From Ruminobacter sp. (lineage in GTDB: Bacteria; Pseudomonadota; Gammaproteobacteria; Enterobacterales; Succinivibrionaceae): a stretch of 64,000 bases of DNA. Under the pieces are notes generated by a model. That model did no database searches, had not been told where the DNA came from, and saw only the letters and a program-made list of their open reading frames with translations. A program made the translations under genes and the position numbers. The DNA lies in the NCBI GenBank assembly GCA_017940385.1, contig JAGAYS010000005.1, positions 1 through 64,000 of the forward strand. The letters run 5' to 3'. Shown here one piece after another: positions 1-64,000 of this stretch. Within the stretch, counting starts at the first letter, position 1, and every line of letters starts with the position of its first letter.

Positions 1-1
1 C

Positions 2-91
2 AATGCTAAAATACAGAATTGGGCCAAGGTTCTTAATCAGCTATCCTGTCTTGATGAAACCAGCACAAGGATAGCTAGGTACATTAGATAA
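2..91 (+). CDS. Possible C-terminal end of an unidentified gene (partial)
   Basis: An open frame enters from the left edge and stops with TAA at 89-91, giving 29 residues that end in STRIARYIR. A clear hairpin terminator follows at 199-240, which is what one expects downstream of a real gene. Too little is visible to name it. By position it would belong to the integrated element. The competing frame that starts with ATG at 4 gives an equally short peptide, so the call is tentative. Confidence 0.3.
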   Translation, partial: NAKIQNWAKVLNQLSCLDETSTRIARYIR

Positions 92-198
92 TTTTTCAAA
101 AGGGGCTTAACAAGGGTTTACACGGAATCGCGTTCACTCTCATATTGCGATATTTTTATTGGCCATGACTAACATTTAGCTATTCATATTTCAATAAA

Positions 199-240
199 AA
201 TGACGAGCGTCAGTCTGATACTCGTCATTTTTTCGTTTTT
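199..240 (+). terminator. Rho-independent terminator
   Basis: A perfect 9-bp stem (AATGACGAG paired with CTCGTCATT) with a 13-nt loop is followed by a T-rich tract. It would end transcripts entering from the left edge. Confidence 0.75.
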
Positions 241-248
241 TGAAGAGT

Positions 249-354
249 AACCTTAATTACCTTAATTACTCTTGCCTGCAACCTTAATTACCTTAATTAC
301 TCTTGCCTGCAACCTTAATTACCTTAATTACTCTTGCCTGCAACCTTAATTACC
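249..354. repeat. 31-bp direct tandem repeat, three copies plus a partial fourth
   Basis: Exact copies begin at 249, 280 and 311, and a 13-bp partial copy begins at 342. Each unit has two AT-rich submotifs (CCTTAATTA twice) followed by CTCTTGCCTGC. The array ends directly against the stop codon of the small gene that finishes at 358. It could be an iteron-like protein-binding site or a recombination relic of the element; nothing visible decides between these. Confidence 0.9.
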
Positions 355-357
355 GAA

Positions 358-666
358 CTACAGATAAAGTGCTGCCTGTCTTTCAAGTTCAGGTGAATTG
401 TCTTTCTCCTGGCGAGAGTCAAGACACTTCATGCTGTTAAGTTCGTGGTTAAGGAAATGATCAACTTTTTCAAAGAAAGCGATGTCTGCATTGAGACGGT
501 CACGTTCAGCAATCATTGAGTTCAGCTTAAGACGGATTTCATCATTCATGCGAGCAAGACGAACCCAATTGTGATGGAACATAAGTCCGGCCATACGATC
601 AAACTTCGGATGCTTGCATTCGCATTCCTGCTTGCACTTACACTGACATTTTTCTTTATTGCACAT
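358..666 (-). CDS. Small Cys-rich protein of the integrated element, function unknown
   Basis: A 102-residue protein with no recognised family. The N-terminus carries Cys2, Cys7, Cys9, Cys11, Cys15, Cys17 and His19, a spacing suggestive of a bound metal or a small redox site. The rest, from about residue 35 to 80, is highly charged and probably a helical hairpin or coiled coil. The ATG at 664-666 is preceded by AGGAG at a good distance, which supports a real gene. It lies between the 31-bp repeats and the integrase on the same strand, so it is probably element cargo. No signal peptide is seen, so the product should be cytosolic. Confidence 0.65.
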   Translation of the reverse strand: MCNKEKCQCKCKQECECKHPKFDRMAGLMFHHNWVRLARMNDEIRLKLNSMIAERDRLNADIAFFEKVDHFLNHELNSMKCLDSRQEKDNSPELERQAALYL

Positions 667-810
667 TTTAATTCTCCTATGTAACAGAGCAGAACCATTC
701 CGCTCTTACTTACTAATGTTCAAAAGTCGGCACTTTTTACAAAATTTTTTTAAAAATTTTTCTGTTTGGTGATTTTTTGCACAATTTTTTAAATTTTTAA
801 AAAGTCTTTG

Positions 811-901
811 CCAATGTTTTGCCAAGTTTTTTCCAAAGTTATCCAATCTTATCCAACTTTGTTCCAACTTTTTTCCAACTTTTTTCCAACTTTTTTCCAA
901 G
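811..901. repeat. Helically phased CCAA (TTGG) array next to the integrase stop
   Basis: CCAA occurs at 811, 822, 833, 843, 853, 864, 875, 886 and 897, so spacings are 10 or 11 bp throughout. The last three full units are identical CCAACTTTTTT. The array abuts the integrase stop codon at 902-904. Spacing of one motif per helical turn, with T/A-tracts in phase, predicts curved DNA or a protein docking along one face. Confidence 0.85.
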
Positions 902-2068
902 TTATTCGAAAGTGACAATGTCTTTCAGAAGTTCGTGCAGATACTCGTGCCACTTCTCCATGGCCTGTCTTCGCTCCTCGAAGTAGTCGGTACGCAGATA
1001 TGCTCTGGTGACGGCAGAACCGACAACATGAGTCAGACAAGATTCAGCTACCTCGAACGGTATGCCGTTCTGGTGCATCCACATTCTGCCGATTGAGCGT
1101 ATACCGTGAAATGTCTGTCCTATATTTAATTTGGTAAGGGTCCAAGAAACATAAGACAATGCCATCTTTCCCGATTCAGATACGGAACTACTCAGCAGAT
1201 ATTGATTGTTGGATTTCTTCACGAGGTATCTGAGTACCCTTTCAAGCTCCGGTGTTATTGGAACTTTGAATCCGTCTGATAGAGTTTTTGTTTTCTCGAT
1301 AAAAAGAACTTTATCTACAAAGTTAATATTACTCACCTTAATTTCGTTTATCTCATTCAATCGCAAAAGCATTAGAAATGCTAGGTATGTAAGCACTATA
1401 TGTTTATCTTTTGATTTTGATGAAGATCCTTTTATGGAAAGAAAAATATGCAGAATGTTGTTATCGAGGTCGCCCTCTGTCAGTGATGGTCTATGCTTAT
1501 GACTGCCACCATTAAACAATGTTTGTAAATCTCTTGCATCGGGAATTTTTGCTTTGTAGACAATCTTTGCATATCTAAGAATTCTGGACATCGTTGACAA
1601 TGTCTGTTTGGCTGACCACGTGCCGAACTTATTCTGTAGTGAAACGATTGCTGAATGCACCTGGTCTTCTCTTATCTCTGACACAATACTGTCACCGAAA
1701 ATATCCTTAAGTCTTGCAAGATAACAATGTTGGTGTCTTGCAGTTCTCGGTGCTAACTTCTGCTGCTTAAACCACTCATCTGCAACAGCACCAAAAATTA
1801 AGCCATGCGACTGTACTTCGTCAGGATGATTTCCGTTGTTAACCTTTAACATTCTTTCGGCTGCAAGCTGTCGAGCCTCATCCAAGTCTTTTGTCTTTAG
1901 AATTTTTTCAATTCTCTTTCCGTTCAGAGTGCAACGATGCTGAAATTTGAACGAGGTCCCTTTCTGGGTTCCCGTAATGATAAGCGTCAGACCGTTAACT
2001 TCCGACACCCTTTTGGATTCGCCAAGACCGAGTTTAACCCTCAAGTCTGACTGCTTGATTTTAGACAT
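902..2068 (-). CDS. P4-type tyrosine recombinase (integrase)
   Basis: A site-specific recombinase of 388 residues that would integrate and excise the element at the left of the window. Residues 1-90 form the arm-binding-like N-terminal part, about 95-175 the SAM-like core-binding domain, and about 200-388 the catalytic domain. Visible catalytic residues are Arg236 (LLRLNE), His321 and Arg324 (HGIRS), His347 (LTHV) and Tyr357 (RAYLRTDY), followed by the EERR...W tail typical of P4-like integrases. The start is the ATG at 2066-2068, preceded by GAGG at a suitable distance; a GTG six bases upstream would leave no room for a ribosome site. Its promoter side faces the decayed lipoprotein gene, so the element body lies to the left. 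The gene appears intact. Confidence 0.92.
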   Translation of the reverse strand: MSKIKQSDLRVKLGLGESKRVSEVNGLTLIITGTQKGTSFKFQHRCTLNGKRIEKILKTKDLDEARQLAAERMLKVNNGNHPDEVQSHGLIFGAVADEWFKQQKLAPRTARHQHCYLARLKDIFGDSIVSEIREDQVHSAIVSLQNKFGTWSAKQTLSTMSRILRYAKIVYKAKIPDARDLQTLFNGGSHKHRPSLTEGDLDNNILHIFLSIKGSSSKSKDKHIVLTYLAFLMLLRLNEINEIKVSNINFVDKVLFIEKTKTLSDGFKVPITPELERVLRYLVKKSNNQYLLSSSVSESGKMALSYVSWTLTKLNIGQTFHGIRSIGRMWMHQNGIPFEVAESCLTHVVGSAVTRAYLRTDYFEERRQAMEKWHEYLHELLKDIVTFE

Positions 2069-2080
2069 AAACACCTCAAA

Positions 2081-2101
2081 AAAATACCCATAAAATACCC
2101 A
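2081..2101. repeat. Two direct AAAATACCCA repeats upstream of int
   Basis: AAAATACCCA occurs at 2081-2090 and 2092-2101, read as TGGGTATTTT on the integrase strand. Paired sites of this sort between an integrase start and the element end are candidate arm-type integrase binding sites. This is inferred from position and repetition only. Confidence 0.5.
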
Positions 2102-2138
2102 AATATTTTATGAATTTTGAGATTTTTGCACAATATTT

Positions 2139-3506
2139 TTATTTTTGGAGCATATAGAACCCTTGATTTTTCAAGGTGTTATGTCTTTTTGTGTGATTTT
2201 GAACTATTTTGCTATTGTTTCCGCCTGAAATGACAAGTCCCATCTTGCCTTCAATGCCTTCCGGAGAAGCTGATTCGGTCTCGGTTACCAGAATGCCGTC
2301 CTCATCATAGTACGTAACATCGTGCTGATCCTTATCATCGTCAATTACTGCGCCGGTGGTGGTGATATTGATGTCACCTCCGGAAATGGTAACTACCGGA
2401 TTCGGGTCATCGGTGGTTTCAGCTGTCTCGGAATCCGTACTAACGGACCACTTGGCGCTCATTGCCTTACCGACGGTGTTAATGTTTATAACGCCGCCTT
2501 CGATATTAATGCCGCCGAGACCTGCTCCATCCTTGCTTTCATCACCTGAAACGATTATGCCGCGGCTCTGGCTGTTGGTGTGATTGCCGATCCCCTCGAT
2601 GTTTACGGTTCCGCCGAACATGTCATAGCCGTTTTTGCTCTGTATACCGCTTCGACCGCTGTTTTTTACGCCAATCTCCCCGCCGTATACGTAGATTCAG
2701 TTTTTGGGATAGATACCGTGTTTGTATGCGGAGCTGACGTTAAGAATACCGTCACCGCTGAATCTGAATGTTCCCTTGGTAGCCATTACGCCGTTATCGT
2801 CGGATCCCTTTGCCCATTTCTGGGTAAGAGCCGCATCACTTACGTCAACCGAAGAATCAACTGATGAATCATAATAATCCTTGCCGTTTGAACTGCTGTA
2901 GCCGATGCCGAAAATGCGTCCGTCGGTAAGATAATTGGTTCCCTTAAGCTCAACAAAGGCAGTGGATGTCTTCGGACTTACGGTTATTGCAGGGTTGTTA
3001 CCGCTCATGATATCGACGTTATTCAGCACGATTCCGAGTGAAGCCTTCTTAACGGCGCTGATGTCAACAGTTCCTCTTGGTAACGTACCGGACAGCACAT
3101 ACTTTACGGTATCACGGCATTCCTCTGCGTTAACAGTTATGTATCCGTCGGAATCAGCGGTAATGACGATGCCGTCGCCGGCCGCAGTGTCCCCGTATTC
3201 AGCAATGGAGAAGTATGAGATGTCGTCCGTGGACACTGACAGATCCGAAAGATTTATGTAAACCGTTCTGTCGTATGAAGGCTCTGACGGGTCGGCAAGA
3301 TTGTCTCCGAGAACTCCGGTGTATGAGGAGAAGAGATCCGCCTTCTCAGCAGGAGAGCCGTAAGAGGCAAGCTCGTCCGTCTCTGACGGATCGTCACCTA
3401 TTGAAATATCGGTTTTATCGGAACTGACACTTCCGTTACAGGCGGAAATGGCAGCACTTATGACAAGTGCAAGAAGTGTTTTATGAAAAGTTTTTGAATT
3501 TAACAT
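2139..3506 (-). pseudogene. Carbohydrate-binding lipoprotein (DUF4353/Cthe_2159-like), disrupted
   Basis: The N-terminus is a lipoprotein signal ending in ISAAISAC, with Cys23 as the lipid anchor site. The body shows the repeated GG-x-I/V-x-I strands of right-handed beta-helix proteins of the Cthe_2159 type (for example VTISGGDINITTTGAVI). An in-frame TGA at 2697-2699 interrupts it after HGIYPKN; the same frame continues at once with IYVYGGEIGVKNSGRSG and runs to 2139. The C-terminus ends abruptly after LVISGG at about 2,220, where sequence of the integrated element begins, so the last strands are missing. The start ATG at 3504-3506 has AAGGA upstream. A separate downstream ORF could in principle start at the Met at 2621, but a broken single gene is the simpler reading. 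Confidence 0.8.
2161..2176. other. Inverted repeat near the element end, candidate attachment region
   Basis: CCTTGA and TCAAGG form a perfect 6-bp stem with a TTTT loop. It lies between the integrase promoter side and the point, around 2,220, where the lipoprotein reading frame stops looking like its family. No duplicate core can be seen because the other element end is outside the window. Confidence 0.35.
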
Positions 3507-4118
3507 CTGACAATGATCCTTAATCTTTTTATCCGTTCACTGCCGTTAAAATCCGCCGGTTACGAATTCTGATTCACTTTCGAAAAAGGACTGACATGTT
3601 TAAACCGCCAGAACAATCCGAAAAGCCGAAGACGTCACATGCACCGGATCCTGAAACGACAGTCGGTCCCTATATGACATTATTCTGTCCCTGAATTAAT
3701 ATGCCATTTATCTAATATATTTTTTATAACATATATATGCGGTATAAGTTTTATATAGCACATTTTAAATCATGACAGCTTAACTTGGCAGTACACACAT
3801 TAACGCACACCTTTATTTATAACGCATGGACAAATTCAGGCATGACATTAACAGCCAAAAATTGTAATTAATTTTCATATTATTTTCTATTATGATTGTA
3901 TAAATTTAAAGAATTTGAGAAACACTTCAAAAATACAGTGCCTCTGACGGAAAAAAAACTAAATTTCTTCAACAGAAAAAACGGCTCGTACCGTTTTCCG
4001 GATTTTGCACTGCGTCAGAACACGAATGAACCGATCCGTTTACGGGACCGGCGAAAAAGACCTGATGGAATTGTAATGAAAATGGCAGAAAATACGGTGA
4101 AAACCCTGAAGACAGGTT
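3507..4118. other. Intergenic stretch of about 610 bp, no gene supported
   Basis: Very AT-rich around 3,700-3,900, consistent with the promoter of the minus-strand lipoprotein gene. A plus-strand frame of 97 codons overlaps it and the 3' end of the dehydratase gene but has no ribosome site and no protein-like pattern. A weak minus-strand hairpin at 4,100-4,120 (AAACC/GGTTT core) may terminate the dehydratase operon. Confidence 0.5.
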
Positions 4119-4502
4119 TTACTGCTTCTCGGAAACGGAGCACTTTCCCTGAGAATATACAACAGTCTCATCCCCGGCATCGGCGATGACAAAGTTTAAG
4201 GCAGAACCTTTCTTCATGGTTAAGGTTATTACGGTCTCGGTATCCGGCAGGATCATTCTGCTGTATTTCACCATGTCAAAGCATACGCCTTCGCCGTTAA
4301 GATTTACGCCGAAATACTTTTCGGCAAGAAAGGTTATGACATAAAGTTGCCCCACGCCGGGAAATATCCTCTGAAAATCAAAATGACCGTCAAACCAGTC
4401 CATTTTTCCGGAAAATACGGCCGGGATTCTCAGGAAGGAACTTTTACCGTCCGGTGAATAATCTTCTCTCAGTTCCTCTTTGCCGAAATCAGGCAGATTC
4501 AT
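4119..4502 (-). CDS. ApeI-like beta-hydroxyacyl-ACP dehydratase (hotdog fold)
   Basis: A 127-residue protein matching the single-hotdog dehydratases found in aryl-polyene clusters. The HFDFQRIFPGVGQLYVI segment corresponds to the family's H-F-x-PGV-Q-L motif near the active site. It would remove water from a 3-hydroxyacyl-ACP during polyene chain extension in the cytosol. The ATG at 4500-4502 is preferred over an upstream frame start because GGAGAGGG lies just upstream; this start overlaps the end of the ligase gene by 14 bp, which implies translational coupling. It is the last gene of the four-gene operon. The partner dehydratase, ketoreductase and ketosynthases of a full aryl-polyene pathway are not seen downstream. 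Confidence 0.75.
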   Translation of the reverse strand: MNLPDFGKEELREDYSPDGKSSFLRIPAVFSGKMDWFDGHFDFQRIFPGVGQLYVITFLAEKYFGVNLNGEGVCFDMVKYSRMILPDTETVITLTMKKGSALNFVIADAGDETVVYSQGKCSVSEKQ

Positions 4503-6174
4503 GGTTAAAAGCCCTCTCCACTTTTCTGTAGGCAATTTTACGGCTGTCGGTTAACGGCAGCTCATCCGTTATTATAAACCTTCTCGGTACCGCAAGTCTC
4601 ACCATTCCCCTGGAAAGCTCATTTCTGAGTCTGATGAAGAATCTGCCGGGAGTTTCGGCCGCATATGCCTTTTTACCGGTTTCACTTAACACCAGCATGG
4701 CTCCGATAAACTCACGCCCGTTGTGCTCATATTTCACCACGGCACATTCCCTGATGAACTCATGACCTGCCACGGTCTTCTCCAGTTCATCAAGACTAAC
4801 CCTGTTGTCCTCGAGTTTGATTATCCTGTCACTGCGGCCGAGAAGACTGAAGCTTGCACGTCCGTCACGAACCGGGTTCAGACATATAACGTCACTGCCG
4901 GTATACGGAATACCGCCGTTCACGTGAGCCGCGGTTATTCTGATGAGTCCGGGGCCGTCGACAGGATTTCCATTCTCGTCAACAGCTTCGGCAACGGAGG
5001 TTTCAGGCACGCACCAGTCCTCTTCCGCGGTGACGGGATACCTGTATGCCATCACGCCGGTTTCCGTACTGCCGTAAATTTCCAGAAGAGGAGCATCATA
5101 TACCGTTCCGGCCTTGTCCAGCACCTCGCGGTTCAGCCGGCCTCCGGCTGACATCATGAGATTTACCTTAACGGGACAGGCCTTCCCGTCAAGGCGTTTA
5201 AAAAATCCCGGATTCGATACGAGAAACAGGTTTCTGCCGAATTTTTTTAATCTTACAAACTGTTCCTGATATTCAAGCATGTGACCGTATACCGGAATTT
5301 CCGATATGACGGGAAGCAGAAAGCGGAAAAGCACCCCGTAGGCATGAAAATTAGTGACGGTGGCAGCACCCACTGTACTTTCAGCGTATGAAGGAAGAAT
5401 GAAACCGCTGACACAGTCAATCTCACTGTAGAAGTCTCCGAGCGTGCGCGGAACCCTCTTCGGAAGGCCGGTTGAACCTGACGTAAGTCCGGTGATGCAG
5501 AGTCTTGTCTCATTTAACGGATCACTCATGAAATCGGCAAGAACTGCAATAAAATCTTCCGGATTCCCTACCGCTAGTCCGGGAAACTGTTCAGAAAGAC
5601 TGTCTCGAACCCCGGTTATGTCATTTCCTGAAAGAATGTCTCTGAGAATTCCCGCTGTTTCAGCCGTAAACGCATGAATTCCCTTTCTGCGGACATCCCC
5701 GGAGTTCACGGAGCCGGAAAATCCGGCAACACTGGCGCAGCAGGCGGAACGGTACGCATCAAAAACCACGGAAAGATCCGTAAGAGCCGGTTTGCTGACA
5801 TCAGCATTCAGCGACTTTCCGGAAGCCGCATCATTATCCGTGAAATATTCGCAGGTTTCGTCATAAATCCGTTTTTCCCCGAAAACACAAAGTGTTTTTT
5901 TCGGATCAAAAACCCTGAAGCCCTCTGCCTGCAGGGTATTGGGCTGAATGATGTTTCTGCCGAGAAGCCATCCGGCGAACATGAGAGGCAGCATGACGGA
6001 CGGATTGTCCGTGGCAATCACAAAATCCCCGAAATCAGTCCGTTCACGCAGAACCGCATAACAGAGAAAGGACAGTGCGATTATGTCCTTTCCCGAATAC
6101 AGGTACTCATCATCAAAAAACATGGTCCGATGATGAATTGAGGTATCGGCAAATACCGAAAATAGAGTTTTCAC
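4489..6174 (-). CDS. AMP-dependent acyl-ACP synthetase/ligase (ApeH-like)
   Basis: An adenylate-forming enzyme of 561 residues. The phosphate-binding motif TSGSTGLPK is at about 231-239 and YGSTETG at about 367-373, followed by the GRSDRIIKLEDNRVSLDELE hinge region; together these define the ANL superfamily. In aryl-polyene clusters the corresponding enzyme activates the aryl starter acid and loads it onto an acyl carrier protein. Here it follows two ACP genes directly and overlaps the dehydratase gene, so the ACPs are the probable acceptors. A poorly conserved region at about 110-215 lies before the P-loop. The substrate cannot be read from the sequence, and no ammonia lyase for making an aryl acid is in the window. 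Confidence 0.82.
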   Translation of the reverse strand: MKTLFSVFADTSIHHRTMFFDDEYLYSGKDIIALSFLCYAVLRERTDFGDFVIATDNPSVMLPLMFAGWLLGRNIIQPNTLQAEGFRVFDPKKTLCVFGEKRIYDETCEYFTDNDAASGKSLNADVSKPALTDLSVVFDAYRSACCASVAGFSGSVNSGDVRRKGIHAFTAETAGILRDILSGNDITGVRDSLSEQFPGLAVGNPEDFIAVLADFMSDPLNETRLCITGLTSGSTGLPKRVPRTLGDFYSEIDCVSGFILPSYAESTVGAATVTNFHAYGVLFRFLLPVISEIPVYGHMLEYQEQFVRLKKFGRNLFLVSNPGFFKRLDGKACPVKVNLMMSAGGRLNREVLDKAGTVYDAPLLEIYGSTETGVMAYRYPVTAEEDWCVPETSVAEAVDENGNPVDGPGLIRITAAHVNGGIPYTGSDVICLNPVRDGRASFSLLGRSDRIIKLEDNRVSLDELEKTVAGHEFIRECAVVKYEHNGREFIGAMLVLSETGKKAYAAETPGRFFIRLRNELSRGMVRLAVPRRFIITDELPLTDSRKIAYRKVERAFNHESA

Positions 6175-6180
6175 AAAGAC

Positions 6181-6420
6181 TTAAACCTTGCCTGATATAA
6201 CCCTGACTATGTCACCTATGGTCTTAACGGCCTTAAAATCCTCAGCACTGAAACGGCAGCCAAGCTTTTTCTGCAGTTCGGCAACCATATCAATGGCATC
6301 TATGCTGTCCATGTCCAAATCAGTAACAATGTTCGAATCCATGGTTATTATTTCCGGCTCTATTTCAAAATTCTCAGCCACAATTTTTTTCAGTTGTTCA
6401 AAGATTTCACTTTCTGTCAT
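6181..6420 (-). CDS. Acyl carrier protein (ApeF-like)
   Basis: A 79-residue acyl carrier protein. The phosphopantetheine attachment site is Ser39 in DLDMDSIDAIDM, and the protein has the usual acidic four-helix pattern. The ATG at 6418-6420 has GGGGA upstream; an alternative TTG start five codons earlier is less likely. The stop lies only six bases before the ligase start, so the genes are cotranscribed. It would carry the growing acyl chain or the starter unit for the neighbouring ligase and dehydratase. Confidence 0.85.
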   Translation of the reverse strand: MTESEIFEQLKKIVAENFEIEPEIITMDSNIVTDLDMDSIDAIDMVAELQKKLGCRFSAEDFKAVKTIGDIVRVISGKV

Positions 6421-6488
6421 CAGAGTCTTCCCCAATTAATTTTCACACGTGCAAAACGTCACCGCGCCGTTCCATTTCCGAACTTCGG

Positions 6489-6752
6489 TTATTTCTGACG
6501 TTCAGACTCGATAAAACTTACCAGACTTGCGACTGAATAAAAATGCTGCTTAACATTTTCGGATTCAGGACTGATGCTTACCCCGAAAGTGTTCTTCAAA
6601 GCAAGACCGAGCTCGAGTGCATCGATTGAATCAAGTCCGAGGCCATCCCCGAAAAGAGGAGCTTCAGTATCGATGTCTTCCGGTGTGATGTCTTCAAGAT
6701 TAAGAGACTCAATAATCATTTTCTTTACTGAAAGAGCCAAATCAGTGTTCAT
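6489..6752 (-). CDS. Acyl carrier protein (ApeE-like)
   Basis: An 87-residue acyl carrier protein with attachment Ser42 in the motif LFGDGLGLDSIDALEL, which resembles the first ACP of aryl-polyene clusters. The reading frame extends upstream, but the ATG at 6750-6752, with GGAG and GGGA just upstream, gives an ACP of normal length. It is the first gene of the minus-strand set that continues with a second ACP, the ligase and the dehydratase. Tandem ACPs with a dedicated ligase and dehydratase argue for a specialised lipid or polyene product rather than housekeeping fatty-acid synthesis. Confidence 0.85.
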   Translation of the reverse strand: MNTDLALSVKKMIIESLNLEDITPEDIDTEAPLFGDGLGLDSIDALELGLALKNTFGVSISPESENVKQHFYSVASLVSFIESERQK

Positions 6753-7044
6753 TCCCACTACTCCATGCTTTTTCTGATATTTTCCGTAAAAGGACCGTTC
6801 CGCAGTCTGCTGAGAATACACGCCTGATAACGACGCAACTGAAAATTCTCCGCTGATTTCCGGGAAACGAACCGAAACCTAATTAAAGCACAATCACGAA
6901 AACTATTCCACAGTGAACGCCGTAATATCAAACCCAGTCGGAAAAATTAGATTTTTTTGTCTATAAAAGCAACACCTTTACCGACGCAGTTCACGGCAGT
7001 GTCGGTATTCTTAATTCCGTCCGCTCTGCCGTTTCACGTATTTT

Positions 7045-9108
7045 CTAATTATCAAGAACAACCCTGAACGTTACGCTGTCGGAATGTCCCGATTCATCCA
7101 TGATGCTCACGGTGTAGAAGCCTTCAGCTTCCGGAGTAAAGAACATTTCCTCGGTCTGCACTCCGTCATGCGACATGAGTATTCTGCCCTCGCCGCCGGA
7201 ATGGTTTATGAATATTCGGCCAAAAGCATCGGGAAGCACCGTATCACCGTCCTGCGGAAAATCTATGTGCAGTCCGTTTCTGTCGGTAATTCTGGAATCA
7301 TCCGCAATCTCCGTCAGTGCTTCAGGAGACGAGTCTGAAAGAAGAGTACTGTCGATATCCGGCCTGTTCATCGGACGTGACGGCAGTTTGCCGAGTATGG
7401 AGAACAGCACCGGAGCTGCATCCCTGAATCCCGAATACTGATAAAGGCCGGTAACGTTGTTGGGGAATCTGATAGCCACGGCCACGGTATGATTCTCCAG
7501 ACTCCCAGCAGAAAGAGCATCAGTAAATCTGCTGGAAGTTCCGGTCTTGTAGGAAACATCGACAGCATTCGGTGCCGTTGCCGGTCTGCCGGTGGATTTC
7601 AGAATATCGAATACGGCCCTGGCGCTGTCGGCCGACATAAATCTTGCTGGTTCATGCAGTTTTTCACCGGCGTACAGAGAGTAGTCATTAAGCATTCCGT
7701 CCTCATTCAGCATGGCATAGAGTTTGGCAAGGTCTACCAGTGTTATGTCCGCACTGCCGAGGATGACGGAATAGTCCGGCACCTTACTGCTGCCGACATG
7801 CAGAATATTACCGAAACGGTTCACGGAATTCACGAAATATCCGGGACCGATGAGTCCCAGAACCTCGATGGCGGGAAGATTAAGCGAAGAGGCCAGCGCC
7901 CTGGAAGCAGTAACCCTGCCGTTAAAGCGCCTGTCAAAGTTTTCAGGTCTCCATGAACCGTAAAGCTTTGATTTGTCATGCAGAAGGGTTTGCGGATGAA
8001 GTTTTCCCTCCTCAAAGGCAAGACCGTAGGCAAAAGGCTTCAGTGCGGATCCCGGAGATCTTGGCGAATACGGAAGACACACCTCGGAAACACTCATGTC
8101 GGATGAACCCAGAATTCCGGTGATCTCATGCGTGGAAGCATCCAGTACCACGGCTGACAGCACGGCCCCGTCATTATGCTTTTCATGGAAAACTACCGCT
8201 TCGTCAAGAAGAACATGCTGAATTTTCGGATCGATATGGGTGTAAATCTCCCTGAGATCCGTAGTGGAAAAAAGCCTTACGGCAAGCGTTCTGGCGCTCT
8301 GATCTATTCCCTTAAGCTCCTTTGGAAGCTCATCGGCAACCGAAGATTTCAGGACATCTTCCCCGAAAACGCCCTTCTCAAGTGAACTTCTTAAAACCTC
8401 GTTTATGTAATAAGCGGCAGCCTGCGGATGCCTGTCGGGTCTTATGTGCTCAGGAGCCCTGGGCAGAGCGGTAAGAAGCGCCGCCTCCGAAGGTGTCATC
8501 ATGTTCGGAAGATGCCCGAACCATCTGAGTGCGGCAGCTTTAACTCCCTCTGTATTTCCGCCGTACGGAGCAAGCGTAAGGTACCATTCGAGAACCTTTT
8601 CGCGTCCGAACTTTTCGGTAATGTAGACAGCCTGAACAATCTCCCTGAGCTTATTCAGATATGTTCTTTTACCTTCGTGGCCGGCCAGTCTTTTGACCAC
8701 CTGCATGGCAAGCGTTGATCCGCCGGAGGTTATCCTGCCGTTGGTCAGATTTCCCTTTAAAGCCCTCAGGAGAGCAGGAAAATCGACGCCGTGATGGCTG
8801 TAAAAATTCCGATCCTCATTGGCTATGAGCATCTTCAGATACAGCGGACTCACCTCGTCAGCCCCGGTGTAGAAACGGTATGAATCGTTGTCCTCGGAAA
8901 GGGAAAATCCAATCACGGAACCGTCGGAGGCATAGAGAACCCGGGATCTTTTTTCAAGCACCGAGTAATCCAGTTCACCGATGCATGATGCGCAGAATAC
9001 GGCAGCACCGGCAAAAAGAACGGCAAGAACGGCCCCGGCCGTTATAATACGGTGCGCTGACGCCTTTCTGATTAGATTTCCGAAAATTCCGTTCAAAGCA
9101 GTGCTCAT
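7045..9108 (-). CDS. pbpC: Penicillin-binding protein 1C
   Basis: A bifunctional peptidoglycan synthase of 687 residues, anchored by one N-terminal membrane segment (about 20-44) with its domains in the periplasm. The glycosyltransferase (GT51) domain shows EDRNFYSHHGVD with Glu98 and RITSGGSTLAMQ. The transpeptidase domain shows SALK (Ser354, Lys357), SLN (408-410) and KTGTS from 521. The C-terminal 90 residues are the BiPBP_C domain characteristic of PBP1C. In many proteobacteria pbpC sits next to a bacterial alpha-2-macroglobulin gene; here the only such gene is 24 kb away on the same strand. It is separated from the downstream ACP operon by about 290 bp. Confidence 0.95.
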   Translation of the reverse strand: MSTALNGIFGNLIRKASAHRIITAGAVLAVLFAGAAVFCASCIGELDYSVLEKRSRVLYASDGSVIGFSLSEDNDSYRFYTGADEVSPLYLKMLIANEDRNFYSHHGVDFPALLRALKGNLTNGRITSGGSTLAMQVVKRLAGHEGKRTYLNKLREIVQAVYITEKFGREKVLEWYLTLAPYGGNTEGVKAAALRWFGHLPNMMTPSEAALLTALPRAPEHIRPDRHPQAAAYYINEVLRSSLEKGVFGEDVLKSSVADELPKELKGIDQSARTLAVRLFSTTDLREIYTHIDPKIQHVLLDEAVVFHEKHNDGAVLSAVVLDASTHEITGILGSSDMSVSEVCLPYSPRSPGSALKPFAYGLAFEEGKLHPQTLLHDKSKLYGSWRPENFDRRFNGRVTASRALASSLNLPAIEVLGLIGPGYFVNSVNRFGNILHVGSSKVPDYSVILGSADITLVDLAKLYAMLNEDGMLNDYSLYAGEKLHEPARFMSADSARAVFDILKSTGRPATAPNAVDVSYKTGTSSRFTDALSAGSLENHTVAVAIRFPNNVTGLYQYSGFRDAAPVLFSILGKLPSRPMNRPDIDSTLLSDSSPEALTEIADDSRITDRNGLHIDFPQDGDTVLPDAFGRIFINHSGGEGRILMSHDGVQTEEMFFTPEAEGFYTVSIMDESGHSDSVTFRVVLDN

Positions 9109-9508
9109 CCTTTAAAAAAACTAAGTCCCCCGGAAACACGGCCGGCCGTCATTCAGGCTGATCGGGGAACACTGACGGCATCAATTCTAGCACGGAGCGC
9201 CATTTTTTCCGTGACAGATGACTTAACTTAACGCCAATGTCCGCATGAAATAAAAATCCGCACCGCTTCGAGAACCGCGTTACAGATTTCGTCATGCGCG
9301 TACACTCCTGCTCTTCACATTCCCAATGATGATAACTGTATCTCATTTGACCGACTTTATTTCTGTTAGAATTTGTTGCAAAGCCACGGTAACGGGGCGT
9401 TCACTTGCTTTCAGTGCCAGACTGATTTTTATCCCGGCAGACCGTTCCGGGACGAGCCGCCGGTGACACTCCCCCGTCACGACTATCCCCGTGATTTCCG
9501 GAATTATT
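9109..9508. other. Divergent intergenic region of about 400 bp
   Basis: Lies between pbpC (minus) and the PP2C gene (plus) and must hold both promoters. Short frames on the minus strand here lack ribosome sites and look like noise. No repeat or RNA gene was recognised. It is also the left boundary of the 24-kb block discussed in the findings. Confidence 0.5.
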
Positions 9509-11242
9509 ATGACAGAAAAAACAAACTGGTTAAAAAAGCAATTAACAATCATATTCGCATCGGGACTCTTTTATTTTGCCATGTCGGTTCCGTTCATTGA
9601 TTTTCTGCGTCTTTCCGAGACAACGGAAGTAAGGCCGTACTGCGTACTGCCTTTTCTGCTGTCCCTGGTCTACGGCTTTCCGGGTGCACTCGGTACAGCC
9701 ATAGGCAACATATTTTCCGACATGTATTACGGAGGCATGGACTACAAGATCTACATACTGGGCTTTTCCTTCCAGATAATCTACGGCTATGGCGGCGCCA
9801 TGCTGTGGAAGTACCTGCGGCGCGGTGATCAGAACCTGTTCCGCATGGACACCGTAAAAAAACTTACCCAGTACCTGATTCTTGTTCTTGGGGATTCCCT
9901 GCTCATTTCCGTGATGGTATGGTGGACACTCAACAGATTCTACAATCTGCCGTTTTACGGCATAGGCTTCGTCAGCACTTTCCTCAACCACATCATATAC
10001 TTTGTGCTGCTGGGCATTCCTTTTCTCATCGGTTATTCCGCCCATATTCAGAAAAAGGAACTCAGACGGCAGAACAGACTCCACGCCTACATCTTCTCCA
10101 TTAACGAAAAATTCATTCTGTTTCTGGTTCTGCTGGCCTCTATCATCGGGGTTATCATAGGATTTTTCGCCTGGGTGTTCTTCCGTGCCTATGACATATA
10201 CGACATCACCCTTCTCTGGGGATACGTGTTCCTCATCAGCGGATCCGCCATGTACATCTGTCTGTGGCCGGGACTCCTGCTCCTTCACTTTGTGGAGAAA
10301 TACGTCGCCTCACCGCTGGAAAGAATGGCTCACATCGGTAACGACTTCGGTCTCAAGGACAACATTCAGGAGGAAGTAAGCGACATAAAGGCCATTGTCG
10401 GCACGTACTGCGACTATCCTTCCGAAACCGGAGCCCTTGCAAGATCCTTCAACACCTTTGCCGACAGGATTGACGAATACGTGGTAAGACTTACCAACGT
10501 CTCAAAGGACAGGGAAAGAGTCTCCACCCAGCTGAAAATCGCTAGGGACATTCAGCAGGGGGTGCTCCCCGCTCATGTCGATTTTCCGGGAATGGATCTG
10601 TATGCCGACATGAAACCGGCACTTGAAGTTGCCGGAGACTTCTATGACTATTTCAAAATCGACGAACACAGATTCGGCTTTGTCATTGCCGACGTATCCG
10701 GCAAGGGCATTCCGAGTTCCCTTTTCATGATGGCGTCCAAGATAATCATCAAAAAGAACCTGCTTTCCAACATGTCTCCGGGACAGGCTCTCACCCTGTC
10801 AAACAGGGAACTGTGCAGAAACAACCGGGCGGAAATGTTCGTCACCGTATTCTGCGGAATTCTGGATTTTGAGACCGGACTTCTGAAGTATGCAAGTGCA
10901 GGTCACGATCACCCGATTCTTGCCAAAGCCGGCGAAGAATTCACGATGATGCAGAACAAAACAGGCTTCGTGCTCGGAGCACTTGATGAAATCAGCTACA
11001 GAGACGATGAACTCATTCTTGAAAAAGGAGACACTTTCTTCATATACACGGACGGTGTTCCCGAAGCCACGGACAGTTCAAATGAACAGTTCGGCTTTGA
11101 CAGAACCACTGACGTTCTTAACCGGAACAGGGATCGCTCCGTTTCGGAAATATGCGGAGCCCTTCTCGCCTCCATAGACGAATTCAAAGGCGAAGCTGAC
11201 AGATTCGATGATATTACTGTAATGGCGTTCAGAAGAAAATAA
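9509..11242 (+). CDS. Membrane-bound PP2C-type serine phosphatase (RsbU/SpoIIE family)
   Basis: A polytopic membrane sensor of about 577 residues with a C-terminal PPM phosphatase domain. The first 260 residues contain six to eight hydrophobic segments; about 270-340 looks like a HAMP-type linker; a short helix leads to the phosphatase, with ARDIQQGVLP, VAGDFYDYF, ADVSGKGIPSSLF, YTDGVPEAT and DDITVMAFRR as the metal-binding motifs. In partner switching such enzymes dephosphorylate a STAS antagonist. An RsbW-like kinase starts 16 bp downstream and a STAS gene follows, so the three form one signalling module. The ATG at 9509 is chosen over a GTG six codons upstream, which has no ribosome site. 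The signal sensed is unknown. Confidence 0.88.
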   Translation: MTEKTNWLKKQLTIIFASGLFYFAMSVPFIDFLRLSETTEVRPYCVLPFLLSLVYGFPGALGTAIGNIFSDMYYGGMDYKIYILGFSFQIIYGYGGAMLWKYLRRGDQNLFRMDTVKKLTQYLILVLGDSLLISVMVWWTLNRFYNLPFYGIGFVSTFLNHIIYFVLLGIPFLIGYSAHIQKKELRRQNRLHAYIFSINEKFILFLVLLASIIGVIIGFFAWVFFRAYDIYDITLLWGYVFLISGSAMYICLWPGLLLLHFVEKYVASPLERMAHIGNDFGLKDNIQEEVSDIKAIVGTYCDYPSETGALARSFNTFADRIDEYVVRLTNVSKDRERVSTQLKIARDIQQGVLPAHVDFPGMDLYADMKPALEVAGDFYDYFKIDEHRFGFVIADVSGKGIPSSLFMMASKIIIKKNLLSNMSPGQALTLSNRELCRNNRAEMFVTVFCGILDFETGLLKYASAGHDHPILAKAGEEFTMMQNKTGFVLGALDEISYRDDELILEKGDTFFIYTDGVPEATDSSNEQFGFDRTTDVLNRNRDRSVSEICGALLASIDEFKGEADRFDDITVMAFRRK

Positions 11243-11258
11243 AACGTGAGGATGATGT

Positions 11259-11654
11259 ATGCAGTTTGAGCAAAACTTTACGAATGAAAAGGACAGTATT
11301 AACAAAATTCATGATTTTATTGAGCAGCACTGCATCGAATGCAGTGTCGACTCCGCAAAAACCGTCAAGATAAACATTTGCGCTGACGAAATAATCTCCA
11401 ATATAGTCCACTACAGCAAGGCTCACCTGATTTCCGTAAAAGTATCATGCGGCAGCAACGCCATGGTCGTCATCTCCTTCACGGATGACGGAATTCCGTT
11501 CAATCCGCTTCTGGAAACAAAGGAGGTGGACACTTCCATGCCTCCTGAGGAAAGAGGGATAGGAGGGCTCGGCGTGTTCCTTGTCAAAAAGATGATGAAA
11601 GAAGTTTCTTACAGCAGGGAAAGCAATACAAACATCTTCACCATTGCCATCTGA
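11259..11654 (+). CDS. RsbW-like serine kinase / anti-sigma-type ATPase (HATPase_c_2)
   Basis: A 131-residue GHKL kinase. The N-box is ADEIISNIVHYS, the G1 box DDGIPFNPL and the G2 box GIGGLGVFLVKKMM. Proteins of this family phosphorylate STAS antagonists and in many systems sequester a sigma factor or another partner. The start has GAGGAT just upstream and the phosphatase gene ends 16 bp before it, so the two are cotranscribed. No sigma factor is encoded nearby, so the output of the switch cannot be read from the window. Confidence 0.85.
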   Translation: MQFEQNFTNEKDSINKIHDFIEQHCIECSVDSAKTVKINICADEIISNIVHYSKAHLISVKVSCGSNAMVVISFTDDGIPFNPLLETKEVDTSMPPEERGIGGLGVFLVKKMMKEVSYSRESNTNIFTIAI

Positions 11655-11903
11655 CCGGATGCATGTAATGCCGACAGAATATTCCGGACGGTTAAACGCT
11701 GAATTTTGGGTAAAAGCCCACGGTTTTTTAACAAATTGCCTACAAATTCACTGCACCGGCAGCATGCAAATGCTAAAATCAGCGTAAACATTTATCAGAT
11801 TAGGTATTCTGAACTACCGACGGATACAGACCTCAGATGGAATTCAGGTTACGGGTTAAATTAGGAAAACAAAGCAGAATACAAAGGTATATAAGGAATT
11901 TCT

Positions 11904-12164
11904 ATGATACTTGATGGAAGAATTGACAGCGCCAATGCTGAAGACTGGGAAAAGAAAATCATGGCAGGACTGCCTGAAGAAGGTGACTACGAACTTGACT
12001 GTGCCGCGCTCAACTACATCTCATCAGCCGGCATTCGCATCATCATCAGCCTCTATAAGACTCTTAGGGCACGTGAAAACAAGCTGGTGCTCAAGGACGT
12101 GAGCGACTCCGTAATGCAGGTGCTGGAACTTACCGGCGTATCCGAGTTTCTGACCTTTATTTAA
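11904..12164 (+). CDS. Short STAS-domain anti-anti-sigma factor (RsbV/SpoIIAA-like)
   Basis: An 86-residue STAS protein. ALNYISSAGIRI contains the expected phospho-acceptor (Ser40 or Ser41). It begins directly at the LDGRIDSANAE strand, so about 15 residues forming the first beta strand of typical SpoIIAA proteins are absent. An in-frame TAA lies just upstream of the ATG at 11904, which excludes an earlier start, and AAGGA precedes the ATG at a good distance. It is 249 bp downstream of the kinase gene, probably with its own promoter. It should be the substrate of the upstream kinase and phosphatase pair. Confidence 0.82.
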   Translation: MILDGRIDSANAEDWEKKIMAGLPEEGDYELDCAALNYISSAGIRIIISLYKTLRARENKLVLKDVSDSVMQVLELTGVSEFLTFI

Positions 12165-12203
12165 CGGTTCGCCGAATACGGCAGGCCGTATCCTCCTCTA
12201 ATG

Positions 12204-12242
12204 AAAATTCCGCGGAATACATGTGTTTTCCGCGGAATTTCG
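12204..12242 (+). terminator. Strong inverted repeat downstream of the STAS gene
   Basis: AAATTCCGCGGAA pairs perfectly with TTCCGCGGAATTT across a 10-nt loop. The T-tract is short, but position fits a terminator for the signalling genes. Confidence 0.65.
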
Positions 12243-12310
12243 TATATATTCATGCTTTTGTAAGGATTAGTTCCGTACGCGTTTCAGTTTCAGCATGATT
12301 CGCCATATGA

Positions 12311-12334
12311 AAGCCGGACAATTCAGTCCGGCTT
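12311..12334 (-). terminator. Terminator of the formate dehydrogenase operon
   Basis: AAGCCGGAC and GTCCGGCTT form a perfect 9-bp stem with a 6-nt loop, about 45 bp downstream of the minus-strand dehydrogenase stop. Confidence 0.6.
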
Positions 12335-12378
12335 CACCGTCATGGTGACAAATAATCATTCCTTCAGAAAGATCATCG

Positions 12379-15090
12379 TCATTCCGCAGCCTTTTCCATT
12401 TTTATGGCGCAGACCTTATACTCCGGAATACGTGCATACTCATCCAGCGCCGCATTTGTAAGAACATTTGCAAAGCCGTCGGCAAAATGGAACGGCATCC
12501 AGGTTTCTCCGACAGATACCCTGTCTCCAACTCTTGCCGTGGTAACTATGCTGCCGCGTCTTGAGGACAGCTTCACTCTGTCGCCTTCGGCAATGCCGAG
12601 CCTTGCGGCATCTTCGGTATTGACTTCAATGAATGATGCCCCTGCCTTTTCAACAAGCCCCTTTGTTCTTCCGGTCATGGCCATGGCATTATAGTGATAA
12701 AGAATGCGGCCGGTCATCAGAATAAACGGATATTCATCATCAGGAAGCTCCTGACTGGCACGGTAAGGTATTGGACGCAGCAGGCCGAGACCTCTGGTAA
12801 ACTTTCCGACATGGAGTATCGGGGTACCGGGATGATTCTTGTCAGGGCACGGCCACTGCAGGGATTCTCCCGCATCCAGTCGCTTGTGACTTATACCGCC
12901 GAAGCTCGGGGTAAGTGACGCAATCTCATCCATGATTTCATCGGCACGAAGATACGGCTGAGGATATCCCATCCGGTTCATCAGGTCGGTGAAGATGTCG
13001 GTATCCAGACGCATTTCACCTTCAACGGTAACCGCCTTTCTCACCCTCTGAACACGGCGTTCCGTGTTGCTGAACGTTCCTTCCTTTTCGGCATAGCTGG
13101 TTCCCGGAAGAATGACGTCGGCATATTCAGCCGTTCTGGTTTTGAAGAGATCGCACACAACCAGAAAATCCAGACTTTCAAGGGCTTTTATCACATGTCC
13201 CTGGTCAGGATCCGACACCACCGGATCTTCCCCGAAAATAAAGAGTCCCCTAACCTCCTTTCTGACGGCAGCCGGGAACACGTCGGTGGCATGAAGCCCC
13301 GGCTTGCGGGAAAGTTTTACGTTCCAGGCCTTTTCAAACTTCTCCACGACGCTTTCATTGGTAACCTTCTGGTATCCCGGGAAATCCCCCGGAAGAGCCC
13401 CCATGTCACAGGCTCCCTGCACGTTGTTCTGACCGCGGAGAGGATTTACGCCGCACCCGCTTCTGCCAAGCTTACCGACAACCATGGCCAGATTGGAAAG
13501 AGACATTACGCCTTCGGTTCCTGATGAGTGTTCCGTTACGCCGAGACAGTAGATAATCGGTGCCTTCTTCGCCGTGGCGTACATTCTTGCAGCCTCACGC
13601 AACTGGTCGGCATCGATGTGGCAGATTTCGGCAACCTTTTCAGGAGTGTAATCCTTCACCATTTCCTTCAGTGCTTCAAACCCCTCGGTTCTTTCGCTGA
13701 TGAACTTTTCGTCGGCAAGTCCTTCGCTGATGATAATGTTAATCATGCCGTTTGCAAAGGCAACATTGGTTCCCGGTTTAAGTCTGATATGAATGTCGGC
13801 CTCTCTTGAAAGTCTTATCTTTCGCGGATCCACCACGATAAGATGGGTACCTTTCGAAACCGCCTGTCTTATCTGCATGCCGATGACAGGATGGGCTTCT
13901 TCAGGGTTTGAACCGACCAGAAGAATAAGATCCACGTCTTCGGTTATGTCCGCTATAGGATTGGTCATGGCTCCGGAGCCCAGTGTCATGGCAAGACCCG
14001 CAACGGTTGCGGAGTGGCAGACTCGGGCACAGTTGTCCACGTTGTTGGTGCCGAACGCACAGCGCACCATCTTCTGCAGCATGTAGCAGTCCTCGTTAGG
14101 TGCACGCGAGCAGGCAAAGCCCGCCAGCGCGTCAGCTCCGTATTCTGACTTAATCTTCCCGAACTTTTCGGCAATGAGGTTAAGCGCCTCGTCCCATGTA
14201 GCCTGTTCGAACTTTCCGGTTTCCCTGTTTTTAATCAGCGGATGTCTCAGACGATCGGGAGAATGCACGAAATTAAAGGAGCCGAAGCGTCCCTTCACGC
14301 ACAGGAGTCCTTTGTTTGAAGGCCCGTCGGCAGGGTGAACGTCTACAATCGTGTTATCCTTGACCATGAGGTAGAACTGACAGCCGGTGGCACAGTGCGG
14401 ACAGGTGGTAAGTACCCTGTTCACGTTACCGGTCTGGTATTTACCCATATTCTTTGCCACCAGAGCTCCGGTAGGACATACTGAGGCACAGTTTCCGCAT
14501 AATTCACAGTCCGTATTCTTCCAGTCAGGACCGAACGGAGCCTCGATATAGGTTCTGGTACCGATTTTGGAGGCGTTGAGAACCCCGTTGCCGACACGGC
14601 GGCTGCAGACACTCACGCAACGCTGGCAACCGATGCACAGTTCAGGATAATAGGCAAGGAACGGATTGTCCGTTCTTGCTGGAAGCTTTGCGGTATCGGC
14701 CTCGTAAGGGTTGGCTTCGACGGTAGGCAGTTCAAGCTCAACCGCCAGCTTCTGCAGATCGCAGTCGCCGCTCTTGGAACAGCTTAGGCAGCGGACGGTA
14801 TGATGAGCCAGCATAAGCTGCAGCACAAACTGTCTGGAAAGCTTCACCTTTTCGGAATCGGTTCTCACGGCCATGCCTTCCCAGACCTTGGTATTACATG
14901 ACGGGAACAGATGGGAATGACCTTCAATTTCGACGACGCACATTCTGCATGCGCCGATTTCATTTACGTTTTTTAAATAGCACAGTGTCGGAATGTAGAT
15001 GCCGTTTGCCCTGGCCACCTCAAGTATTGTCTGATCCTTTTCGGCCTCATATTCGTGGCCGTTAATAGTAATCTTAACCTTCTCAGCCAT
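12379..15090 (-). CDS. Formate dehydrogenase catalytic subunit (molybdopterin, NuoG-like N-terminus)
   Basis: A cytosolic molybdoenzyme of 903 residues that oxidises formate to CO2 or runs in reverse. The N-terminus carries a [2Fe-2S] ferredoxin domain (Cys37, Cys48, Cys51, Cys65), a His-Cys-type cluster site (HHTVRCLSC...C), and two [4Fe-4S] sites (CIGCQRCVSVC and CELCGNCASVC at about 152-205). The catalytic part begins with CPHCATGC (about 230-237). The molybdenum ligand is Cys358 in NCARVCHS, encoded by TGC, so this is the cysteine rather than the selenocysteine form. The start ATG overlaps the stop of the upstream flavoprotein gene by one base (TAATG), so the two are translationally coupled. 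A large molybdenum-cofactor operon follows upstream on the same strand. Confidence 0.93.
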   Translation of the reverse strand: MAEKVKITINGHEYEAEKDQTILEVARANGIYIPTLCYLKNVNEIGACRMCVVEIEGHSHLFPSCNTKVWEGMAVRTDSEKVKLSRQFVLQLMLAHHTVRCLSCSKSGDCDLQKLAVELELPTVEANPYEADTAKLPARTDNPFLAYYPELCIGCQRCVSVCSRRVGNGVLNASKIGTRTYIEAPFGPDWKNTDCELCGNCASVCPTGALVAKNMGKYQTGNVNRVLTTCPHCATGCQFYLMVKDNTIVDVHPADGPSNKGLLCVKGRFGSFNFVHSPDRLRHPLIKNRETGKFEQATWDEALNLIAEKFGKIKSEYGADALAGFACSRAPNEDCYMLQKMVRCAFGTNNVDNCARVCHSATVAGLAMTLGSGAMTNPIADITEDVDLILLVGSNPEEAHPVIGMQIRQAVSKGTHLIVVDPRKIRLSREADIHIRLKPGTNVAFANGMINIIISEGLADEKFISERTEGFEALKEMVKDYTPEKVAEICHIDADQLREAARMYATAKKAPIIYCLGVTEHSSGTEGVMSLSNLAMVVGKLGRSGCGVNPLRGQNNVQGACDMGALPGDFPGYQKVTNESVVEKFEKAWNVKLSRKPGLHATDVFPAAVRKEVRGLFIFGEDPVVSDPDQGHVIKALESLDFLVVCDLFKTRTAEYADVILPGTSYAEKEGTFSNTERRVQRVRKAVTVEGEMRLDTDIFTDLMNRMGYPQPYLRADEIMDEIASLTPSFGGISHKRLDAGESLQWPCPDKNHPGTPILHVGKFTRGLGLLRPIPYRASQELPDDEYPFILMTGRILYHYNAMAMTGRTKGLVEKAGASFIEVNTEDAARLGIAEGDRVKLSSRRGSIVTTARVGDRVSVGETWMPFHFADGFANVLTNAALDEYARIPEYKVCAIKMEKAAE

Positions 15091-16925
15091 TATAAAAGTC
15101 CTCCCTTCATGGTTCCGCTGCCGAAAACGTCACATCTGAGACACTTGCTGCATTCCTGCATTGCCTCCTCGTGTGACATGCTGTTCTCAACCGGACAGAA
15201 ACTCTTTTTTCTTTCCCTTGCTGACTTTTCGGTAAGGTTTACCCTGCCGTAATGGCTGCGCATGTTACTTTTTACCTCAGGTATCTCTATGTTAAGACGG
15301 TAGGCATGATGGAACCCGAGATATTCATCAATGTTGGCCGCCGCAACCTTACCGGCACCGATTGCCATGATGGCCGTTGCCGGGCCGCTGACACAGTCTC
15401 CTCCGGCAAATACCCCAGGATGATCCTTGATGGCGGTGGTACTGTCGGTCATCAGGGTTCCGCGCGGACTTACCCCGTATGCGGCAAACGGTTCGGAAAC
15501 GATGGCCTGACCTATTGCCATGAATATGATGTCGCACGGAATCTCGTACGGTTCCTTGTCGGCATCACGCACTGAAGGCAACCCCGTATGCTCGTCATAG
15601 TGTCCGGTAATCTGCGGCTTGGTTATGAGTCCCACCACGTCACCGTTCTCATCAATTCTTATTTCTGATGGTGCATACATGGTCATGAGTTCCACGCCTT
15701 CCTCAATCGCTCCCTGAATCTCCGAAGGCAGAGCAGTCATGTCCACCTGCCTTTCACGTACGGCCAGCGTCACGGATGCGGCACCGCAGCGGATTGCGGA
15801 ACGGGCACAGTCCATGGCCACGTTACCGCCGCCGATTACGACAACGTTCTTGCCGGTGAAATCAGGAAGATCTCCGTGACCTATGCGGTCGAGCATTTCA
15901 ACTGCGGACGCCACGTTAGGATTGTCGTAGTTCTTGATCGGAATGACCCTGCCTTTCTGGGCACCGATGGAGAGATAAACGGCGTCATATTCCTTTTCAA
16001 GCTGTTCGGCGGTAATTTCCGTACCTATAGGAGAATTGCAGCGCACCTCTATGCCACCCACGGCCAGAAGAGCCCTGATGTCCTGATCAAGACGATCCTT
16101 CGGCAGTCTGTAGTTTGGAATGCCGTACCTTAACATGCCGCCAAGCTTTTCCTTGGCCTCGTATATAACCACCGAATGCCCCATTCTCGCCAGAAAATAA
16201 GCACAGGTGAGCCCTGACGGTCCGCCGCCGACCACGGCAATCTTCTTGCCTGTAGGAACGTTTCTCGGAGGAGTTGAAACAACATCCACCGGAATCTGAT
16301 CCACGGCAAACTTCTTAAGTCCCCTGATATTGATGGCGGAGTCAATCAGTTTTCTGCGGCACTGCAGCTCGCAGGGTCTTTCACAGACAAATGCACAGGC
16401 AGTAGGGAACGGATTATCCTCCCTGATGAGATTTATGGCATCGGCATAGCGCTCGGCACCAATCAGGGCGATATATCCCGGAATGTTGACGTTGGCCGGG
16501 CAGTTGTACATGCACGGAACCTTTACCGAAACATTAGCCTGACACTTGTGATGTTCAATATGATAGAGATACTCGTCCCTGAAGTTTTTGATGTTCGCCA
16601 GCACCATGTAGGCGGCTTCATAGCCGATGGCGCAGTCCGCAGTATCCTTAATGGTCTGTGCCAGCCACAGCATGTCAACGTAAAGATCCATGTCGGCGGA
16701 GCCGTCAAGAATCTTCTGCATCATTTTTTCCAGCTGTTCGAGTCCCTTGGCACAGGGAACGCATTTACCGCAGGTCTGACTGCGTGCGGTACGCAGATAT
16801 GCTATGTGGGTAGAGATACAGCAGACTCCCGGAGGGTTTGCCAGAACCCTTTTCTGAAAGGTCGTCAGAAAGCTGTTCAGAAGTTTGCTTCTCTGGGTAT
16901 TTTTTAATTCCTGTTTTTTATACAT
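15090..16925 (-). CDS. NuoF-type Fe-S / GltD-type NAD(P)H oxidoreductase fusion, formate dehydrogenase partner
   Basis: A 611-residue electron-transfer flavoprotein. Residues 1-125 resemble the C-terminal [4Fe-4S] domain of NuoF (Cys52, Cys55, Cys58 and Cys98). Residues 128-200 hold the two-cluster ferredoxin domain of glutamate synthase small subunits (CMYNC, CAFVCERPCELQC). The FAD motif GGGPSG is at 233-238 and the NAD(P)H motif GGGNVAMD at 366-373. A last Cys group (CSKCLRCDVF) lies near the C-terminus. There is no FMN domain of NuoF and no NuoE, so electrons from formate probably pass through this GltD-like module to NAD(P)+. The gene is first in a two-gene operon with the catalytic subunit. 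Cofactor choice, NAD or NADP, cannot be read with certainty. Confidence 0.88.
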   Translation of the reverse strand: MYKKQELKNTQRSKLLNSFLTTFQKRVLANPPGVCCISTHIAYLRTARSQTCGKCVPCAKGLEQLEKMMQKILDGSADMDLYVDMLWLAQTIKDTADCAIGYEAAYMVLANIKNFRDEYLYHIEHHKCQANVSVKVPCMYNCPANVNIPGYIALIGAERYADAINLIREDNPFPTACAFVCERPCELQCRRKLIDSAINIRGLKKFAVDQIPVDVVSTPPRNVPTGKKIAVVGGGPSGLTCAYFLARMGHSVVIYEAKEKLGGMLRYGIPNYRLPKDRLDQDIRALLAVGGIEVRCNSPIGTEITAEQLEKEYDAVYLSIGAQKGRVIPIKNYDNPNVASAVEMLDRIGHGDLPDFTGKNVVVIGGGNVAMDCARSAIRCGAASVTLAVRERQVDMTALPSEIQGAIEEGVELMTMYAPSEIRIDENGDVVGLITKPQITGHYDEHTGLPSVRDADKEPYEIPCDIIFMAIGQAIVSEPFAAYGVSPRGTLMTDSTTAIKDHPGVFAGGDCVSGPATAIMAIGAGKVAAANIDEYLGFHHAYRLNIEIPEVKSNMRSHYGRVNLTEKSARERKKSFCPVENSMSHEEAMQECSKCLRCDVFGSGTMKGGLL

Positions 16926-17335
16926 TTTAGCCCCCTATGCCGTACGGCACTGCCCCCTTCATGACCGGGCATTTAACAGACCATCCGTTCCCGACACGGC
17001 AGAATGCCGGTGACTGCGCTTAGTTCATAATATTTCCGGGAAACATGGGTTGACCGTCCGTTCATGCGTAATACCGCAGGCCCGCGTGTTCTCTGAAAAT
17101 CCGCACGCGTGACGTTATACTGCCTAATCATTATACAGAGACGTTTTTTATGGGGTTTGACAGGGTTAAAAAAAGAGAAAAAGAATCACTACGGAATTCA
17201 ATAAATCCAAGATGTATCACTGTTTTTACGGAGTAGCGGCAATGCATTCTCCCAAAAGGCTTTTTCGGAGAACGGCGGGTAAGGAAATCAGAAGCTTTTA
17301 CGGGAAAAAGCCCCCCGCAGAGGCGGCCTAAAATG
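16926..17335. other. Intergenic region of about 410 bp upstream of the formate dehydrogenase operon
   Basis: Should contain the minus-strand promoter of the formate dehydrogenase genes and the end of the molybdenum-cofactor operon. A 77-codon minus-strand frame here is a shifted continuation of the mobA end. No RNA gene or riboswitch was recognised by eye. Confidence 0.45.
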
Positions 17336-17947
17336 TCAGGAATGTCCTCTTCTGAAACTCTCAAGTTCTCCCGGAGTATTGATGTTTACGTAGTTGAAAA
17401 AACACTCTTCCGGAACATCGGCAGTGCGGAAATCCGTCTGCATGATGATGTTTCTGAGACGATAATCTCCCCTTCTTAAAGACTCCTCAAAGATTCGGCA
17501 TACCCTGACGGAATAAACCGCTGACACGGGCTGCCACACATCTCCGGTTACCGGAACCAGCACATCCTCACCGTTATAAATGGAAACCAGTCTTTTAGCC
17601 TCGGCCTCAGAAAAATCAGGCATGTCACAGCCCACAAAAAGCACTGCATCGGCCAGGGTTTTACGGAGTACCGAAAGAATGCCTCCGGCAGGTCCGCACT
17701 CCGGATAATCATCAGTTACGGATTCAAAACCGTCAATCGGATAATGCTGACTGACGTTTCGTGATACGTAACGGTACGGAAAGAAATCCAGACTTCTGCA
17801 CAGTTTTTCCAAAAAGGTTGTGTCGGCATCATAGGAAAGTCCGGCCTTGTCTCTTCCCATACGAAGTGATTTTCCGCCTGCAAGAACCGCCACGCCAATC
17901 TTTCCGTCAAAACATCCCGGCATCCCCGCCTTTACGTCATTCCGCAT
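17336..17947 (-). CDS. mobA: Molybdenum cofactor guanylyltransferase
   Basis: A 203-residue enzyme that attaches GMP to molybdopterin to make the guanine dinucleotide form of the cofactor, used by formate dehydrogenases of this class. The nucleotide-binding signature VLAGGKSLRMGRDKAGL lies near the N-terminus, and VGCDMPDFSE contains the metal-binding Asp. The ATG at 17945-17947 overlaps the end of moaC by 11 bp; an upstream frame extension is rejected because it runs deep into moaC. It is the last gene of the cofactor operon. Confidence 0.9.
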   Translation of the reverse strand: MRNDVKAGMPGCFDGKIGVAVLAGGKSLRMGRDKAGLSYDADTTFLEKLCRSLDFFPYRYVSRNVSQHYPIDGFESVTDDYPECGPAGGILSVLRKTLADAVLFVGCDMPDFSEAEAKRLVSIYNGEDVLVPVTGDVWQPVSAVYSVRVCRIFEESLRRGDYRLRNIIMQTDFRTADVPEECFFNYVNINTPGELESFRRGHS

Positions 17948-18413
17948 GAAATACCCCGTGTACCCCGCCTTCCTTGTGAAGCAGTCTGATGTCCCCAATC
18001 CTCATGTCACGCTGTACCGCCTTGCACATGTCATATACGGTAAGCGCGGCCACGGACACTGCCGTAAGAGCCTCCATCTCAACGCCGGTGGAGCCGCGGT
18101 TTCTTACGACGGCCTCAATTCTAACTGCAGATTTGCCCTCATCAAGGGTCAGCTCCAGATTCACGCCGCTAAGCATCAGGGGATGACACATCGGAATAAT
18201 GTCGGAAGTTCTCTTGGCTCCCATTATTCCGGCAATCTGGGCCACGGTAAGCACATCGCCCTTTCTGACTCCGCCGCTTCGTATGAGCGAGAACGTTTCG
18301 GAATTTACGTATACGTAACCTTCGGCCACCGCCATTCTCGACGTGTCGCTCTTCTCCGAAACGTCAACCATGTGACATCTTCCGTGTTCGTTAAAATGAG
18401 TAAAATCACCCAT
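17937..18413 (-). CDS. moaC: Cyclic pyranopterin monophosphate synthase
   Basis: A 158-residue protein that converts the MoaA product to cyclic pyranopterin monophosphate. Family motifs include HMVDVSEK near the N-terminus, KRTSDIIPMCHPL and GVEMEALTAVSVAALTVYDM. The ribosome site GGAGG sits inside the last codons of moaA, and mobA overlaps the 3' end, so the three are tightly coupled. Length is normal and nothing is missing. Confidence 0.95.
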   Translation of the reverse strand: MGDFTHFNEHGRCHMVDVSEKSDTSRMAVAEGYVYVNSETFSLIRSGGVRKGDVLTVAQIAGIMGAKRTSDIIPMCHPLMLSGVNLELTLDEGKSAVRIEAVVRNRGSTGVEMEALTAVSVAALTVYDMCKAVQRDMRIGDIRLLHKEGGVHGVFHAE

Positions 18414-18418
18414 GCGGA

Positions 18419-19369
18419 TTATCCTCCGATTCTTTTCATTTCACAGTTTATTCTGAGACTGTCAGATCCGTCGCGATAGCTTGCGGGTTTGGAGACTATC
18501 GCTCTGCGCAGGACATTTACGGTGTCCTTCACGTCAAGCCCCCGGATGCTGAACTCACGGCTGCAGAGAAGGCACGGCCGCACCCTGCCGTCGGAAAGAA
18601 TTCTGATGCGGTTGCAGCTTTTGCAGAAGCACGACGTCATCGGAGAGATAATGCCGATGTTACCCATAGAACCCGGGCGGCGGTACATCACCGCGGGACC
18701 TTCGCCGTAATCCGGAATTTTTTCAAGGTCGGGAAGCGCCCTGAACACCAGTTCCTTGGAAACAAAGCTTTTAAGATAGTCACTGCCGGAAAGTCCGAAC
18801 GGCATCAGCTCTATAAAGCGGAGATCCACCGGAAAACGTTCAGTAAGCTCCGTCAGTTTCCTGACCGCCTCCTCACTGTCATTGACGCCGTTAAGAAGAA
18901 CCGCATTGATTTTTACCCGCTTAAAACCGGTCTCCACGGCTTTCTCAATCCCCTTCAGTACTGTTTTGTAACCGTCCATGCCCGTTATTTTTTCAAAAAC
19001 GGCTTCATCGGCGGTATCAAGACTTACGTTGACGTGAGTAACGCCGGCATCGTACAGGCTTCCGGCAAGTCTCCCCAGAAAAAAGCCGTTGGTGGTGATG
19101 CCAAGCTTCCGGGTGTCCGCAATCACATGCACTGTCTCACAGATGTCCAGAATATCGCTTCTTACCAGCGGCTCTCCCCCGGTAAGACGTATTGCGGTAC
19201 AGTCAAGCTCGGACGCTGCCCTGGCAATCACGGCAATTTCACTTAGCGAAAGCTCATGTGGGGCGGAACAGCCGTTCCGTCCCGCATGACAGTATAGGCA
19301 TCTGAAATTGCATCTTTGGGTCAGCGAGAGACGCAGATAGTTAATCTTTCTGGAATATTGATCTTCCAT
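18419..19369 (-). CDS. moaA: GTP 3',8-cyclase
   Basis: A radical SAM enzyme of 316 residues that starts molybdopterin synthesis from GTP. The SAM cluster motif is CNFRCLYC near residue 20. The second cluster site near the C-terminus is CFCKSCNRIRILSDGRVRPC. The C-terminus ends in Gly-Gly, as the family requires. The ATG at 19367-19369 with AAGG upstream is preferred to a TTG three codons earlier. It follows the molybdopterin-binding protein gene after 16 bp and precedes moaC. Confidence 0.95.
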   Translation of the reverse strand: MEDQYSRKINYLRLSLTQRCNFRCLYCHAGRNGCSAPHELSLSEIAVIARAASELDCTAIRLTGGEPLVRSDILDICETVHVIADTRKLGITTNGFFLGRLAGSLYDAGVTHVNVSLDTADEAVFEKITGMDGYKTVLKGIEKAVETGFKRVKINAVLLNGVNDSEEAVRKLTELTERFPVDLRFIELMPFGLSGSDYLKSFVSKELVFRALPDLEKIPDYGEGPAVMYRRPGSMGNIGIISPMTSCFCKSCNRIRILSDGRVRPCLLCSREFSIRGLDVKDTVNVLRRAIVSKPASYRDGSDSLRINCEMKRIGG

Positions 19370-19385
19370 AGCATTCAACCTTAAC

Positions 19386-20402
19386 TCAGTATCTGCCGAA
19401 GGTGCAGTTCGGATAATGACAGGTCACGCATCGCTGGCACAGGCCGCCGCATCCGATTCTTATCAGATCCCCGCGCGTGAATTTCCTGCCGGTAAAAATC
19501 TGCGGCAGCAGCACGTCAAGCGTGGTAACCGGAAGTGAGATGGCGGCTCCGGGAACACCCAGCACGGCCACGTCGCCAAGGTATGCCGTCAGGGTCATGT
19601 TTCCGGGCTGCGCCGGCATCCCGTGGGAAAGAACCTCAGCTCCGAGGCTTCTTACGGCGGAGGGAGTCAGATCGTCAGGGTCCACGGACATGCCTCCCGT
19701 GAATATCAGAAAATCAGCGCCACCTGCCAGATGGTCACGGGCGGCATCCGCAATCATTGAGACGTCGTCATCGCACAGCGTGACCCCCAGTATCTCAGCA
19801 GGATATTTTTTCAGCTTGGCCCTCAACACGGGCTCAAATCTGTCCTTTATCCTGCCGTGGTATACCTCTGATCCGGTAATGATGATGCCGACCTTCATTT
19901 TCCGGTACGGCAGCAGCTCAAAAAGGTGGCGCTGCCCGCAGAGACTCTCGGCCCTGAGAATATTCTCCTCCTTCGTCGTGAGAGGTACAATTCTCATGGA
20001 GGCAAGCTTCATTCCCTCACTTACGGGATAATGATTCGGAAGACATGTCACGGTTACGTCTTCGATACGATTCACCTCGTTGAGAAGATCCGTATCCACA
20101 ATAAACAGACCTTCCCTGTCTGCAGTCATTACGGTCTTGCCCTCAGAAGGACCTTCGTAATGAGTTCCGTCAGCCGCCGTTGCGGCGGCAAGCCTCAGTG
20201 CACAGTCATCCTCATGAACCTCCATGACGGATTCATCCCAGACGAACACGTGACGTTTGCCTATGTTTAAGAGATGCTCGACATCCTCATCCCTGATAAC
20301 GGTGTTTCTTTTGAACGCCACCCCCTTGAAACCGTCACGCATTTCGGTAATGTCGTGACAGAGCTTCATGCCGACGGCGTCCCTTACATCAATCTTTTTC
20401 AT
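19386..20402 (-). CDS. Molybdopterin-binding protein (MoCF domain) with C-terminal Cys cluster
   Basis: A 338-residue protein of the MoeA/MogA superfamily. The molybdopterin-binding domain covers about 165-310, with IITGSEVY and TGGMSVDPDD matching the family motifs. The N-terminal half is not a standard MoeA domain. The last 25 residues hold five cysteines (CGGLCQRCVTCHYPNC), a probable metal or Fe-S site not found in classic MoeA. Proteins of this kind are often encoded with formate dehydrogenase and Moco genes, but their exact step is unclear. It lies between moeA and moaA, so it is likely a cofactor maturation or insertion factor. Confidence 0.82.
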   Translation of the reverse strand: MKKIDVRDAVGMKLCHDITEMRDGFKGVAFKRNTVIRDEDVEHLLNIGKRHVFVWDESVMEVHEDDCALRLAAATAADGTHYEGPSEGKTVMTADREGLFIVDTDLLNEVNRIEDVTVTCLPNHYPVSEGMKLASMRIVPLTTKEENILRAESLCGQRHLFELLPYRKMKVGIIITGSEVYHGRIKDRFEPVLRAKLKKYPAEILGVTLCDDDVSMIADAARDHLAGGADFLIFTGGMSVDPDDLTPSAVRSLGAEVLSHGMPAQPGNMTLTAYLGDVAVLGVPGAAISLPVTTLDVLLPQIFTGRKFTRGDLIRIGCGGLCQRCVTCHYPNCTFGRY

Positions 20403-20453
20403 AAAAACATTTCATAGAGTGCCCCCTTTCCGCACGGATAAACGGGGCCGGTG

Positions 20454-21674
20454 TTAAATCATAAAACCTTCAAGCACGTCTCCCTCTCGTACGGGGCCGT
20501 GATCCGCGGGAACAATCACCATGAGATTCGCTCCCGCCAGACTTCTTATCACGGCATTGCCCTGACAGGCAGACGGTCTCATGCAGACGACTCCGTCCTC
20601 AATGCTCATTCTGCCTCTTAAGAGACGCTCGCCCTTTGCCCCCTTCCCGAAATCACCGGTCATTGTGACCTTTATGATTTCCTGAAGATAATTCCTTTCC
20701 CCGGCATACTTTCGCAGAAGCGGACGGGCAATGCAGTGAAAATTAGTCATGGCCGAAGCCGGATTGCCGGAAAGGGCAATACACGGCTTTTTTCCCGAAA
20801 AACCGTAGGCGCATGCCATGCCGGGCTTCATTTTCACTCCGCGGCAGAGGATGTCCACGCCTGCTTTTTCCATCGCATCCGGAACCACGTCGTAGTCCCC
20901 GGCGGAAACACCGCCGGTGATGACAAGTGCGTCATATTCATTCATGCAGGCCTTAATGAGAGCCGCCGTCTTTCCGGTATCGTCACCGACCGTGCCGGCG
21001 TATCCCGCATCAAAACCGCAGCGAGCAAGTTCGGCAAGGAACATATGGCGGTTCGTATTGTAAATGCAGCTGCCCTGAAGAGGTTCTCCCACCTCGGCAA
21101 GCTCATTGCCGGTGCTCATCACGGCAATGCGGAGTTTTCTGTATACAGGGATCTCAGCATATCCCTGAGAGGCAAGCATTCCGACCACCCCGGCATCGGC
21201 GACGGTTCCCTTTTCCGCAAGAACGGTCCCTGCGGTTACGTCCTCTCCGGCCCTTATTACGTTGCGGTTATGTTCCAGAGGCTCCGTAATGGTCACGGTA
21301 TTTTCATCAAATGTCGTTTTCTCGTACATCTGCACGCAATCGGCTCCTTCAGGAATCGGAGCCCCGGTCAGAATCTTTACGGCCTCGCCTTTTCCGAGAG
21401 CCCTGCCGGAAACATCACCTGCCCTGGTCTCGTAAATAACCCTGAAGTTAACCGGGCTGTCTTCCGAAGCTCCTGCCGTGTCTGAGCTTCTGAACGCATA
21501 ACCGTCAAACGGAGATCTGTCGTAATGCGGAATCATCATTCCGGCGATGACATCCCCGGCAATCACCCTGCCGAAAACACCGGATATATCCGCTGTTTCA
21601 GTATCGATGACTCCGGTTTCGGCGAGAAGCATGTCTCTTGTTTCCCGAAAGAAAAGTTTTTTTAACTCTTTCAT
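20454..21674 (-). CDS. moeA: Molybdopterin molybdotransferase
   Basis: A 406-residue enzyme that inserts molybdate into adenylylated molybdopterin. The N-terminal MoeA domain has HYDRSPFDGYAF and VRAGED-type motifs. The catalytic domain shows STGNEL, NTNRHM, TGGVSAGDYD and the ALSGNPAS loop. The C-terminal domain IV is complete. The ATG at 21672-21674 with GGAGAAGGG immediately upstream is chosen; an upstream GTG would overlap modC. It starts 10 bp after the modC stop. Confidence 0.93.
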   Translation of the reverse strand: MKELKKLFFRETRDMLLAETGVIDTETADISGVFGRVIAGDVIAGMMIPHYDRSPFDGYAFRSSDTAGASEDSPVNFRVIYETRAGDVSGRALGKGEAVKILTGAPIPEGADCVQMYEKTTFDENTVTITEPLEHNRNVIRAGEDVTAGTVLAEKGTVADAGVVGMLASQGYAEIPVYRKLRIAVMSTGNELAEVGEPLQGSCIYNTNRHMFLAELARCGFDAGYAGTVGDDTGKTAALIKACMNEYDALVITGGVSAGDYDVVPDAMEKAGVDILCRGVKMKPGMACAYGFSGKKPCIALSGNPASAMTNFHCIARPLLRKYAGERNYLQEIIKVTMTGDFGKGAKGERLLRGRMSIEDGVVCMRPSACQGNAVIRSLAGANLMVIVPADHGPVREGDVLEGFMI

Positions 21675-21684
21675 TCCCTTCTCC

Positions 21685-22752
21685 TCAAATTTTTCCACGA
21701 AGAGGCATTACCGCATCATCCGGCACAAAAAGGCTTATCCTCTTTCTGACGTCATAATGCAGACCGTCACCCGCAACCTGCCAGTAGAGAGGTGCGGGAT
21801 TCCCGGAGCCTGCCGCTCTGAGCTCCACCATCCGGCTGAACAGGTTCTCCGTAACACTGACAATGTCAAAATCATAAAAACGCCCGCTCACGCCGTCAGG
21901 TCTTTCGGCCCTGAGATCGTTCATGCGGATTCCCGCGGCCGTAATTCCCGAAACGTCGGTATTTTCAGGAAGCTCCCTGCTGATTCCCCAGGCGGGAGCA
22001 TGCAGCATTCTGCCGCCTTCAACCGTTGCCGGGGCAATGTTCTTTACTCCGGTCAGCCGGGCTCCGTACACCGTACGGGGATTTCTGAACACTTCACGCA
22101 CTGGCCCTGAGTTTTCGATTATGCCGCCGTTCATTACGGCCACGCGGTCACTCAGTCTGTAAACTTCGTCGCGGCTGTGGGATACCAGTATGACCGGTCT
22201 CCTGAATTCTTTCATGATGCCGTAAAGCTCATTCTCCACGGCAAAGCGCAGATGTTCGTCAAGTGCGGAGAACGGTTCGTCCAGCAGAATTATCTCAGCC
22301 CCGTTAACCATGATTCTGGCGAGAGCCGTACGTTGCATCTGCCCTCCGGAAATTTCAGAGGACAGCAGATCGCTCACGTCGGTCAGATGAAGCCTTTCAA
22401 TGACCTCATCAGTAATTCTTCTTTTTTCCGCGGCACCATGCCCGCCCCTGACGGAAGTCAGAATGTTCTCCCGCACCGTCATGTTGGGAAACAGTGCATA
22501 GTTCTGAAAAAGAAACCCCGTGTTCCGTTTCTGCGGCGGAATATTGATGCCTTTTTCAGAATCAAAAAGCACCCTGCCGTCCAGCACGATTCTTCCTCTG
22601 TCCGGCGTTGCCACGCCGGCTATGCAGCGCAGTGTCATGCTCTTGCCGCATCCTGACGCTCCGAGAATTGACGTCACGCCGTCACCGGCCTCAAACGAGA
22701 CCTGCAGGCGGAAATTATCAAGCTTCTTTTCTATATCCACAGTAAGGGACAT
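21685..22752 (-). CDS. modC: Molybdate ABC transporter ATP-binding protein
   Basis: A 355-residue ATPase of the molybdate importer. Walker A is GASGCGKS, the signature SGGQMQRTALAR, Walker B IILLDEPFSALDE, and the H-loop VSHSRDE. The C-terminal 120 residues form a TOBE/Mop-like regulatory domain that may sense molybdate. Its stop precedes moeA closely and its start is one base after the modB stop. It would sit at the cytoplasmic face of ModB. Confidence 0.93.
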   Translation of the reverse strand: MSLTVDIEKKLDNFRLQVSFEAGDGVTSILGASGCGKSMTLRCIAGVATPDRGRIVLDGRVLFDSEKGINIPPQKRNTGFLFQNYALFPNMTVRENILTSVRGGHGAAEKRRITDEVIERLHLTDVSDLLSSEISGGQMQRTALARIMVNGAEIILLDEPFSALDEHLRFAVENELYGIMKEFRRPVILVSHSRDEVYRLSDRVAVMNGGIIENSGPVREVFRNPRTVYGARLTGVKNIAPATVEGGRMLHAPAWGISRELPENTDVSGITAAGIRMNDLRAERPDGVSGRFYDFDIVSVTENLFSRMVELRAAGSGNPAPLYWQVAGDGLHYDVRKRISLFVPDDAVMPLRGKI

Positions 22753-23424
22753 TTAAATCTTCCTCCTGCGGTTTTCCAGCATGTTCATAAAAAACAGCAC
22801 CGTAAATGAAATAAGCAGATTGATGAAAACCCACCTCATGGCCAGTTCATCATTCTCCGTGCGCCACAGCTGATACACGGTGGTGGACACCGTGGCGGTT
22901 TCCCCGGGAATGTAACCCGACACCATGCTGGTGGCTCCGTATTCGCCGAGAGCTCTCGCAAAGGACAGCACCATACCCGCTATTATCCCGGAACGGCACA
23001 CGGGCAGCATCAGTCTCCAGAAGATGAATGTCCCGCCGTGTCCCAGCGTTCTGGCGGCATCGGCAATGTTCACGTCAAATGACTCGAAGGCTCCGCGACA
23101 GGAACGGTACATCAGCGGAAAACTCACGACCGAGGTGGCAATGACCGTTGACCACCAGGTCATGGTGAGCCTGATGTCAAAGGCATTCATGAAGAATTCC
23201 CCGAAAATTCTGTGCGGACCCAGCCCCCTGAGCAGGAGATAGCCGATGACGGTCGGAGGAAGTACGAGAGGAATCGTGAGAATCACGTCCAAAAAACCCT
23301 TGACCGCCCGCGGCAGTCTGGAAATGTAATAGGCGGCAGCCGTCCCGGCAAAGAAAATAATCACCGTCGAAATAAGGGCGATTCTCACCGAGTTGTATAA
23401 CGGATAGAGATCCATTCCTTCCAC
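22753..23424 (-). CDS. modB: Molybdate ABC transporter permease
   Basis: A 223-residue inner-membrane protein with five to six membrane segments and the EAA-type cytoplasmic loop near ADAARTLGHGG, followed by ARALGEYGATSMVSG, which is characteristic of molybdate/tungstate permeases. The first possible start is a GTG with GGAGG ten bases upstream; an ATG three codons later is an alternative. It lies between modA and modC. Confidence 0.93.
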   Translation of the reverse strand: MEGMDLYPLYNSVRIALISTVIIFFAGTAAAYYISRLPRAVKGFLDVILTIPLVLPPTVIGYLLLRGLGPHRIFGEFFMNAFDIRLTMTWWSTVIATSVVSFPLMYRSCRGAFESFDVNIADAARTLGHGGTFIFWRLMLPVCRSGIIAGMVLSFARALGEYGATSMVSGYIPGETATVSTTVYQLWRTENDELAMRWVFINLLISFTVLFFMNMLENRRRKI

Positions 23425-23447
23425 CTGTTGTCTGCCTCCAATGCGGG

Positions 23448-24374
23448 TTATCTGTCACCGGTCTCCGGTTCCGCAACGGAAACGTCTGCAGGACTCTTTT
23501 TTCCGTCACCGGAACCTGCCGGAGTCGATCTGATTACGGTAAACCCGGCCTCCTCAAAGACTGAAGCGGCTTCCGGGCTCTTCAGGTACTCAACCACCCT
23601 GATGGCCGCGTCCGCATGCACGGACTGCTTCAGTACGGCCACGGGATAAATCACCCGGCCGACAATCCCCGTATCCGCCTCGTCGACGACGGCAAGTCCG
23701 GCCGCCCTGGCATCGGTAGCATAAATGATCCCGGCATCGGCAGTGCCTTCCCTGACCTGAGAAGTAATTTCCTTAACGTTGCTTCCGAGGGTAACGCTTC
23801 CAGATTCAAAAAGATCCTCAGGCTTCATGCCGTAATAATCAAAAAGTTTCATGGCATACTGTCCTGCGGGAACATCCGTATTTCCCACGGCAAGAAGCAG
23901 GCTGTGGCTTCTGACGGCAGCGGGAAGTTCCTCAAACCCTGCGACTTTCTTCGGATTCCCGTCGGCAACGGCAAGCACCAGTTTATTCTCCAGCAGGTCG
24001 GTACGGGTATCTCTCCGTACGTATCCGCCCCCGTCCTTATCAAGCTGATTCATCTGCTTTGGTGACGCGGACATGAAAATGTCACAGTAGGCACCTTCGG
24101 TTATCTGGGTTTTAAGCGTTCCGGAGGAATCAAAGCTGAATACGATGTCCGTGTCAGGATGTGCTCTTTCGTATTTTTTCTCAATGGCTGAAAGAGTTTC
24201 CGTCATCGAGGCAGCCGCAAAAAAGGTTATCCTTGTTTTCTTAAAATCCGCACCTGCGGAAGCTTTCCCTTCAGAAGCTTCATCACCGTTCCCGCATCCT
24301 GCGGCAAACAGCAGAAAAACAGATGAAATCAGTAATGAAGTTTTCTCAATACCTAAAATATTTTTTCCAATCAT
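23448..24374 (-). CDS. modA: Molybdate-binding periplasmic lipoprotein
   Basis: A 308-residue substrate-binding protein. The signal ends in LLFAAGC, a lipobox, so the product should be lipid-anchored; gammaproteobacterial ModA proteins are more often soluble. The domain begins TFFAAASMTETLSAI, whose serines bind the oxyanion, and continues with FSFDSSGTLKTQI. The ATG at 24372-24374 is chosen over a TTG twelve codons earlier because it gives a normal signal peptide. A charged, Ser/Glu-rich stretch follows the lipid Cys. Confidence 0.93.
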   Translation of the reverse strand: MIGKNILGIEKTSLLISSVFLLFAAGCGNGDEASEGKASAGADFKKTRITFFAAASMTETLSAIEKKYERAHPDTDIVFSFDSSGTLKTQITEGAYCDIFMSASPKQMNQLDKDGGGYVRRDTRTDLLENKLVLAVADGNPKKVAGFEELPAAVRSHSLLLAVGNTDVPAGQYAMKLFDYYGMKPEDLFESGSVTLGSNVKEITSQVREGTADAGIIYATDARAAGLAVVDEADTGIVGRVIYPVAVLKQSVHADAAIRVVEYLKSPEAASVFEEAGFTVIRSTPAGSGDGKKSPADVSVAEPETGDR

Positions 24375-24425
24375 AATATCCGATACAGTAGTCCGTTCAA
24401 TGCCCGGCAATACGCAGTTATCATG

Positions 24426-25364
24426 TTAGCGTCCGCATTCACCATCCCGGCCGAGAAGAATGTTAAGACCGTGAGCAAGCTGAGACAGGCAGACGTCAAG
24501 ACATTCCCCTACGGCTTTGCTGCTGCCGGGAAGATTTACTATAAGAGTTCTGTTTCTGATGACGGATACCGCTCTTGAAAGCATGGCCCTCGGGGTTATC
24601 TTCATGGATTCCGCGCGAATGGCTTCGGCTATGCCTGGGGCATTGCGGGTAGCCACGGCCATGGTAGCCTCCGGCGTCACGTCCCTGGCCGCAAAGCCTG
24701 TGCCTCCGGTGGTAATGATGAGGTTAACCCCCACCTCGTCCGCAAGACGTATGAGTTCTCCCTTCAGCCTTTCCTCATCATCAGGAAGCAGGAGGTACTC
24801 GGCAATCCTGTAGCCTTCAGCCGACAGACGTTCTCTCAGCAATGCCCCGCTGAGATCCTCACGAAGCCCCGCGGCCCCCTTGTCGCTTAAGGTTATTACG
24901 GCAGCCGTAAGCGGTTCGTAATCCGTGACCATGACCCTGTCCCCCTCTCTGATGACTCCGCCCCTCAGAACTCTGGCAAAAATTCCCTCCCGGGGCATTA
25001 TGCAGTCCCCCATTCTTTTGAAGATGTCGCAGTGACTGTGACACTTTTTGCCTATCTGGGTTATTTCAAGCAGGCATTCACCGATTTCAAGATGCTGTCC
25101 CGAGGACAGTGCCTTAAGATCGTCGATGCCGTCAATGATAAGATTCTCGCCGAAGGCTCCGGGCTGAACGCCGGCCCCCTTAAGGTTGAAATCACTGATT
25201 GCGGCTCTGGGGAGCAGACTTATCTGACGGTGCCACTTGCCGGCATGGGCATCATTTTCAAGCCCCCAGCCCGCAACAAGCCTGGCTTCCGCGACCGCTT
25301 TTTTGGCAGTTCCCCTGCGGGAACTGATACAGATACTGCCGACAGTACCGGTTATGGTGTTCAT
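24426..25364 (-). CDS. MOSC domain-MogA fusion protein
   Basis: A 312-residue fusion. Residues 1-150 form a MOSC domain (LENDAHAGKWHRQISLL, GAFGENLIIDGIDDL, IGKKCHSHCDIF), a family that binds sulfur carried on molybdenum cofactors. Residues 153-312 form a MogA/MoaB adenylyltransferase domain (AVITLSDKGAAG, IITTGGTGFAARDVTPEA, LPGSSKAVGECLDV) that adenylylates molybdopterin before MoeA acts. The gene lies 52 bp upstream of modA within the operon. The fusion suggests coupling of cofactor activation to a sulfuration or sorting step; that link is inference. Confidence 0.9.
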   Translation of the reverse strand: MNTITGTVGSICISSRRGTAKKAVAEARLVAGWGLENDAHAGKWHRQISLLPRAAISDFNLKGAGVQPGAFGENLIIDGIDDLKALSSGQHLEIGECLLEITQIGKKCHSHCDIFKRMGDCIMPREGIFARVLRGGVIREGDRVMVTDYEPLTAAVITLSDKGAAGLREDLSGALLRERLSAEGYRIAEYLLLPDDEERLKGELIRLADEVGVNLIITTGGTGFAARDVTPEATMAVATRNAPGIAEAIRAESMKITPRAMLSRAVSVIRNRTLIVNLPGSSKAVGECLDVCLSQLAHGLNILLGRDGECGR

Positions 25365-25433
25365 TGTTAGTCTCTTTTAATTACTGTATGTTATGTTTTT
25401 TATTATATTTTCAGGTGCCACCGCTTACCGTGG

Positions 25434-26036
25434 TCACTTTTCTTCCGGACATTCCGCAGCGTGCTTTGCGCAGCCGCGGCAGAAATTCCGGCAGGACTCC
25501 GGACGCGGAAGTCTTCCGACGGGAAGAATCAGCTCAGGAACGTTTTTTTCAGCCATGGAAACCAGCTTATCCAGACCGTCATCCGTAAGTGCGCTTAAAG
25601 CAGGAAGTTCTCCGACGGACAAAACGGTATCGGCCAGAACTCCGGATACGGCAAAGGTTTTTTCCGTGAGACGGTCAGACAGCTCACTCTCGCTCCTGAG
25701 ACACACGATGCGCGGCAGATTATATTCATAGCCGCCCTCCACTATGCAGAAATCAGGGTTGCAGAAGTACATAATGGAAAGAGTTCTGTCCATATCCTGA
25801 CCGCCCGGGAAAATAAAATCCGTCTCCTTTCTGCCGAAAGCCGCCACAACGTCTGCGCCTGCCGCAGCATGTCTTGCCGTATTGGATCCGGTGCTTCCGT
25901 CAAGACTGAAGACCGGACAGTTGATGCACTTTACGGTGCCTACACTGTAGCCCTTCTGTTTCAGTTTTCCTATGAGACGTTCAACGGTTGTGGTTTTACC
26001 GGATTTACGCACCCCGACAATCTGAAAAACCTTCAT
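25434..26036 (-). CDS. mobB: Molybdopterin-guanine dinucleotide biosynthesis GTPase with C-terminal Cys cluster
   Basis: A 200-residue P-loop protein. VGVRKSGKTTTVERLIG is the Walker A region and matches MobB; DFCIVEGGYE is near the Walker B position. MobB binds MobA in other bacteria and assists guanine dinucleotide formation. The C-terminal end adds a Cys group (CRNFCRGCAKHAAEC), like the one on the MoCF protein of the same operon. The ATG at 26034-26036 has GGAGGAAA upstream and is preferred over an upstream extension of the frame. It is the first gene of the ten-gene operon ending at mobA. Confidence 0.88.
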   Translation of the reverse strand: MKVFQIVGVRKSGKTTTVERLIGKLKQKGYSVGTVKCINCPVFSLDGSTGSNTARHAAAGADVVAAFGRKETDFIFPGGQDMDRTLSIMYFCNPDFCIVEGGYEYNLPRIVCLRSESELSDRLTEKTFAVSGVLADTVLSVGELPALSALTDDGLDKLVSMAEKNVPELILPVGRLPRPESCRNFCRGCAKHAAECPEEK

Positions 26037-26386
26037 GACAGAAATTTTCCTCCCGTGGCGTGGGAATGCGGCCGTCATGCCGTAAATTCCCTTAATGCTC
26101 CACCGAATATTAGCGTAATTCATCACGTGCCGCATTATGGTTATCGGCTATTTTTGACATTGCACTGAATTTTTACCGGGGATTGCGGCAAATACGTGGC
26201 GTCAGCACGTTTTATCTTACTTTTACGTTTATCCGGGAGGCTTTTCGCCCAAACAGAAATCCGGGAATCCCTAATGCGGATTTTCCGAGTGCTGTCACCG
26301 TATTGCAGTACGTTAATGTTGATGTGAAGCTATCCCTGTCTTATACTAACCGCCATTAATCGGAACGGTTATGGCAGGATATTATT
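26037..26386. other. Divergent intergenic region of about 350 bp
   Basis: Holds the promoter of the Mo-cofactor operon on the minus strand and the promoter of the flavoprotein gene on the plus strand. A ModE-type palindrome was looked for and none is convincing by eye. No RNA gene seen. Confidence 0.4.
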
Positions 26387-27502
26387 TTGGACAGAATTGT
26401 ATATGACATTGCGGTAATAGGTCTGGGACCGGCAGGTTCCACCTTTGCAAGACTGGTCGACAGCCGAAAACTCAGGGTTGCGGCCTTTGACAAAAAGAAT
26501 GATACGGAAGAAAGCTTCAGAAAGCCGTGCGGCGGACTACTTTCACCGGACGCCCAGAAGCTGTGTGCCAGATTCAGTCTCACCCTGCCATCCGACGTAC
26601 TTGTAACTCCGCAGATATTCTCCGTGCAGACAATAGATCTCGGCTCGAAAATGATCCGTGACTACCAGCGCTTCTACATAAACATGGACAGACACGCCTT
26701 CGACAAATGGCTTAAATCTCTCATTCCTGACACGGTGGAAATCCATGACGGAACCGTATGCACCGCCGTCACTAAAAACGGAGACCTGTACGAAATCGAT
26801 GTTACCGAAAACGGTTCTCACGAAAGATATCTTGCGAAACACATCGTGGCCGCCGACGGTGCAAACTCAGTTGTAAGAAGAAATCTCTTTCCGAAGCACC
26901 GCATTAAAACATACATGTCGGTGCAGCAGTGGTTCAGGGATGAACACGCAAAACCGTTCTATTCCTGTATCTTTGACAGGGAACTTACCGACTGCTATGC
27001 CTGGGGACTTTCAAAAAACGGCTACTTTATTTTTGGTGGAGCCTTTCCTGTCAAAAATGCCAGGGAGCGCTTTGAAAGCATGAAGACAAAGCTGGAGGAC
27101 TACGGCTTCCTACTTGAAAACCCCGTAAAAACCGAGGCCTGCATGGTACTGAGCCCGACGCATCCGTGGCAGTTATTCCCGGGAAAGGACAAATGCTTTT
27201 TTCTCGGAGAAGCGGCAGGCTTCATAAGTCCTTCTTCACTTGAAGGCATAAGCCATTCCTTTGAAAGTGCCTACAGGCTGAGTGAGCTTTTCAACGTTAA
27301 AGATGATGTTACCGCCTCTGACTACAGAAAAGCCACACTGATGATGAGACTGAAACTTTTTCTGAAAATTATCAAAAGGCCTTTTATCATGAATCCGCTG
27401 CTGAGAAGAATAATCATGAAGCTCGGAATCTGCTCAATAAGAAAAATCGACGGTGATGACGTCTTCTCCCGAGACAGCCGACAAGCCGGAAACAAGAACT
27501 GA
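26387..27502 (+). CDS. FAD-dependent oxidoreductase, geranylgeranyl reductase-like
   Basis: A 371-residue flavoprotein. The N-terminal dinucleotide motif is GLGPAGSTFARL, followed by PCGGLLSPDAQ, which is typical of the GGR/digeranylgeranyl reductase family, and a second FAD motif GEAAGFISPSSLEGI. Family members reduce isoprenoid or other C=C bonds, but the substrate here is unknown. The only available early start is TTG at 26387 with AGGAT upstream. It converges with the metallophosphoesterase gene, leaving an 11-bp gap. A basic, hydrophobic C-terminal tail (about 315-350) suggests membrane association. Confidence 0.82.
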   Translation: MDRIVYDIAVIGLGPAGSTFARLVDSRKLRVAAFDKKNDTEESFRKPCGGLLSPDAQKLCARFSLTLPSDVLVTPQIFSVQTIDLGSKMIRDYQRFYINMDRHAFDKWLKSLIPDTVEIHDGTVCTAVTKNGDLYEIDVTENGSHERYLAKHIVAADGANSVVRRNLFPKHRIKTYMSVQQWFRDEHAKPFYSCIFDRELTDCYAWGLSKNGYFIFGGAFPVKNARERFESMKTKLEDYGFLLENPVKTEACMVLSPTHPWQLFPGKDKCFFLGEAAGFISPSSLEGISHSFESAYRLSELFNVKDDVTASDYRKATLMMRLKLFLKIIKRPFIMNPLLRRIIMKLGICSIRKIDGDDVFSRDSRQAGNKN

Positions 27503-27513
27503 AGAAGAAATAA

Positions 27514-28638
27514 TCACCTGTCTCCGGAATCAGAGCCTCTCAGGCTGATGACCACGTACTCCGACCTTGTCCCGGTCTTGAACTTTATCGCCCAGTCGGA
27601 AAGTCCGGAGGTAACGATAAAGTCCGAAGCCATGCGATGCTCACGGCCGGATACGGCATCCACGGCTCCGATGATTTTTCCGACCTGATTAAACGGAAAA
27701 AGCTGACCGCCGTGCGTATGTCCGGACAGAACGAGATCCGAACCGGCTCCCGCAAGAAGATCGTATTCAGCAGGCTGATGATCAAGTACAATCGTATAAT
27801 TCTCCGGAGCAACTGAAGCCATGAATTCTGACGGAGCCTTACGCGAGGCGTGACGTTCCCTTACGACGGAAAGATCCTTGCGTCCAAAAACGGTGAGACG
27901 TTCACCGAGATCAACGGACTCATCGCTCAGAACCGTCACTCCGTTTTTTTTGAGTTCTTCCGTCAGCTCACTCATGCTGAAACCTCTGCGGGCGGCACCG
28001 TAATACCCCTTGTCATGATTTCCCGCCACGAAATACACTCCCATGGATGTCTTAAACTCCGCAAGAGCCCTGCAGGATGCAATCATGTCCTCCCGCGACG
28101 TATCGTCATCCACAAAGTCACCGGCAATAAAAACCGCATCGGGACGCTCGGCGTTCATCTCCTTAACCAGTCCGGCAAAACCGTCGGCGTCAAAGGTGGT
28201 GCCGATATGCGAATCGGCAAACATAACAAACTTCACCGGCTTTACGATTTTGGACGTAACAATGTTATATTCGGTTCTCCATACATGATGATCGGCATAC
28301 CAGCCGCCGCAGAGCACGGCGAAACTCAGAATGAATCCCAGAACCGGAACTGTCTTTTCCGGAAGCTTCTTTCCGAACAATGCCGAAACGGCCGAACGGA
28401 ACAGACTGCAGACCAGAAGAAATACCGCAAAATGCCAGAGAATTATGGCGGCGTTAATAAAACGCAGACACAGCCCAAAGATTACAAAGGGCATGAAAAC
28501 CGATAACAATGATGCGGCAAAAGCCGTTTTTTCGGAAAAGTGCGGCCTGAAAAAACACCGGACCCCGTAAGCGGCATAAAAGAGTGCCAGCATGGTCAGA
28601 GCGATTATGACAAGAAGAATGATGAACCACATGGTCAT
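27514..28638 (-). CDS. Membrane-anchored metallophosphoesterase (YkuE/YaeI-like)
   Basis: A 374-residue protein with four hydrophobic segments in the first 115 residues and a calcineurin-like phosphoesterase domain after about 130. Metal-binding motifs are FADSHIG, GDFVDDD, GNHD and SGHTHGGQ, in the normal order. Related enzymes hydrolyse lipid pyrophosphates or UDP-linked lipids, but the substrate cannot be deduced here. The start gives two close Met codons (MTM) and either is possible. No operon partner is evident. Confidence 0.87.
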   Translation of the reverse strand: MTMWFIILLVIIALTMLALFYAAYGVRCFFRPHFSEKTAFAASLLSVFMPFVIFGLCLRFINAAIILWHFAVFLLVCSLFRSAVSALFGKKLPEKTVPVLGFILSFAVLCGGWYADHHVWRTEYNIVTSKIVKPVKFVMFADSHIGTTFDADGFAGLVKEMNAERPDAVFIAGDFVDDDTSREDMIASCRALAEFKTSMGVYFVAGNHDKGYYGAARRGFSMSELTEELKKNGVTVLSDESVDLGERLTVFGRKDLSVVRERHASRKAPSEFMASVAPENYTIVLDHQPAEYDLLAGAGSDLVLSGHTHGGQLFPFNQVGKIIGAVDAVSGREHRMASDFIVTSGLSDWAIKFKTGTRSEYVVISLRGSDSGDR

Positions 28639-29049
28639 GGGCTATACTCCTTACTGACGGAAATAACCGGGACTTACGACGGAACCGGCTCAGGAACAGA
28701 GTCCTGACATTCATTAAAGTATAACACACTGCAGCCATAATCCCGGAAATACGTGTTCCGAATCCGCTTCTTTTTCATAACGCTTTTCAGGTTATCTCAA
28801 TATAAATACAAAACAGGTTATTTTATTGTTTTATTGTTAAATTTATTTAAAACCGCAGGTTAATTTTCTGTTTTTTAACGGATTATTAATTGATCACCGT
28901 CTGATATGTTCACGTTTAAAGGATATGTCACGGTGTCTCTGCTTATACTTTTTAGTATAAGAAATATCCGCTTCCGCCGGGATACCTGTCCCTTTTCATT
29001 TCCGGACAGACGGGAACCGCGGCGCACGACGGACACATGGAGAACTGAA
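28639..29049. other. Divergent AT-rich intergenic region of about 410 bp
   Basis: Upstream of the propeptide-like gene. The centre, 28,800-28,880, is strongly AT-rich. It contains the perfect palindrome listed separately at 28942-28961. A frame start at 28906 is rejected in favour of the signal-peptide start at 29050. Confidence 0.5.
28942..28961. promoter_or_regulatory. Perfect inverted repeat, candidate operator
   Basis: CTTATACTTTTTAGTATAAG is an 8-bp perfect inverted repeat with a TTTT centre, about 90 bp before the start of the propeptide-like gene. The position suits a transcription factor site for the secreted-protease genes. It could instead be a small hairpin in the leader. Confidence 0.4.
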
Positions 29050-29520
29050 ATGAAACTAACGGTCACGTCAATCATAATATCCGTTACGGCACTGCTCTTC
29101 TGCACGCCGGCCGATGCCGGCGTTCACAGAAGAACCGCTCAGGATATTATCACCGAAAACTTCAGAATCATGGATGCGGCCGAAGCCGAAGTTCCTGCAA
29201 ATGAAGTGCTCGGCACTCTCGGCAACAGGATCGTCGTAACTGGAGAAAGAGCTCCCGATCATCTGGCATTTGTCAAAACCTCCACCGATCACAACTATAT
29301 CATTACCGGAAAACTGCTGGTACGGTGCGGTAAAAATGACTGCAGTCTGCCTCCCAATCTGCATATCAGTAAACTGAGTACCTCGGTTTATGAAATAACC
29401 GCGGAAACCTATGACCAGTGGGAAAAACTCATGACCGAACTGCCATACGGCAACGGCGTCAGACAGGTATCCCCGTCATACCTTCTCGGAACATCCACGT
29501 CACATAAACATCCGAAGTAA
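29050..29520 (+). CDS. Exported protein resembling a free-standing subtilase propeptide (I9-like)
   Basis: A 156-residue protein with a clear signal peptide (about 1-23, ending FCTPADAG). The mature part ends with YDQWEKLMTELPYGNGVRQVSPSYLLG, which has the pattern of the end of I9-type subtilisin propeptides (a helix, then a V-x-x-V-x-P strand). A subtilase gene follows on the same strand. The subtilase's own N-terminal part does not look like an I9 domain, so this protein may act in trans as its folding helper or inhibitor. The ATG at 29050 has GGAG upstream. Similarity is by eye and weak, so exported hypothetical protein is the fallback. Confidence 0.65.
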   Translation: MKLTVTSIIISVTALLFCTPADAGVHRRTAQDIITENFRIMDAAEAEVPANEVLGTLGNRIVVTGERAPDHLAFVKTSTDHNYIITGKLLVRCGKNDCSLPPNLHISKLSTSVYEITAETYDQWEKLMTELPYGNGVRQVSPSYLLGTSTSHKHPK

Positions 29521-29677
29521 CGACAACTCCGGAGCATTAACGCAAACACTGCGAATAATAACAATACATAATAATTTAATAACAAATATAAGAACCTGGA
29601 CAATGTTAATACGTAAAACCCAACCTTAGGCAGGACAATACGGCCATCAGACGCCCTGCCTGAAGGAGGAACCAGAA

Positions 29678-30139
29678 ATGAACAAAGCACATATATTCCG
29701 CTTACGCTTATTAAGTGTTCTCCTTGTTTCAGCCGTGACGGCATGCGGTGGCGGCGGTGGCGGCGGAAGCCCTTCCGCGGGCACCAGGATCGCCGAACCT
29801 GAAGGCACACTGGATTTTGCGGAATACGGAGACCTGTACAGCGGCAAACCGTACCTTATCAGATACCCGGCAGCGGCTGATGCCGTCAAATCCGCAGACA
29901 CTCCGGAAATATATGCCGAATATGGCGAGATAAGCCGTGTTCATCCCTACACCGGAGAACCTGCTCCGTCAGGCTCGGTATACTACTACGTTCCGGAAAG
30001 CGTGCTTAACGGCTTGTCATCACCGTATTCCCTGACTGAAAAGTTTACGATAGTCTACGGAGACGGAAGCCGAAACGTGTTCACCCTTGAATTGGGAGCA
30101 AAATCTCCGGACGGAGATCCCCTCTTTGCGGAACAGTGA
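29678..30139 (+). CDS. Lipoprotein N-terminal part of a subtilase, ended by in-frame TGA
   Basis: A 153-residue product with a lipoprotein signal (LLVSAVTAC) and seven glycines after the lipid Cys. GAAGGAGG-like sequence precedes the ATG. The remainder is a small beta-rich region ending GDPLFAEQ before TGA at 30137-30139. The frame continues unbroken past this TGA into NLKNVGQNPFGVDVSP and the protease domain. In S8 convertase-type proteases this junction reads DPLF-x-x-QWHLKNTGQ, so the TGA stands exactly where a conserved Trp is expected. The two parts therefore derive from one 731-residue lipoprotein subtilase. Confidence 0.8.
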   Translation: MNKAHIFRLRLLSVLLVSAVTACGGGGGGGSPSAGTRIAEPEGTLDFAEYGDLYSGKPYLIRYPAAADAVKSADTPEIYAEYGEISRVHPYTGEPAPSGSVYYYVPESVLNGLSSPYSLTEKFTIVYGDGSRNVFTLELGAKSPDGDPLFAEQ

Positions 30140-30151
30140 AATCTTAAGAAC

Positions 30152-31873
30152 GTGGGACAGAATCCGTTCGGTGTAGACGTCTCCCCGGTTGAGGGAATAG
30201 ACATTAACGTTATCCCGGCATGGCACATGACCGATGCCAACGGAGAAAACATCACCGGAAAAGACGTGAAGATTGCCGTTCTCGACACAGGCATAGATTT
30301 CAGACACGAGGATCTTTCGGACCGCAGGTACACGCCTTCGGTAAAAGCAGCGTTCATAAACCAGGAGTTTTCCCTCACCGACGTCATCTATAACGAAACA
30401 ATGCTTCACGGCACAAAGGTTGCCGGTATTCTGGCAGCAACCGCAGGTAACGGCAAAGGTGTGCGCGGCATCGCGTACAACGCGAAACTCACGGCGTACC
30501 ACAAGGACAACACCGTCTTTTCCTATCTGACGAAACATCAGGACATAAATACAATCAACGCCAGCATTGCCCTGGACAGCAGTTACGTGTATTCACCGGA
30601 CAAGGAAAGCTATTTCGAGGCCATGTTTGAAAACGGCATACCGTTCATCAGGGCAGCGGGAAACGAATACACCGGCGTGTCATTCCATGACGGAACCGTC
30701 TATCCTCTGAACTGTGTTTCCGTAAAGGCGGACTGTCAGTTCAACCAGACCTCATCCTTCAACAGGGGAAGATACGTAATTACCGCCGGAGCACTTAACT
30801 CCATGGGGAAAAAGTCATCATACGGTTCCACGGGCGCCCATCTGTGGGTAACCGGAATGGGCGGAGAATTCGGATATAACGGAAATAAGAATTCATCTGC
30901 AGCAATCGTAACCACCAAATACAGTCACGAGCCTTACGAGTATCAGGATCTCAGGGACAGAGACACTCCATGGAGAAAGAATAAGGATAAATATAAGGAT
31001 CGCCGTTACTATACCCATATCATGAACGGTACCTCCTCAGGAGCTCCTACCGTCACCGGTGTTTCGGCGCTGATCATTCAGGCAAAACCGGACGTTACGG
31101 TACCACAGATAAGATATATCCTGGCATCAACCGCAAACAGCGACACCAGTCCGGGGTGGTCAGGTCTGAAATATTCAGCGGTGAAATCAAAGGTGTCAGC
31201 CTACGGCGGCAGTACGATAACTCATGATCCGGGATGGTTCACCAACGGTGCAGGGCTGAGATTCTCCAACCGCTACGGTTTCGGAGTGGTTAATGCGGCT
31301 GCGGCAGTATCAAAGGCTCTTTACTGCGAAGAGGACGAGTACTGCTCCAGAAGAGCGGAGCTTCCATCAGATTACGTTAGCACCAATGACACTCCGTGCT
31401 CATTGGATGACGGAGGAAAAAACATCACATGCAGCTTTACGGATTTTGAAAGCACGGATAACTACGGGCCGTCACGTCCACTCATGGAGATAGAGGACAT
31501 CGCCGTCAACTTAAGTTCCCTCGTCTATGACGGTAATACGGACTCAGGCAAATGCGTACAGGCCGCAAATGCGAATCAGAACGGTATAGCCCATGCCAAC
31601 AGTCTGCTGCAGATTGAAATGAAATCTCCTGAGGGAACAATGTCCCTTATAAAGTCCGTTTATGCCAACTGGGACTTCAATGCCCGCACCATGCATAATG
31701 AAAGGCCGTCATTCAGCTATGACAGTAACTTTATGATATACACATCCGCCTTCTATGCGGAACGTGCATCCGCTGACGACTCTTTCATTCTGAACATAAA
31801 GAGTGAATGTCCGATAGACGTGGACAACCTTAACAGAAGCATCCGCATAAGAATAGGAGGATATGCACTCTGA
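30152..31873 (+). CDS. Subtilisin-like (S8) serine protease with P/homo B domain, split by TGA
   Basis: The catalytic part of the protease begun at 29678. Counting from the GTG at 30152, the triad is Asp45 (AVLDTGID), His86 (LHGTKVAG) and Ser295 (NGTSSGAP), with oxyanion Asn171 (AAGNEY). Residues from about 395 to 573 form a P/homo B-type domain (LLQIEMKSPEGTMSLIKS), as in kexin-like and many secreted bacterial subtilases. If translated only from this GTG it would lack a signal peptide and stay cytosolic, and no good ribosome site precedes the GTG. So function requires readthrough of the TGA or the gene is a recent pseudogene. The ORF downstream shows no further damage. A hairpin terminator follows. 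Confidence 0.85.
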   Translation: MGQNPFGVDVSPVEGIDINVIPAWHMTDANGENITGKDVKIAVLDTGIDFRHEDLSDRRYTPSVKAAFINQEFSLTDVIYNETMLHGTKVAGILAATAGNGKGVRGIAYNAKLTAYHKDNTVFSYLTKHQDINTINASIALDSSYVYSPDKESYFEAMFENGIPFIRAAGNEYTGVSFHDGTVYPLNCVSVKADCQFNQTSSFNRGRYVITAGALNSMGKKSSYGSTGAHLWVTGMGGEFGYNGNKNSSAAIVTTKYSHEPYEYQDLRDRDTPWRKNKDKYKDRRYYTHIMNGTSSGAPTVTGVSALIIQAKPDVTVPQIRYILASTANSDTSPGWSGLKYSAVKSKVSAYGGSTITHDPGWFTNGAGLRFSNRYGFGVVNAAAAVSKALYCEEDEYCSRRAELPSDYVSTNDTPCSLDDGGKNITCSFTDFESTDNYGPSRPLMEIEDIAVNLSSLVYDGNTDSGKCVQAANANQNGIAHANSLLQIEMKSPEGTMSLIKSVYANWDFNARTMHNERPSFSYDSNFMIYTSAFYAERASADDSFILNIKSECPIDVDNLNRSIRIRIGGYAL

Positions 31874-31890
31874 CGAATGTACGCAGCCCG

Positions 31891-31938
31891 AAAAGGCGGC
31901 AGTGACGGAAGCATTCATAACCTCACTGCCGCCTTTTA
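31891..31938 (+). terminator. Rho-independent terminator of the protease gene
   Basis: AAAAGGCGGCAGTGA pairs with TCACTGCCGCCTTTT, a perfect 15-bp stem. Confidence 0.8.
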
Positions 31939-32021
31939 CCGCAAAGCCCGTGCAGACCAAACGCCCTTCCGGATAATCATTTCCGCACGTAATTTAATTT
32001 TCCGTTTGAAAAAATAAAATA

Positions 32022-32050
32022 TGTTTTATACAATATATTTGTGTACAACA
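32022..32050. promoter_or_regulatory. Candidate OhrR operator / ohrR promoter
   Basis: An imperfect palindrome (TGTT...TACAA-TATAT-TTGTG...ACA) lies 18 bp before the ohrR start in an AT-rich promoter region. OhrR proteins bind TACAATT-rich inverted repeats and are commonly autoregulated, so this is the obvious operator candidate. Confidence 0.5.
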
Positions 32051-32067
32051 TATTTTGGAAATCAAAA

Positions 32068-32544
32068 ATGAAAGACGATTACCGCGATGCACTGAGGCTT
32101 TCAAACCAGCTGTGCTTTCCGCTCTATGCGGCGTCAAGAAACATCACCGGACTTTACGTGCCGCTGCTGAAGCCTCTGGGACTCACCTACACCCAGTATA
32201 TTGTCATGATGGTGCTGTGGGAAAAGGATGGCATTTCCGTTTCCGGAATCGGTGAAAGACTGATGCTGGACAACGGCACGCTGTCCCCGCTGCTCAGAAA
32301 AATGGAACAGTCAGGGCTTATCGAAAGACACAGAAGTCCGGATGACGACCGGGTGGTGGTAATCACCCTTACCGACAAAGGACGCGAACTTCGGGAGAAA
32401 GCTGCCGACATTCCTGCAAAAATGGGAAAATGCGTAAATCTTTCACCGGAAAAAGCCCGCATGCTGTACGACCTGCTGTATGAGATTCTTCATGATCAGG
32501 GATACGCCGGAAATCTTTCCGACAATAATAATTCAGGGAAATAA
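32068..32544 (+). CDS. ohrR: MarR-family organic peroxide sensor/repressor
   Basis: A 158-residue winged-helix repressor. NQLCFPLYAASR contains the conserved peroxide-sensing Cys16 of OhrR; the recognition region is LDNGTLSPLLRKMEQSGLIERHRSPDDDRVV. OhrR loses DNA binding when organic hydroperoxide oxidises this Cys. The ATG at 32068 is preferred over an upstream start because the sensing Cys then falls at its usual position. The glutathione peroxidase gene follows after 33 bp, so the operon is probably derepressed by peroxide. The usual ohr gene is absent and is replaced by a glutathione peroxidase. Confidence 0.9.
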   Translation: MKDDYRDALRLSNQLCFPLYAASRNITGLYVPLLKPLGLTYTQYIVMMVLWEKDGISVSGIGERLMLDNGTLSPLLRKMEQSGLIERHRSPDDDRVVVITLTDKGRELREKAADIPAKMGKCVNLSPEKARMLYDLLYEILHDQGYAGNLSDNNNSGK

Positions 32545-32577
32545 CCGATACTGATGCATAAACATTAAGGAGATTTT

Positions 32578-33126
32578 ATGAAAAACGTATATGACTTTAC
32601 CGTAAAGGACAGACGCGGAAACGATGTCAGTCTGTCAGATTATGCAGGCAAGGTTCTGCTCATCGTCAACACGGCAACCGGTTGCGGTTTTACACCGCAC
32701 TACGATCCGCTTGAGGCAATGTATGCGGATCTCAGGGATCAGGGATTTGAGATTCTGGATTTTCCGTGCAACCAGTTTGCCGGACAGGCTCCGGGCACCG
32801 ACGATGAAATTCATGAATTCTGCACCTTGAAGTTCGGTACCGAATTTCCGCAGTTTGCAAAAATCGACGTCAACGGCGAAACGGCTGATCCCCTCTTTGT
32901 TTTTCTGGCCGGTGAAAAGCCGTTTAAGGGTTTTGGCAACGGCATCAAGAACAGGGCTCTGGAAATGTACGCCGATAAGAATAACAAAATCTTCGGTGAC
33001 AAAACCCATATTGGCTGGAACTTCACCAAGTTCCTCATTGACCGTAACGGAAACGTCATCGCTCGCTTTGAACCGACTGATGACATGAATGATGTGAGAG
33101 CCGCAGTGGAGGCTCTGCTTAAATAA
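32578..33126 (+). CDS. Glutathione peroxidase-family thiol peroxidase
   Basis: A 182-residue cytosolic peroxidase. The active-site tetrad is visible: Cys36 (TATGCGFTP), Gln66 (FPCNQF), Trp147 and Asn148 (GWNFTKF). Cys82 is at the position of the resolving Cys in thioredoxin-dependent members, so thioredoxin may be the true reductant rather than glutathione. AAGGAG lies before the ATG. Cotranscription with ohrR implies that it detoxifies organic peroxides. This fits an anaerobe meeting occasional oxygen. Confidence 0.92.
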   Translation: MKNVYDFTVKDRRGNDVSLSDYAGKVLLIVNTATGCGFTPHYDPLEAMYADLRDQGFEILDFPCNQFAGQAPGTDDEIHEFCTLKFGTEFPQFAKIDVNGETADPLFVFLAGEKPFKGFGNGIKNRALEMYADKNNKIFGDKTHIGWNFTKFLIDRNGNVIARFEPTDDMNDVRAAVEALLK

Positions 33127-33145
33127 GACGGCATGCCTGAATACG

Positions 33146-33201
33146 AAAAGCCCCCGAATTAGAGTGCCCCCCGAAAGTTGAACAAAACTTCGGGGGCTTT
33201 T
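33146..33201 (+). terminator. Terminator with two competing left arms
   Basis: AAAAGCCCCCGAA (33146-33158) pairs with TTCGGGGGCTTTT (33189-33201). A second CCCCCGAA at 33168-33175, inside the loop, can pair with the same right arm. It serves gpx and, because both sides have A/T runs, perhaps also the converging macroglobulin gene. Two more palindromes follow at 33205-33220 and 33248-33274. Confidence 0.75.
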
Positions 33202-33296
33202 ATTTCCGGCTTCAGCCGGACTCATTCTCTCTGACGTTCCGTTTTCCGGGGATTACTCCTGAAGGAGCATCCCCTTCTGGCATTGAGTCAGCTCCG

Positions 33297-36200
33297 CTAT
33301 TTGACGGTCACAGTTACGGCCGGGTCATAAGACAGATACATTCTGGTTCCCAGCTGATCAAGATATGAGCCGTTCATGAGAGCCACGGAACTGCCTTTAT
33401 GAGCGCCTTTTATCACGTAGGCCACGGTCACGGACTGAGTGCCGTATACGGAGTGTGTGGTCACGAAGCCCGTATCTCCCTTGGTAACGGTCGGATAACC
33501 CAGGGATCCCTTCTGTACCTTTCCGGCAAGGCGATCCTCTTCGCTGCCGTTATACACCCTTACAAGAACGGTATTGGCAGGCAGTTTGTTTTCGGAAGTA
33601 ACCACACCCCTGAAGACGGTGTTTGACTTAAACTCCTTAACAACAAGAATCTCCTCGTTTACCTTGAGACTTATCGGACCGCGGAGCTCCTTACCGGTGC
33701 TGTCATAGTAACGCTGACTTACGGTTATGCCGCCGGTGGCAATAGGCAGCTTCTGCACGTAATCATCCACGATTACCGTGGCAATTGCGGTTTCGGAGGA
33801 CTTGTTCTCAACGGTCACGGTATTGTTGGCAACCTTAATCCGTTCGGTTGATGCCGGAGTCCTGTTTATGGTTGAGATGTCCGCAATCAGATACTGACAT
33901 GCCGCAGTGTAGTATTCGTCAGCGTTGAGGTAGCCGTAAAGACTGTCAAGGCCTTCGGAATATCCCGCCTTCATTGAGGATCTTATAAGGGCAAGAACCT
34001 CATGATTCATGTAGTTGATATTGAACGGGAAGTAACCGAGGAGCTTCTTGGCAAGCCCGACGTCATCCAGTATACGTGCTGACAGGGTGCGGGTGTTGTT
34101 GTACTTCGCATTGATTGAGGCAAGAAGAGCGATACCGCGTTCAAGGGCGGCGGTACGTCTTGTCTTATCCCCGTACAGTCCGAAAATATCGGCGTAATAG
34201 GCGAATGCTTCCACCGGAAGATCTTCCTTTTCGCCTGAGGCATCAAACCTGTAAACCGCATTGGTCTTGACGTTGACACCCATTCTGGCCAGTGCGTACA
34301 TGGACAGGGAAGCAACGTTTTCATTTCCGTTGTTCTGCAGTTCCATGAGCTTGGTCTTGGCAACGTCCAGCACCGTTCTGCTGACGCCGAACCCTGAGTT
34401 GTTGGCCTCGATCAGGAACAGGGATGCATAGGCGTAGGCATACTGATTTTCGTCATATGAATATGGCACGTCGGATAATGAGCCGTATGGGTCAAATTTT
34501 GACTCAATGAGCGAAACCCTGTCGTTCAGGTATTTCCTGATTTCACGGGTCTCGGCATTATCCTTTGCTCCTGATTTTTCCATGCCGTTCAGGACGGAGA
34601 GCAGTGTAAGTCCGTTTGAAACCTGGGTGTATATGCCGGCAAACATGGAATTGTCGGAAAGAACGTCCTTCACGATTTCAGAGGTGTCGGAAAGAGGGAA
34701 CCTGCCGAATTTCACCACGGCATCCGCACCGTCGGCATACTGATTCACAAAAACAATGTTCTTCTTCTGCCCCGGAGCAAGAACAATGATTTTATTTTCA
34801 CCGGCCCTGGTCAGAGGATTGATGACACTCACCTCCTTCTCGGTTGTGAAGCTGTAGCCGTCAGACTTCACGTCAAGCTTTATGTAGCCCGGTTCGGTGT
34901 TTTCAGCAGCAACCGTTACCGGGACGGTGCCGATTCCGGCGTCAGCAACGTCAACCTTACCTTCGGCTCCGCATTTTAAGCTTCCGCGACAGGTTATACC
35001 GTAGGTATACGTGCCGGCCTTACCGCTGAGATTGTTTATGGAAAGCTGAGCCTCAACGGAATCCCCCTTATGGAGATAGTAAGGCATAATCAGTCTGCTT
35101 ACAGCGCTGTCCCTGATTACCACGTCCCTTTCATAGGAACCCAGTCTGTCGGGAGACCAGGCAGTAATCATGAGTGCGGCGGTACTGCTTACGTCATTGA
35201 GATCGTAATGGAGCTTTGCCTGACCGTTTTCAACCTTCACCCTGGCAATATGGTGAGACAGCATGTTATCGGTAATGTTGCTGAGGGTAACGCTGTCAAC
35301 GGAGAATTCATCCACGTCATCGCCATAACCCTGACCGTCGCGGTTTACGTTCTTCATGACATAGGCATAAGGATCCAGGATGGACGTATCAAAATATCTG
35401 TGGCTGTACATCGTTTTTTCAGGATGAGGAGCCTTCTGACCATTAATGCTTAAAATCCCCCTGTCAATGAGTGAAGCGGCCACGTAGGTATCCTTGTCGG
35501 CATTGTCAACCTTTACCGTAATGTCCAGACCTGAGTTTGGCTTCACGTTCTCCGGAACATCCGCGGAAACATTGAGGGTCGCGGCGGAAGTATCAGGCTC
35601 TATGTAGGCGACACCGACGGAACGCAGGGTTCCGAGATGTCTGCTTTCGGCAGACGCATAAGTGGAAAGAACAGCATAACTGCCGCGCACAAAACCGCTG
35701 CCGAGCTTCAGCGGAAGCTTGTTGTGCCCCTTCTTAACCTCATAATGAACCATCTCCGGAACAGGAGTGTCGAACATCAGATCGGCATAACCGTCATAAC
35801 CGCTGTCGAACTCGAGGTATGCCGTTTCACCGGCCTTATAGACTTTCTTGTCGGTATAGAGTTCGAATCTGTCAGGATATCTGGAATCCAGTTCGGAGCA
35901 GGAACCGGCATAGAAATCCGTGGAGGTCTCCAGACCGTCATGATTAAGTCTGATGACGTAGCTGCCGCCGTCAAATCTGTATTTTATTCTGCCTGATTCC
36001 TTATCAGCCTTCAGATCCAGCGTACCTGCGGTTACCGGAGAGAGATATTCGTTTCTGAGATAATACCAGCCGTTGCTGTTGCGCACGTACTGATATGAAA
36101 CGTTTCTTCTGAAAATGGAGTACTCAACCACGCCTTCATGAAGTTTGCCTGACTGATCCGCAAGAATCACGGAGAAATCTGAGGTAAGCTGATCACCCTT

Positions 36201-38030
36201 GTCAAAATTCGTCTTTATGCCTGCGATCGTTTTTTTAAACGGAACGCGGAATTCGGCAACCCTGCCGTGAACCTTTGAATTAGGGTCAAGGAAATTGATT
36301 ACCGACCTTATCTTCTGCGGATATTCTCCGGAGAAGTTTGACGGATTAAAGTTTATGAGAAGCTCGCCGCCGGCTCCGGTGACGGCATCCTCGATGTTTC
36401 CGGGGATGGTATATTCGGAAAACTGACGGCTGTTCACACCGAAATAATAATCCTTGTAGGCATCAAACGGATGATTGTCCGGCTCCACGCTGTAATATCC
36501 GGACACATTGATGTCCGGAGCAGGAGCTCCGTAGGTGAACCTTGCGCTGACCTTTACCTTACCGTCATCAGGCAGTACACTGCCCACGTCCGAAACTTCG
36601 GTCTCGATTGAGGAAGGAATGAAATTATCCACCAGAACCCTTGTACTGGCGAGAATGACCTTTTTGTCAAAACCCAAAACAAATTTCCAGTTTCCGAGTC
36701 CCGCATGTTCGTCAAAGGCGAAGTCATAATCAAAGGCTCCGGCCGCAGGATTGCTTAAAGGTATTTCCTGATAGAGAAGCCCGTCAGGTCTGTATACCAT
36801 GAGCTTCAGCGCCTTGAGATCCGCCGCCCTGAAGTTTTTATTGCGGACAATGGCATGATAATTTACGGTTTCACCCGGACGTACCATGGTTCTGTCGGTG
36901 TAGGCAAAGACATTGTAGTCGGAATCCACGGCATCCTCATCGTAGGTCTTCACGCCCTCAAGATACAGCGGACTGAGACGCAGGTCCTGACTGTAGAAAT
37001 CATTGTTTCCGGAGACGTTGATGACGGCCGGCGTAAGAGCATTGGCACCTGATACAGCCTTTCTGTCGAAGTGTGCATAGCCGTCCCTGTCGGTAACCGC
37101 GGTGGCAAGAACCTCACTGCTTGTACTGAGGAGCGAGGCCTTGAAACCTGCCAGCGGTCTGGACGTGCTTAAGGATCTTACGGCTACGTCAATACCACCG
37201 TTTCTGCGGTAGGTTGTCATGCCGATATCCGTGACGACAACTGATTTTGCCAGAAACATGGAATCATAATGATCAGAGGCATAGGTAATGCACTCATTCC
37301 CGTCGGCACACTCATCCCTGTCGGTTATGATAAGCACGTAGACGCCTGCTCCGGCTCCCGCGGAAATATCGTTGATATCTACCATGGTAACCTGAGTCTT
37401 ATTGGCGTTACTGTTTACACTGTAAACCTTGGAACCTTCAAAAATACCGTGATTACGGAGATAGTCGGTAAGCTCCCAGCGGTATTCAAGCTCGGAGGTT
37501 GCCTTTGAAACATACCCGGGAAGGTCATTCTTGGAAATGCGGTAGAGCGTTGCCCTGAATCTGTCGTGATTAACTGTCTCAACGGCCACCTTCTTTTCCT
37601 TGGATGCCGCTGAAATGATGTTGCCTGAGCGGAAACTTATCACGGGCTGATGATCGGCTGTTTTGAATTCCACGGACAGATCGTGAGTCAGTCGGTTATT
37701 CGGTGCCGTTTTCAGTCCGGCTTTTACGGTAACGCGGTAATCCGTTCCAAAATCAAGAGCGGAAACACACAGATTTCTGCCGTTGACCAGTACGCCGGCA
37801 TCCACCTTCTTACCGGTTGCCAGGTTCACAACATCAACAAGGTTTTTCAGGGCCTTATCGGTGATGCCTGAAGTGTCAGGATTCTGACTCATCACCAGAC
37901 AGGAGGTTGCGGAACCGGCCTGATTCTGATCAATGACCCTCAGTATTTCCGGTTCATCAGCCAGGGCCTCAACACCGTATCCCGCATACATCAGAGCGGT
38001 AAGAGACAAAGTTAACTTTGATAAATTCAT
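33297..38030 (-). CDS. Bacterial alpha-2-macroglobulin without thioester motif (YfaS-type)
   Basis: A 1577-residue secreted protein. The signal peptide is about 1-24 (GVEALA then DEPE), cleaved by signal peptidase I; no lipobox is present. MG domains fill the first thousand residues, with the bait-like and A2M core around TSTAALMITAWSPDRLGSYERDVVIRDS. Where thioester-bearing proteins have a CxEQ motif this one reads DNSMFAGIYTQVSNGL, so no covalent trapping is possible, as in the YfaS branch. Expected role is protection of the periplasm against proteases. These genes often neighbour pbpC; here pbpC lies 24 kb away. The protein seems full-length. Confidence 0.9.
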   Translation of the reverse strand: MNLSKLTLSLTALMYAGYGVEALADEPEILRVIDQNQAGSATSCLVMSQNPDTSGITDKALKNLVDVVNLATGKKVDAGVLVNGRNLCVSALDFGTDYRVTVKAGLKTAPNNRLTHDLSVEFKTADHQPVISFRSGNIISAASKEKKVAVETVNHDRFRATLYRISKNDLPGYVSKATSELEYRWELTDYLRNHGIFEGSKVYSVNSNANKTQVTMVDINDISAGAGAGVYVLIITDRDECADGNECITYASDHYDSMFLAKSVVVTDIGMTTYRRNGGIDVAVRSLSTSRPLAGFKASLLSTSSEVLATAVTDRDGYAHFDRKAVSGANALTPAVINVSGNNDFYSQDLRLSPLYLEGVKTYDEDAVDSDYNVFAYTDRTMVRPGETVNYHAIVRNKNFRAADLKALKLMVYRPDGLLYQEIPLSNPAAGAFDYDFAFDEHAGLGNWKFVLGFDKKVILASTRVLVDNFIPSSIETEVSDVGSVLPDDGKVKVSARFTYGAPAPDINVSGYYSVEPDNHPFDAYKDYYFGVNSRQFSEYTIPGNIEDAVTGAGGELLINFNPSNFSGEYPQKIRSVINFLDPNSKVHGRVAEFRVPFKKTIAGIKTNFDKGDQLTSDFSVILADQSGKLHEGVVEYSIFRRNVSYQYVRNSNGWYYLRNEYLSPVTAGTLDLKADKESGRIKYRFDGGSYVIRLNHDGLETSTDFYAGSCSELDSRYPDRFELYTDKKVYKAGETAYLEFDSGYDGYADLMFDTPVPEMVHYEVKKGHNKLPLKLGSGFVRGSYAVLSTYASAESRHLGTLRSVGVAYIEPDTSAATLNVSADVPENVKPNSGLDITVKVDNADKDTYVAASLIDRGILSINGQKAPHPEKTMYSHRYFDTSILDPYAYVMKNVNRDGQGYGDDVDEFSVDSVTLSNITDNMLSHHIARVKVENGQAKLHYDLNDVSSTAALMITAWSPDRLGSYERDVVIRDSAVSRLIMPYYLHKGDSVEAQLSINNLSGKAGTYTYGITCRGSLKCGAEGKVDVADAGIGTVPVTVAAENTEPGYIKLDVKSDGYSFTTEKEVSVINPLTRAGENKIIVLAPGQKKNIVFVNQYADGADAVVKFGRFPLSDTSEIVKDVLSDNSMFAGIYTQVSNGLTLLSVLNGMEKSGAKDNAETREIRKYLNDRVSLIESKFDPYGSLSDVPYSYDENQYAYAYASLFLIEANNSGFGVSRTVLDVAKTKLMELQNNGNENVASLSMYALARMGVNVKTNAVYRFDASGEKEDLPVEAFAYYADIFGLYGDKTRRTAALERGIALLASINAKYNNTRTLSARILDDVGLAKKLLGYFPFNINYMNHEVLALIRSSMKAGYSEGLDSLYGYLNADEYYTAACQYLIADISTINRTPASTERIKVANNTVTVENKSSETAIATVIVDDYVQKLPIATGGITVSQRYYDSTGKELRGPISLKVNEEILVVKEFKSNTVFRGVVTSENKLPANTVLVRVYNGSEEDRLAGKVQKGSLGYPTVTKGDTGFVTTHSVYGTQSVTVAYVIKGAHKGSSVALMNGSYLDQLGTRMYLSYDPAVTVTVK

Positions 38031-38243
38031 CTGTCATCAGTCCTTAATAACGATACATAATTCCTAAGGCCTGTTTTCATGACGATCATTCAGGGACGAA
38101 AGACTCAGAATGAACGGATAAAAACAAACCGCACAATTCTGTTTTCTATTTTAGGTTTAAGCTGATTTTTGAGCAATTTATACCATTTTTTACCGTCGTA
38201 AAAGTAATCATCAGTCAAATAATAAGGTACCTGCTCAGCTGCT

Positions 38244-39092
38244 TCAGCCTGACCGTCTGTTCATTCTTTCGGCAAAACGGGGAAGCCTGCGGCGGTACAG
38301 TTCCTCAAGATACCGGTTGAAATGTCTGGCCGTTACGGCAGGAGGAAGGGAATCCTCCGCAGTGACATCGGAAGCACGGATGTTTTTTCCCCTGGTAACG
38401 TAAAAACACGGCACGCGTGAAGGTGCGGAAATATTAAAAAATCCCCTGCTCAGATAATCGGGCTCCGAACAGTATATGAAAACCGGAACAATGTCCATGT
38501 CGAGGCGGACCGCCAGATTGGCTGCCCCGCGTCTGAAAGAGATATCCCCGCGGGTTCTGCTGCCTTCCGGAAATATCAGCAGATTGTCTCCGCTTTTCGC
38601 AGCTTCCGCGACATCTTCAAACGGGGACTGGTTGTTAACGTATCCCAGATGGCTGATGACTTGTCTCATAAATCCTTCGGTAAGAGATTTCTTTACCATC
38701 GAATTGACATTCGTGTTCATTACCGACGTAAGAATGACATAGTCCACCAGAGTCGGATGATTGGCGATTATGACAGAGCGGTTTTCCGGAATGTCCGAAA
38801 AAAGTTCGCGACCGGAAACGAAGCGGAAGCCGTCATTCCCGGCTGCATCCTGATCTTCATCGCAAATGGCAAAGCGTACCCTGAAGACATTCATTAGCCC
38901 GGAAATAAATATTATAAAACGGAACCCCGTCTTTACAAGAAGCCGAAGCACCAGACAGCGCCGTCTTCTGTTTTTGATAACGAGAGTCAGCAGAAAAAAA
39001 ACGGGCACTCCGAAAAAAACCGCCCCGAAGGAAAACACACCGAAGGCAATCAGGGTTGCCGCACTTCTTAAAAGACAGGCCATTCTGCTCAT
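38244..39092 (-). CDS. PlsC-type acyltransferase (aryl-polyene ApeD-like)
   Basis: A 282-residue membrane-associated acyltransferase. Two hydrophobic segments occur in residues 10-38 and about 55-70. The catalytic HX4D motif is NHPTLVDYV (His112, Asp117) and the substrate motif FPEGSRTRG starts at about 174. In aryl-polyene clusters a protein of this kind follows the chain-length factor and is thought to transfer the acyl product to a lipid. Here it follows the ketosynthase-like gene after 22 bp, in the same relative order as in those clusters. A general 1-acylglycerol-3-phosphate acyltransferase is the alternative. Confidence 0.82.
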   Translation of the reverse strand: MSRMACLLRSAATLIAFGVFSFGAVFFGVPVFFLLTLVIKNRRRRCLVLRLLVKTGFRFIIFISGLMNVFRVRFAICDEDQDAAGNDGFRFVSGRELFSDIPENRSVIIANHPTLVDYVILTSVMNTNVNSMVKKSLTEGFMRQVISHLGYVNNQSPFEDVAEAAKSGDNLLIFPEGSRTRGDISFRRGAANLAVRLDMDIVPVFIYCSEPDYLSRGFFNISAPSRVPCFYVTRGKNIRASDVTAEDSLPPAVTARHFNRYLEELYRRRLPRFAERMNRRSG

Positions 39093-39114
39093 GGTTCACC
39101 GGTCCCGATTACGA

Positions 39115-39891
39115 TTACCTTTTTCCGTCGTGATTATCACTCTCATCCGGGTTGACAAACTTCAGATCCCTGAAGAAATCCACGGGATCCGTACAGCCGT
39201 CCCTGACGTAATCAAATTCAAAATAATGTTCCCGCTCCGCATCGGAAGATTGTCCACGTGCGCTGTCCGCCGTCAGAAAATCCCCCACCGAGCTTACGTC
39301 AGCCTGCCACTTTTCAAGAACAAGGGCGCAGGCGAATGATCCGTTATAGAACACCTTCTGCGGTATTGGCATGATGTTGTTTGACAGATCCTCTTCATAG
39401 ATGACCACCAGAACTCTGGTTCTGTCCTCGCCGCAGAGAGAGGCATAGGCTTCGGCCATGGCCGCTCCGAGGGTATTCTCCGCGGCACTTACGGCGGTCG
39501 TTTCACCGTGAAATCCGCTTATTATGGAGAAAACGCCGATATTGCCGTTATGTACCGAAGCGGAAAACTCCGTCGGTGAAACGCCACCGTCCATGCGTAC
39601 GTCACGAAGCAGTGATATGCATCTTTTGGTTTCTCCGGTACGGCTTGCATAAATCACCTTGTCAATTTCGAAATGTCTGAAGGCCTCCATGGAAACAGCC
39701 ACCGCCATCTTGCCTGAGGAGTTGAGGCGGCGTCGCATCATCATGGGAATGGCTTTTACGATGTCGAGATCCTTTATGGAACTGTCATCATGATGATTGT
39801 AACTGATTCCCTGAATCTTTTTTAAATCTTCATACGTATGTGCATAACCGGAAACGAAATATGCACGTCTTAAATTAAATCTGAAGCTCAC
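39115..39891 (-). CDS. Beta-ketoacyl synthase-like chain-length factor (Ketoacyl-synt_2, ApeC-like)
   Basis: A 258-residue protein resembling the N-terminal half of a ketosynthase. The region around HGETTAVSAAENTLGAAMAEAYASL aligns with the nucleophile elbow, but the active-site Cys is absent, as in chain-length factors. Such single-domain proteins occur at the start of aryl-polyene clusters, where they pair with a true ketosynthase. No catalytic ketosynthase is present in the window. Its downstream neighbour is the acyltransferase; the rest of the putative pathway (two ACPs, ligase, dehydratase) is 32 kb away on the same strand. Confidence 0.78.
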   Translation of the reverse strand: MSFRFNLRRAYFVSGYAHTYEDLKKIQGISYNHHDDSSIKDLDIVKAIPMMMRRRLNSSGKMAVAVSMEAFRHFEIDKVIYASRTGETKRCISLLRDVRMDGGVSPTEFSASVHNGNIGVFSIISGFHGETTAVSAAENTLGAAMAEAYASLCGEDRTRVLVVIYEEDLSNNIMPIPQKVFYNGSFACALVLEKWQADVSSVGDFLTADSARGQSSDAEREHYFEFDYVRDGCTDPVDFFRDLKFVNPDESDNHDGKR

Positions 39892-39999
39892 GACGCATCC
39901 TCAAACAGTACCTGAATCGGACGATGCATACGCACCGCCAACAGACAGATTATACAGTACGGGGGACTTTCCCTCAAACATCACGGCGGAAAACCGTCT

Positions 40000-41223
40000 C
40001 TACTGACCGAAAAACATGTACCCGATGACCACGGCCGCCACTACGGCCGCAAAATCCGCCAGAAGCCCGCAGAATACGGCGTGACGTACCCTGGTAATGC
40101 CCACGGCCCCGAAATATACCGCTATAACGTACAGAGTTGTTTCGGTGGAGCCCTGCATAATGGAGGCAATGTGCCCCGCCAGTGAATCCGGTCCGTGGAC
40201 ATTGAAAATGTCCAGAAGAAGCGCCCTTGAGCCGCTTCCTGACAGAGGTCTGACAAGGCCTACCGGCAGAGCGTCAATAAATGATGTTTCACTTAAAAAC
40301 AGACTGAAGAAGTATCGCAGACCGTTAAGTACCAGTTCCAGAAGTCCGCTGCTTCTGAATACCGCAATGGCAAAAAGCATGGCTACAAGATACGGAAGAA
40401 TGTCCACGCAGATACCGAACCCCTGCTTTGCCCCGTTTATGAAATCCTGAAAAACCTTCTTTCTGAGGAAGAGTCCGTAGGCAATCACCGCCCCCACAAA
40501 ACCTACCATGCAGACATCACTGAACACCGTGGCCTGATGAGCCAGATTTTCCCCGGCACGCACGGCCCAGACGCCAAGCCCGGCGATAAGACCAAGAAGG
40601 AAGGTAAATGCCGCAAGAACCGGCAGCTTCACAATATTGATTTTCTGGATAAAGGCCGTAACCAGGAAACCTACGACCGTCGAAACCGCCGAAGTCAGAA
40701 GAAGAGGCAGAAAAACATCAGTGGGACTTGCCGAACCGAACTGTGTTCTGTACATGATGATGCTTACGGGAAATATGGTTATGGCAGACGTGTTTATCAC
40801 CAGAAACATAATCTGGCTGTCGGTGGCGGTGTCCGGATTCTGATTCAGCGTCTGCATGTCCTTCATGGCACTGATGCCGAACGGAGTGGCGGCGTTATCA
40901 AGTCCCAGCATGTTGGCGGACATGTTCATGGTAATACTGCCGATGGCAGGATGCCCCTTTGGTATCCCCGGCATTATTATCCTGAAGAGCGGCTCAAGCA
41001 GCGTGGCAAGCTTTGATGTAAGTCCTGCCGATTCCATGATTGAGGCAATCCCCATCCACAGACAGGTCATACCGAGAAGCCCGGTTATGACCTTGACGGA
41101 CAGTTCTGCCGAACTGAAGAATTCCCGAAGAAAGTCTTCGATCTGCATCTCTCCGAAAAAACATCTTATCAGTGCGGAAATGATTCCCAGAAGAATCATC
41201 CATCCCCAAATAACATTAATCAT
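40000..41223 (-). CDS. SpmA-SpmB-like nucleoside-recognition (Gate) membrane protein
   Basis: A 407-residue polytopic inner-membrane protein with two homologous Gate-domain halves. The first half (about 1-190) carries PKGHPAIGSITMNMSANMLGLDNAATPFGI, which matches SpmA; the second (from about 215) carries RPLSGSGSRALLLDI and MQGSTETTLYVIAVYFGAVGITRVRHA, which matches SpmB. In spore formers these are two proteins, whereas many Gram-negative bacteria have this fusion. Function outside sporulation is unknown, probably solute export or transport. No operon partner is evident; the downstream gap to the ketosynthase-like gene is about 108 bp. Confidence 0.87.
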   Translation of the reverse strand: MINVIWGWMILLGIISALIRCFFGEMQIEDFLREFFSSAELSVKVITGLLGMTCLWMGIASIMESAGLTSKLATLLEPLFRIIMPGIPKGHPAIGSITMNMSANMLGLDNAATPFGISAMKDMQTLNQNPDTATDSQIMFLVINTSAITIFPVSIIMYRTQFGSASPTDVFLPLLLTSAVSTVVGFLVTAFIQKINIVKLPVLAAFTFLLGLIAGLGVWAVRAGENLAHQATVFSDVCMVGFVGAVIAYGLFLRKKVFQDFINGAKQGFGICVDILPYLVAMLFAIAVFRSSGLLELVLNGLRYFFSLFLSETSFIDALPVGLVRPLSGSGSRALLLDIFNVHGPDSLAGHIASIMQGSTETTLYVIAVYFGAVGITRVRHAVFCGLLADFAAVVAAVVIGYMFFGQ

Positions 41224-41314
41224 TCAGCAGTCCCGTTCAAATAATCCGGCCCCCGTGATGGAAAAGTGCGGACAATGATAAAAACCCGGAAAAAAGTATC
41301 CGGAACAAAAATAA

Positions 41315-41348
41315 AATCCGGAAGGTTTAAAAAGCTTCCTTCCGGATA
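41315..41348 (-). terminator. Terminator of the pyridoxamine kinase gene
   Basis: On the minus strand ATCCGGAAGG and CCTTCCGGAT form a 10-bp stem followed by TTTATTTTTG, downstream of the kinase stop. Confidence 0.7.
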
Positions 41349-41419
41349 ATTTTAAGATCTTTAACCGTTACATGTCGCATAAAGCGGTGTTTTATGCAGA
41401 CATCTTCAAAAAAATAGCA

Positions 41420-42241
41420 CTACTGAAGCACGTCAAGACAGGCTTCAATTCTGATTCCCTTGAACTTGTCATCGTTGTCCTTGTTTCTGATAACCATCTT
41501 TTTTACTGAAACCATTGCATCGGAAACCGCAGCCTTAAGGTACATGCCCTGAAGCAGTCTGCCCATGAGAATTGACAGGAAGATGTCCCCGGTTCCCGGA
41601 AGGAATACCGGCACGGAAACATAAGGAAGCACGAAATATTCATCCTGCTCGGCACTGTAGCCCGCAACGGCCTCGCTTCCCTCAACGTGACAGCTTGTGA
41701 TTACAACGGATTTGGAACCGAGCGCCCTCAGCCGGTCAATAAGATCAAACACCTCGGCCCTGGTAAGATCTTCCCTGTATTCGGCATCTGCCAGATATAC
41801 GGCTTCGGTATAATTCGGAACACTGCAGTAGGCGACGGACATGAGCCTTTTCATGTTGGCCACTGTTTCCATGGTCATGCCGTTATAAAGGGAGCCGTTA
41901 TCAGCCATTATCGGATCAACAAAAATAAGAACTCCTTTTTCAGCCTCACTGCTGCAGAAATCAATAAGAAGATCCGCCTGCGCCGTTGAGGTAATGAGAC
42001 CTGTTGACACGGCGTCAAACCTGAAACCTAGTTCACGCCATACGCGGATGGAATCACGCATGTAGTCCGTGGTGTCCTGAATACTGAATTTCCCATATTC
42101 CAGCGTGTTTGAAACCAGAGCCGTAGGAAGATTGTAAATATGGTACCCCATATTGGTAAGTACCGGAATCATGGCTGAAAGAGCCACTTTACCGTAACCG
42201 CAAATATCATTAATCAGGAGAATCTGTTTGCTGCTGGTCAT
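41420..42241 (-). CDS. Pyridoxamine/pyridoxal kinase
   Basis: A 273-residue ribokinase-superfamily kinase. The N-terminus ILLINDICGYGKVALSAMIPVL and the motif VDPIMADNG match pyridoxamine kinases; the C-terminal catalytic motif is PGTGDIFLS, with the Asp acting as base. It phosphorylates vitamin B6 vitamers in the salvage of pyridoxal phosphate. It appears to be a single-gene unit with its own terminator. Gram-positive-like pyridoxamine kinases have similar sequences, so assignment to PdxY versus PdxK type is left open. Confidence 0.87.
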   Translation of the reverse strand: MTSSKQILLINDICGYGKVALSAMIPVLTNMGYHIYNLPTALVSNTLEYGKFSIQDTTDYMRDSIRVWRELGFRFDAVSTGLITSTAQADLLIDFCSSEAEKGVLIFVDPIMADNGSLYNGMTMETVANMKRLMSVAYCSVPNYTEAVYLADAEYREDLTRAEVFDLIDRLRALGSKSVVITSCHVEGSEAVAGYSAEQDEYFVLPYVSVPVFLPGTGDIFLSILMGRLLQGMYLKAAVSDAMVSVKKMVIRNKDNDDKFKGIRIEACLDVLQ

Positions 42242-42416
42242 ATAGTTATCTCTGTTCTGATGCGGTAACGGCCAAATCCGAACCGCGGATGTTCCAAAAA
42301 TCCGGTAGGCAGATGACTGCTGTCAGTCGCAGTCGCGTCCGCACTACAATTCTGCCTGCATTATTACACATCGTTTTTTTTTGATCAATCCCACATTCCG
42401 CTTATCGGAAAATAAC

Positions 42417-42450
42417 CGGGCCTCCCCGGATGTTCTTTCCGGGGAGGCCC
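42417..42450 (-). terminator. GC-rich hairpin downstream of tamB
   Basis: GGGCCTCCCCGGA pairs perfectly with TCCGGGGAGGCCC. It lies about 50 bp past the tamB stop; the T-run is short, so termination is likely but not certain. Confidence 0.6.
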
Positions 42451-42500
42451 GCTGATTTCAGAATACCGAACCTCAGGTACGGCATGAATGGAAGGAGGTA

Positions 42501-45500
42501 TTAGAAGTCAAAATCAAACTTGTATACTGCATCCACAGCCTGTTCAATGGAGCTGAGTGCTTCTATGTAGAATCTCGGGAACATCTCATAACGGATGCGG
42601 AATTCTGACACTGCATTATATATGCCGTAGCCGTAAGCAACCTGAACCTTAGGAAGTATATATGCTGAAACCTCCACGGAGGTATCATCACCCTCACCCT
42701 TGGAATCCAGAGACATTTCCTCGAGTCCCATAACCTCACCCATGCTTCCGAGCACGCTGTTGGTCTGCATCAGGCCCACACCGAGCAGCAGCTGGGTAGC
42801 CATGTCACTGCTGCCGTTGGTCTGATCAAGTCCCCTGCCGCGGAGCAGATATGAAAGCGCCTCACTCTGATTCATTTCAGGACGGGAGAAAATCTTCACG
42901 TTCGGACTGTTGGCATTGCCTGACACGTTAATGCCTACGGTAATGTTGTCATCCTCCATTGACTGAGGATTCCTTATGGCACGGATATTGAGGTTTGGAC
43001 TTGCCGGATCTCCGATAAAGGCAATCACGCCCTGCTCTATCAGCAGATTCTGTCCGTAAGCCCTGAAGGTACCGTCCTCGAGTTCAATCTTACCCAGTAC
43101 GGAAAGCGGCTTGTTGGCACGCTGTCTTACCTTAAGATTACCCTGAAGTCTGGTCTTGAGTCCGAGTGCGTTAATCCTGATTTCAGGTCCAAGCTTCACG
43201 TTTACAGCCATGAGGAACGGCAGCGTATACTGCTCATCTTCTATCACCAGACCGTCCTTGTCTTTGGTATATTCGGTTATGTCGGATGATGCAGATACGG
43301 AACTGGCAGGCAGATCCTTAATCCTGATTCTGGCTGACGGAACCTCCACATCACCGGTGATACTGCTGAACCTGTCGGTGAACTTTCCCTTGAGATCAAG
43401 CTTCACCAGCGCATCACCATACCCCATGAGCTGAACCGGCAGTTCATCGGTCTTAACCGTTACCATTGCCCTAAAGCCGTTTTCCCAGGACAACTGCCCG
43501 TTGACGTTGCCGTACTTATCATTGAAGCTGAAACTTGAATTTACCAGAGCGCTCCGTCCGTCCACATCCATCGTGGTGTTAATGTGTTCAATGGAGCCGA
43601 TGCCTGCTGACGGATTGACGCTCATTTCGTTGATCTTCAGCTGTCCGTAGAAGGCTGGTTTACCCAGACTTCCGGCGTAACGGCCGTGGACATTCAGAAT
43701 GCCGTCCGATGAATTGATGTCTTCGGAGAACTTCTGCAGCATAATCAGATCAAGGGCTGTTATGTCAAGACTGCCGCCGAGCGTCTGGTCTGATGAAAGG
43801 TGATTAATGTTGAACAGACTGTTAATTCTGCCAAGCTTACCGAAATCGGCAATAAGTGAGGTTTTAAGGTTGTCGTTGCGGAAGTCGGCGGTAAATCCCA
43901 GATTTTTGATATCAAGTCTTTCCCTGTTGTAGTAGAGGGCGTTGGCTCCCTCCTTCAGTTTAAGGGAGGCAAACGGACTGTTGCGGTCAATGCCGGCATG
44001 GACATAAAATCCCAGAGGTTTGTCAATCATGAAGCCGGTAGGCATGAATTTCCTGAAATGCATCAAATCAAGCTCCGGGATCTCCAGTCTGATTTCAGAT
44101 CTGGCTGACGAATACCGGCCTTCGGAAATGTTCAGCTTCACGTCATTCACAATCCAGGAGTGAGAATGTACGACAGCGGAAAATTCCGGCTTCAGCTTAA
44201 GTCTGAAGTTTACCGGGCTCTTCAGACCGACGGATACGTCCCTTGCCCTGGCACTGAAATCCTGCAGGGTACCGGTATAGAGATCGCGACCGCTGCTCAT
44301 TCCGCCGTCAAGTCTCAGACTGACGGGGCCTGCCATGCTGTCGGTCTTAACCTTAAGCGTGTGCTTGGCCTCGCTGCCGCTGAAGGTAACGTCAAGATCC
44401 TTGATATAGGAGTTCTTCCCTTTTCTGAGCTCTTCCATGTAGAGTTTCAGTCTGCTGTCAGTAAGAACCAGATCCTTAAAGGAGGCCTGAAGATCCAGAT
44501 CGGTGTTCGCCACATGGAAGTGATGTGCCACGAACTCATTGGCAAAGGCCTTAAGTGAAACGACAGGTGAATACAGCTCTCCGTCAACCTTCAGGGTACC
44601 GCTGATAACCCCGTAGTAATCAGGGAATATGGTACTGATGTCCTGAAGATCAATATTTACCAGAATGTCAGCCTTTTTATTGATTTTTCCGGAAACATCC
44701 ACCCTGTTATCATTGCCGACGACAAGATGAACGCCTTCTATTATTCCCCTGAGGGAAGAATTCATCTCAAAGTCACCGGAAGTAAGGGACAGAGGATATC
44801 CGAGAATCTCTCCTGATGATTCAAGACGCGTCAGTCTGACGAACCATTCATCCAGACTCTGGTAGTGCAGATACGGGGTAATCCCGAGTTTGAAATGTCC
44901 TTCGTACTCAGGCAGATATCTCCCGAGCTCAACAATTTCGGCATCAAGTTTTCCGTCAAAGGAATACTGCCCCTGCCAGATAGCCTTTCCCGAAAACGAA
45001 ACTTTGTCTCCGACTTCAGAGGTTGCCTCAAACTTACTGACGTCAATTGAACCGAAGTCGGTTACGAACCCGGTACTGAGATTCAGGACTGGATAATCAT
45101 GCACGATGATCCCCATTCCGTCAAAGGTGGCGGCAATCTCCCTCAGGGATCCGTCAGCATGAAACTTAACGCTGTCGGCAGCATAATCAATGTTATCGGA
45201 ATCAAGCGGCCAGAACGCATGCTTAACGTCAATATCGGCATTAAACGGAAGTCCCGGAGCCAGTACATTGCTTCTGCTCCTTATGTCCGCATCAATGGAG
45301 CCCCTGACGTGCACCGCGGAACTGAGATCTGCCAGATCACCTACAACATTGACTTCCAGAGTATGGTTATGAAGCAGACCGTACCATTCAGGATTATTGG
45401 ATGAAGCCACCAGATGAGCATCAATAGGATAATATCGGTCAAGGGTCATGTCACTGTCTATGAGTTCGGCATGTCCCAGTTCGTGATCAATGTACAGGCG

Positions 45501-46796
45501 ATCCACATGAATGTCTGGACCGATGAAAGTCATCTTGAATCCGCCACTGAAAATCCCGGTATCAAAGGAGTCCATATGGTATCTTGAATTTTTCAGTGTT
45601 ACCTTTTCAACATAAAGATCAAAAGGCAGAATAACCGTATAAAGCGGCTCAATTCTGGCCTCAATCTCCTTTCGGTCATACGGATTGTTAAGCATGGTCT
45701 CAAGCTCAGCCACCTGCTCCTGTTCCGCCCCGGAGCTCACGATATCTGAAGCATTGTCATTCTTTTGCGCAGATGAATCATTTATTTCCGCATCGACTGC
45801 CGTCTCCGCGACAACATCGCCGTCAGTAACTGGGGATTCATCGGAATCAGCAGCGGAAGCGCCATTGTCTTCATCATTCAGTTCATCTTTATTTGCGTTT
45901 CGGGATACATATTCAGGATGAAGTGAAAGAAGAGAATCATAGGTTATCTCCTCACCCCCTGCCCTCTTTGCAAGCAGAGCCTCACGGTCTTCTCCGTGAA
46001 GCAGTGAATCACCGTAGGTGATGGACAGATAGTCAACATTGAGAACCGAATGGTTCATGGAGGCTGAGGCCTCACATTTTTCCACGGCCACGTCGATGAT
46101 GTCGGAAAGCATCAGGAAGCGATCGATTTCAATGTTCTTTACACTGAGGTTTACCGGCATGTCCAGAACAAATCTTTCTCCGTCATCCTCCTCAACATCT
46201 TCAGGCTCCTGAACTTCAGGGCCGACAGTAGGTGCGGGCATGTATATAAGCGTTGGATCAGGCTCCGGTGCGGATTCACGGATTCTAACCATATCCCCCT
46301 GCTCATTCGGGGCGAATGAATAATTTTCGTAAAGACGCCGTTCCAGAAATTCTCCGATTACGGGGAGATTATCCGGTTTGTTGCCAAGAACCAGAAGCAC
46401 GTCTGAAGTTTTAAGATATCTTACGTTGAGCCGGCCGTACAGCAAATCCCACACGGAGTACTTAATCTCCAGATTACCGGCTCCGACATGAATGGTGTCC
46501 TCAATGTCAAGCCTGAAGTTCTTCATGCGGAAACCGTTGGCAAGATTACCGTCGTACATCTCGCCATCAAGACCGGAAACCATTCCCCTCACGCGGTTCC
46601 ACAGAAATTCTGAACCAGTATGGGTAAAGAAGAAAAACCCCGTTAACAAAATCAGAATACTCAGCAGCGAAAAAAACACCACGGTGAACCATTTGAATAA
46701 TTTCAACAGAATGGTTATGATTCTGCCCTTAGACTTCTTCAGTATCTCAGGTGCATTTTTTTCACTGTCTTCCAATGGTTTTTCTGGATTCTGCAT
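42501..46796 (-). CDS. tamB: Translocation and assembly module inner-membrane subunit
   Basis: A 1431-residue AsmA-like bridge protein that spans the periplasm from one N-terminal membrane anchor (about 38-58) to TamA. Its body is an extended beta-taco groove that carries phospholipids or assists outer-membrane protein assembly. The C-terminal DUF490 domain is clear (NPQSMEDDNITVGINVSGNANSPNVKIFSRP and SEALSYLLRGRG), and the protein ends in Phe. Between about 180 and 400 two acidic, low-complexity insertions break the regular strands, one from about 305 to 375 rich in Asp, Glu, Ser and Asn. It follows tamA by about 50 bp in one operon. Confidence 0.93.
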   Translation of the reverse strand: MQNPEKPLEDSEKNAPEILKKSKGRIITILLKLFKWFTVVFFSLLSILILLTGFFFFTHTGSEFLWNRVRGMVSGLDGEMYDGNLANGFRMKNFRLDIEDTIHVGAGNLEIKYSVWDLLYGRLNVRYLKTSDVLLVLGNKPDNLPVIGEFLERRLYENYSFAPNEQGDMVRIRESAPEPDPTLIYMPAPTVGPEVQEPEDVEEDDGERFVLDMPVNLSVKNIEIDRFLMLSDIIDVAVEKCEASASMNHSVLNVDYLSITYGDSLLHGEDREALLAKRAGGEEITYDSLLSLHPEYVSRNANKDELNDEDNGASAADSDESPVTDGDVVAETAVDAEINDSSAQKNDNASDIVSSGAEQEQVAELETMLNNPYDRKEIEARIEPLYTVILPFDLYVEKVTLKNSRYHMDSFDTGIFSGGFKMTFIGPDIHVDRLYIDHELGHAELIDSDMTLDRYYPIDAHLVASSNNPEWYGLLHNHTLEVNVVGDLADLSSAVHVRGSIDADIRSRSNVLAPGLPFNADIDVKHAFWPLDSDNIDYAADSVKFHADGSLREIAATFDGMGIIVHDYPVLNLSTGFVTDFGSIDVSKFEATSEVGDKVSFSGKAIWQGQYSFDGKLDAEIVELGRYLPEYEGHFKLGITPYLHYQSLDEWFVRLTRLESSGEILGYPLSLTSGDFEMNSSLRGIIEGVHLVVGNDNRVDVSGKINKKADILVNIDLQDISTIFPDYYGVISGTLKVDGELYSPVVSLKAFANEFVAHHFHVANTDLDLQASFKDLVLTDSRLKLYMEELRKGKNSYIKDLDVTFSGSEAKHTLKVKTDSMAGPVSLRLDGGMSSGRDLYTGTLQDFSARARDVSVGLKSPVNFRLKLKPEFSAVVHSHSWIVNDVKLNISEGRYSSARSEIRLEIPELDLMHFRKFMPTGFMIDKPLGFYVHAGIDRNSPFASLKLKEGANALYYNRERLDIKNLGFTADFRNDNLKTSLIADFGKLGRINSLFNINHLSSDQTLGGSLDITALDLIMLQKFSEDINSSDGILNVHGRYAGSLGKPAFYGQLKINEMSVNPSAGIGSIEHINTTMDVDGRSALVNSSFSFNDKYGNVNGQLSWENGFRAMVTVKTDELPVQLMGYGDALVKLDLKGKFTDRFSSITGDVEVPSARIRIKDLPASSVSASSDITEYTKDKDGLVIEDEQYTLPFLMAVNVKLGPEIRINALGLKTRLQGNLKVRQRANKPLSVLGKIELEDGTFRAYGQNLLIEQGVIAFIGDPASPNLNIRAIRNPQSMEDDNITVGINVSGNANSPNVKIFSRPEMNQSEALSYLLRGRGLDQTNGSSDMATQLLLGVGLMQTNSVLGSMGEVMGLEEMSLDSKGEGDDTSVEVSAYILPKVQVAYGYGIYNAVSEFRIRYEMFPRFYIEALSSIEQAVDAVYKFDFDF

Positions 46797-46846
46797 AACT
46801 GTTAAACCTAAACCGCTGTCTGAGCCAAAAACTAAAATTCAAATCA

Positions 46847-48694
46847 CTAGATATCCGGACCTATACCGAAGTGCAGATGGAACGGAATGTGTGTTTCTGA
46901 CACACCGAAGCCGAGATCCACCTTGATAAGTCCGATTGGCGTTACATATCTTATACCTGTACCAACACCTACCACGGTATTGTCACTCTTGTAATTATTT
47001 GTTGCCTGTCCGGCATCAACAAACCAGGCTGAGCGCAGGTCCTCAATTACCGGGATCTGAACTTCCGCTGACCCTGTGGTCATGTAACGGCCACCCGCAA
47101 GCTTGCCGGTTCTGTCCCTGTCTGAAACGGTCTTGTATCCGAAACCTCTCACGGAATTGTCACCGCCCACGAAAAATCTGTATGAAGGAGGAGCACTCTC
47201 GGCGTCAGGGCCGACATTTACCCCCTGCTCAAAGCGCATCAGAAATCTGGAATCACGGGTAGGACTGAACAGCCACTTCGCAGATGAATACAGCTGAACA
47301 AACGTCACGTCAGCACCGAGATTTTTACCGGATGTGGCAACCCTGAAGTTATAATTCTCACCGGTTCTGGCATCAACACGAGGGAACGCTCTTGCAAAAT
47401 TAACCCTGAGATTAGGCCCGATTGTCCAGGCATTTCCGTCTTCCATGCCCTGAGTATAATCTTCGTACTGAACGTTAAAACCGTAATCAACTGACCACGG
47501 ACGATGTTCCTTGGTCACGTAATGCACCTGAAACGATGTCACGTCATCCTTGGTGTCGTTAAGCTCCTCATGAGTCTGCTGGGCCTGAAGATAGAAATAA
47601 TCTGTAAGAGGATTTCTGTAAGGAATCTTATATCTTACGAGAAACTCCTGCTTAACCTCAGACAGCTGCAGCTGCATGATTAGGGAATCACCTCTTTCAT
47701 TAAGAAGAGGCATGTTCCATCTGACCTTTCCACGAACACCTTCATCGGTGGCATAGCCTATACCGGTTTCAACCACGTTGAATTTCTTTCTCTTGAGGTG
47801 GATATTTATCGGTACCTCATAATCCTCCGTTTCCTCGAGAACCGGATGTACCTCAGCATCGGCAAAATATCCTGTATCATAAAGATTACCGCTTACACGT
47901 GAAATTTTGTCGGTATTGAATCTGTCACTCTCCTCTATGTCCATAACAGGTTCTATGGCCGGAACATACTGGGTATCCCCGCTATATGTTACGGCTCCGA
48001 ATCTGTATCTCTTACCGCTGTTGAACACGAGATACACTTCCGCACTGTTCTCAGTCGGATCCACGTATACGTGGGATTTTATGAAATGAGAATCAAAGTA
48101 GCCACGGGTAAGAGCAGTGGTCATGACCCTGGCCTTTATTGTTTCATACGCATCATGAGACAGTATAGTATAAGGCTTCAGCTTGTTTTCTCTGAATACC
48201 CGCATAAACCCCGGATCGGTCAGAGCCTCACCCAGCACCTCGATATGCGTATCCTTTATCCATACCGGCTTGCCGAGATCAACATGCACGTAAAGAACTG
48301 AGGAATTCTTTGACTTAAAAGTCATCTTTATGACCGGACGGTAGTAGCCGTATACCTTTACGGCACTCTTTACCTTTTCTTCAATTTTAGAAACGGATGA
48401 GTGATGGGTATTGAAGCTTATGCGCTTCAGTTCTGGCAGTGTTGAAAGAGAAGCCTCTATATTATTCCTTACCTTGCTCTTGCGGCATTCAACCCTGTAT
48501 TTTACAGCACGGTTAAGAACCTCTTCAGGAACACCTTCATTAAGATCCTCTTCCTGACGGGTATATTCATTCTTAAATTCAATCTGTCTGTGCACATTGT
48601 AATCAGCGTCATATGCGGTATCTGCAAAACAGTTTCCGGCACCGCACAGCAGCAGAAAAGAAAGAAATAAAAAAAGGTAAAGACGAGATATCAT
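46847..48694 (-). CDS. tamA: Translocation and assembly module outer-membrane subunit (Omp85)
   Basis: A 615-residue Omp85 protein with a signal peptide (about 1-24), three POTRA domains (about 60-300) and a 16-strand barrel. The Omp85 signature is FFVGGDNSVRGFGYKT, with the VRGF lid-lock element. The C-terminal strand ends HFGIGPDI. It acts with TamB in outer-membrane biogenesis. The start ATG is at 48692-48694. Two very short frames lie just upstream (see separate entry). Confidence 0.94.
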   Translation of the reverse strand: MISRLYLFLFLSFLLLCGAGNCFADTAYDADYNVHRQIEFKNEYTRQEEDLNEGVPEEVLNRAVKYRVECRKSKVRNNIEASLSTLPELKRISFNTHHSSVSKIEEKVKSAVKVYGYYRPVIKMTFKSKNSSVLYVHVDLGKPVWIKDTHIEVLGEALTDPGFMRVFRENKLKPYTILSHDAYETIKARVMTTALTRGYFDSHFIKSHVYVDPTENSAEVYLVFNSGKRYRFGAVTYSGDTQYVPAIEPVMDIEESDRFNTDKISRVSGNLYDTGYFADAEVHPVLEETEDYEVPINIHLKRKKFNVVETGIGYATDEGVRGKVRWNMPLLNERGDSLIMQLQLSEVKQEFLVRYKIPYRNPLTDYFYLQAQQTHEELNDTKDDVTSFQVHYVTKEHRPWSVDYGFNVQYEDYTQGMEDGNAWTIGPNLRVNFARAFPRVDARTGENYNFRVATSGKNLGADVTFVQLYSSAKWLFSPTRDSRFLMRFEQGVNVGPDAESAPPSYRFFVGGDNSVRGFGYKTVSDRDRTGKLAGGRYMTTGSAEVQIPVIEDLRSAWFVDAGQATNNYKSDNTVVGVGTGIRYVTPIGLIKVDLGFGVSETHIPFHLHFGIGPDI

Positions 48695-48704
48695 CTTATC
48701 GCCT

Positions 48705-48784
48705 TCAGCTCCATGAGTAATTCATTATCCAAATCTATCATTTGTGGATGTTCGCACCGCGTCTGAAAAACATAACGGATTCAT
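48705..48784 (-). other. Two possible mini-ORFs coupled to tamA
   Basis: GGAGG precedes an ATG at 48782-48784 that opens a 19-codon frame ending at 48725. Its TAA overlaps a new ATG (TAATG) that opens a 6-codon frame ending at 48705, eleven bases before the tamA start. The arrangement looks like a leader-peptide chain. Chance is also possible, so confidence is low. Confidence 0.25.
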
Positions 48785-49616
48785 TATGATTCCTCCAAGC
48801 CGTATTTCTGAGGATAAATATTAACCAATCTTTCTCAGAATATATGAGAAAACCCCGTACCATGCTTAATACGGATGTCGGGACATTACGCACGAACCCC
48901 ATATAATAATAGCTTACGACTTCCGATAAAACCATACGAAACGGCATTTAATGAGACATCTATCCTAACTTGACGGAAATTAAAAGGTTTTCAGGATAAT
49001 CTTTAACCAGATACAGACCTAATCGGGGATACTGCAATACTTATAGAACCAAAATCATTATTCATTCCCCGTAATACAGAACATATTGACCATGAACTCG
49101 CAGCCTCTGCTTCAGTTATAGCCGCCCTACCGGACTCAATATAATAATCAGTAACGGCAATGGATATATTTTGATTTACGGATTCGCCATGCATACCAGG
49201 AAGTCATAAATTCTCCGGCCGCCCATGCTTAAATGACAAAGCCGTATAAAGGAAAACAATCTAGAAGTGCACTGACAGGTGTAGGTTTTAGTCATAACAC
49301 AGACCAAAATTTATATTTCATATTTTTTTGCATAATGCAAATATTACTTTTTTAGAAAAACATAAAAATAAACAACATAAATCACTAAATACACTACTAA
49401 AACCTAAATAAAAAACATAATATTACTTATAACTGCCTTTTTCTAACCGTTTTTTGGGGCAAAAACCCCGTAGGTTGGAAATGTGAAGAATGCCTGATTT
49501 TACTGGATTTTTAGTTGCATGAATATTTTTTATATGATAATTTCCGTGTGTGAATTATCAGGTTAGAAAAACAGTACCATAAAACCATTGATAATCAAGG
49601 CCTCAGAATAGCCACT
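48785..49616. other. AT-rich region of about 830 bp without a supported gene; right part is CRISPR leader
   Basis: Frames of 60-70 codons on the minus strand at 48738-48947 and 49003-49194 have no ribosome site or recognised family. The segment 49,300-49,616 is strongly AT-rich, with a GGGG/CCCC hairpin at about 49,457-49,471, and lies directly before the first repeat, so it is the likely array leader. No cas gene or remnant was recognised. Confidence 0.5.
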
Positions 49617-50029
49617 TTGCAGAGGAATGCCCTCGTTAAGAGGGATTGAAACAGCTCTATTCCGCTGTAAATCCATTCATTTTCAGTGGTGTTGCAGAGG
49701 CATGCCCTCGTTAAGAGGGATTGAAACGGTAACAGTCTTCTTCTGTCCGTTCTTATCTTCATAAGGTTGCAGAGGCACGCCCTCGTTAAGAGGGATTGAA
49801 ACCTTGTTCTGGAACTTATAAACGCAAGAAACCATTCCAAGTTGCAGAGGCAGGCCCTCGCCTAGAGGGATTGAAACAATGGTGATAGTCTTATCCGTAT
49901 TGCATAAATCCAAGATTGCAGAGGTACGCCCTCGCTTAGAGGGATTGAAACAATTAATATCTCTAATCTGGAAATGATGCTTGCTACACTCTATTGCAGA
50001 GGCAGGCCATCGCTTAGAAGGATTGAAAC
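49617..50029 (+). CRISPR. Short orphan CRISPR array, six repeats and five spacers
   Basis: 36-bp repeats lie at 49617-49652, 49692-49727, 49767-49802, 49842-49877, 49916-49951 and 49994-50029. Each starts TTGCAGAGG and ends GATTGAAAC; the inner CCCTC and GAGGG form a hairpin. Spacers are 39, 39, 39, 38 and 42 bp and unrelated to each other. The ATTGAAAC end sets orientation as plus, with the AT-rich leader on the left. The last repeats have drifted (GCTTAG and GCCTAG loops, CCATC in the sixth), which marks the right end as old; TTGCAGA at 50068-50074 may be a decayed seventh repeat. No cas genes are in the window, so crRNA processing would need proteins encoded elsewhere. Confidence 0.93.
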
Positions 50030-50144
50030 AATAACATCCAGTTCAAATTTTCTTTGGTTGGATGCAATTGCAGATACAGTCTTCCAAACAGACCTTTTAA
50101 GGCGATGCCACGCATTCAAAATGAAAGAACGGAATTCCGGAATT

Positions 50145-50186
50145 AATAAAAACAGGCCTCACAACGCTAATGTAATGAGACCTGTC
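50145..50186 (-). terminator. Terminator of the exported-protein gene
   Basis: On the minus strand ACAGGTCTCA and TGAGGCCTGT form a 10-bp stem with one mismatch, followed by TTTTTATT. Confidence 0.65.
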
Positions 50187-50231
50187 TCTGATAGTCCGGC
50201 ATCATAAACAGTGCCGGTATACTAAGTATAT

Positions 50232-50768
50232 TTATTTTGTGTAGAAAGGACATGTTCTGACGAGAACCCTGTCCATGTGATCCGTAATGCCTGCTGATGC
50301 CAGCTTTTTCACAACTTCATCACTCATGGCATAGATAAGGGTATATTTGTAGAACTTATGCTTTGAATCGTAATATCCGTTAACGGCACCATTTCCCCTA
50401 AAGCACTTTGCCTCAAAGCGGTATATGCGATCTTCGGTTTCCTTTGGTTCTGATGAGATGTTGCCCTGACTGTCAATAAACGTTACTGAACTGCATCTCT
50501 GCTTCATATCCTTAAACGTAACGGTAAAATCCTCAAGAGACGGTCTGCTTACTGTTTCAACCGTAATCTGATATTCTTTAGGATGCATGTCATCCAATTC
50601 AACAGAACATATACCCTCGTTATCAAATTCACCGCTTGACACATTAAATCTATGACCGCCGAAATCATAGTTTGCCGCAGGTTCCGAACCTTCTCCAGCA
50701 TAAAGAGAGGTTGCACACACGGCAGAAAGCATTACGGCAGCAGTCGCTGACTTAAAAAAATCTCTCAT
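50232..50768 (-). CDS. Exported hypothetical protein
   Basis: A 178-residue protein with a signal peptide (MRDFFKSATAAVMLSAVCATSLYAG). The mature part has four Cys, beta-rich segments and no recognised family. The start at 50766-50768 is chosen because GGGG lies upstream and the signal peptide then begins normally; an upstream extension of 31 codons is rejected. It stands alone, with its own terminator, between the CRISPR array and carB. Probably periplasmic. Confidence 0.7.
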   Translation of the reverse strand: MRDFFKSATAAVMLSAVCATSLYAGEGSEPAANYDFGGHRFNVSSGEFDNEGICSVELDDMHPKEYQITVETVSRPSLEDFTVTFKDMKQRCSSVTFIDSQGNISSEPKETEDRIYRFEAKCFRGNGAVNGYYDSKHKFYKYTLIYAMSDEVVKKLASAGITDHMDRVLVRTCPFYTK

Positions 50769-50994
50769 ACATCCCCAATAAACAACACCGGAACACTTAT
50801 CACGGGAAACAGTCAGATTAAACACGTCCTGGTCTGAACTCCAGACACTCTGTTCAGACATCAGCCAGACGTAACATCTTTCAGTAACGCTCCCGAACTG
50901 ATTTCCGAAAATTCTAACACATCGGCAGGATTACACAATTTTAATTTTCAGAATTTACGATCATGTACTGACAGACGCCTGATTCAGAAAAAAC

Positions 50995-51030
50995 AAATAA
51001 AAAAGGAATGCCCTGAGGCACTCCTTTTAC
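50995..51030 (-). terminator. Terminator of carAB
   Basis: A stem of AAAAGGAGTGCC with GGCATTCCTTTT (one mismatch) followed by TTATTTG on the minus strand, about 30 bp past the carB stop. Confidence 0.75.
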
Positions 51031-51061
51031 TCTATATCAGATAACGTCTGATACCGTCGGA

Positions 51062-54000
51062 TTACTTCTTGATGTTAAGTCCTGAATGAACCAATTCATG
51101 AAGTTCCTGGATTGAGTGAACTGATGCAGTTTCATCAACCTTGGTATCGTTAGCCATACATGAAGCAAAAGCAGCATTCATGGTAGTGGTATAGGTTACC
51201 TTGTACTGAAGAGCACCGCGACGGAGGGTCTTGGAGTCTTCAATGGCCTTTCTGCCTTCAGTGGTGTTAATGATGTAGTTATACTCATTACTCTTCATGA
51301 AGTCCAGAATGTTAGGTCTTCCTTCGTATACCTTCTTAACCTGACGGCAAGGAATGCCTGCTGCGGAAAGAACCTGATAGGTACCGTGAGTTGCATCAAT
51401 TGTAAAGCCTTCGTTGATAAGTCTCTTACCGAGTTCAGGCAGGCGGTGCTTGTCTGAGTTTCTTACGGACAGCAGAACATGACCGTTTCTCTGAATCTTT
51501 GAGTTGGCACCGAGCTGAGCCTTAGCGAACGCTTCAGGGAATGTTCTTCCGATACCCATAACTTCACCGGTTGATCTCATTTCAGGTCCGAGGAGAGGGT
51601 CAACGCCAGGGAACTTGTTGAACGGAAGAACTACTTCCTTAACAGAGTAGTATGAAGGAATAACTTCCTTGGTTAATCCCTGTTCTTCAAGTGACTGACC
51701 TACCATGATACGGGCTGCAACCTTAGCAAGAGGTACACCGGTAGCCTTAGACACGAACGGAACGGTACGAGCTGCACGAGGGTTTACTTCAATGAGGTAA
51801 ACTTCGTTTTCACGAACCGCGAACTGGGTGTTCATAAGACCTACTACGCCAAGTTCAAGAGCAAGCTTTCTTACCTGATCACGAATCTTGTCCTGAATTT
51901 CAGCGCTTAACTGATATGGAGGGAGAGAACAGCTTGAGTCACCAGAGTGAATACCGCACTGTTCGATGTGTTCCATGATACCGCCGATTACAACGTTCTT
52001 ACCGTCGCATACGGCATCAACGTCAACTTCGGTAGCACTGTCAAGGAACTTGTCCAGAAGTACAGGAGATTCGTTTGAAACCTTAACTGCTTCCTTGAAG
52101 TAGCGACGGAGGTCAACTTCATCATAAACGATTTCCATTGCACGGCCGCCGAGCACGTATGAAGGACGAACAACCAGAGGATAGGTAATCTTCTTGGCTT
52201 CCTCAACAGCTTCTTCAAGAGCGAACACGGTAGCGTTCTTAGGCTGTAACAGGTGTAATCTGTTAACACACTGCTGGAAACGTTCACGGTCTTCCGCACG
52301 GTCGATTGCATCCGGGCTGGTACCGATGATAGGTACACCGGCCTTTTCCAGAGAAAGTGCGAGCTTTAACGGAGTCTGACCACCGAACTGAACAATAACG
52401 CCGTCAGGATTTTCAACACGACAGATTTCCAGTACGTCTTCGAGGGTTACAGGTTCGAAATAAAGTCTGTCTGAAGTATCGTAGTCGGTTGATACGGTTT
52501 CAGGGTTACAGTTAACCATGATGGTTTCGTAACCGTCATGACGTAAAGCCATGGCTGCGTGTACACAGCAGTAGTCGAATTCGATACCCTGACCGATTCT
52601 GTTAGGACCGCCACCGAGAATCATGATCTTCTTCTTGTTTGAAGGAGCTACTTCTGATTCTTCATCGTATGATGAGTACATGTATGAAGTATTGGTTGAG
52701 AATTCTGCAGCACAGGTATCAACACGCTTGAATACAGGGAGCACGCCGAGTCTGTTACGTAACTTTCTGATTTCTCTTTCGGTAGTACCAACCAGCTTGG
52801 CGATTCTGATATCAGAGAAGCCCTTACGCTTGATGGCACGCATGAAATCTTCATCAAGACCTGAAATACCGAGTTCAACAATCTTTTCTTCGTACTTGAT
52901 GAGTTCTTCAATCTGAACGAGGAACCATGGATCGATGTCGGTGTGATACTGAACTTCTTCAAGGCTCATGCCGAGACGGAAAGCATCACCGATGTACCAG
53001 ATGCGGTGAGCGCCGGCATCTTCGAGCTCATGTTCAATGGTGGTACGAGCATCTTCAGCATCAAGCTTAACAATCGGATCGAGACCGCTCTTACCGATTT
53101 CAAGACCGCGGAGAGCCTTCTGCAGTGATTCCTGGAAATTACGGCCGATTGCCATAACTTCACCTACTGACTTCATCTGAGTGGTCAGACGATCATTTGC
53201 CTGCGCAAACTTTTCAAAATTGAAACGAGGTACCTTGGTAACAACGTAGTCAATTGAAGGTTCGAATGATGCAGGAGTCTTGCCTTCGGTAATGTCGTTC
53301 TTGAGTTCATCAAGGGTGTAACCCACGGCAAGCTTTGCGGCAATCTTTGCGATTGGGAAGCCGGTAGCCTTTGAAGCGAGAGCTGATGAACGAGATACGC
53401 GAGGGTTCATTTCAATGATAACCATGCGGCCGTCCTTCGGATTGATACCGAACTGAACGTTGGAACCGCCGGTTTCAACACCGATTTCTCTCAGTACCGC
53501 CATGGAGGCGTTACGCATAATCTGGTATTCCTTATCAGTAAGAGTCTGAGCAGGAGCTACAGTTATGGAGTCACCGGTATGGATACCCATAGGATCGAAG
53601 TTTTCGATTGAACATACGATAATGCAGTTGTCGTTACGGTCACGTACAACTTCCATTTCGTATTCCTTCCAACCGATTAATGATTCATCAATAAGAAGTT
53701 CATGAGTTGGAGAAAGATCCAGACCTCTGTTACAGATTTCTTCGAATTCATCAGGGTTGTAAGCGATACCGCCGCCTGAACCGCCCATGGTGAATGAAGG
53801 TCTGATGATACATGGGAAACCTACTTCCTTCTGTACGGCCCATGCTTCTTCCATGCTGTGAGCGATACCGGCCTTAGGACAGCTTAAACCGATGTTCTTC
53901 ATCGCCTTGTCGAAGCGTTCACGGTCTTCAGCCTTGTCGATTGCATCGGCAGTTGCACCGATCATTTCAACGCCGTACTTCTTCAGTACACCGTTGTTTT

Positions 54001-54307
54001 CGAGGTCAAGGGCACAGTTAAGTGCGGTCTGACCGCCCATGGTAGGAAGGATCGCATCAGGTCTTTCCTTTTCAATAATCTTTTCAACTACCTGCCAGGT
54101 AATTGGCTCGATATAGGTTGCATCAGCCATTTCCGGGTCAGTCATGATGGTAGCTGGGTTTGAGTTAACCAGAATTACGCGGTAACCTTCTTCCCTTAAA
54201 GCCTTACAGGCCTGAGTACCTGAGTAGTCGAATTCGCAGGCCTGACCAATTACTATTGGACCTGCACCCAAAATAAGGATGCTTTTTATGTCTGTACGCT
54301 TTGCCAT
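51062..54307 (-). CDS. carB: Carbamoyl-phosphate synthase large subunit
   Basis: A 1081-residue enzyme that makes carbamoyl phosphate for arginine and pyrimidine synthesis. Two ATP-grasp halves are visible: [22 protein letters not shown] opens the first, and [23 protein letters not shown] the second. The C-terminal 130 residues form the MGS-like allosteric domain ([21 protein letters not shown]). The start follows the carA stop without a gap, so the two are coupled. Codon use here is more biased than in neighbouring accessory genes, as for a highly expressed gene. Confidence 0.97.
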
Positions 54308-55450
54308 TTACTTACCCTGACGATTTGCCTTAATTAAATCTATGAAATGATCGAATAAACCTGCCACGTCATGAGGACCTGGGCTTGCTTCAGGGTGTCC
54401 CTGGAAGCTGAATGCCGGCTTATCGGTTCGTTCAATACCCTGTAAACTGCCATCGAAGAGAGATACGTGCGTTACCTTCAGGCATGAAGGAAGAGTATCC
54501 TTGTCTACGGCAAATCCGTGGTTCTGAGATGAAATCATTACGGTATTGTCGGCAAGATCCTTTACAGGATGGTTTGCACCGTGGTGACCAAACTTCATCT
54601 TAACGGTCTTGGCACCGCTGGCGAGACCGAGAAGCTGATGACCGAGACAGATACCGAATGTAGGAATGTTGTGATCAAGGATTTCCCTGATTGCATTCTG
54701 AGCATAGGTACATGGTTCAGGATCTCCCGGACCGTTTGAAAGGAATACGCCGTCCGGATTCATTGCCAGAACTTCAGAAGCAGGAGTTGTTGCAGGAACA
54801 ACTGTTAAACGGCAGCCTCTGTCGGCAAGCATTCTTAAAATGTTTCTCTTCACGCCGAAGTCGTATGCAACAACGTGATAAGGTAAATCTTCAGCCTTCT
54901 GTTCCTTGTGACCGTGGCCGAGTGACCAGGTACCCTGAGTCCATTCATACGGAGCGTCACATGTTACTTCCTTTGCAAGATCCATTCCCTTAAGTCCAGG
55001 GAATTCTTTGGCGCGGCGTAAGGCCTCTTCTTCATTCAGATCATCACATGATAAAATGCAACCGGCCTGAGCGCCCTTTTCACGAAGGATTCTGGTAAGC
55101 TTGCGGGTATCGATGTCACAGATGCCTACTACATTGTGCTTAACGAGATAATCTGAAAGAGAGCTCTGACTTCTAAAGTTAGAAGCTAACAGAGGAAGAT
55201 CGCGGATTACTAAACCCTGAGGATGAATTTTTGGAGACTCCTCATCTTCTTCGTTACAACCATAATTACCGATATGAGGATATGTGAGTGTTACTATCTG
55301 TCTGGAATATGAAGGATCGGTCAAAATTTCCTGATATCCAGTCATTGAAGTATTGAATACTACTTCACCTACGGCGCAGCCTTTAGCGCCAAATGAAACA
55401 CCCCTGAATACTGTGCCATCTTCCAACACTAGTAATGCAGAATGAGTCAA
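54308..55450 (-). CDS. carA: Carbamoyl-phosphate synthase small subunit (glutaminase)
   Basis: A 380-residue glutamine amidotransferase that supplies ammonia to CarB. The class I amidotransferase triad lies in [13 protein letters not shown] (nucleophile Cys) and [13 protein letters not shown] (His and the following acidic motif). The N-terminal domain begins [13 protein letters not shown] as usual. The gene is complete and directly precedes carB. Its promoter lies in the AT-rich region upstream of 55450; no clear ArgR box was found by eye. Confidence 0.97.
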
Positions 55451-55849
55451 GATGACCTCCGGAATACTTATTTTTACTACTTTATGAAATAAAATTTCTG
55501 TTATTGGGCATAAAAGAATGCGTCAATAACAAAAATCTTGTTAAATCTTAAGCATTTTATACTATTAACTATTTTTATCAAGATAAAAATGCAAACCGCT
55601 TCACGTTTTATGTTTTTTTGAACGACAGTCAGAAAAGGTAAACAGTGACCGCATACATTTTTCGGACAGCAGTAAAAAAAGGAATGCTGATACTCTGAGT
55701 AACGGGACGTCAGACGGGAAGTCGGAACCGGATCCGCCGCATGCTCACGCACATGAAAACAATCCGGGAATCCGACACCTGCGGGGCAGGACGAATTCCC
55801 GGATTAACTGTCTGCATAAGCCGTACAGGCTGACGTCAGATAATTCAGA
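55451..55849. other. Intergenic region of about 400 bp upstream of carAB
   Basis: AT-rich next to carA, where its promoter must be, and more GC-rich toward the peptidase gene. A minus-strand 83-codon frame at 55501-55752 has no ribosome site. No RNA element recognised. Confidence 0.45.
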
Positions 55850-57268
55850 CTACTTGTAGAAGGCAAGAACAGCCCTGTAGAGACTGTAAATGTCGTACTT
55901 TGCAGCCAGCTCGAACGGAGAATGCATTGCAAGAATAGGCACGCCGAGGTCAACCACGTTGATGTCGAATTTTGCAATGTAGAGTGCCACGGTTCCGCCA
56001 CCGCCGGCATCAACCGCTCCAAGCTCACCAATCTGCCAGCTTACGTTGTTTCTGTCAAAAATACCGGTCACGAGAGCCATCAGCTCGGCGCTGGCGTCAT
56101 TGCTTCCTGACTTACCTCTGGCACCGGTGTATTTTGTGATTACGCAACCCCTGTTCAGCTGACAGCTGTTCTGTTTGTCGTAAACCCCGGCAAACACAGG
56201 GTCATAGGCGGCATCAACATCGGTTGATAGAGCATTTGAGGCACGCAGTACCGTATTGACGTTTCCGCCCATTAACTCGGTAAGATCCTCAATGAAATTA
56301 AGCATGAAGTCTGAGCTCATGCCAGTAGGACCGTATGAACCGATTTCCTCCTTGTCGGCAAAAACGGTAAGAGTGGTAAATTCCGGCTTTTCGGTTTCAA
56401 GCTCTGCCATGAACGCACCGAAGGCACATACGCGGTCGTCCTGACCGTATGATCCCACAAGACTTCTGTCAAGGCCAACGTCTCTTGCCTTATATGCAGG
56501 AACAAGAGAAAGCTCGGCGGTAAGGAAATCCTTTTCGGTAAAGCCGTATTTTTCATTCAGGAGACGCAGCAGGTTAAGCTTCACTCCTTCCTTAATTTCC
56601 TCTTCCTCGTCATCGATGAAAGGAATGGTTGCGGCAATTGCCCTGAGCTCCTCACCTTTTATGCCGTCCTTGAGCTTGCGTTCGTTCTGTTCCTGTCCGA
56701 GATGAGGAAGAAGGTCGGTAATATAGAGAACCGGATCCGCAGGATCTTCACCTACTGATACATTAATTGATGAACCGTCAGGTTTTACCACCACACCGTG
56801 AAGTGCAAGAGGGATTGTCACCCACTGATACTTTCTTATACCGCCGTAGTAGTGTGTCTTAAGATAAGCTATGCCGCTGTCTTCAGAAACAGGAAAAGGC
56901 TTGAGATCCAGTCTTGGGGAATCAACGTGTGACACGGTAATTCTTAAACCGTCGTTTATCGGTCTTGAACCGACGGTACACATAATGAGGGATTTCTTTC
57001 TGTTTATGAAAAAGAGCTTGTCCCCCTGCTTAAGCTTACCGTTTCCCTTTTTCAGTTCTTCAGCCACGGAACCGAATTCAACATAACCGTAATCCTTAAG
57101 GAATGAACCGGCATAGTTTACAAACTCCCTTTCCGTCTTGCAGTTATCCAGATAAACCTTATACTTTTCGGCAAAAGCATTTACGGCTTCTGCATCATTA
57201 TCCTTGTTTTTATAGGCAACGGGAAAATCCCATAACAGTTCTTTCTGCAGATTCTTTGCTTCAGACAT
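55850..57268 (-). CDS. M18-family aminopeptidase
   Basis: A 472-residue cytosolic dinuclear zinc aminopeptidase, probably forming a tetrahedral dodecamer as others in the family. Zinc and catalytic motifs are SHVDSPRLDLKP, DDRVCAF, DKEEIGSYGPTG, STDVDAAYDP and MHSPFELAAKYD near the C-terminus. It trims N-terminal residues, often acidic, from peptides. It appears monocistronic. Length is normal for the bacterial branch. Confidence 0.94.
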   Translation of the reverse strand: MSEAKNLQKELLWDFPVAYKNKDNDAEAVNAFAEKYKVYLDNCKTEREFVNYAGSFLKDYGYVEFGSVAEELKKGNGKLKQGDKLFFINRKKSLIMCTVGSRPINDGLRITVSHVDSPRLDLKPFPVSEDSGIAYLKTHYYGGIRKYQWVTIPLALHGVVVKPDGSSINVSVGEDPADPVLYITDLLPHLGQEQNERKLKDGIKGEELRAIAATIPFIDDEEEEIKEGVKLNLLRLLNEKYGFTEKDFLTAELSLVPAYKARDVGLDRSLVGSYGQDDRVCAFGAFMAELETEKPEFTTLTVFADKEEIGSYGPTGMSSDFMLNFIEDLTELMGGNVNTVLRASNALSTDVDAAYDPVFAGVYDKQNSCQLNRGCVITKYTGARGKSGSNDASAELMALVTGIFDRNNVSWQIGELGAVDAGGGGTVALYIAKFDINVVDLGVPILAMHSPFELAAKYDIYSLYRAVLAFYK

Positions 57269-57620
57269 ATTTTTTCTCCTGAATTGGTTTCACATATAAA
57301 GACATGGGGGCTGTTCCGAACGTAATCAAGTAAAAAATTACGCCACTTTAAAACACGGGTACAAACCGTCAGCATCCGCCCGGAGAGCCTGATTTTCCGC
57401 CACCGGCAAGCCTCCCCGCAAAGTCCTGTTTTCAGTGCAATTTAACACATATTCCACATCATTATATGTTTTGTTTGATATCACACGTTTTCCAAAAATA
57501 ATAAGTTTACGTGTATCACGTTTTTATAAAAGATGCTATAATCCGCGCCATCATGAATAACACATGATATCTATTTAATAATAATTACAAATATATATTT
57601 ATCTCCTTTTGGAAACTTAC
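57269..57620. other. Divergent intergenic region of about 350 bp
   Basis: Between the peptidase gene (minus) and the small exported OB-fold gene (plus). Contains ACGTG-TAT-CACGT, a perfect palindrome at 57509-57521, and a TATAAT at 57537-57542 listed as a promoter. Confidence 0.5.
57509..57542 (+). promoter_or_regulatory. Candidate promoter with adjoining palindrome
   Basis: TATAAT at 57537-57542 is a perfect -10 hexamer. The palindrome ACGTGTATCACGT at 57509-57521 covers the -35 position, so it may be an operator. The start codon of the OB-fold gene lies 79 bp downstream. Confidence 0.4.
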
Positions 57621-57941
57621 ATGAAAAACAAACTAATATTCTCAACCCTGTTGCTGAGTTCCACGGCTCAGGCGGGAATTTCCACGGTTGATGCCGAACA
57701 TCATATCGGGGAATTCCAGACCGTGTGCGGTTATGTGGCCGATGTGGTTCCGGGCAGACATCAGACATTCATCAACTTTGACAGAAACTATCCGAATCAG
57801 ACCTTTACCGTTTACATTAATCAGAACGGTTACGGTAACCTGCATAAATTCAAGTCAAAGCACGTATGTGCCGACGGCGTGATTACCAGGTACAAAACCA
57901 CTCCTGAAATTGTCAATCCGGACAGTATCTACATCCAGTAA
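57621..57941 (+). CDS. Small exported OB-fold-like protein
   Basis: A 106-residue protein with a signal peptide (about 1-18, ending SSTAQA). The mature 88 residues contain FQTVCGYVADVV, HQTFINFDRNYPNQTFTVYI and KHVCADGVITRY, the strand order and TFxNFxxxYPNQxFTxxI signature of small OB-fold nucleic-acid-binding domains that occur alone or beside nucleases. Two Cys could form a disulfide in the periplasm. GGAAAC precedes the ATG. No nuclease domain is attached. A strong terminator follows, so it is a single-gene unit. Confidence 0.72.
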   Translation: MKNKLIFSTLLLSSTAQAGISTVDAEHHIGEFQTVCGYVADVVPGRHQTFINFDRNYPNQTFTVYINQNGYGNLHKFKSKHVCADGVITRYKTTPEIVNPDSIYIQ

Positions 57942-57967
57942 GTTAAGAATTATACTTACATGATTGC

Positions 57968-58002
57968 AAAAAGAGCGAACACCGCTGTGTTCGCTCTTTT
58001 TT
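57968..58002 (+). terminator. Strong rho-independent terminator
   Basis: AAAAAGAGCGAACAC pairs with GTGTTCGCTCTTTTT across a CGCT loop. It has A/T runs on both sides, so it may be bidirectional and could also end kdsD. Confidence 0.88.
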
Positions 58003-58078
58003 ATACCCTGTCGGTTTCCGGAACCGGAAAACGCTTAAATGTGAGATAATCCGGCCGGAAATACCCTGTCTTAAAACA

Positions 58079-59038
58079 CTATTTTCTTATGCCTGACTGG
58101 AACAGGTCGTGAATGTTGAAGGCTCCCACCACCCTATTGTCGTCATCCACGACAACCAGTGCGGTGATCTTTTTTTCCTCCATGAGGACAAGAGAATCAT
58201 AAGCCATCTGATCCGGCTTTACCGTATAGCATCCCTTTCTGATAAAATCACTTACAAGTGCAGTTCTGAAATCAAAACCGCGTGTAAGCGCTCTTCTGAT
58301 GTCACCGTCCGTAAATACGCCGTAAAGTTTACCATCCTTATCAAGCACGATGACAAAACCGAGTTTCTTCTCACTGACCTCCAGAACAGCCTCACCCAGA
58401 GTATTGTCGAGTCCGGTGAACGGAATCTCTGCACCCACGTGCATTACATTTTCGTTATGCACGAGAAGCCTGCGTCCTAGAGCTCCGCCGGGATGGCTTG
58501 CCGCGAAGTCAACCGGAGTAAAATTATTTCTTTCGGCAAGAGCAATGGCCAGACCATCACCCAAAACCATGGTGGCGGTCGTGCTGGATGTCGGAGCCAG
58601 ATTAAGCTTGCCCGCTTCTTCGGTAATGTAGGTACACAGGTGTACGTCCGAAATCAGCGCCATGGATGACTGAGGCTTAGAAGTAATGGTGATAACCTTA
58701 ATTCCCCTGCTTTTTACGATAGGCAGAATGGTCATGATTTCAGAGCTTTCTCCGGAATGGGAGATTGCTATCACCAGATCCTTTTCCTGAATCATGCCGA
58801 GATCACCGTGACAGGCTTCTCCGGGATGAACGAAAAACGCAGGTGTTCCGGTGCTTGCCATGGTGGCCGCAATCTTTGAAGCCACGTGACCTGATTTACC
58901 CACGCCGGTAACTACTATTTTACCTTCACATGACTGAATCAGATCCAGAGCCTTCTGATACTCAGGCTCATCAAGATGACCGGCCATAACCTTAAGATGT
59001 TCTATTTCTTTTTCCACTACTTCTTTAATGGTATTCAT
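58079..59038 (-). CDS. kdsD: D-arabinose 5-phosphate isomerase
   Basis: A 319-residue enzyme that makes arabinose 5-phosphate for Kdo, the inner-core LPS sugar. The SIS domain covers about 35-170 (TGVGKSGHVASKIAATMASTGTPAFFVHPGEACHGDLG), with two CBS domains from about 205 to 319 (MHVGAEIPFTGLD and YGVFTDGDIRRAL). It is the classic KdsD architecture. No other LPS genes are next to it here. The start ATG fits the usual MNTIKEVVEKEIE beginning. Confidence 0.95.
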   Translation of the reverse strand: MNTIKEVVEKEIEHLKVMAGHLDEPEYQKALDLIQSCEGKIVVTGVGKSGHVASKIAATMASTGTPAFFVHPGEACHGDLGMIQEKDLVIAISHSGESSEIMTILPIVKSRGIKVITITSKPQSSMALISDVHLCTYITEEAGKLNLAPTSSTTATMVLGDGLAIALAERNNFTPVDFAASHPGGALGRRLLVHNENVMHVGAEIPFTGLDNTLGEAVLEVSEKKLGFVIVLDKDGKLYGVFTDGDIRRALTRGFDFRTALVSDFIRKGCYTVKPDQMAYDSLVLMEEKKITALVVVDDDNRVVGAFNIHDLFQSGIRK

Positions 59039-59379
59039 CCGAATTCCCTACTCAGTATAAAAATCCTGTTCTGATTGTACCATAACGATAACGCACCTGT
59101 ATCAACGCATTGCAAAATGCCGGATAAAACAAGGTAAATTCCGCTGAATTGAAATGATTTTTCCGGATTAACGGTACTGAAGGCATATTTACCTGCAGCG
59201 TATGACTTCACTTACTTAATATGAAAACGTTTCATGTTTTAACAGATAAAAATTTATTTGTTTTTAATGCCAAAATATTAACAAATAAAACACATTTAAT
59301 ATACAATATTACGGCTATGATATGGCCAACAATTTAGAAATTATGATTAACACATTGATTTTTCAATCGGGATAACAAC
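59039..59379. other. Divergent AT-rich intergenic region of about 340 bp
   Basis: Between kdsD (minus) and the lipoprotein operon (plus). Very AT-rich from 59,220 to 59,350; GAAAACGTTTC at about 59,222-59,232 is a short palindrome. No gene or RNA seen. Confidence 0.45.
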
Positions 59380-60087
59380 ATGAAAAAAACATCACTGCTG
59401 TGCGCCCTGGCTTCATCCGTCATTATCTCCGGATGCGCAGGTACACATCTTTCAACTGAGGAAGTTCATCAGTTCAGTCTGAATCACGACACCGAAGCTA
59501 CTGTAAAATCAAAGCTCGGGGAGCCTTGGGAAACATTCAAGGCCGTAAATGAGGACGAAATGAAGGAGGCGATCTCAAATCTGCCGGAAATCAATACATC
59601 AGACTACATTCACAGACTTGGCGTATACACATTCAGTTTCAGTCCTTTACTCAGCCACGATAACGCATATTTTGAGCTTAACATTTTTGCATACACACCT
59701 AACGGAGTTCTGCAAGACGTAGCCGAATACACATGTTTTACTCAAAAGGGATGTGAGGATATTCTTGAATCAGAAAAGCAGAAATACGCCGTTGAGGACT
59801 GGAAAAAACTCAATGAGGACGTAAAAGCTATCATCAAGGATAAAAAACAGAAACAGCTCCTTGCCGAAAAACAGAAAAAAGCTGATGAAGAAAGAAAAAG
59901 ACGTCTTGCTCTGGCTAAAGCCGCAAACGTAAAAAAGAAGTCGGAAGCCGCATCAGCAGGAACCGTCACTGCAGGAACGGTACAGAAAACCGTAAAAACC
60001 GAAATAACCGCAACTCCGGCAGTACCGGCCCCCGCCTCAACTGCTGAACAGCCAAAAACTGCAGTCCGCAGAAACATCAGTCTCTGA
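59380..60087 (+). CDS. Lipoprotein with BamE/SmpA-like N-terminus and Lys-rich tail
   Basis: A 235-residue lipoprotein; the lipobox is IISGC (Cys19). LSTEEVHQFSLNHDTEATVKSKLGEPWETF has the pattern of SmpA/BamE-type domains, which begin with a helix and then a G-x-P turn. Residues 130-190 form a highly charged helix (KDKKQKQLLAEKQKKADEER), and the tail is Ala/Thr/Pro-rich like a periplasmic linker. It heads a three-gene operon of envelope proteins. The sequence does not match a full BamE, and its task is unknown. Confidence 0.72.
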   Translation: MKKTSLLCALASSVIISGCAGTHLSTEEVHQFSLNHDTEATVKSKLGEPWETFKAVNEDEMKEAISNLPEINTSDYIHRLGVYTFSFSPLLSHDNAYFELNIFAYTPNGVLQDVAEYTCFTQKGCEDILESEKQKYAVEDWKKLNEDVKAIIKDKKQKQLLAEKQKKADEERKRRLALAKAANVKKKSEAASAGTVTAGTVQKTVKTEITATPAVPAPASTAEQPKTAVRRNISL

Positions 60088-60147
60088 TGTCCGGCAAACT
60101 TCAACACAACAGATTAGAACAGATTATAAAACGACAAAGGAAAAAAC

Positions 60148-61053
60148 GTGAACATCAGTAAATTATTACCTGCGTTCGGTGCATGCCTGCCGCTTTTTCT
60201 CACAGGATGCGGGGATCCGACTCTTGACCTCAGCGGCAATAAGGAAGAACAGAATAAAAGTCTTGTTGACGTGGTGAAAAGCTATGACAGTGAGGACAAG
60301 ATAGCCTTCCTGTCATGGTACAAAGGCACCGATTCTCAGAACAGGATCATAGATGGAAGAAAAGCTTCCGAAATCATGAAAATCATTAGGGATGACTGGA
60401 AGAAAGACTATATCAGCAGTCAGTTCAATTCGAAGCATATCAATTTTCAGATGCACATGCTATCCGATAACGTCAAAACCGGATGCGAACCTCAGGAACC
60501 TCAGGAAAACGTTAATCAGCTCGAAATAGAAAGACGCCAGAAAGCCCAAAAGGATGCCGAGCTCTTCAGCAATATCGATTTTTCCTGTGTACTCAATCCT
60601 AACAAAGCCCAATCCTTGCTGGTTACCATAAAGAACGGCAACACTCAGTCCCTCAGCAGTTTCTCCCTGTCCGTTGACGACAGCTACGCAGGTGAAACCA
60701 AAATATCCGGCGGTATTGCTCCGGGGGAAACATCCACACTGGAAATTGAATCATATGCAGCAAGGAAAATGAAAGAAGGTTATGAATGCCATCTCAGCTC
60801 GTTAACCTTCTATGAAGCTGACGGCAGCACATACGGCATCAACGTCTATAATAAATACCATGATCCGTATGTAATCTGGGATCTTCCGGACTATGAGGAT
60901 TTTGTTAAGGAAAGAACCGCCTACTACGAAGAACTGGCCGGCAAAAAAGAAGCATGTGCAGTTATCGGTGAAGCCACCGGAAAATTATCTGCTGAAGCCA
61001 TTAAAAAGGCAGAAGTACTTAGTGGCATTTCAATTAATGAGGAGCAGAAATAA
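60148..61053 (+). CDS. Lipoprotein of unknown function (DUF6694-like N-terminus)
   Basis: A 301-residue lipoprotein that uses a GTG start with AAAGGA upstream. The lipobox is LFLTGC (Cys21). Residues 24-80 (LDLSGNKEEQNKSLVDVVKSYDSEDK, then IIDGRKASEIMK) resemble the DUF6694 lipoprotein family. A Cys pair around residues 112-148 and a beta-rich region from about 150 to 235 follow. It overlaps the next gene by one base (TAATG), so the genes are translationally coupled. Role unknown. Confidence 0.72.
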   Translation: MNISKLLPAFGACLPLFLTGCGDPTLDLSGNKEEQNKSLVDVVKSYDSEDKIAFLSWYKGTDSQNRIIDGRKASEIMKIIRDDWKKDYISSQFNSKHINFQMHMLSDNVKTGCEPQEPQENVNQLEIERRQKAQKDAELFSNIDFSCVLNPNKAQSLLVTIKNGNTQSLSSFSLSVDDSYAGETKISGGIAPGETSTLEIESYAARKMKEGYECHLSSLTFYEADGSTYGINVYNKYHDPYVIWDLPDYEDFVKERTAYYEELAGKKEACAVIGEATGKLSAEAIKKAEVLSGISINEEQK

Positions 61054-62051
61054 TGAATATCAGAAATTTTGGTCTTTCACTGACAATATCAGCTCTTCTG
61101 TCCGGACTAACTATTCCTGCTTTTGCAGACAGTAACAAAGAAGAAGCAGAACGGGAACTTAAGCAGATCGAAAGCGAATACAAGGCTTTTGAAAAAAAGC
61201 TTAAGGAGTCAGAAAACAAAGAAATCAACGCTAGAACGATTTCCAAAATCAAGGCCGCCATGCTTACCTCAGAAAAGGCTCACAATGATGACGTAAAGAA
61301 ACTAATGGCCTTTTTCGGACCTAACGAAGAATTCACGTCTTTCATAAACAAAACCATGGGCAACATGAGCGATGACGAACTCATCAATGTAGCCAAGGGC
61401 GATCTCAGACGCAACATGGAAAATATCGGTGACGTTACTCAGAAAATCAATGATGGTAAGAAGGCAGAGGAAATTCTTGATGCAACTGAAAAGCTGCAAA
61501 AGGCAGCCGAAAAGATTGCAAATAATTTTCCGGCACGCAGCTACGATCTGGATAATCTGATTTATCAGGACTATGTAAACAGCAAACTCGGACAGTTAAA
61601 CGTGAAACTGGATAAAATACCGGATGATCCGAAATCCATTTCCCTTACGTTCAGCAACAAGACCGACCTGCTGTCATTCACGAACATCAGCATGACCATT
61701 GAAATCAAGGGCGAAGGAAGGGATGTTCCGTACTATAGTGTTAAAAACATCCAGTATCCTTTCCTCACTCCGTTAAAACCGGGAGAAGAGAGACAGGAAA
61801 TCATTTCCTGCCGCACCGACTGTCAGAAAGCTTTTTCTCATGAGAACGCCTACGGAGCCATTGACGTTACCGAAAGTTACGCAAGAGTAAAGAACTCCAA
61901 CCGGATGCTTTATCTTCGCAAGGCTACGGACTGGGACAAGAGCGTCAATGCTAGAAAGCTGAAGGACATCTCAGAACGCAGGGAAAAGATTGTTGCGGCA
62001 GTTAAACTTTACGAAGAGGAAAAGAACAAACTCGAAACTCTGCTCAAGTAA
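61053..62051 (+). CDS. Exported coiled-coil protein of unknown function
   Basis: A 332-residue protein with a signal peptide (about 1-25, ending IPAFA). Residues 28-65 and 110-160 are long charged helices; the central part from about 185 to 270 is beta-rich and ends in a Cys pair (SCRTDCQKAF). GAGGAG precedes the ATG, which overlaps the stop of the preceding lipoprotein gene. The central region has a similar beta-type outline to the lipoprotein encoded upstream (both contain an S-L-T/V-F/I-x-N strand and a G-E turn), so the two may be distant relatives. Function is unknown. Confidence 0.7.
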   Translation: MNIRNFGLSLTISALLSGLTIPAFADSNKEEAERELKQIESEYKAFEKKLKESENKEINARTISKIKAAMLTSEKAHNDDVKKLMAFFGPNEEFTSFINKTMGNMSDDELINVAKGDLRRNMENIGDVTQKINDGKKAEEILDATEKLQKAAEKIANNFPARSYDLDNLIYQDYVNSKLGQLNVKLDKIPDDPKSISLTFSNKTDLLSFTNISMTIEIKGEGRDVPYYSVKNIQYPFLTPLKPGEERQEIISCRTDCQKAFSHENAYGAIDVTESYARVKNSNRMLYLRKATDWDKSVNARKLKDISERREKIVAAVKLYEEEKNKLETLLK

Positions 62052-62401
62052 ATGATGACAACATTTCCCTCTGAGTTATAACGGAAACGGAATGTCTTAA
62101 TTGCAAAAATCCGGTCATGCACGCTGATACGACCGGATTTTTTTTGCCTTTAACCGGCACGACCCCGTTTCCGCATAAAGAATGGTGTTTTCTCCGGAAT
62201 GCCTTTTTAACCGTACATAAGGTATAACCTTCCTCGTATTTTGAACAGCAAAAACCATCCTTTTTTTGTAAAAAGTCGCCAATAAGTATAAAATACATCT
62301 CAAGTGATTAACATTCTGTTTACTGCGTTCATACAGGGTCACAGAGTCCTTACATCCGCGATAAACAGCTAAACCAGAAATCAGATACCCAGAGTTCTGC
62401 C
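62052..62401. other. Intergenic region of about 350 bp
   Basis: Contains the terminator above on its left and the promoter of the membrane protein gene on its right. A minus-strand frame of 84-100 codons is not supported. No RNA gene recognised. Confidence 0.45.
62105..62147 (+). terminator. Rho-independent terminator of the envelope operon
   Basis: AAAATCCGGTC pairs with GACCGGATTTT and is followed by a run of T residues. Confidence 0.85.
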
Positions 62402-64000
62402 ATGTATAATAAACCAACAGACAACAGTCAGGACGACATCGCGTCCGAAAACGGCACTGCGGCTGAAGAAACCGTGAAAATCAGTCAGAATCCGGAAAAC
62501 GAGCCTGCTTCCGCAGGCACAGAAAAAAATGCTGAAAACCAAACCACTTCGCTGAACATCATAAACGAGGATGCGTCTCTCGGCGGCAAGGAACATTCTC
62601 TTTATTCCCGTTCTTACTCCGGAGACAGCGCCCTTCTCAACTTCTTTACCAGATCCTATGAACAGATTTATCTCGAGGAATCATTTTACGGTCTCCTGCT
62701 GAGATACGGCCTGCTCATTATTGCCATAATGCTTTCCTGGGGAATCACCGGTTTCATATCAGATGTTTCCGCGAGATGCACCTTTTCCTTCTTCATAATT
62801 TTCATTTTCGGTGCCGTTCCGCGTTTCTTCTACATCAGATACTACCGGGTGTACAGAAACAATGAAATAAAAAACGACTACAGTCCGCATTCATTTACTG
62901 ACAGACTCATTTATTCAACACGAAAGAACCTTTCGTCACTTTTCATGTTTCTGCTGTCAGGAGCAATCCTTTTCTACATTCTGGTAGCACATGCCAAAAA
63001 CGGAGGACTGATCTTCCTGCAGTCATTCATCCTCTTTGCCCTGCTTAATACCGTATTTAACATTCCGGGATGCAGCAGACTTATGAAGGCGGACAGCAAA
63101 ATCAGCTTCTTCAGATTCAACCGACGCTTCGCCGTTGCGCTCATATGCGGTCTGGCAGGATTCGCCTCAGGTTATTTCCTGTATGAACCTTCAATATCCC
63201 TCAGTGAGGCAAACGACATAATCTTCGGCAGCTTTAACGCTGATTACCACAACAATCTGTTCGTAATTCTCATTCAGGGACTGAATTACTCCGTTGCACT
63301 TATTGATATGGCACTGTACAGTCTCACGGACACCACATGGTACGGAATTCTGAAAGCCCTGCTCATCGGCATGCCGATGGCCGTGTTCAGCGCACATGTT
63401 GCCATGATGCTCGGCATGCTTACCATGCCGTGGGACGAGTTCAAGATGATAAACTCAAAGCAGGAATGGGTAAAGCAGAGAAAATGTTTCCTTGTCCGCA
63501 ACTGGAAGACCATCATGCTTCCGCTGTTCATGACCGTATTCATGGTTGCGTTATACGTATTCGGATACCCTCGCTACCAGCAGTACCTGGAAATGGCCAG
63601 ATTAAGCGCTGCGGGACAGGTGAAGATTGAAGCCGAACTTATCGGCGGCGTCAAATACAAGCTTGGCACCCTTAAGGAAATTCAGTCAGTTAAAAACAAC
63701 GGACTGAAGGAGCTTCACCAGCTTATGACAACAGCTTCAACCGAAATCGACAAGCATTTTGAAGAACTTAACGATTCCGCTGAACAGTTTGTCACATGGT
63801 ATAAGGCACGAAACAAACAGTATCCGTTTACCGCCGGGGAAACACAGCTGAAGCAATCCTTCATAAGCACGCTGAAAATACGTAATCTTGACAATTCCCT
63901 TAACAACATGCGCAAGGACATTGCAAAATTCGCCGAAGAAATACTCGTTTCAACCAGAGATTCAATCGACAGAATTCTCGAGGATAACAAACTGCAGAAT
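62402..64000 (+). CDS. Unknown multi-pass membrane protein (partial, runs off the window)
   Basis: At least 533 codons are visible and the frame is open at the right edge. The first 95 residues are acidic and Asn/Ser-rich with no membrane segment. Seven or eight membrane segments follow, for example at about 102-122, 127-146, 180-197, 202-219 and 242-262, the last near 375-395. After that a long Lys/Glu-rich helical region begins (from ELIGGVKYKLGTLKEI onward), probably a coiled coil on the periplasmic side. No known family is recognised. It has only a weak ribosome site (AGAG). It could belong to the same envelope function as the preceding operon, but a terminator separates them. Confidence 0.75.
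   Translation, partial: MYNKPTDNSQDDIASENGTAAEETVKISQNPENEPASAGTEKNAENQTTSLNIINEDASLGGKEHSLYSRSYSGDSALLNFFTRSYEQIYLEESFYGLLLRYGLLIIAIMLSWGITGFISDVSARCTFSFFIIFIFGAVPRFFYIRYYRVYRNNEIKNDYSPHSFTDRLIYSTRKNLSSLFMFLLSGAILFYILVAHAKNGGLIFLQSFILFALLNTVFNIPGCSRLMKADSKISFFRFNRRFAVALICGLAGFASGYFLYEPSISLSEANDIIFGSFNADYHNNLFVILIQGLNYSVALIDMALYSLTDTTWYGILKALLIGMPMAVFSAHVAMMLGMLTMPWDEFKMINSKQEWVKQRKCFLVRNWKTIMLPLFMTVFMVALYVFGYPRYQQYLEMARLSAAGQVKIEAELIGGVKYKLGTLKEIQSVKNNGLKELHQLMTTASTEIDKHFEELNDSAEQFVTWYKARNKQYPFTAGETQLKQSFISTLKIRNLDNSLNNMRKDIAKFAEEILVSTRDSIDRILEDNKLQN

Follow-up and report, generated by a model that had tools for sequence, protein, structure and literature searches.

A conserved tryptophan codon replaced by an in-frame TGA in a lipoprotein subtilase gene of Ruminobacter: a probable recent nonsense lesion

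A gene of the subtilase family in a Ruminobacter genome is interrupted by an in-frame TGA, which stands exactly where the relatives carry a conserved tryptophan. We consider it likely that a nonsense mutation, now fixed or polymorphic in the sampled strain, has recently struck one member of a family of surface lipoprotein subtilases that Ruminobacter carries in several copies; a recent nonsense mutation was the first alternative named in an initial annotation of the window (the whole 64,000-nucleotide stretch analysed here), and it has become the best explanation. The stop is present, the ortholog in another genome and four paralogs in the same genome are intact, the gene shows no other decay, and UGA serves as a normal stop in this organism. 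The course of events would probably begin with one mutation altering two neighbouring bases, which would yield the TGA and a His-to-Asn change in the following codon jointly. The ribosome would then halt at UGA and free a 153-residue lipoprotein without the catalytic domain, and the exported protease would be lost or be produced only at the level of background UGA misreading. Such a loss is presumably tolerated, since four other uninterrupted members of the family remain in the genome.

The interrupted gene and its family

The source genome, from what we take to be a rumen organism, is a draft of 2.45 Mb in 70 contigs with a completeness of 93.9%, in which the window corresponds to contig 69. 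It was compared with genomes chosen as one per species, namely a genus set of 4 and a family set (Succinivibrionaceae) of 56. The features of the locus are as follows.

29050..29520, + strand: small secreted-protein gene, candidate partner of the protease (homologs lie 5' of protease copies)
29663..29669, + strand: ribosome-binding site AAGGAGG of the protease gene (anti-SD match)
29678..31873, + strand: protease gene, a lipoprotein-subtilase split by TGA (open reading frames and alignment to relatives)
29678..30139, + strand: N-terminal piece of 153 codons, closed by TGA; lipobox VTAC (assigned by eye) followed by some 130 residues
30137..30139, + strand: in-frame TGA, then an Asn codon (alignment columns with Trp and then His in relatives)
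30140..31873, + strand: catalytic piece, Peptidase_S8 (PF00082), 577 open codons and its own TGA stop
30152..30154, + strand: GTG, the closest possible in-frame restart, with a 4-base anti-SD match and no signal peptide by eye
30284..30286, + strand: catalytic Asp codon (VLDTG), intact, aligned to 3hjr
30407..30409, + strand: catalytic His codon (LHGT), intact, aligned to 3hjr
31034..31036, + strand: catalytic Ser codon (NGTSS), intact, aligned to 3hjr

Around the TGA the frame reads GDPLFAEQ, stop, NLKNVGQNPFG. The catalytic piece belongs to Peptidase_S8, with a match to PF00082 at E 2.8e-32 and 112.6 bits against a curated cut-off of 21.8, and the motif alignment to 3hjr places the complete Asp-His-Ser triad of subtilases in it, while the Pfam search of the N-terminal piece (29678..30139) matched no family. 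That two open segments follow each other in the same frame is weak evidence of one gene, as six pairs of such neighbours, each segment of at least 140 codons, occur within the window; it is the intact relatives, which read through without a break, that identify 29678..31873 as one interrupted gene. It had been claimed that past the stop an exported protease has no suitable place to start, and this agrees with our survey: among the eight in-frame starts within 200 codons past the TGA, the anti-SD match never exceeds 4 bases, and none opens a signal peptide as judged by eye.

Homologs of the small gene are present directly upstream of the 10 further Ruminobacter protease copies that were checked, 2 of which are broken. 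Its product, which has no Pfam match at 0.001 and no convincing sequence match in the PDB, may be a folding partner or an inhibitor of the protease. In the copies L003 and L019/L022, long repeats of the GGNTGNDN type separate the lipobox from the N-terminal domain.

The family has 4 to 6 matches per genome in the four genomes of the genus, and matches at E 1e-60 or better occur in 12 of the 56 Succinivibrionaceae genomes. Fourteen copies of the genus align from residue 2; thirteen, the ortholog included, have one unbroken frame each, of 713-884 codons, and the fourteenth is L021. The source genome (G000) itself holds four uninterrupted copies (L002, L003, L004 and L006), with lipoprotein and protease parts in one frame. 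The G000 counterpart of L014, a copy of the Ruminobacter genome G002, is found in two parts: the N-terminal part lies beside an IS110 transposase frame (PF01548) at a contig end, and the C-terminal part sits at the end of another contig.

L048:1-1361 (contig C11) and L047:12380-14056 (contig C2): the two parts of the split copy in G000
L050:7294-9432: the intact gene in G002

We infer that the two parts were once one gene, as the intact G002 gene covers both, the break falling at bases 807-808 of the compared stretch, and the neighbours are common to the two genomes. An IS110-family element thus seems to have interrupted a second family protease of G000. In the genome G003, the copy L016 carries a frameshift after the QWH motif. 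With the 23 residues missing from L013 (see below), loss of family copies is ordinary, and one further copy struck by a nonsense mutation fits with it. As a separate observation, the frames of L021 (G002:C10:1-1336), L020 (G003:C124) and L033 (G050:C147) end early, at 422, 425 and 539 codons, and may be further broken copies or assembly edges, L021 lying near a contig end. A mosaic of identity between the two species across protease genes was also seen when L047 was compared with L050 and L025, with 99.1% over 1.8 kb, 98.0% over 1.2 kb and 83-92% elsewhere, which suggests recent exchange or gene conversion within the family, or cross-binning.

Conservation at the stop and the age of the change

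The family alignment comprises 30 rows, i.e. the window, with X at the stop, and 29 relatives; L007, L020, L023, L036 and L037 were left out. The stop column holds 25 W, 4 gaps and the stop of the window, so that tryptophan is found in 25 of the 25 relatives having a residue, although these rows are partly non-independent, L019 and L022 being one gene and L002 and L021 being nearly identical. The gaps belong to L005 and L016 (C-terminal frame alone aligned), to L018 (a contig-edge copy) and to L013, which has an in-frame loss of 23 residues; QWH is also present in the N-terminal parts of the broken copies L016 and L007. The next column has histidine in the same 25 relatives, gaps in the same number of rows as before (4), and asparagine in the window. 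The initial annotation was accordingly right in placing an in-frame TGA at a conserved tryptophan of a subtilase, and it missed the second, adjacent change. Its further proposal, that misreading by tRNA-Trp would simply restore the native protein, finds no support on this point, since such a readthrough restores the tryptophan and leaves the neighbouring invariant histidine changed to asparagine.

The two bases that differ from the ortholog at the stop and at the next codon are adjacent, and for this reason one tandem mutation may have produced both the TGA and the asparagine. In the window-ortholog pair, 46 adjacent double differences are observed while about 32.5 are expected, and across codon boundaries there are 22 against 17.8, a general excess in this pair; a single tandem event is attractive without being proved. 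As to the surrounding segment, L013 (G003:C103) is otherwise open over 741 codons, and its 23-residue in-frame loss spans PLF..QWH..GQNPF; either the protease may work without this segment, or L013 may be a failing copy.

The ortholog (L008/L024, in RUG10948, another Ruminobacter genome) is intact and 87% identical across the catalytic part, so that against this one ortholog the window gene carries a disabling change. Further signs of a pseudogene, namely relaxed selection or additional decay, were found neither in gaps nor in dN/dS nor in invariant columns. The two genes align over 730 codons with zero gaps. The dN/dS is 0.255 before the stop and 0.158 after it, at a pairwise dS of 0.465; three genes nearby have values of 0.11-0.32, a range that includes those of the protease pair. 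Among 54 family-invariant columns, the window departs at two only, the stop and the asparagine, and keeps 52 of the 52 others, while the ortholog departs at none. At the 148 genus-invariant columns there are 2 window-only departures (again the stop and the asparagine), 1 ortholog-only and 4 shared; outside the two changed columns the window thus matches the consensus at 142 of 146, and the remaining 4 are also altered in the ortholog. With the threshold lowered to 90% conservation in the genus (210 columns), the departures number 3 in the window only, 1 in the ortholog only and 15 in both.

Polarised differences fall nearly evenly on the two lineages, with 32 window-derived, 31 ortholog-derived and 15 unresolved from the stop onward, and 13, 11 and 7, respectively, before it; the branch lengths in the tree are 0.102 for the window and 0.066 for the ortholog, the window being somewhat longer. 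Were the catalytic part free to decay, zero losses in 142 conserved columns would set a rough 95% bound of 0.009 substitutions per site on the time of neutral evolution, against the dS of 0.465 to the ortholog; the estimate takes 2.3 nonsynonymous sites per codon and treats the columns as fully constrained. Further decay is expected to be undetectable if the lesion is very young. The absence of gaps, the low dN/dS and the absence of any other window-only loss at invariant columns together point to a stop that is very young, that stems from an assembly error, or that is tolerated in part even now.

Reading of UGA and the tRNA-Trp of the family

In G000, UGA is a normal stop. The initial annotation had argued that the genetic code is unchanged, with TGA used as a regular stop elsewhere in the window, and both statements hold. 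The gene prfB was located and carries the UGA frameshift site CTT-TGA-C, a site described in PMC5289835. The stop of moaC is TGA (17937-17939), a modC-like open reading frame, below the modC cut-off, is also terminated by TGA, and so are 83 of 315 sampled G000 open reading frames. We further scanned two genomes, 489 kb of G000 (window included) and 807 kb of G002, by pairing each mechanical open reading frame of 150 codons or more with its best match; some of the pairs are therefore antisense or paralogous. When G002 frames were compared with G000 DNA, 149 of 541 had a qualifying match, giving 57,567 aligned residues with 473 Trp, and in this partial scan the protease stop is alone among them as a TGA at a Trp column well inside a frame. 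The reverse scan, in which 154 of 315 G000 frames were matched and 486 Trp compared, had no interior TGA at a Trp column. Raw stop cells numbered 10 in G000 and 17 in G002, mostly close to the starts of frames. Trp-to-TGA cells numbered 2 per genome, these being position 153 of the window gene and three cells among the first 22 aligned residues; the latter three, likely but unproven start extensions, were discounted.

In G000, 49 tRNA genes were recovered, none with a UCA anticodon, and selA was found in none of the four draft genomes of the genus. A search of Rfam over 28640-32100 gave two matches, both under the gathering score and neither a recoding element, and no SECIS. The RNA fold at the stop is nothing unusual (z-scores of 0.39 and 0.79), i.e. 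it offers no stimulatory structure, which is not always required for readthrough. A 23-base pattern search of viral contigs returned 0 matches.

The context of the stop is UGA-A, which counts as leaky; PMC5289835, citing Engelberg-Kulka 1981, describes a UGA with A as its next base as prone to tRNA-Trp misreading in E. coli. The tRNA-Trp gene of G000 itself was not found in searches of this 93.9%-complete draft. In its relatives, A24 and a G27.A43 mismatch, which leaves a 4-bp anticodon stem, are carried by the tRNA-Trp of G001 and G002 and by one of two in G003, the second, tandem copy of G003 having G24 and a full stem; positions here are counted along sequences that share the 76-base length of E. 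coli tRNA-Trp. For the family, 30 loci among L038-L041 and L090-L116 were parsed into 28 sequences (no row came from L098, L101 and L105, and L038 gave two). The Succinivibrionaceae tRNA-Trp(CCA) has A24 plus the mismatch in 23 of the 28, the mismatch only in 3, A24 only in 1 and neither in 1, a count that leans toward the query, as the loci are best matches to a Ruminobacter tRNA (with a match in 50 of 56 genomes).

Both features have been linked to readthrough in PMC13092985, where G24A in tRNA-Trp is reported to facilitate UGA readthrough and an overexpressed 4-bp-stem tRNA-Trp to raise it about 2.5-fold in E. coli. The same source gives A9C and/or G24A in 2,414 of 3,438 bacterial 4-bp-stem tRNA-Trp genes, and it counts 2,677 standard-code genomes carrying only the 4-bp-stem form, for which reason this type of tRNA alone proves little. 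Taken with the UGA-A context, the A24/4-bp-stem tRNA-Trp of the relatives makes some UGA misreading in Ruminobacter plausible. Misreading of this kind would render the lesion less than complete, and would be no evidence that the stop has a use. A strongly permissive system is disfavoured by the lack of other interior Trp-to-TGA changes.

Explanations weighed and comparison with known systems

The preferred reading, a young nonsense lesion, has to face the fact that a dN/dS of 0.158 and 577 open codons downstream resemble a gene under selection; youth explains them, and tolerated readthrough would explain them too. That the stop falls exactly on a Trp codon, in a UGA-A context, in a family where the A24/4-bp-stem tRNA-Trp is common, likewise speaks for a tolerated leaky stop, at which tRNA-Trp would misread UGA, expression would merely be lowered, and mostly the short lipoprotein and some full-length protease would be made. 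We regard this as unlikely. The low dN/dS downstream, the context known from PMC5289835 and the tRNA features of 23 of 28 parsed sequences, associated with readthrough in PMC13092985, are in its favour, but the only ortholog found has a sense codon at the place, so that the conservation of the stop expected of functional readthrough is missing, and the adjacent invariant histidine is lost too. A permissive tRNA should moreover leave further interior Trp-to-TGA changes, of which there are none in the 473 and 486 Trp columns, the RNA fold is ordinary, the tRNA-Trp of G000 was not found, and a 4-bp-stem tRNA by itself proves little, given its occurrence in standard-code genomes (PMC13092985). Of the two-product leaky stop put forward in the initial annotation, the mechanism therefore keeps some ground (UGA-A and the family tRNA-Trp), and the idea of a purposeful system does not, being at odds with the ortholog and the lack of RNA structure. 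An error of assembly or consensus in the draft, either a pair of miscalled adjacent bases or strains collapsed into one, is rather improbable as well. It would suit the adjacency of the odd bases, their being the sole departures among 54 family-invariant columns, and a draft of 70 contigs at 93.9% completeness; against it, the site lies about 30 kb inside a contig of 84 kb, a collapse with paralogs is unlikely as these are only 40-60% identical, and a real tandem change is unremarkable in a gene pair where adjacent double differences are frequent (46 against about 32.5).

Two further readings deserve very little weight. A purposeful arrangement of two genes, one for a lipoprotein and one for a protease that starts anew at the GTG of 30152, would be suggested by the position of this codon, 13 bases past the stop codon and in the same frame, but it has a weak ribosome site, no signal peptide by eye follows it, and the full-length relatives are one frame; we hold this to be highly improbable. 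Recoding is extremely improbable. Its one attraction is that the position is exactly a Trp codon. UGA as Trp genome-wide (table 4) is rejected by prfB with its frameshift site, by the normal TGA stops, by the missing UCA anticodon and by the lone interior TGA among the sampled genes, and a selenoprotein by selA in 0 of 4 draft genomes and by the absence of a SECIS or other recoding element among the Rfam matches.

What remains is probably an ordinary young gene lesion, and it calls for caution: a conserved tryptophan turned into a stop, with the sequence past it still conserved, is the look of a recent nonsense mutation that decay has not yet followed. We think it doubtful, but worth stating, that the Succinivibrionaceae tRNA-Trp with A24 and a 4-bp stem naturally misreads UGA, in which case a UGA at a Trp codon would be a tolerated low-expression allele and not a knock-out. 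If this tRNA truly leaks, a premature UGA could not be read as loss of function in these rumen genomes; there would then be a standard-code bacterium in which one kind of nonsense mutation is nearly silent, with the protease as a live example.

A literature search on Ruminobacter together with subtilisin had work on a streptococcal bacteriocin as its sole match. Among eukaryotes, Ir75a of Drosophila sechellia is said to be a pseudo-pseudogene whose premature stop is read through. It would be the model if the protease proved to be made, the Ruminobacter case being bacterial and known from its sequence alone. For the protein, the closest solved sequence relative of the catalytic piece is the Aeromonas sobria protease ASP (PDB 3hjr and 3wqb; E 2.4e-26), with the triad aligned, whereas the Ruminobacter protease is a lipoprotein and has an extra stretch at its N terminus. 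The small gene beside it recalls the ASP/ORF2 pair described in PMC5638518, although it lies upstream of the protease and ORF2 downstream of asp; a relationship to ORF2 was considered and dropped, as it has no sequence support and the profile of the small gene has no convincing match to a PDB chain.

Most of the family tRNA-Trp genes parsed, with their G27.A43 mismatch and A24, belong to the larger class of 4-bp-stem tRNA-Trp(CCA) treated in PMC13092985, whose main text does not contain the words Succinivibrio, Aeromonadales or Gammaproteobacteria. The A24/A9C class was set aside in that study, and readthrough by the Succinivibrionaceae tRNA-Trp is putative. As for stops of this kind in general, Belinky et al. 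2021 (PMC7918605) argue that in-frame stops persist mostly on a polymorphism time scale and that readthrough of them may occur. Unlike that study, ours concerns one genome, and no second species was seen to share the stop at the orthologous codon; like the cases reported there, it presents a nonsense codon in a conserved gene with dN/dS below 1, and it is probably short-lived.
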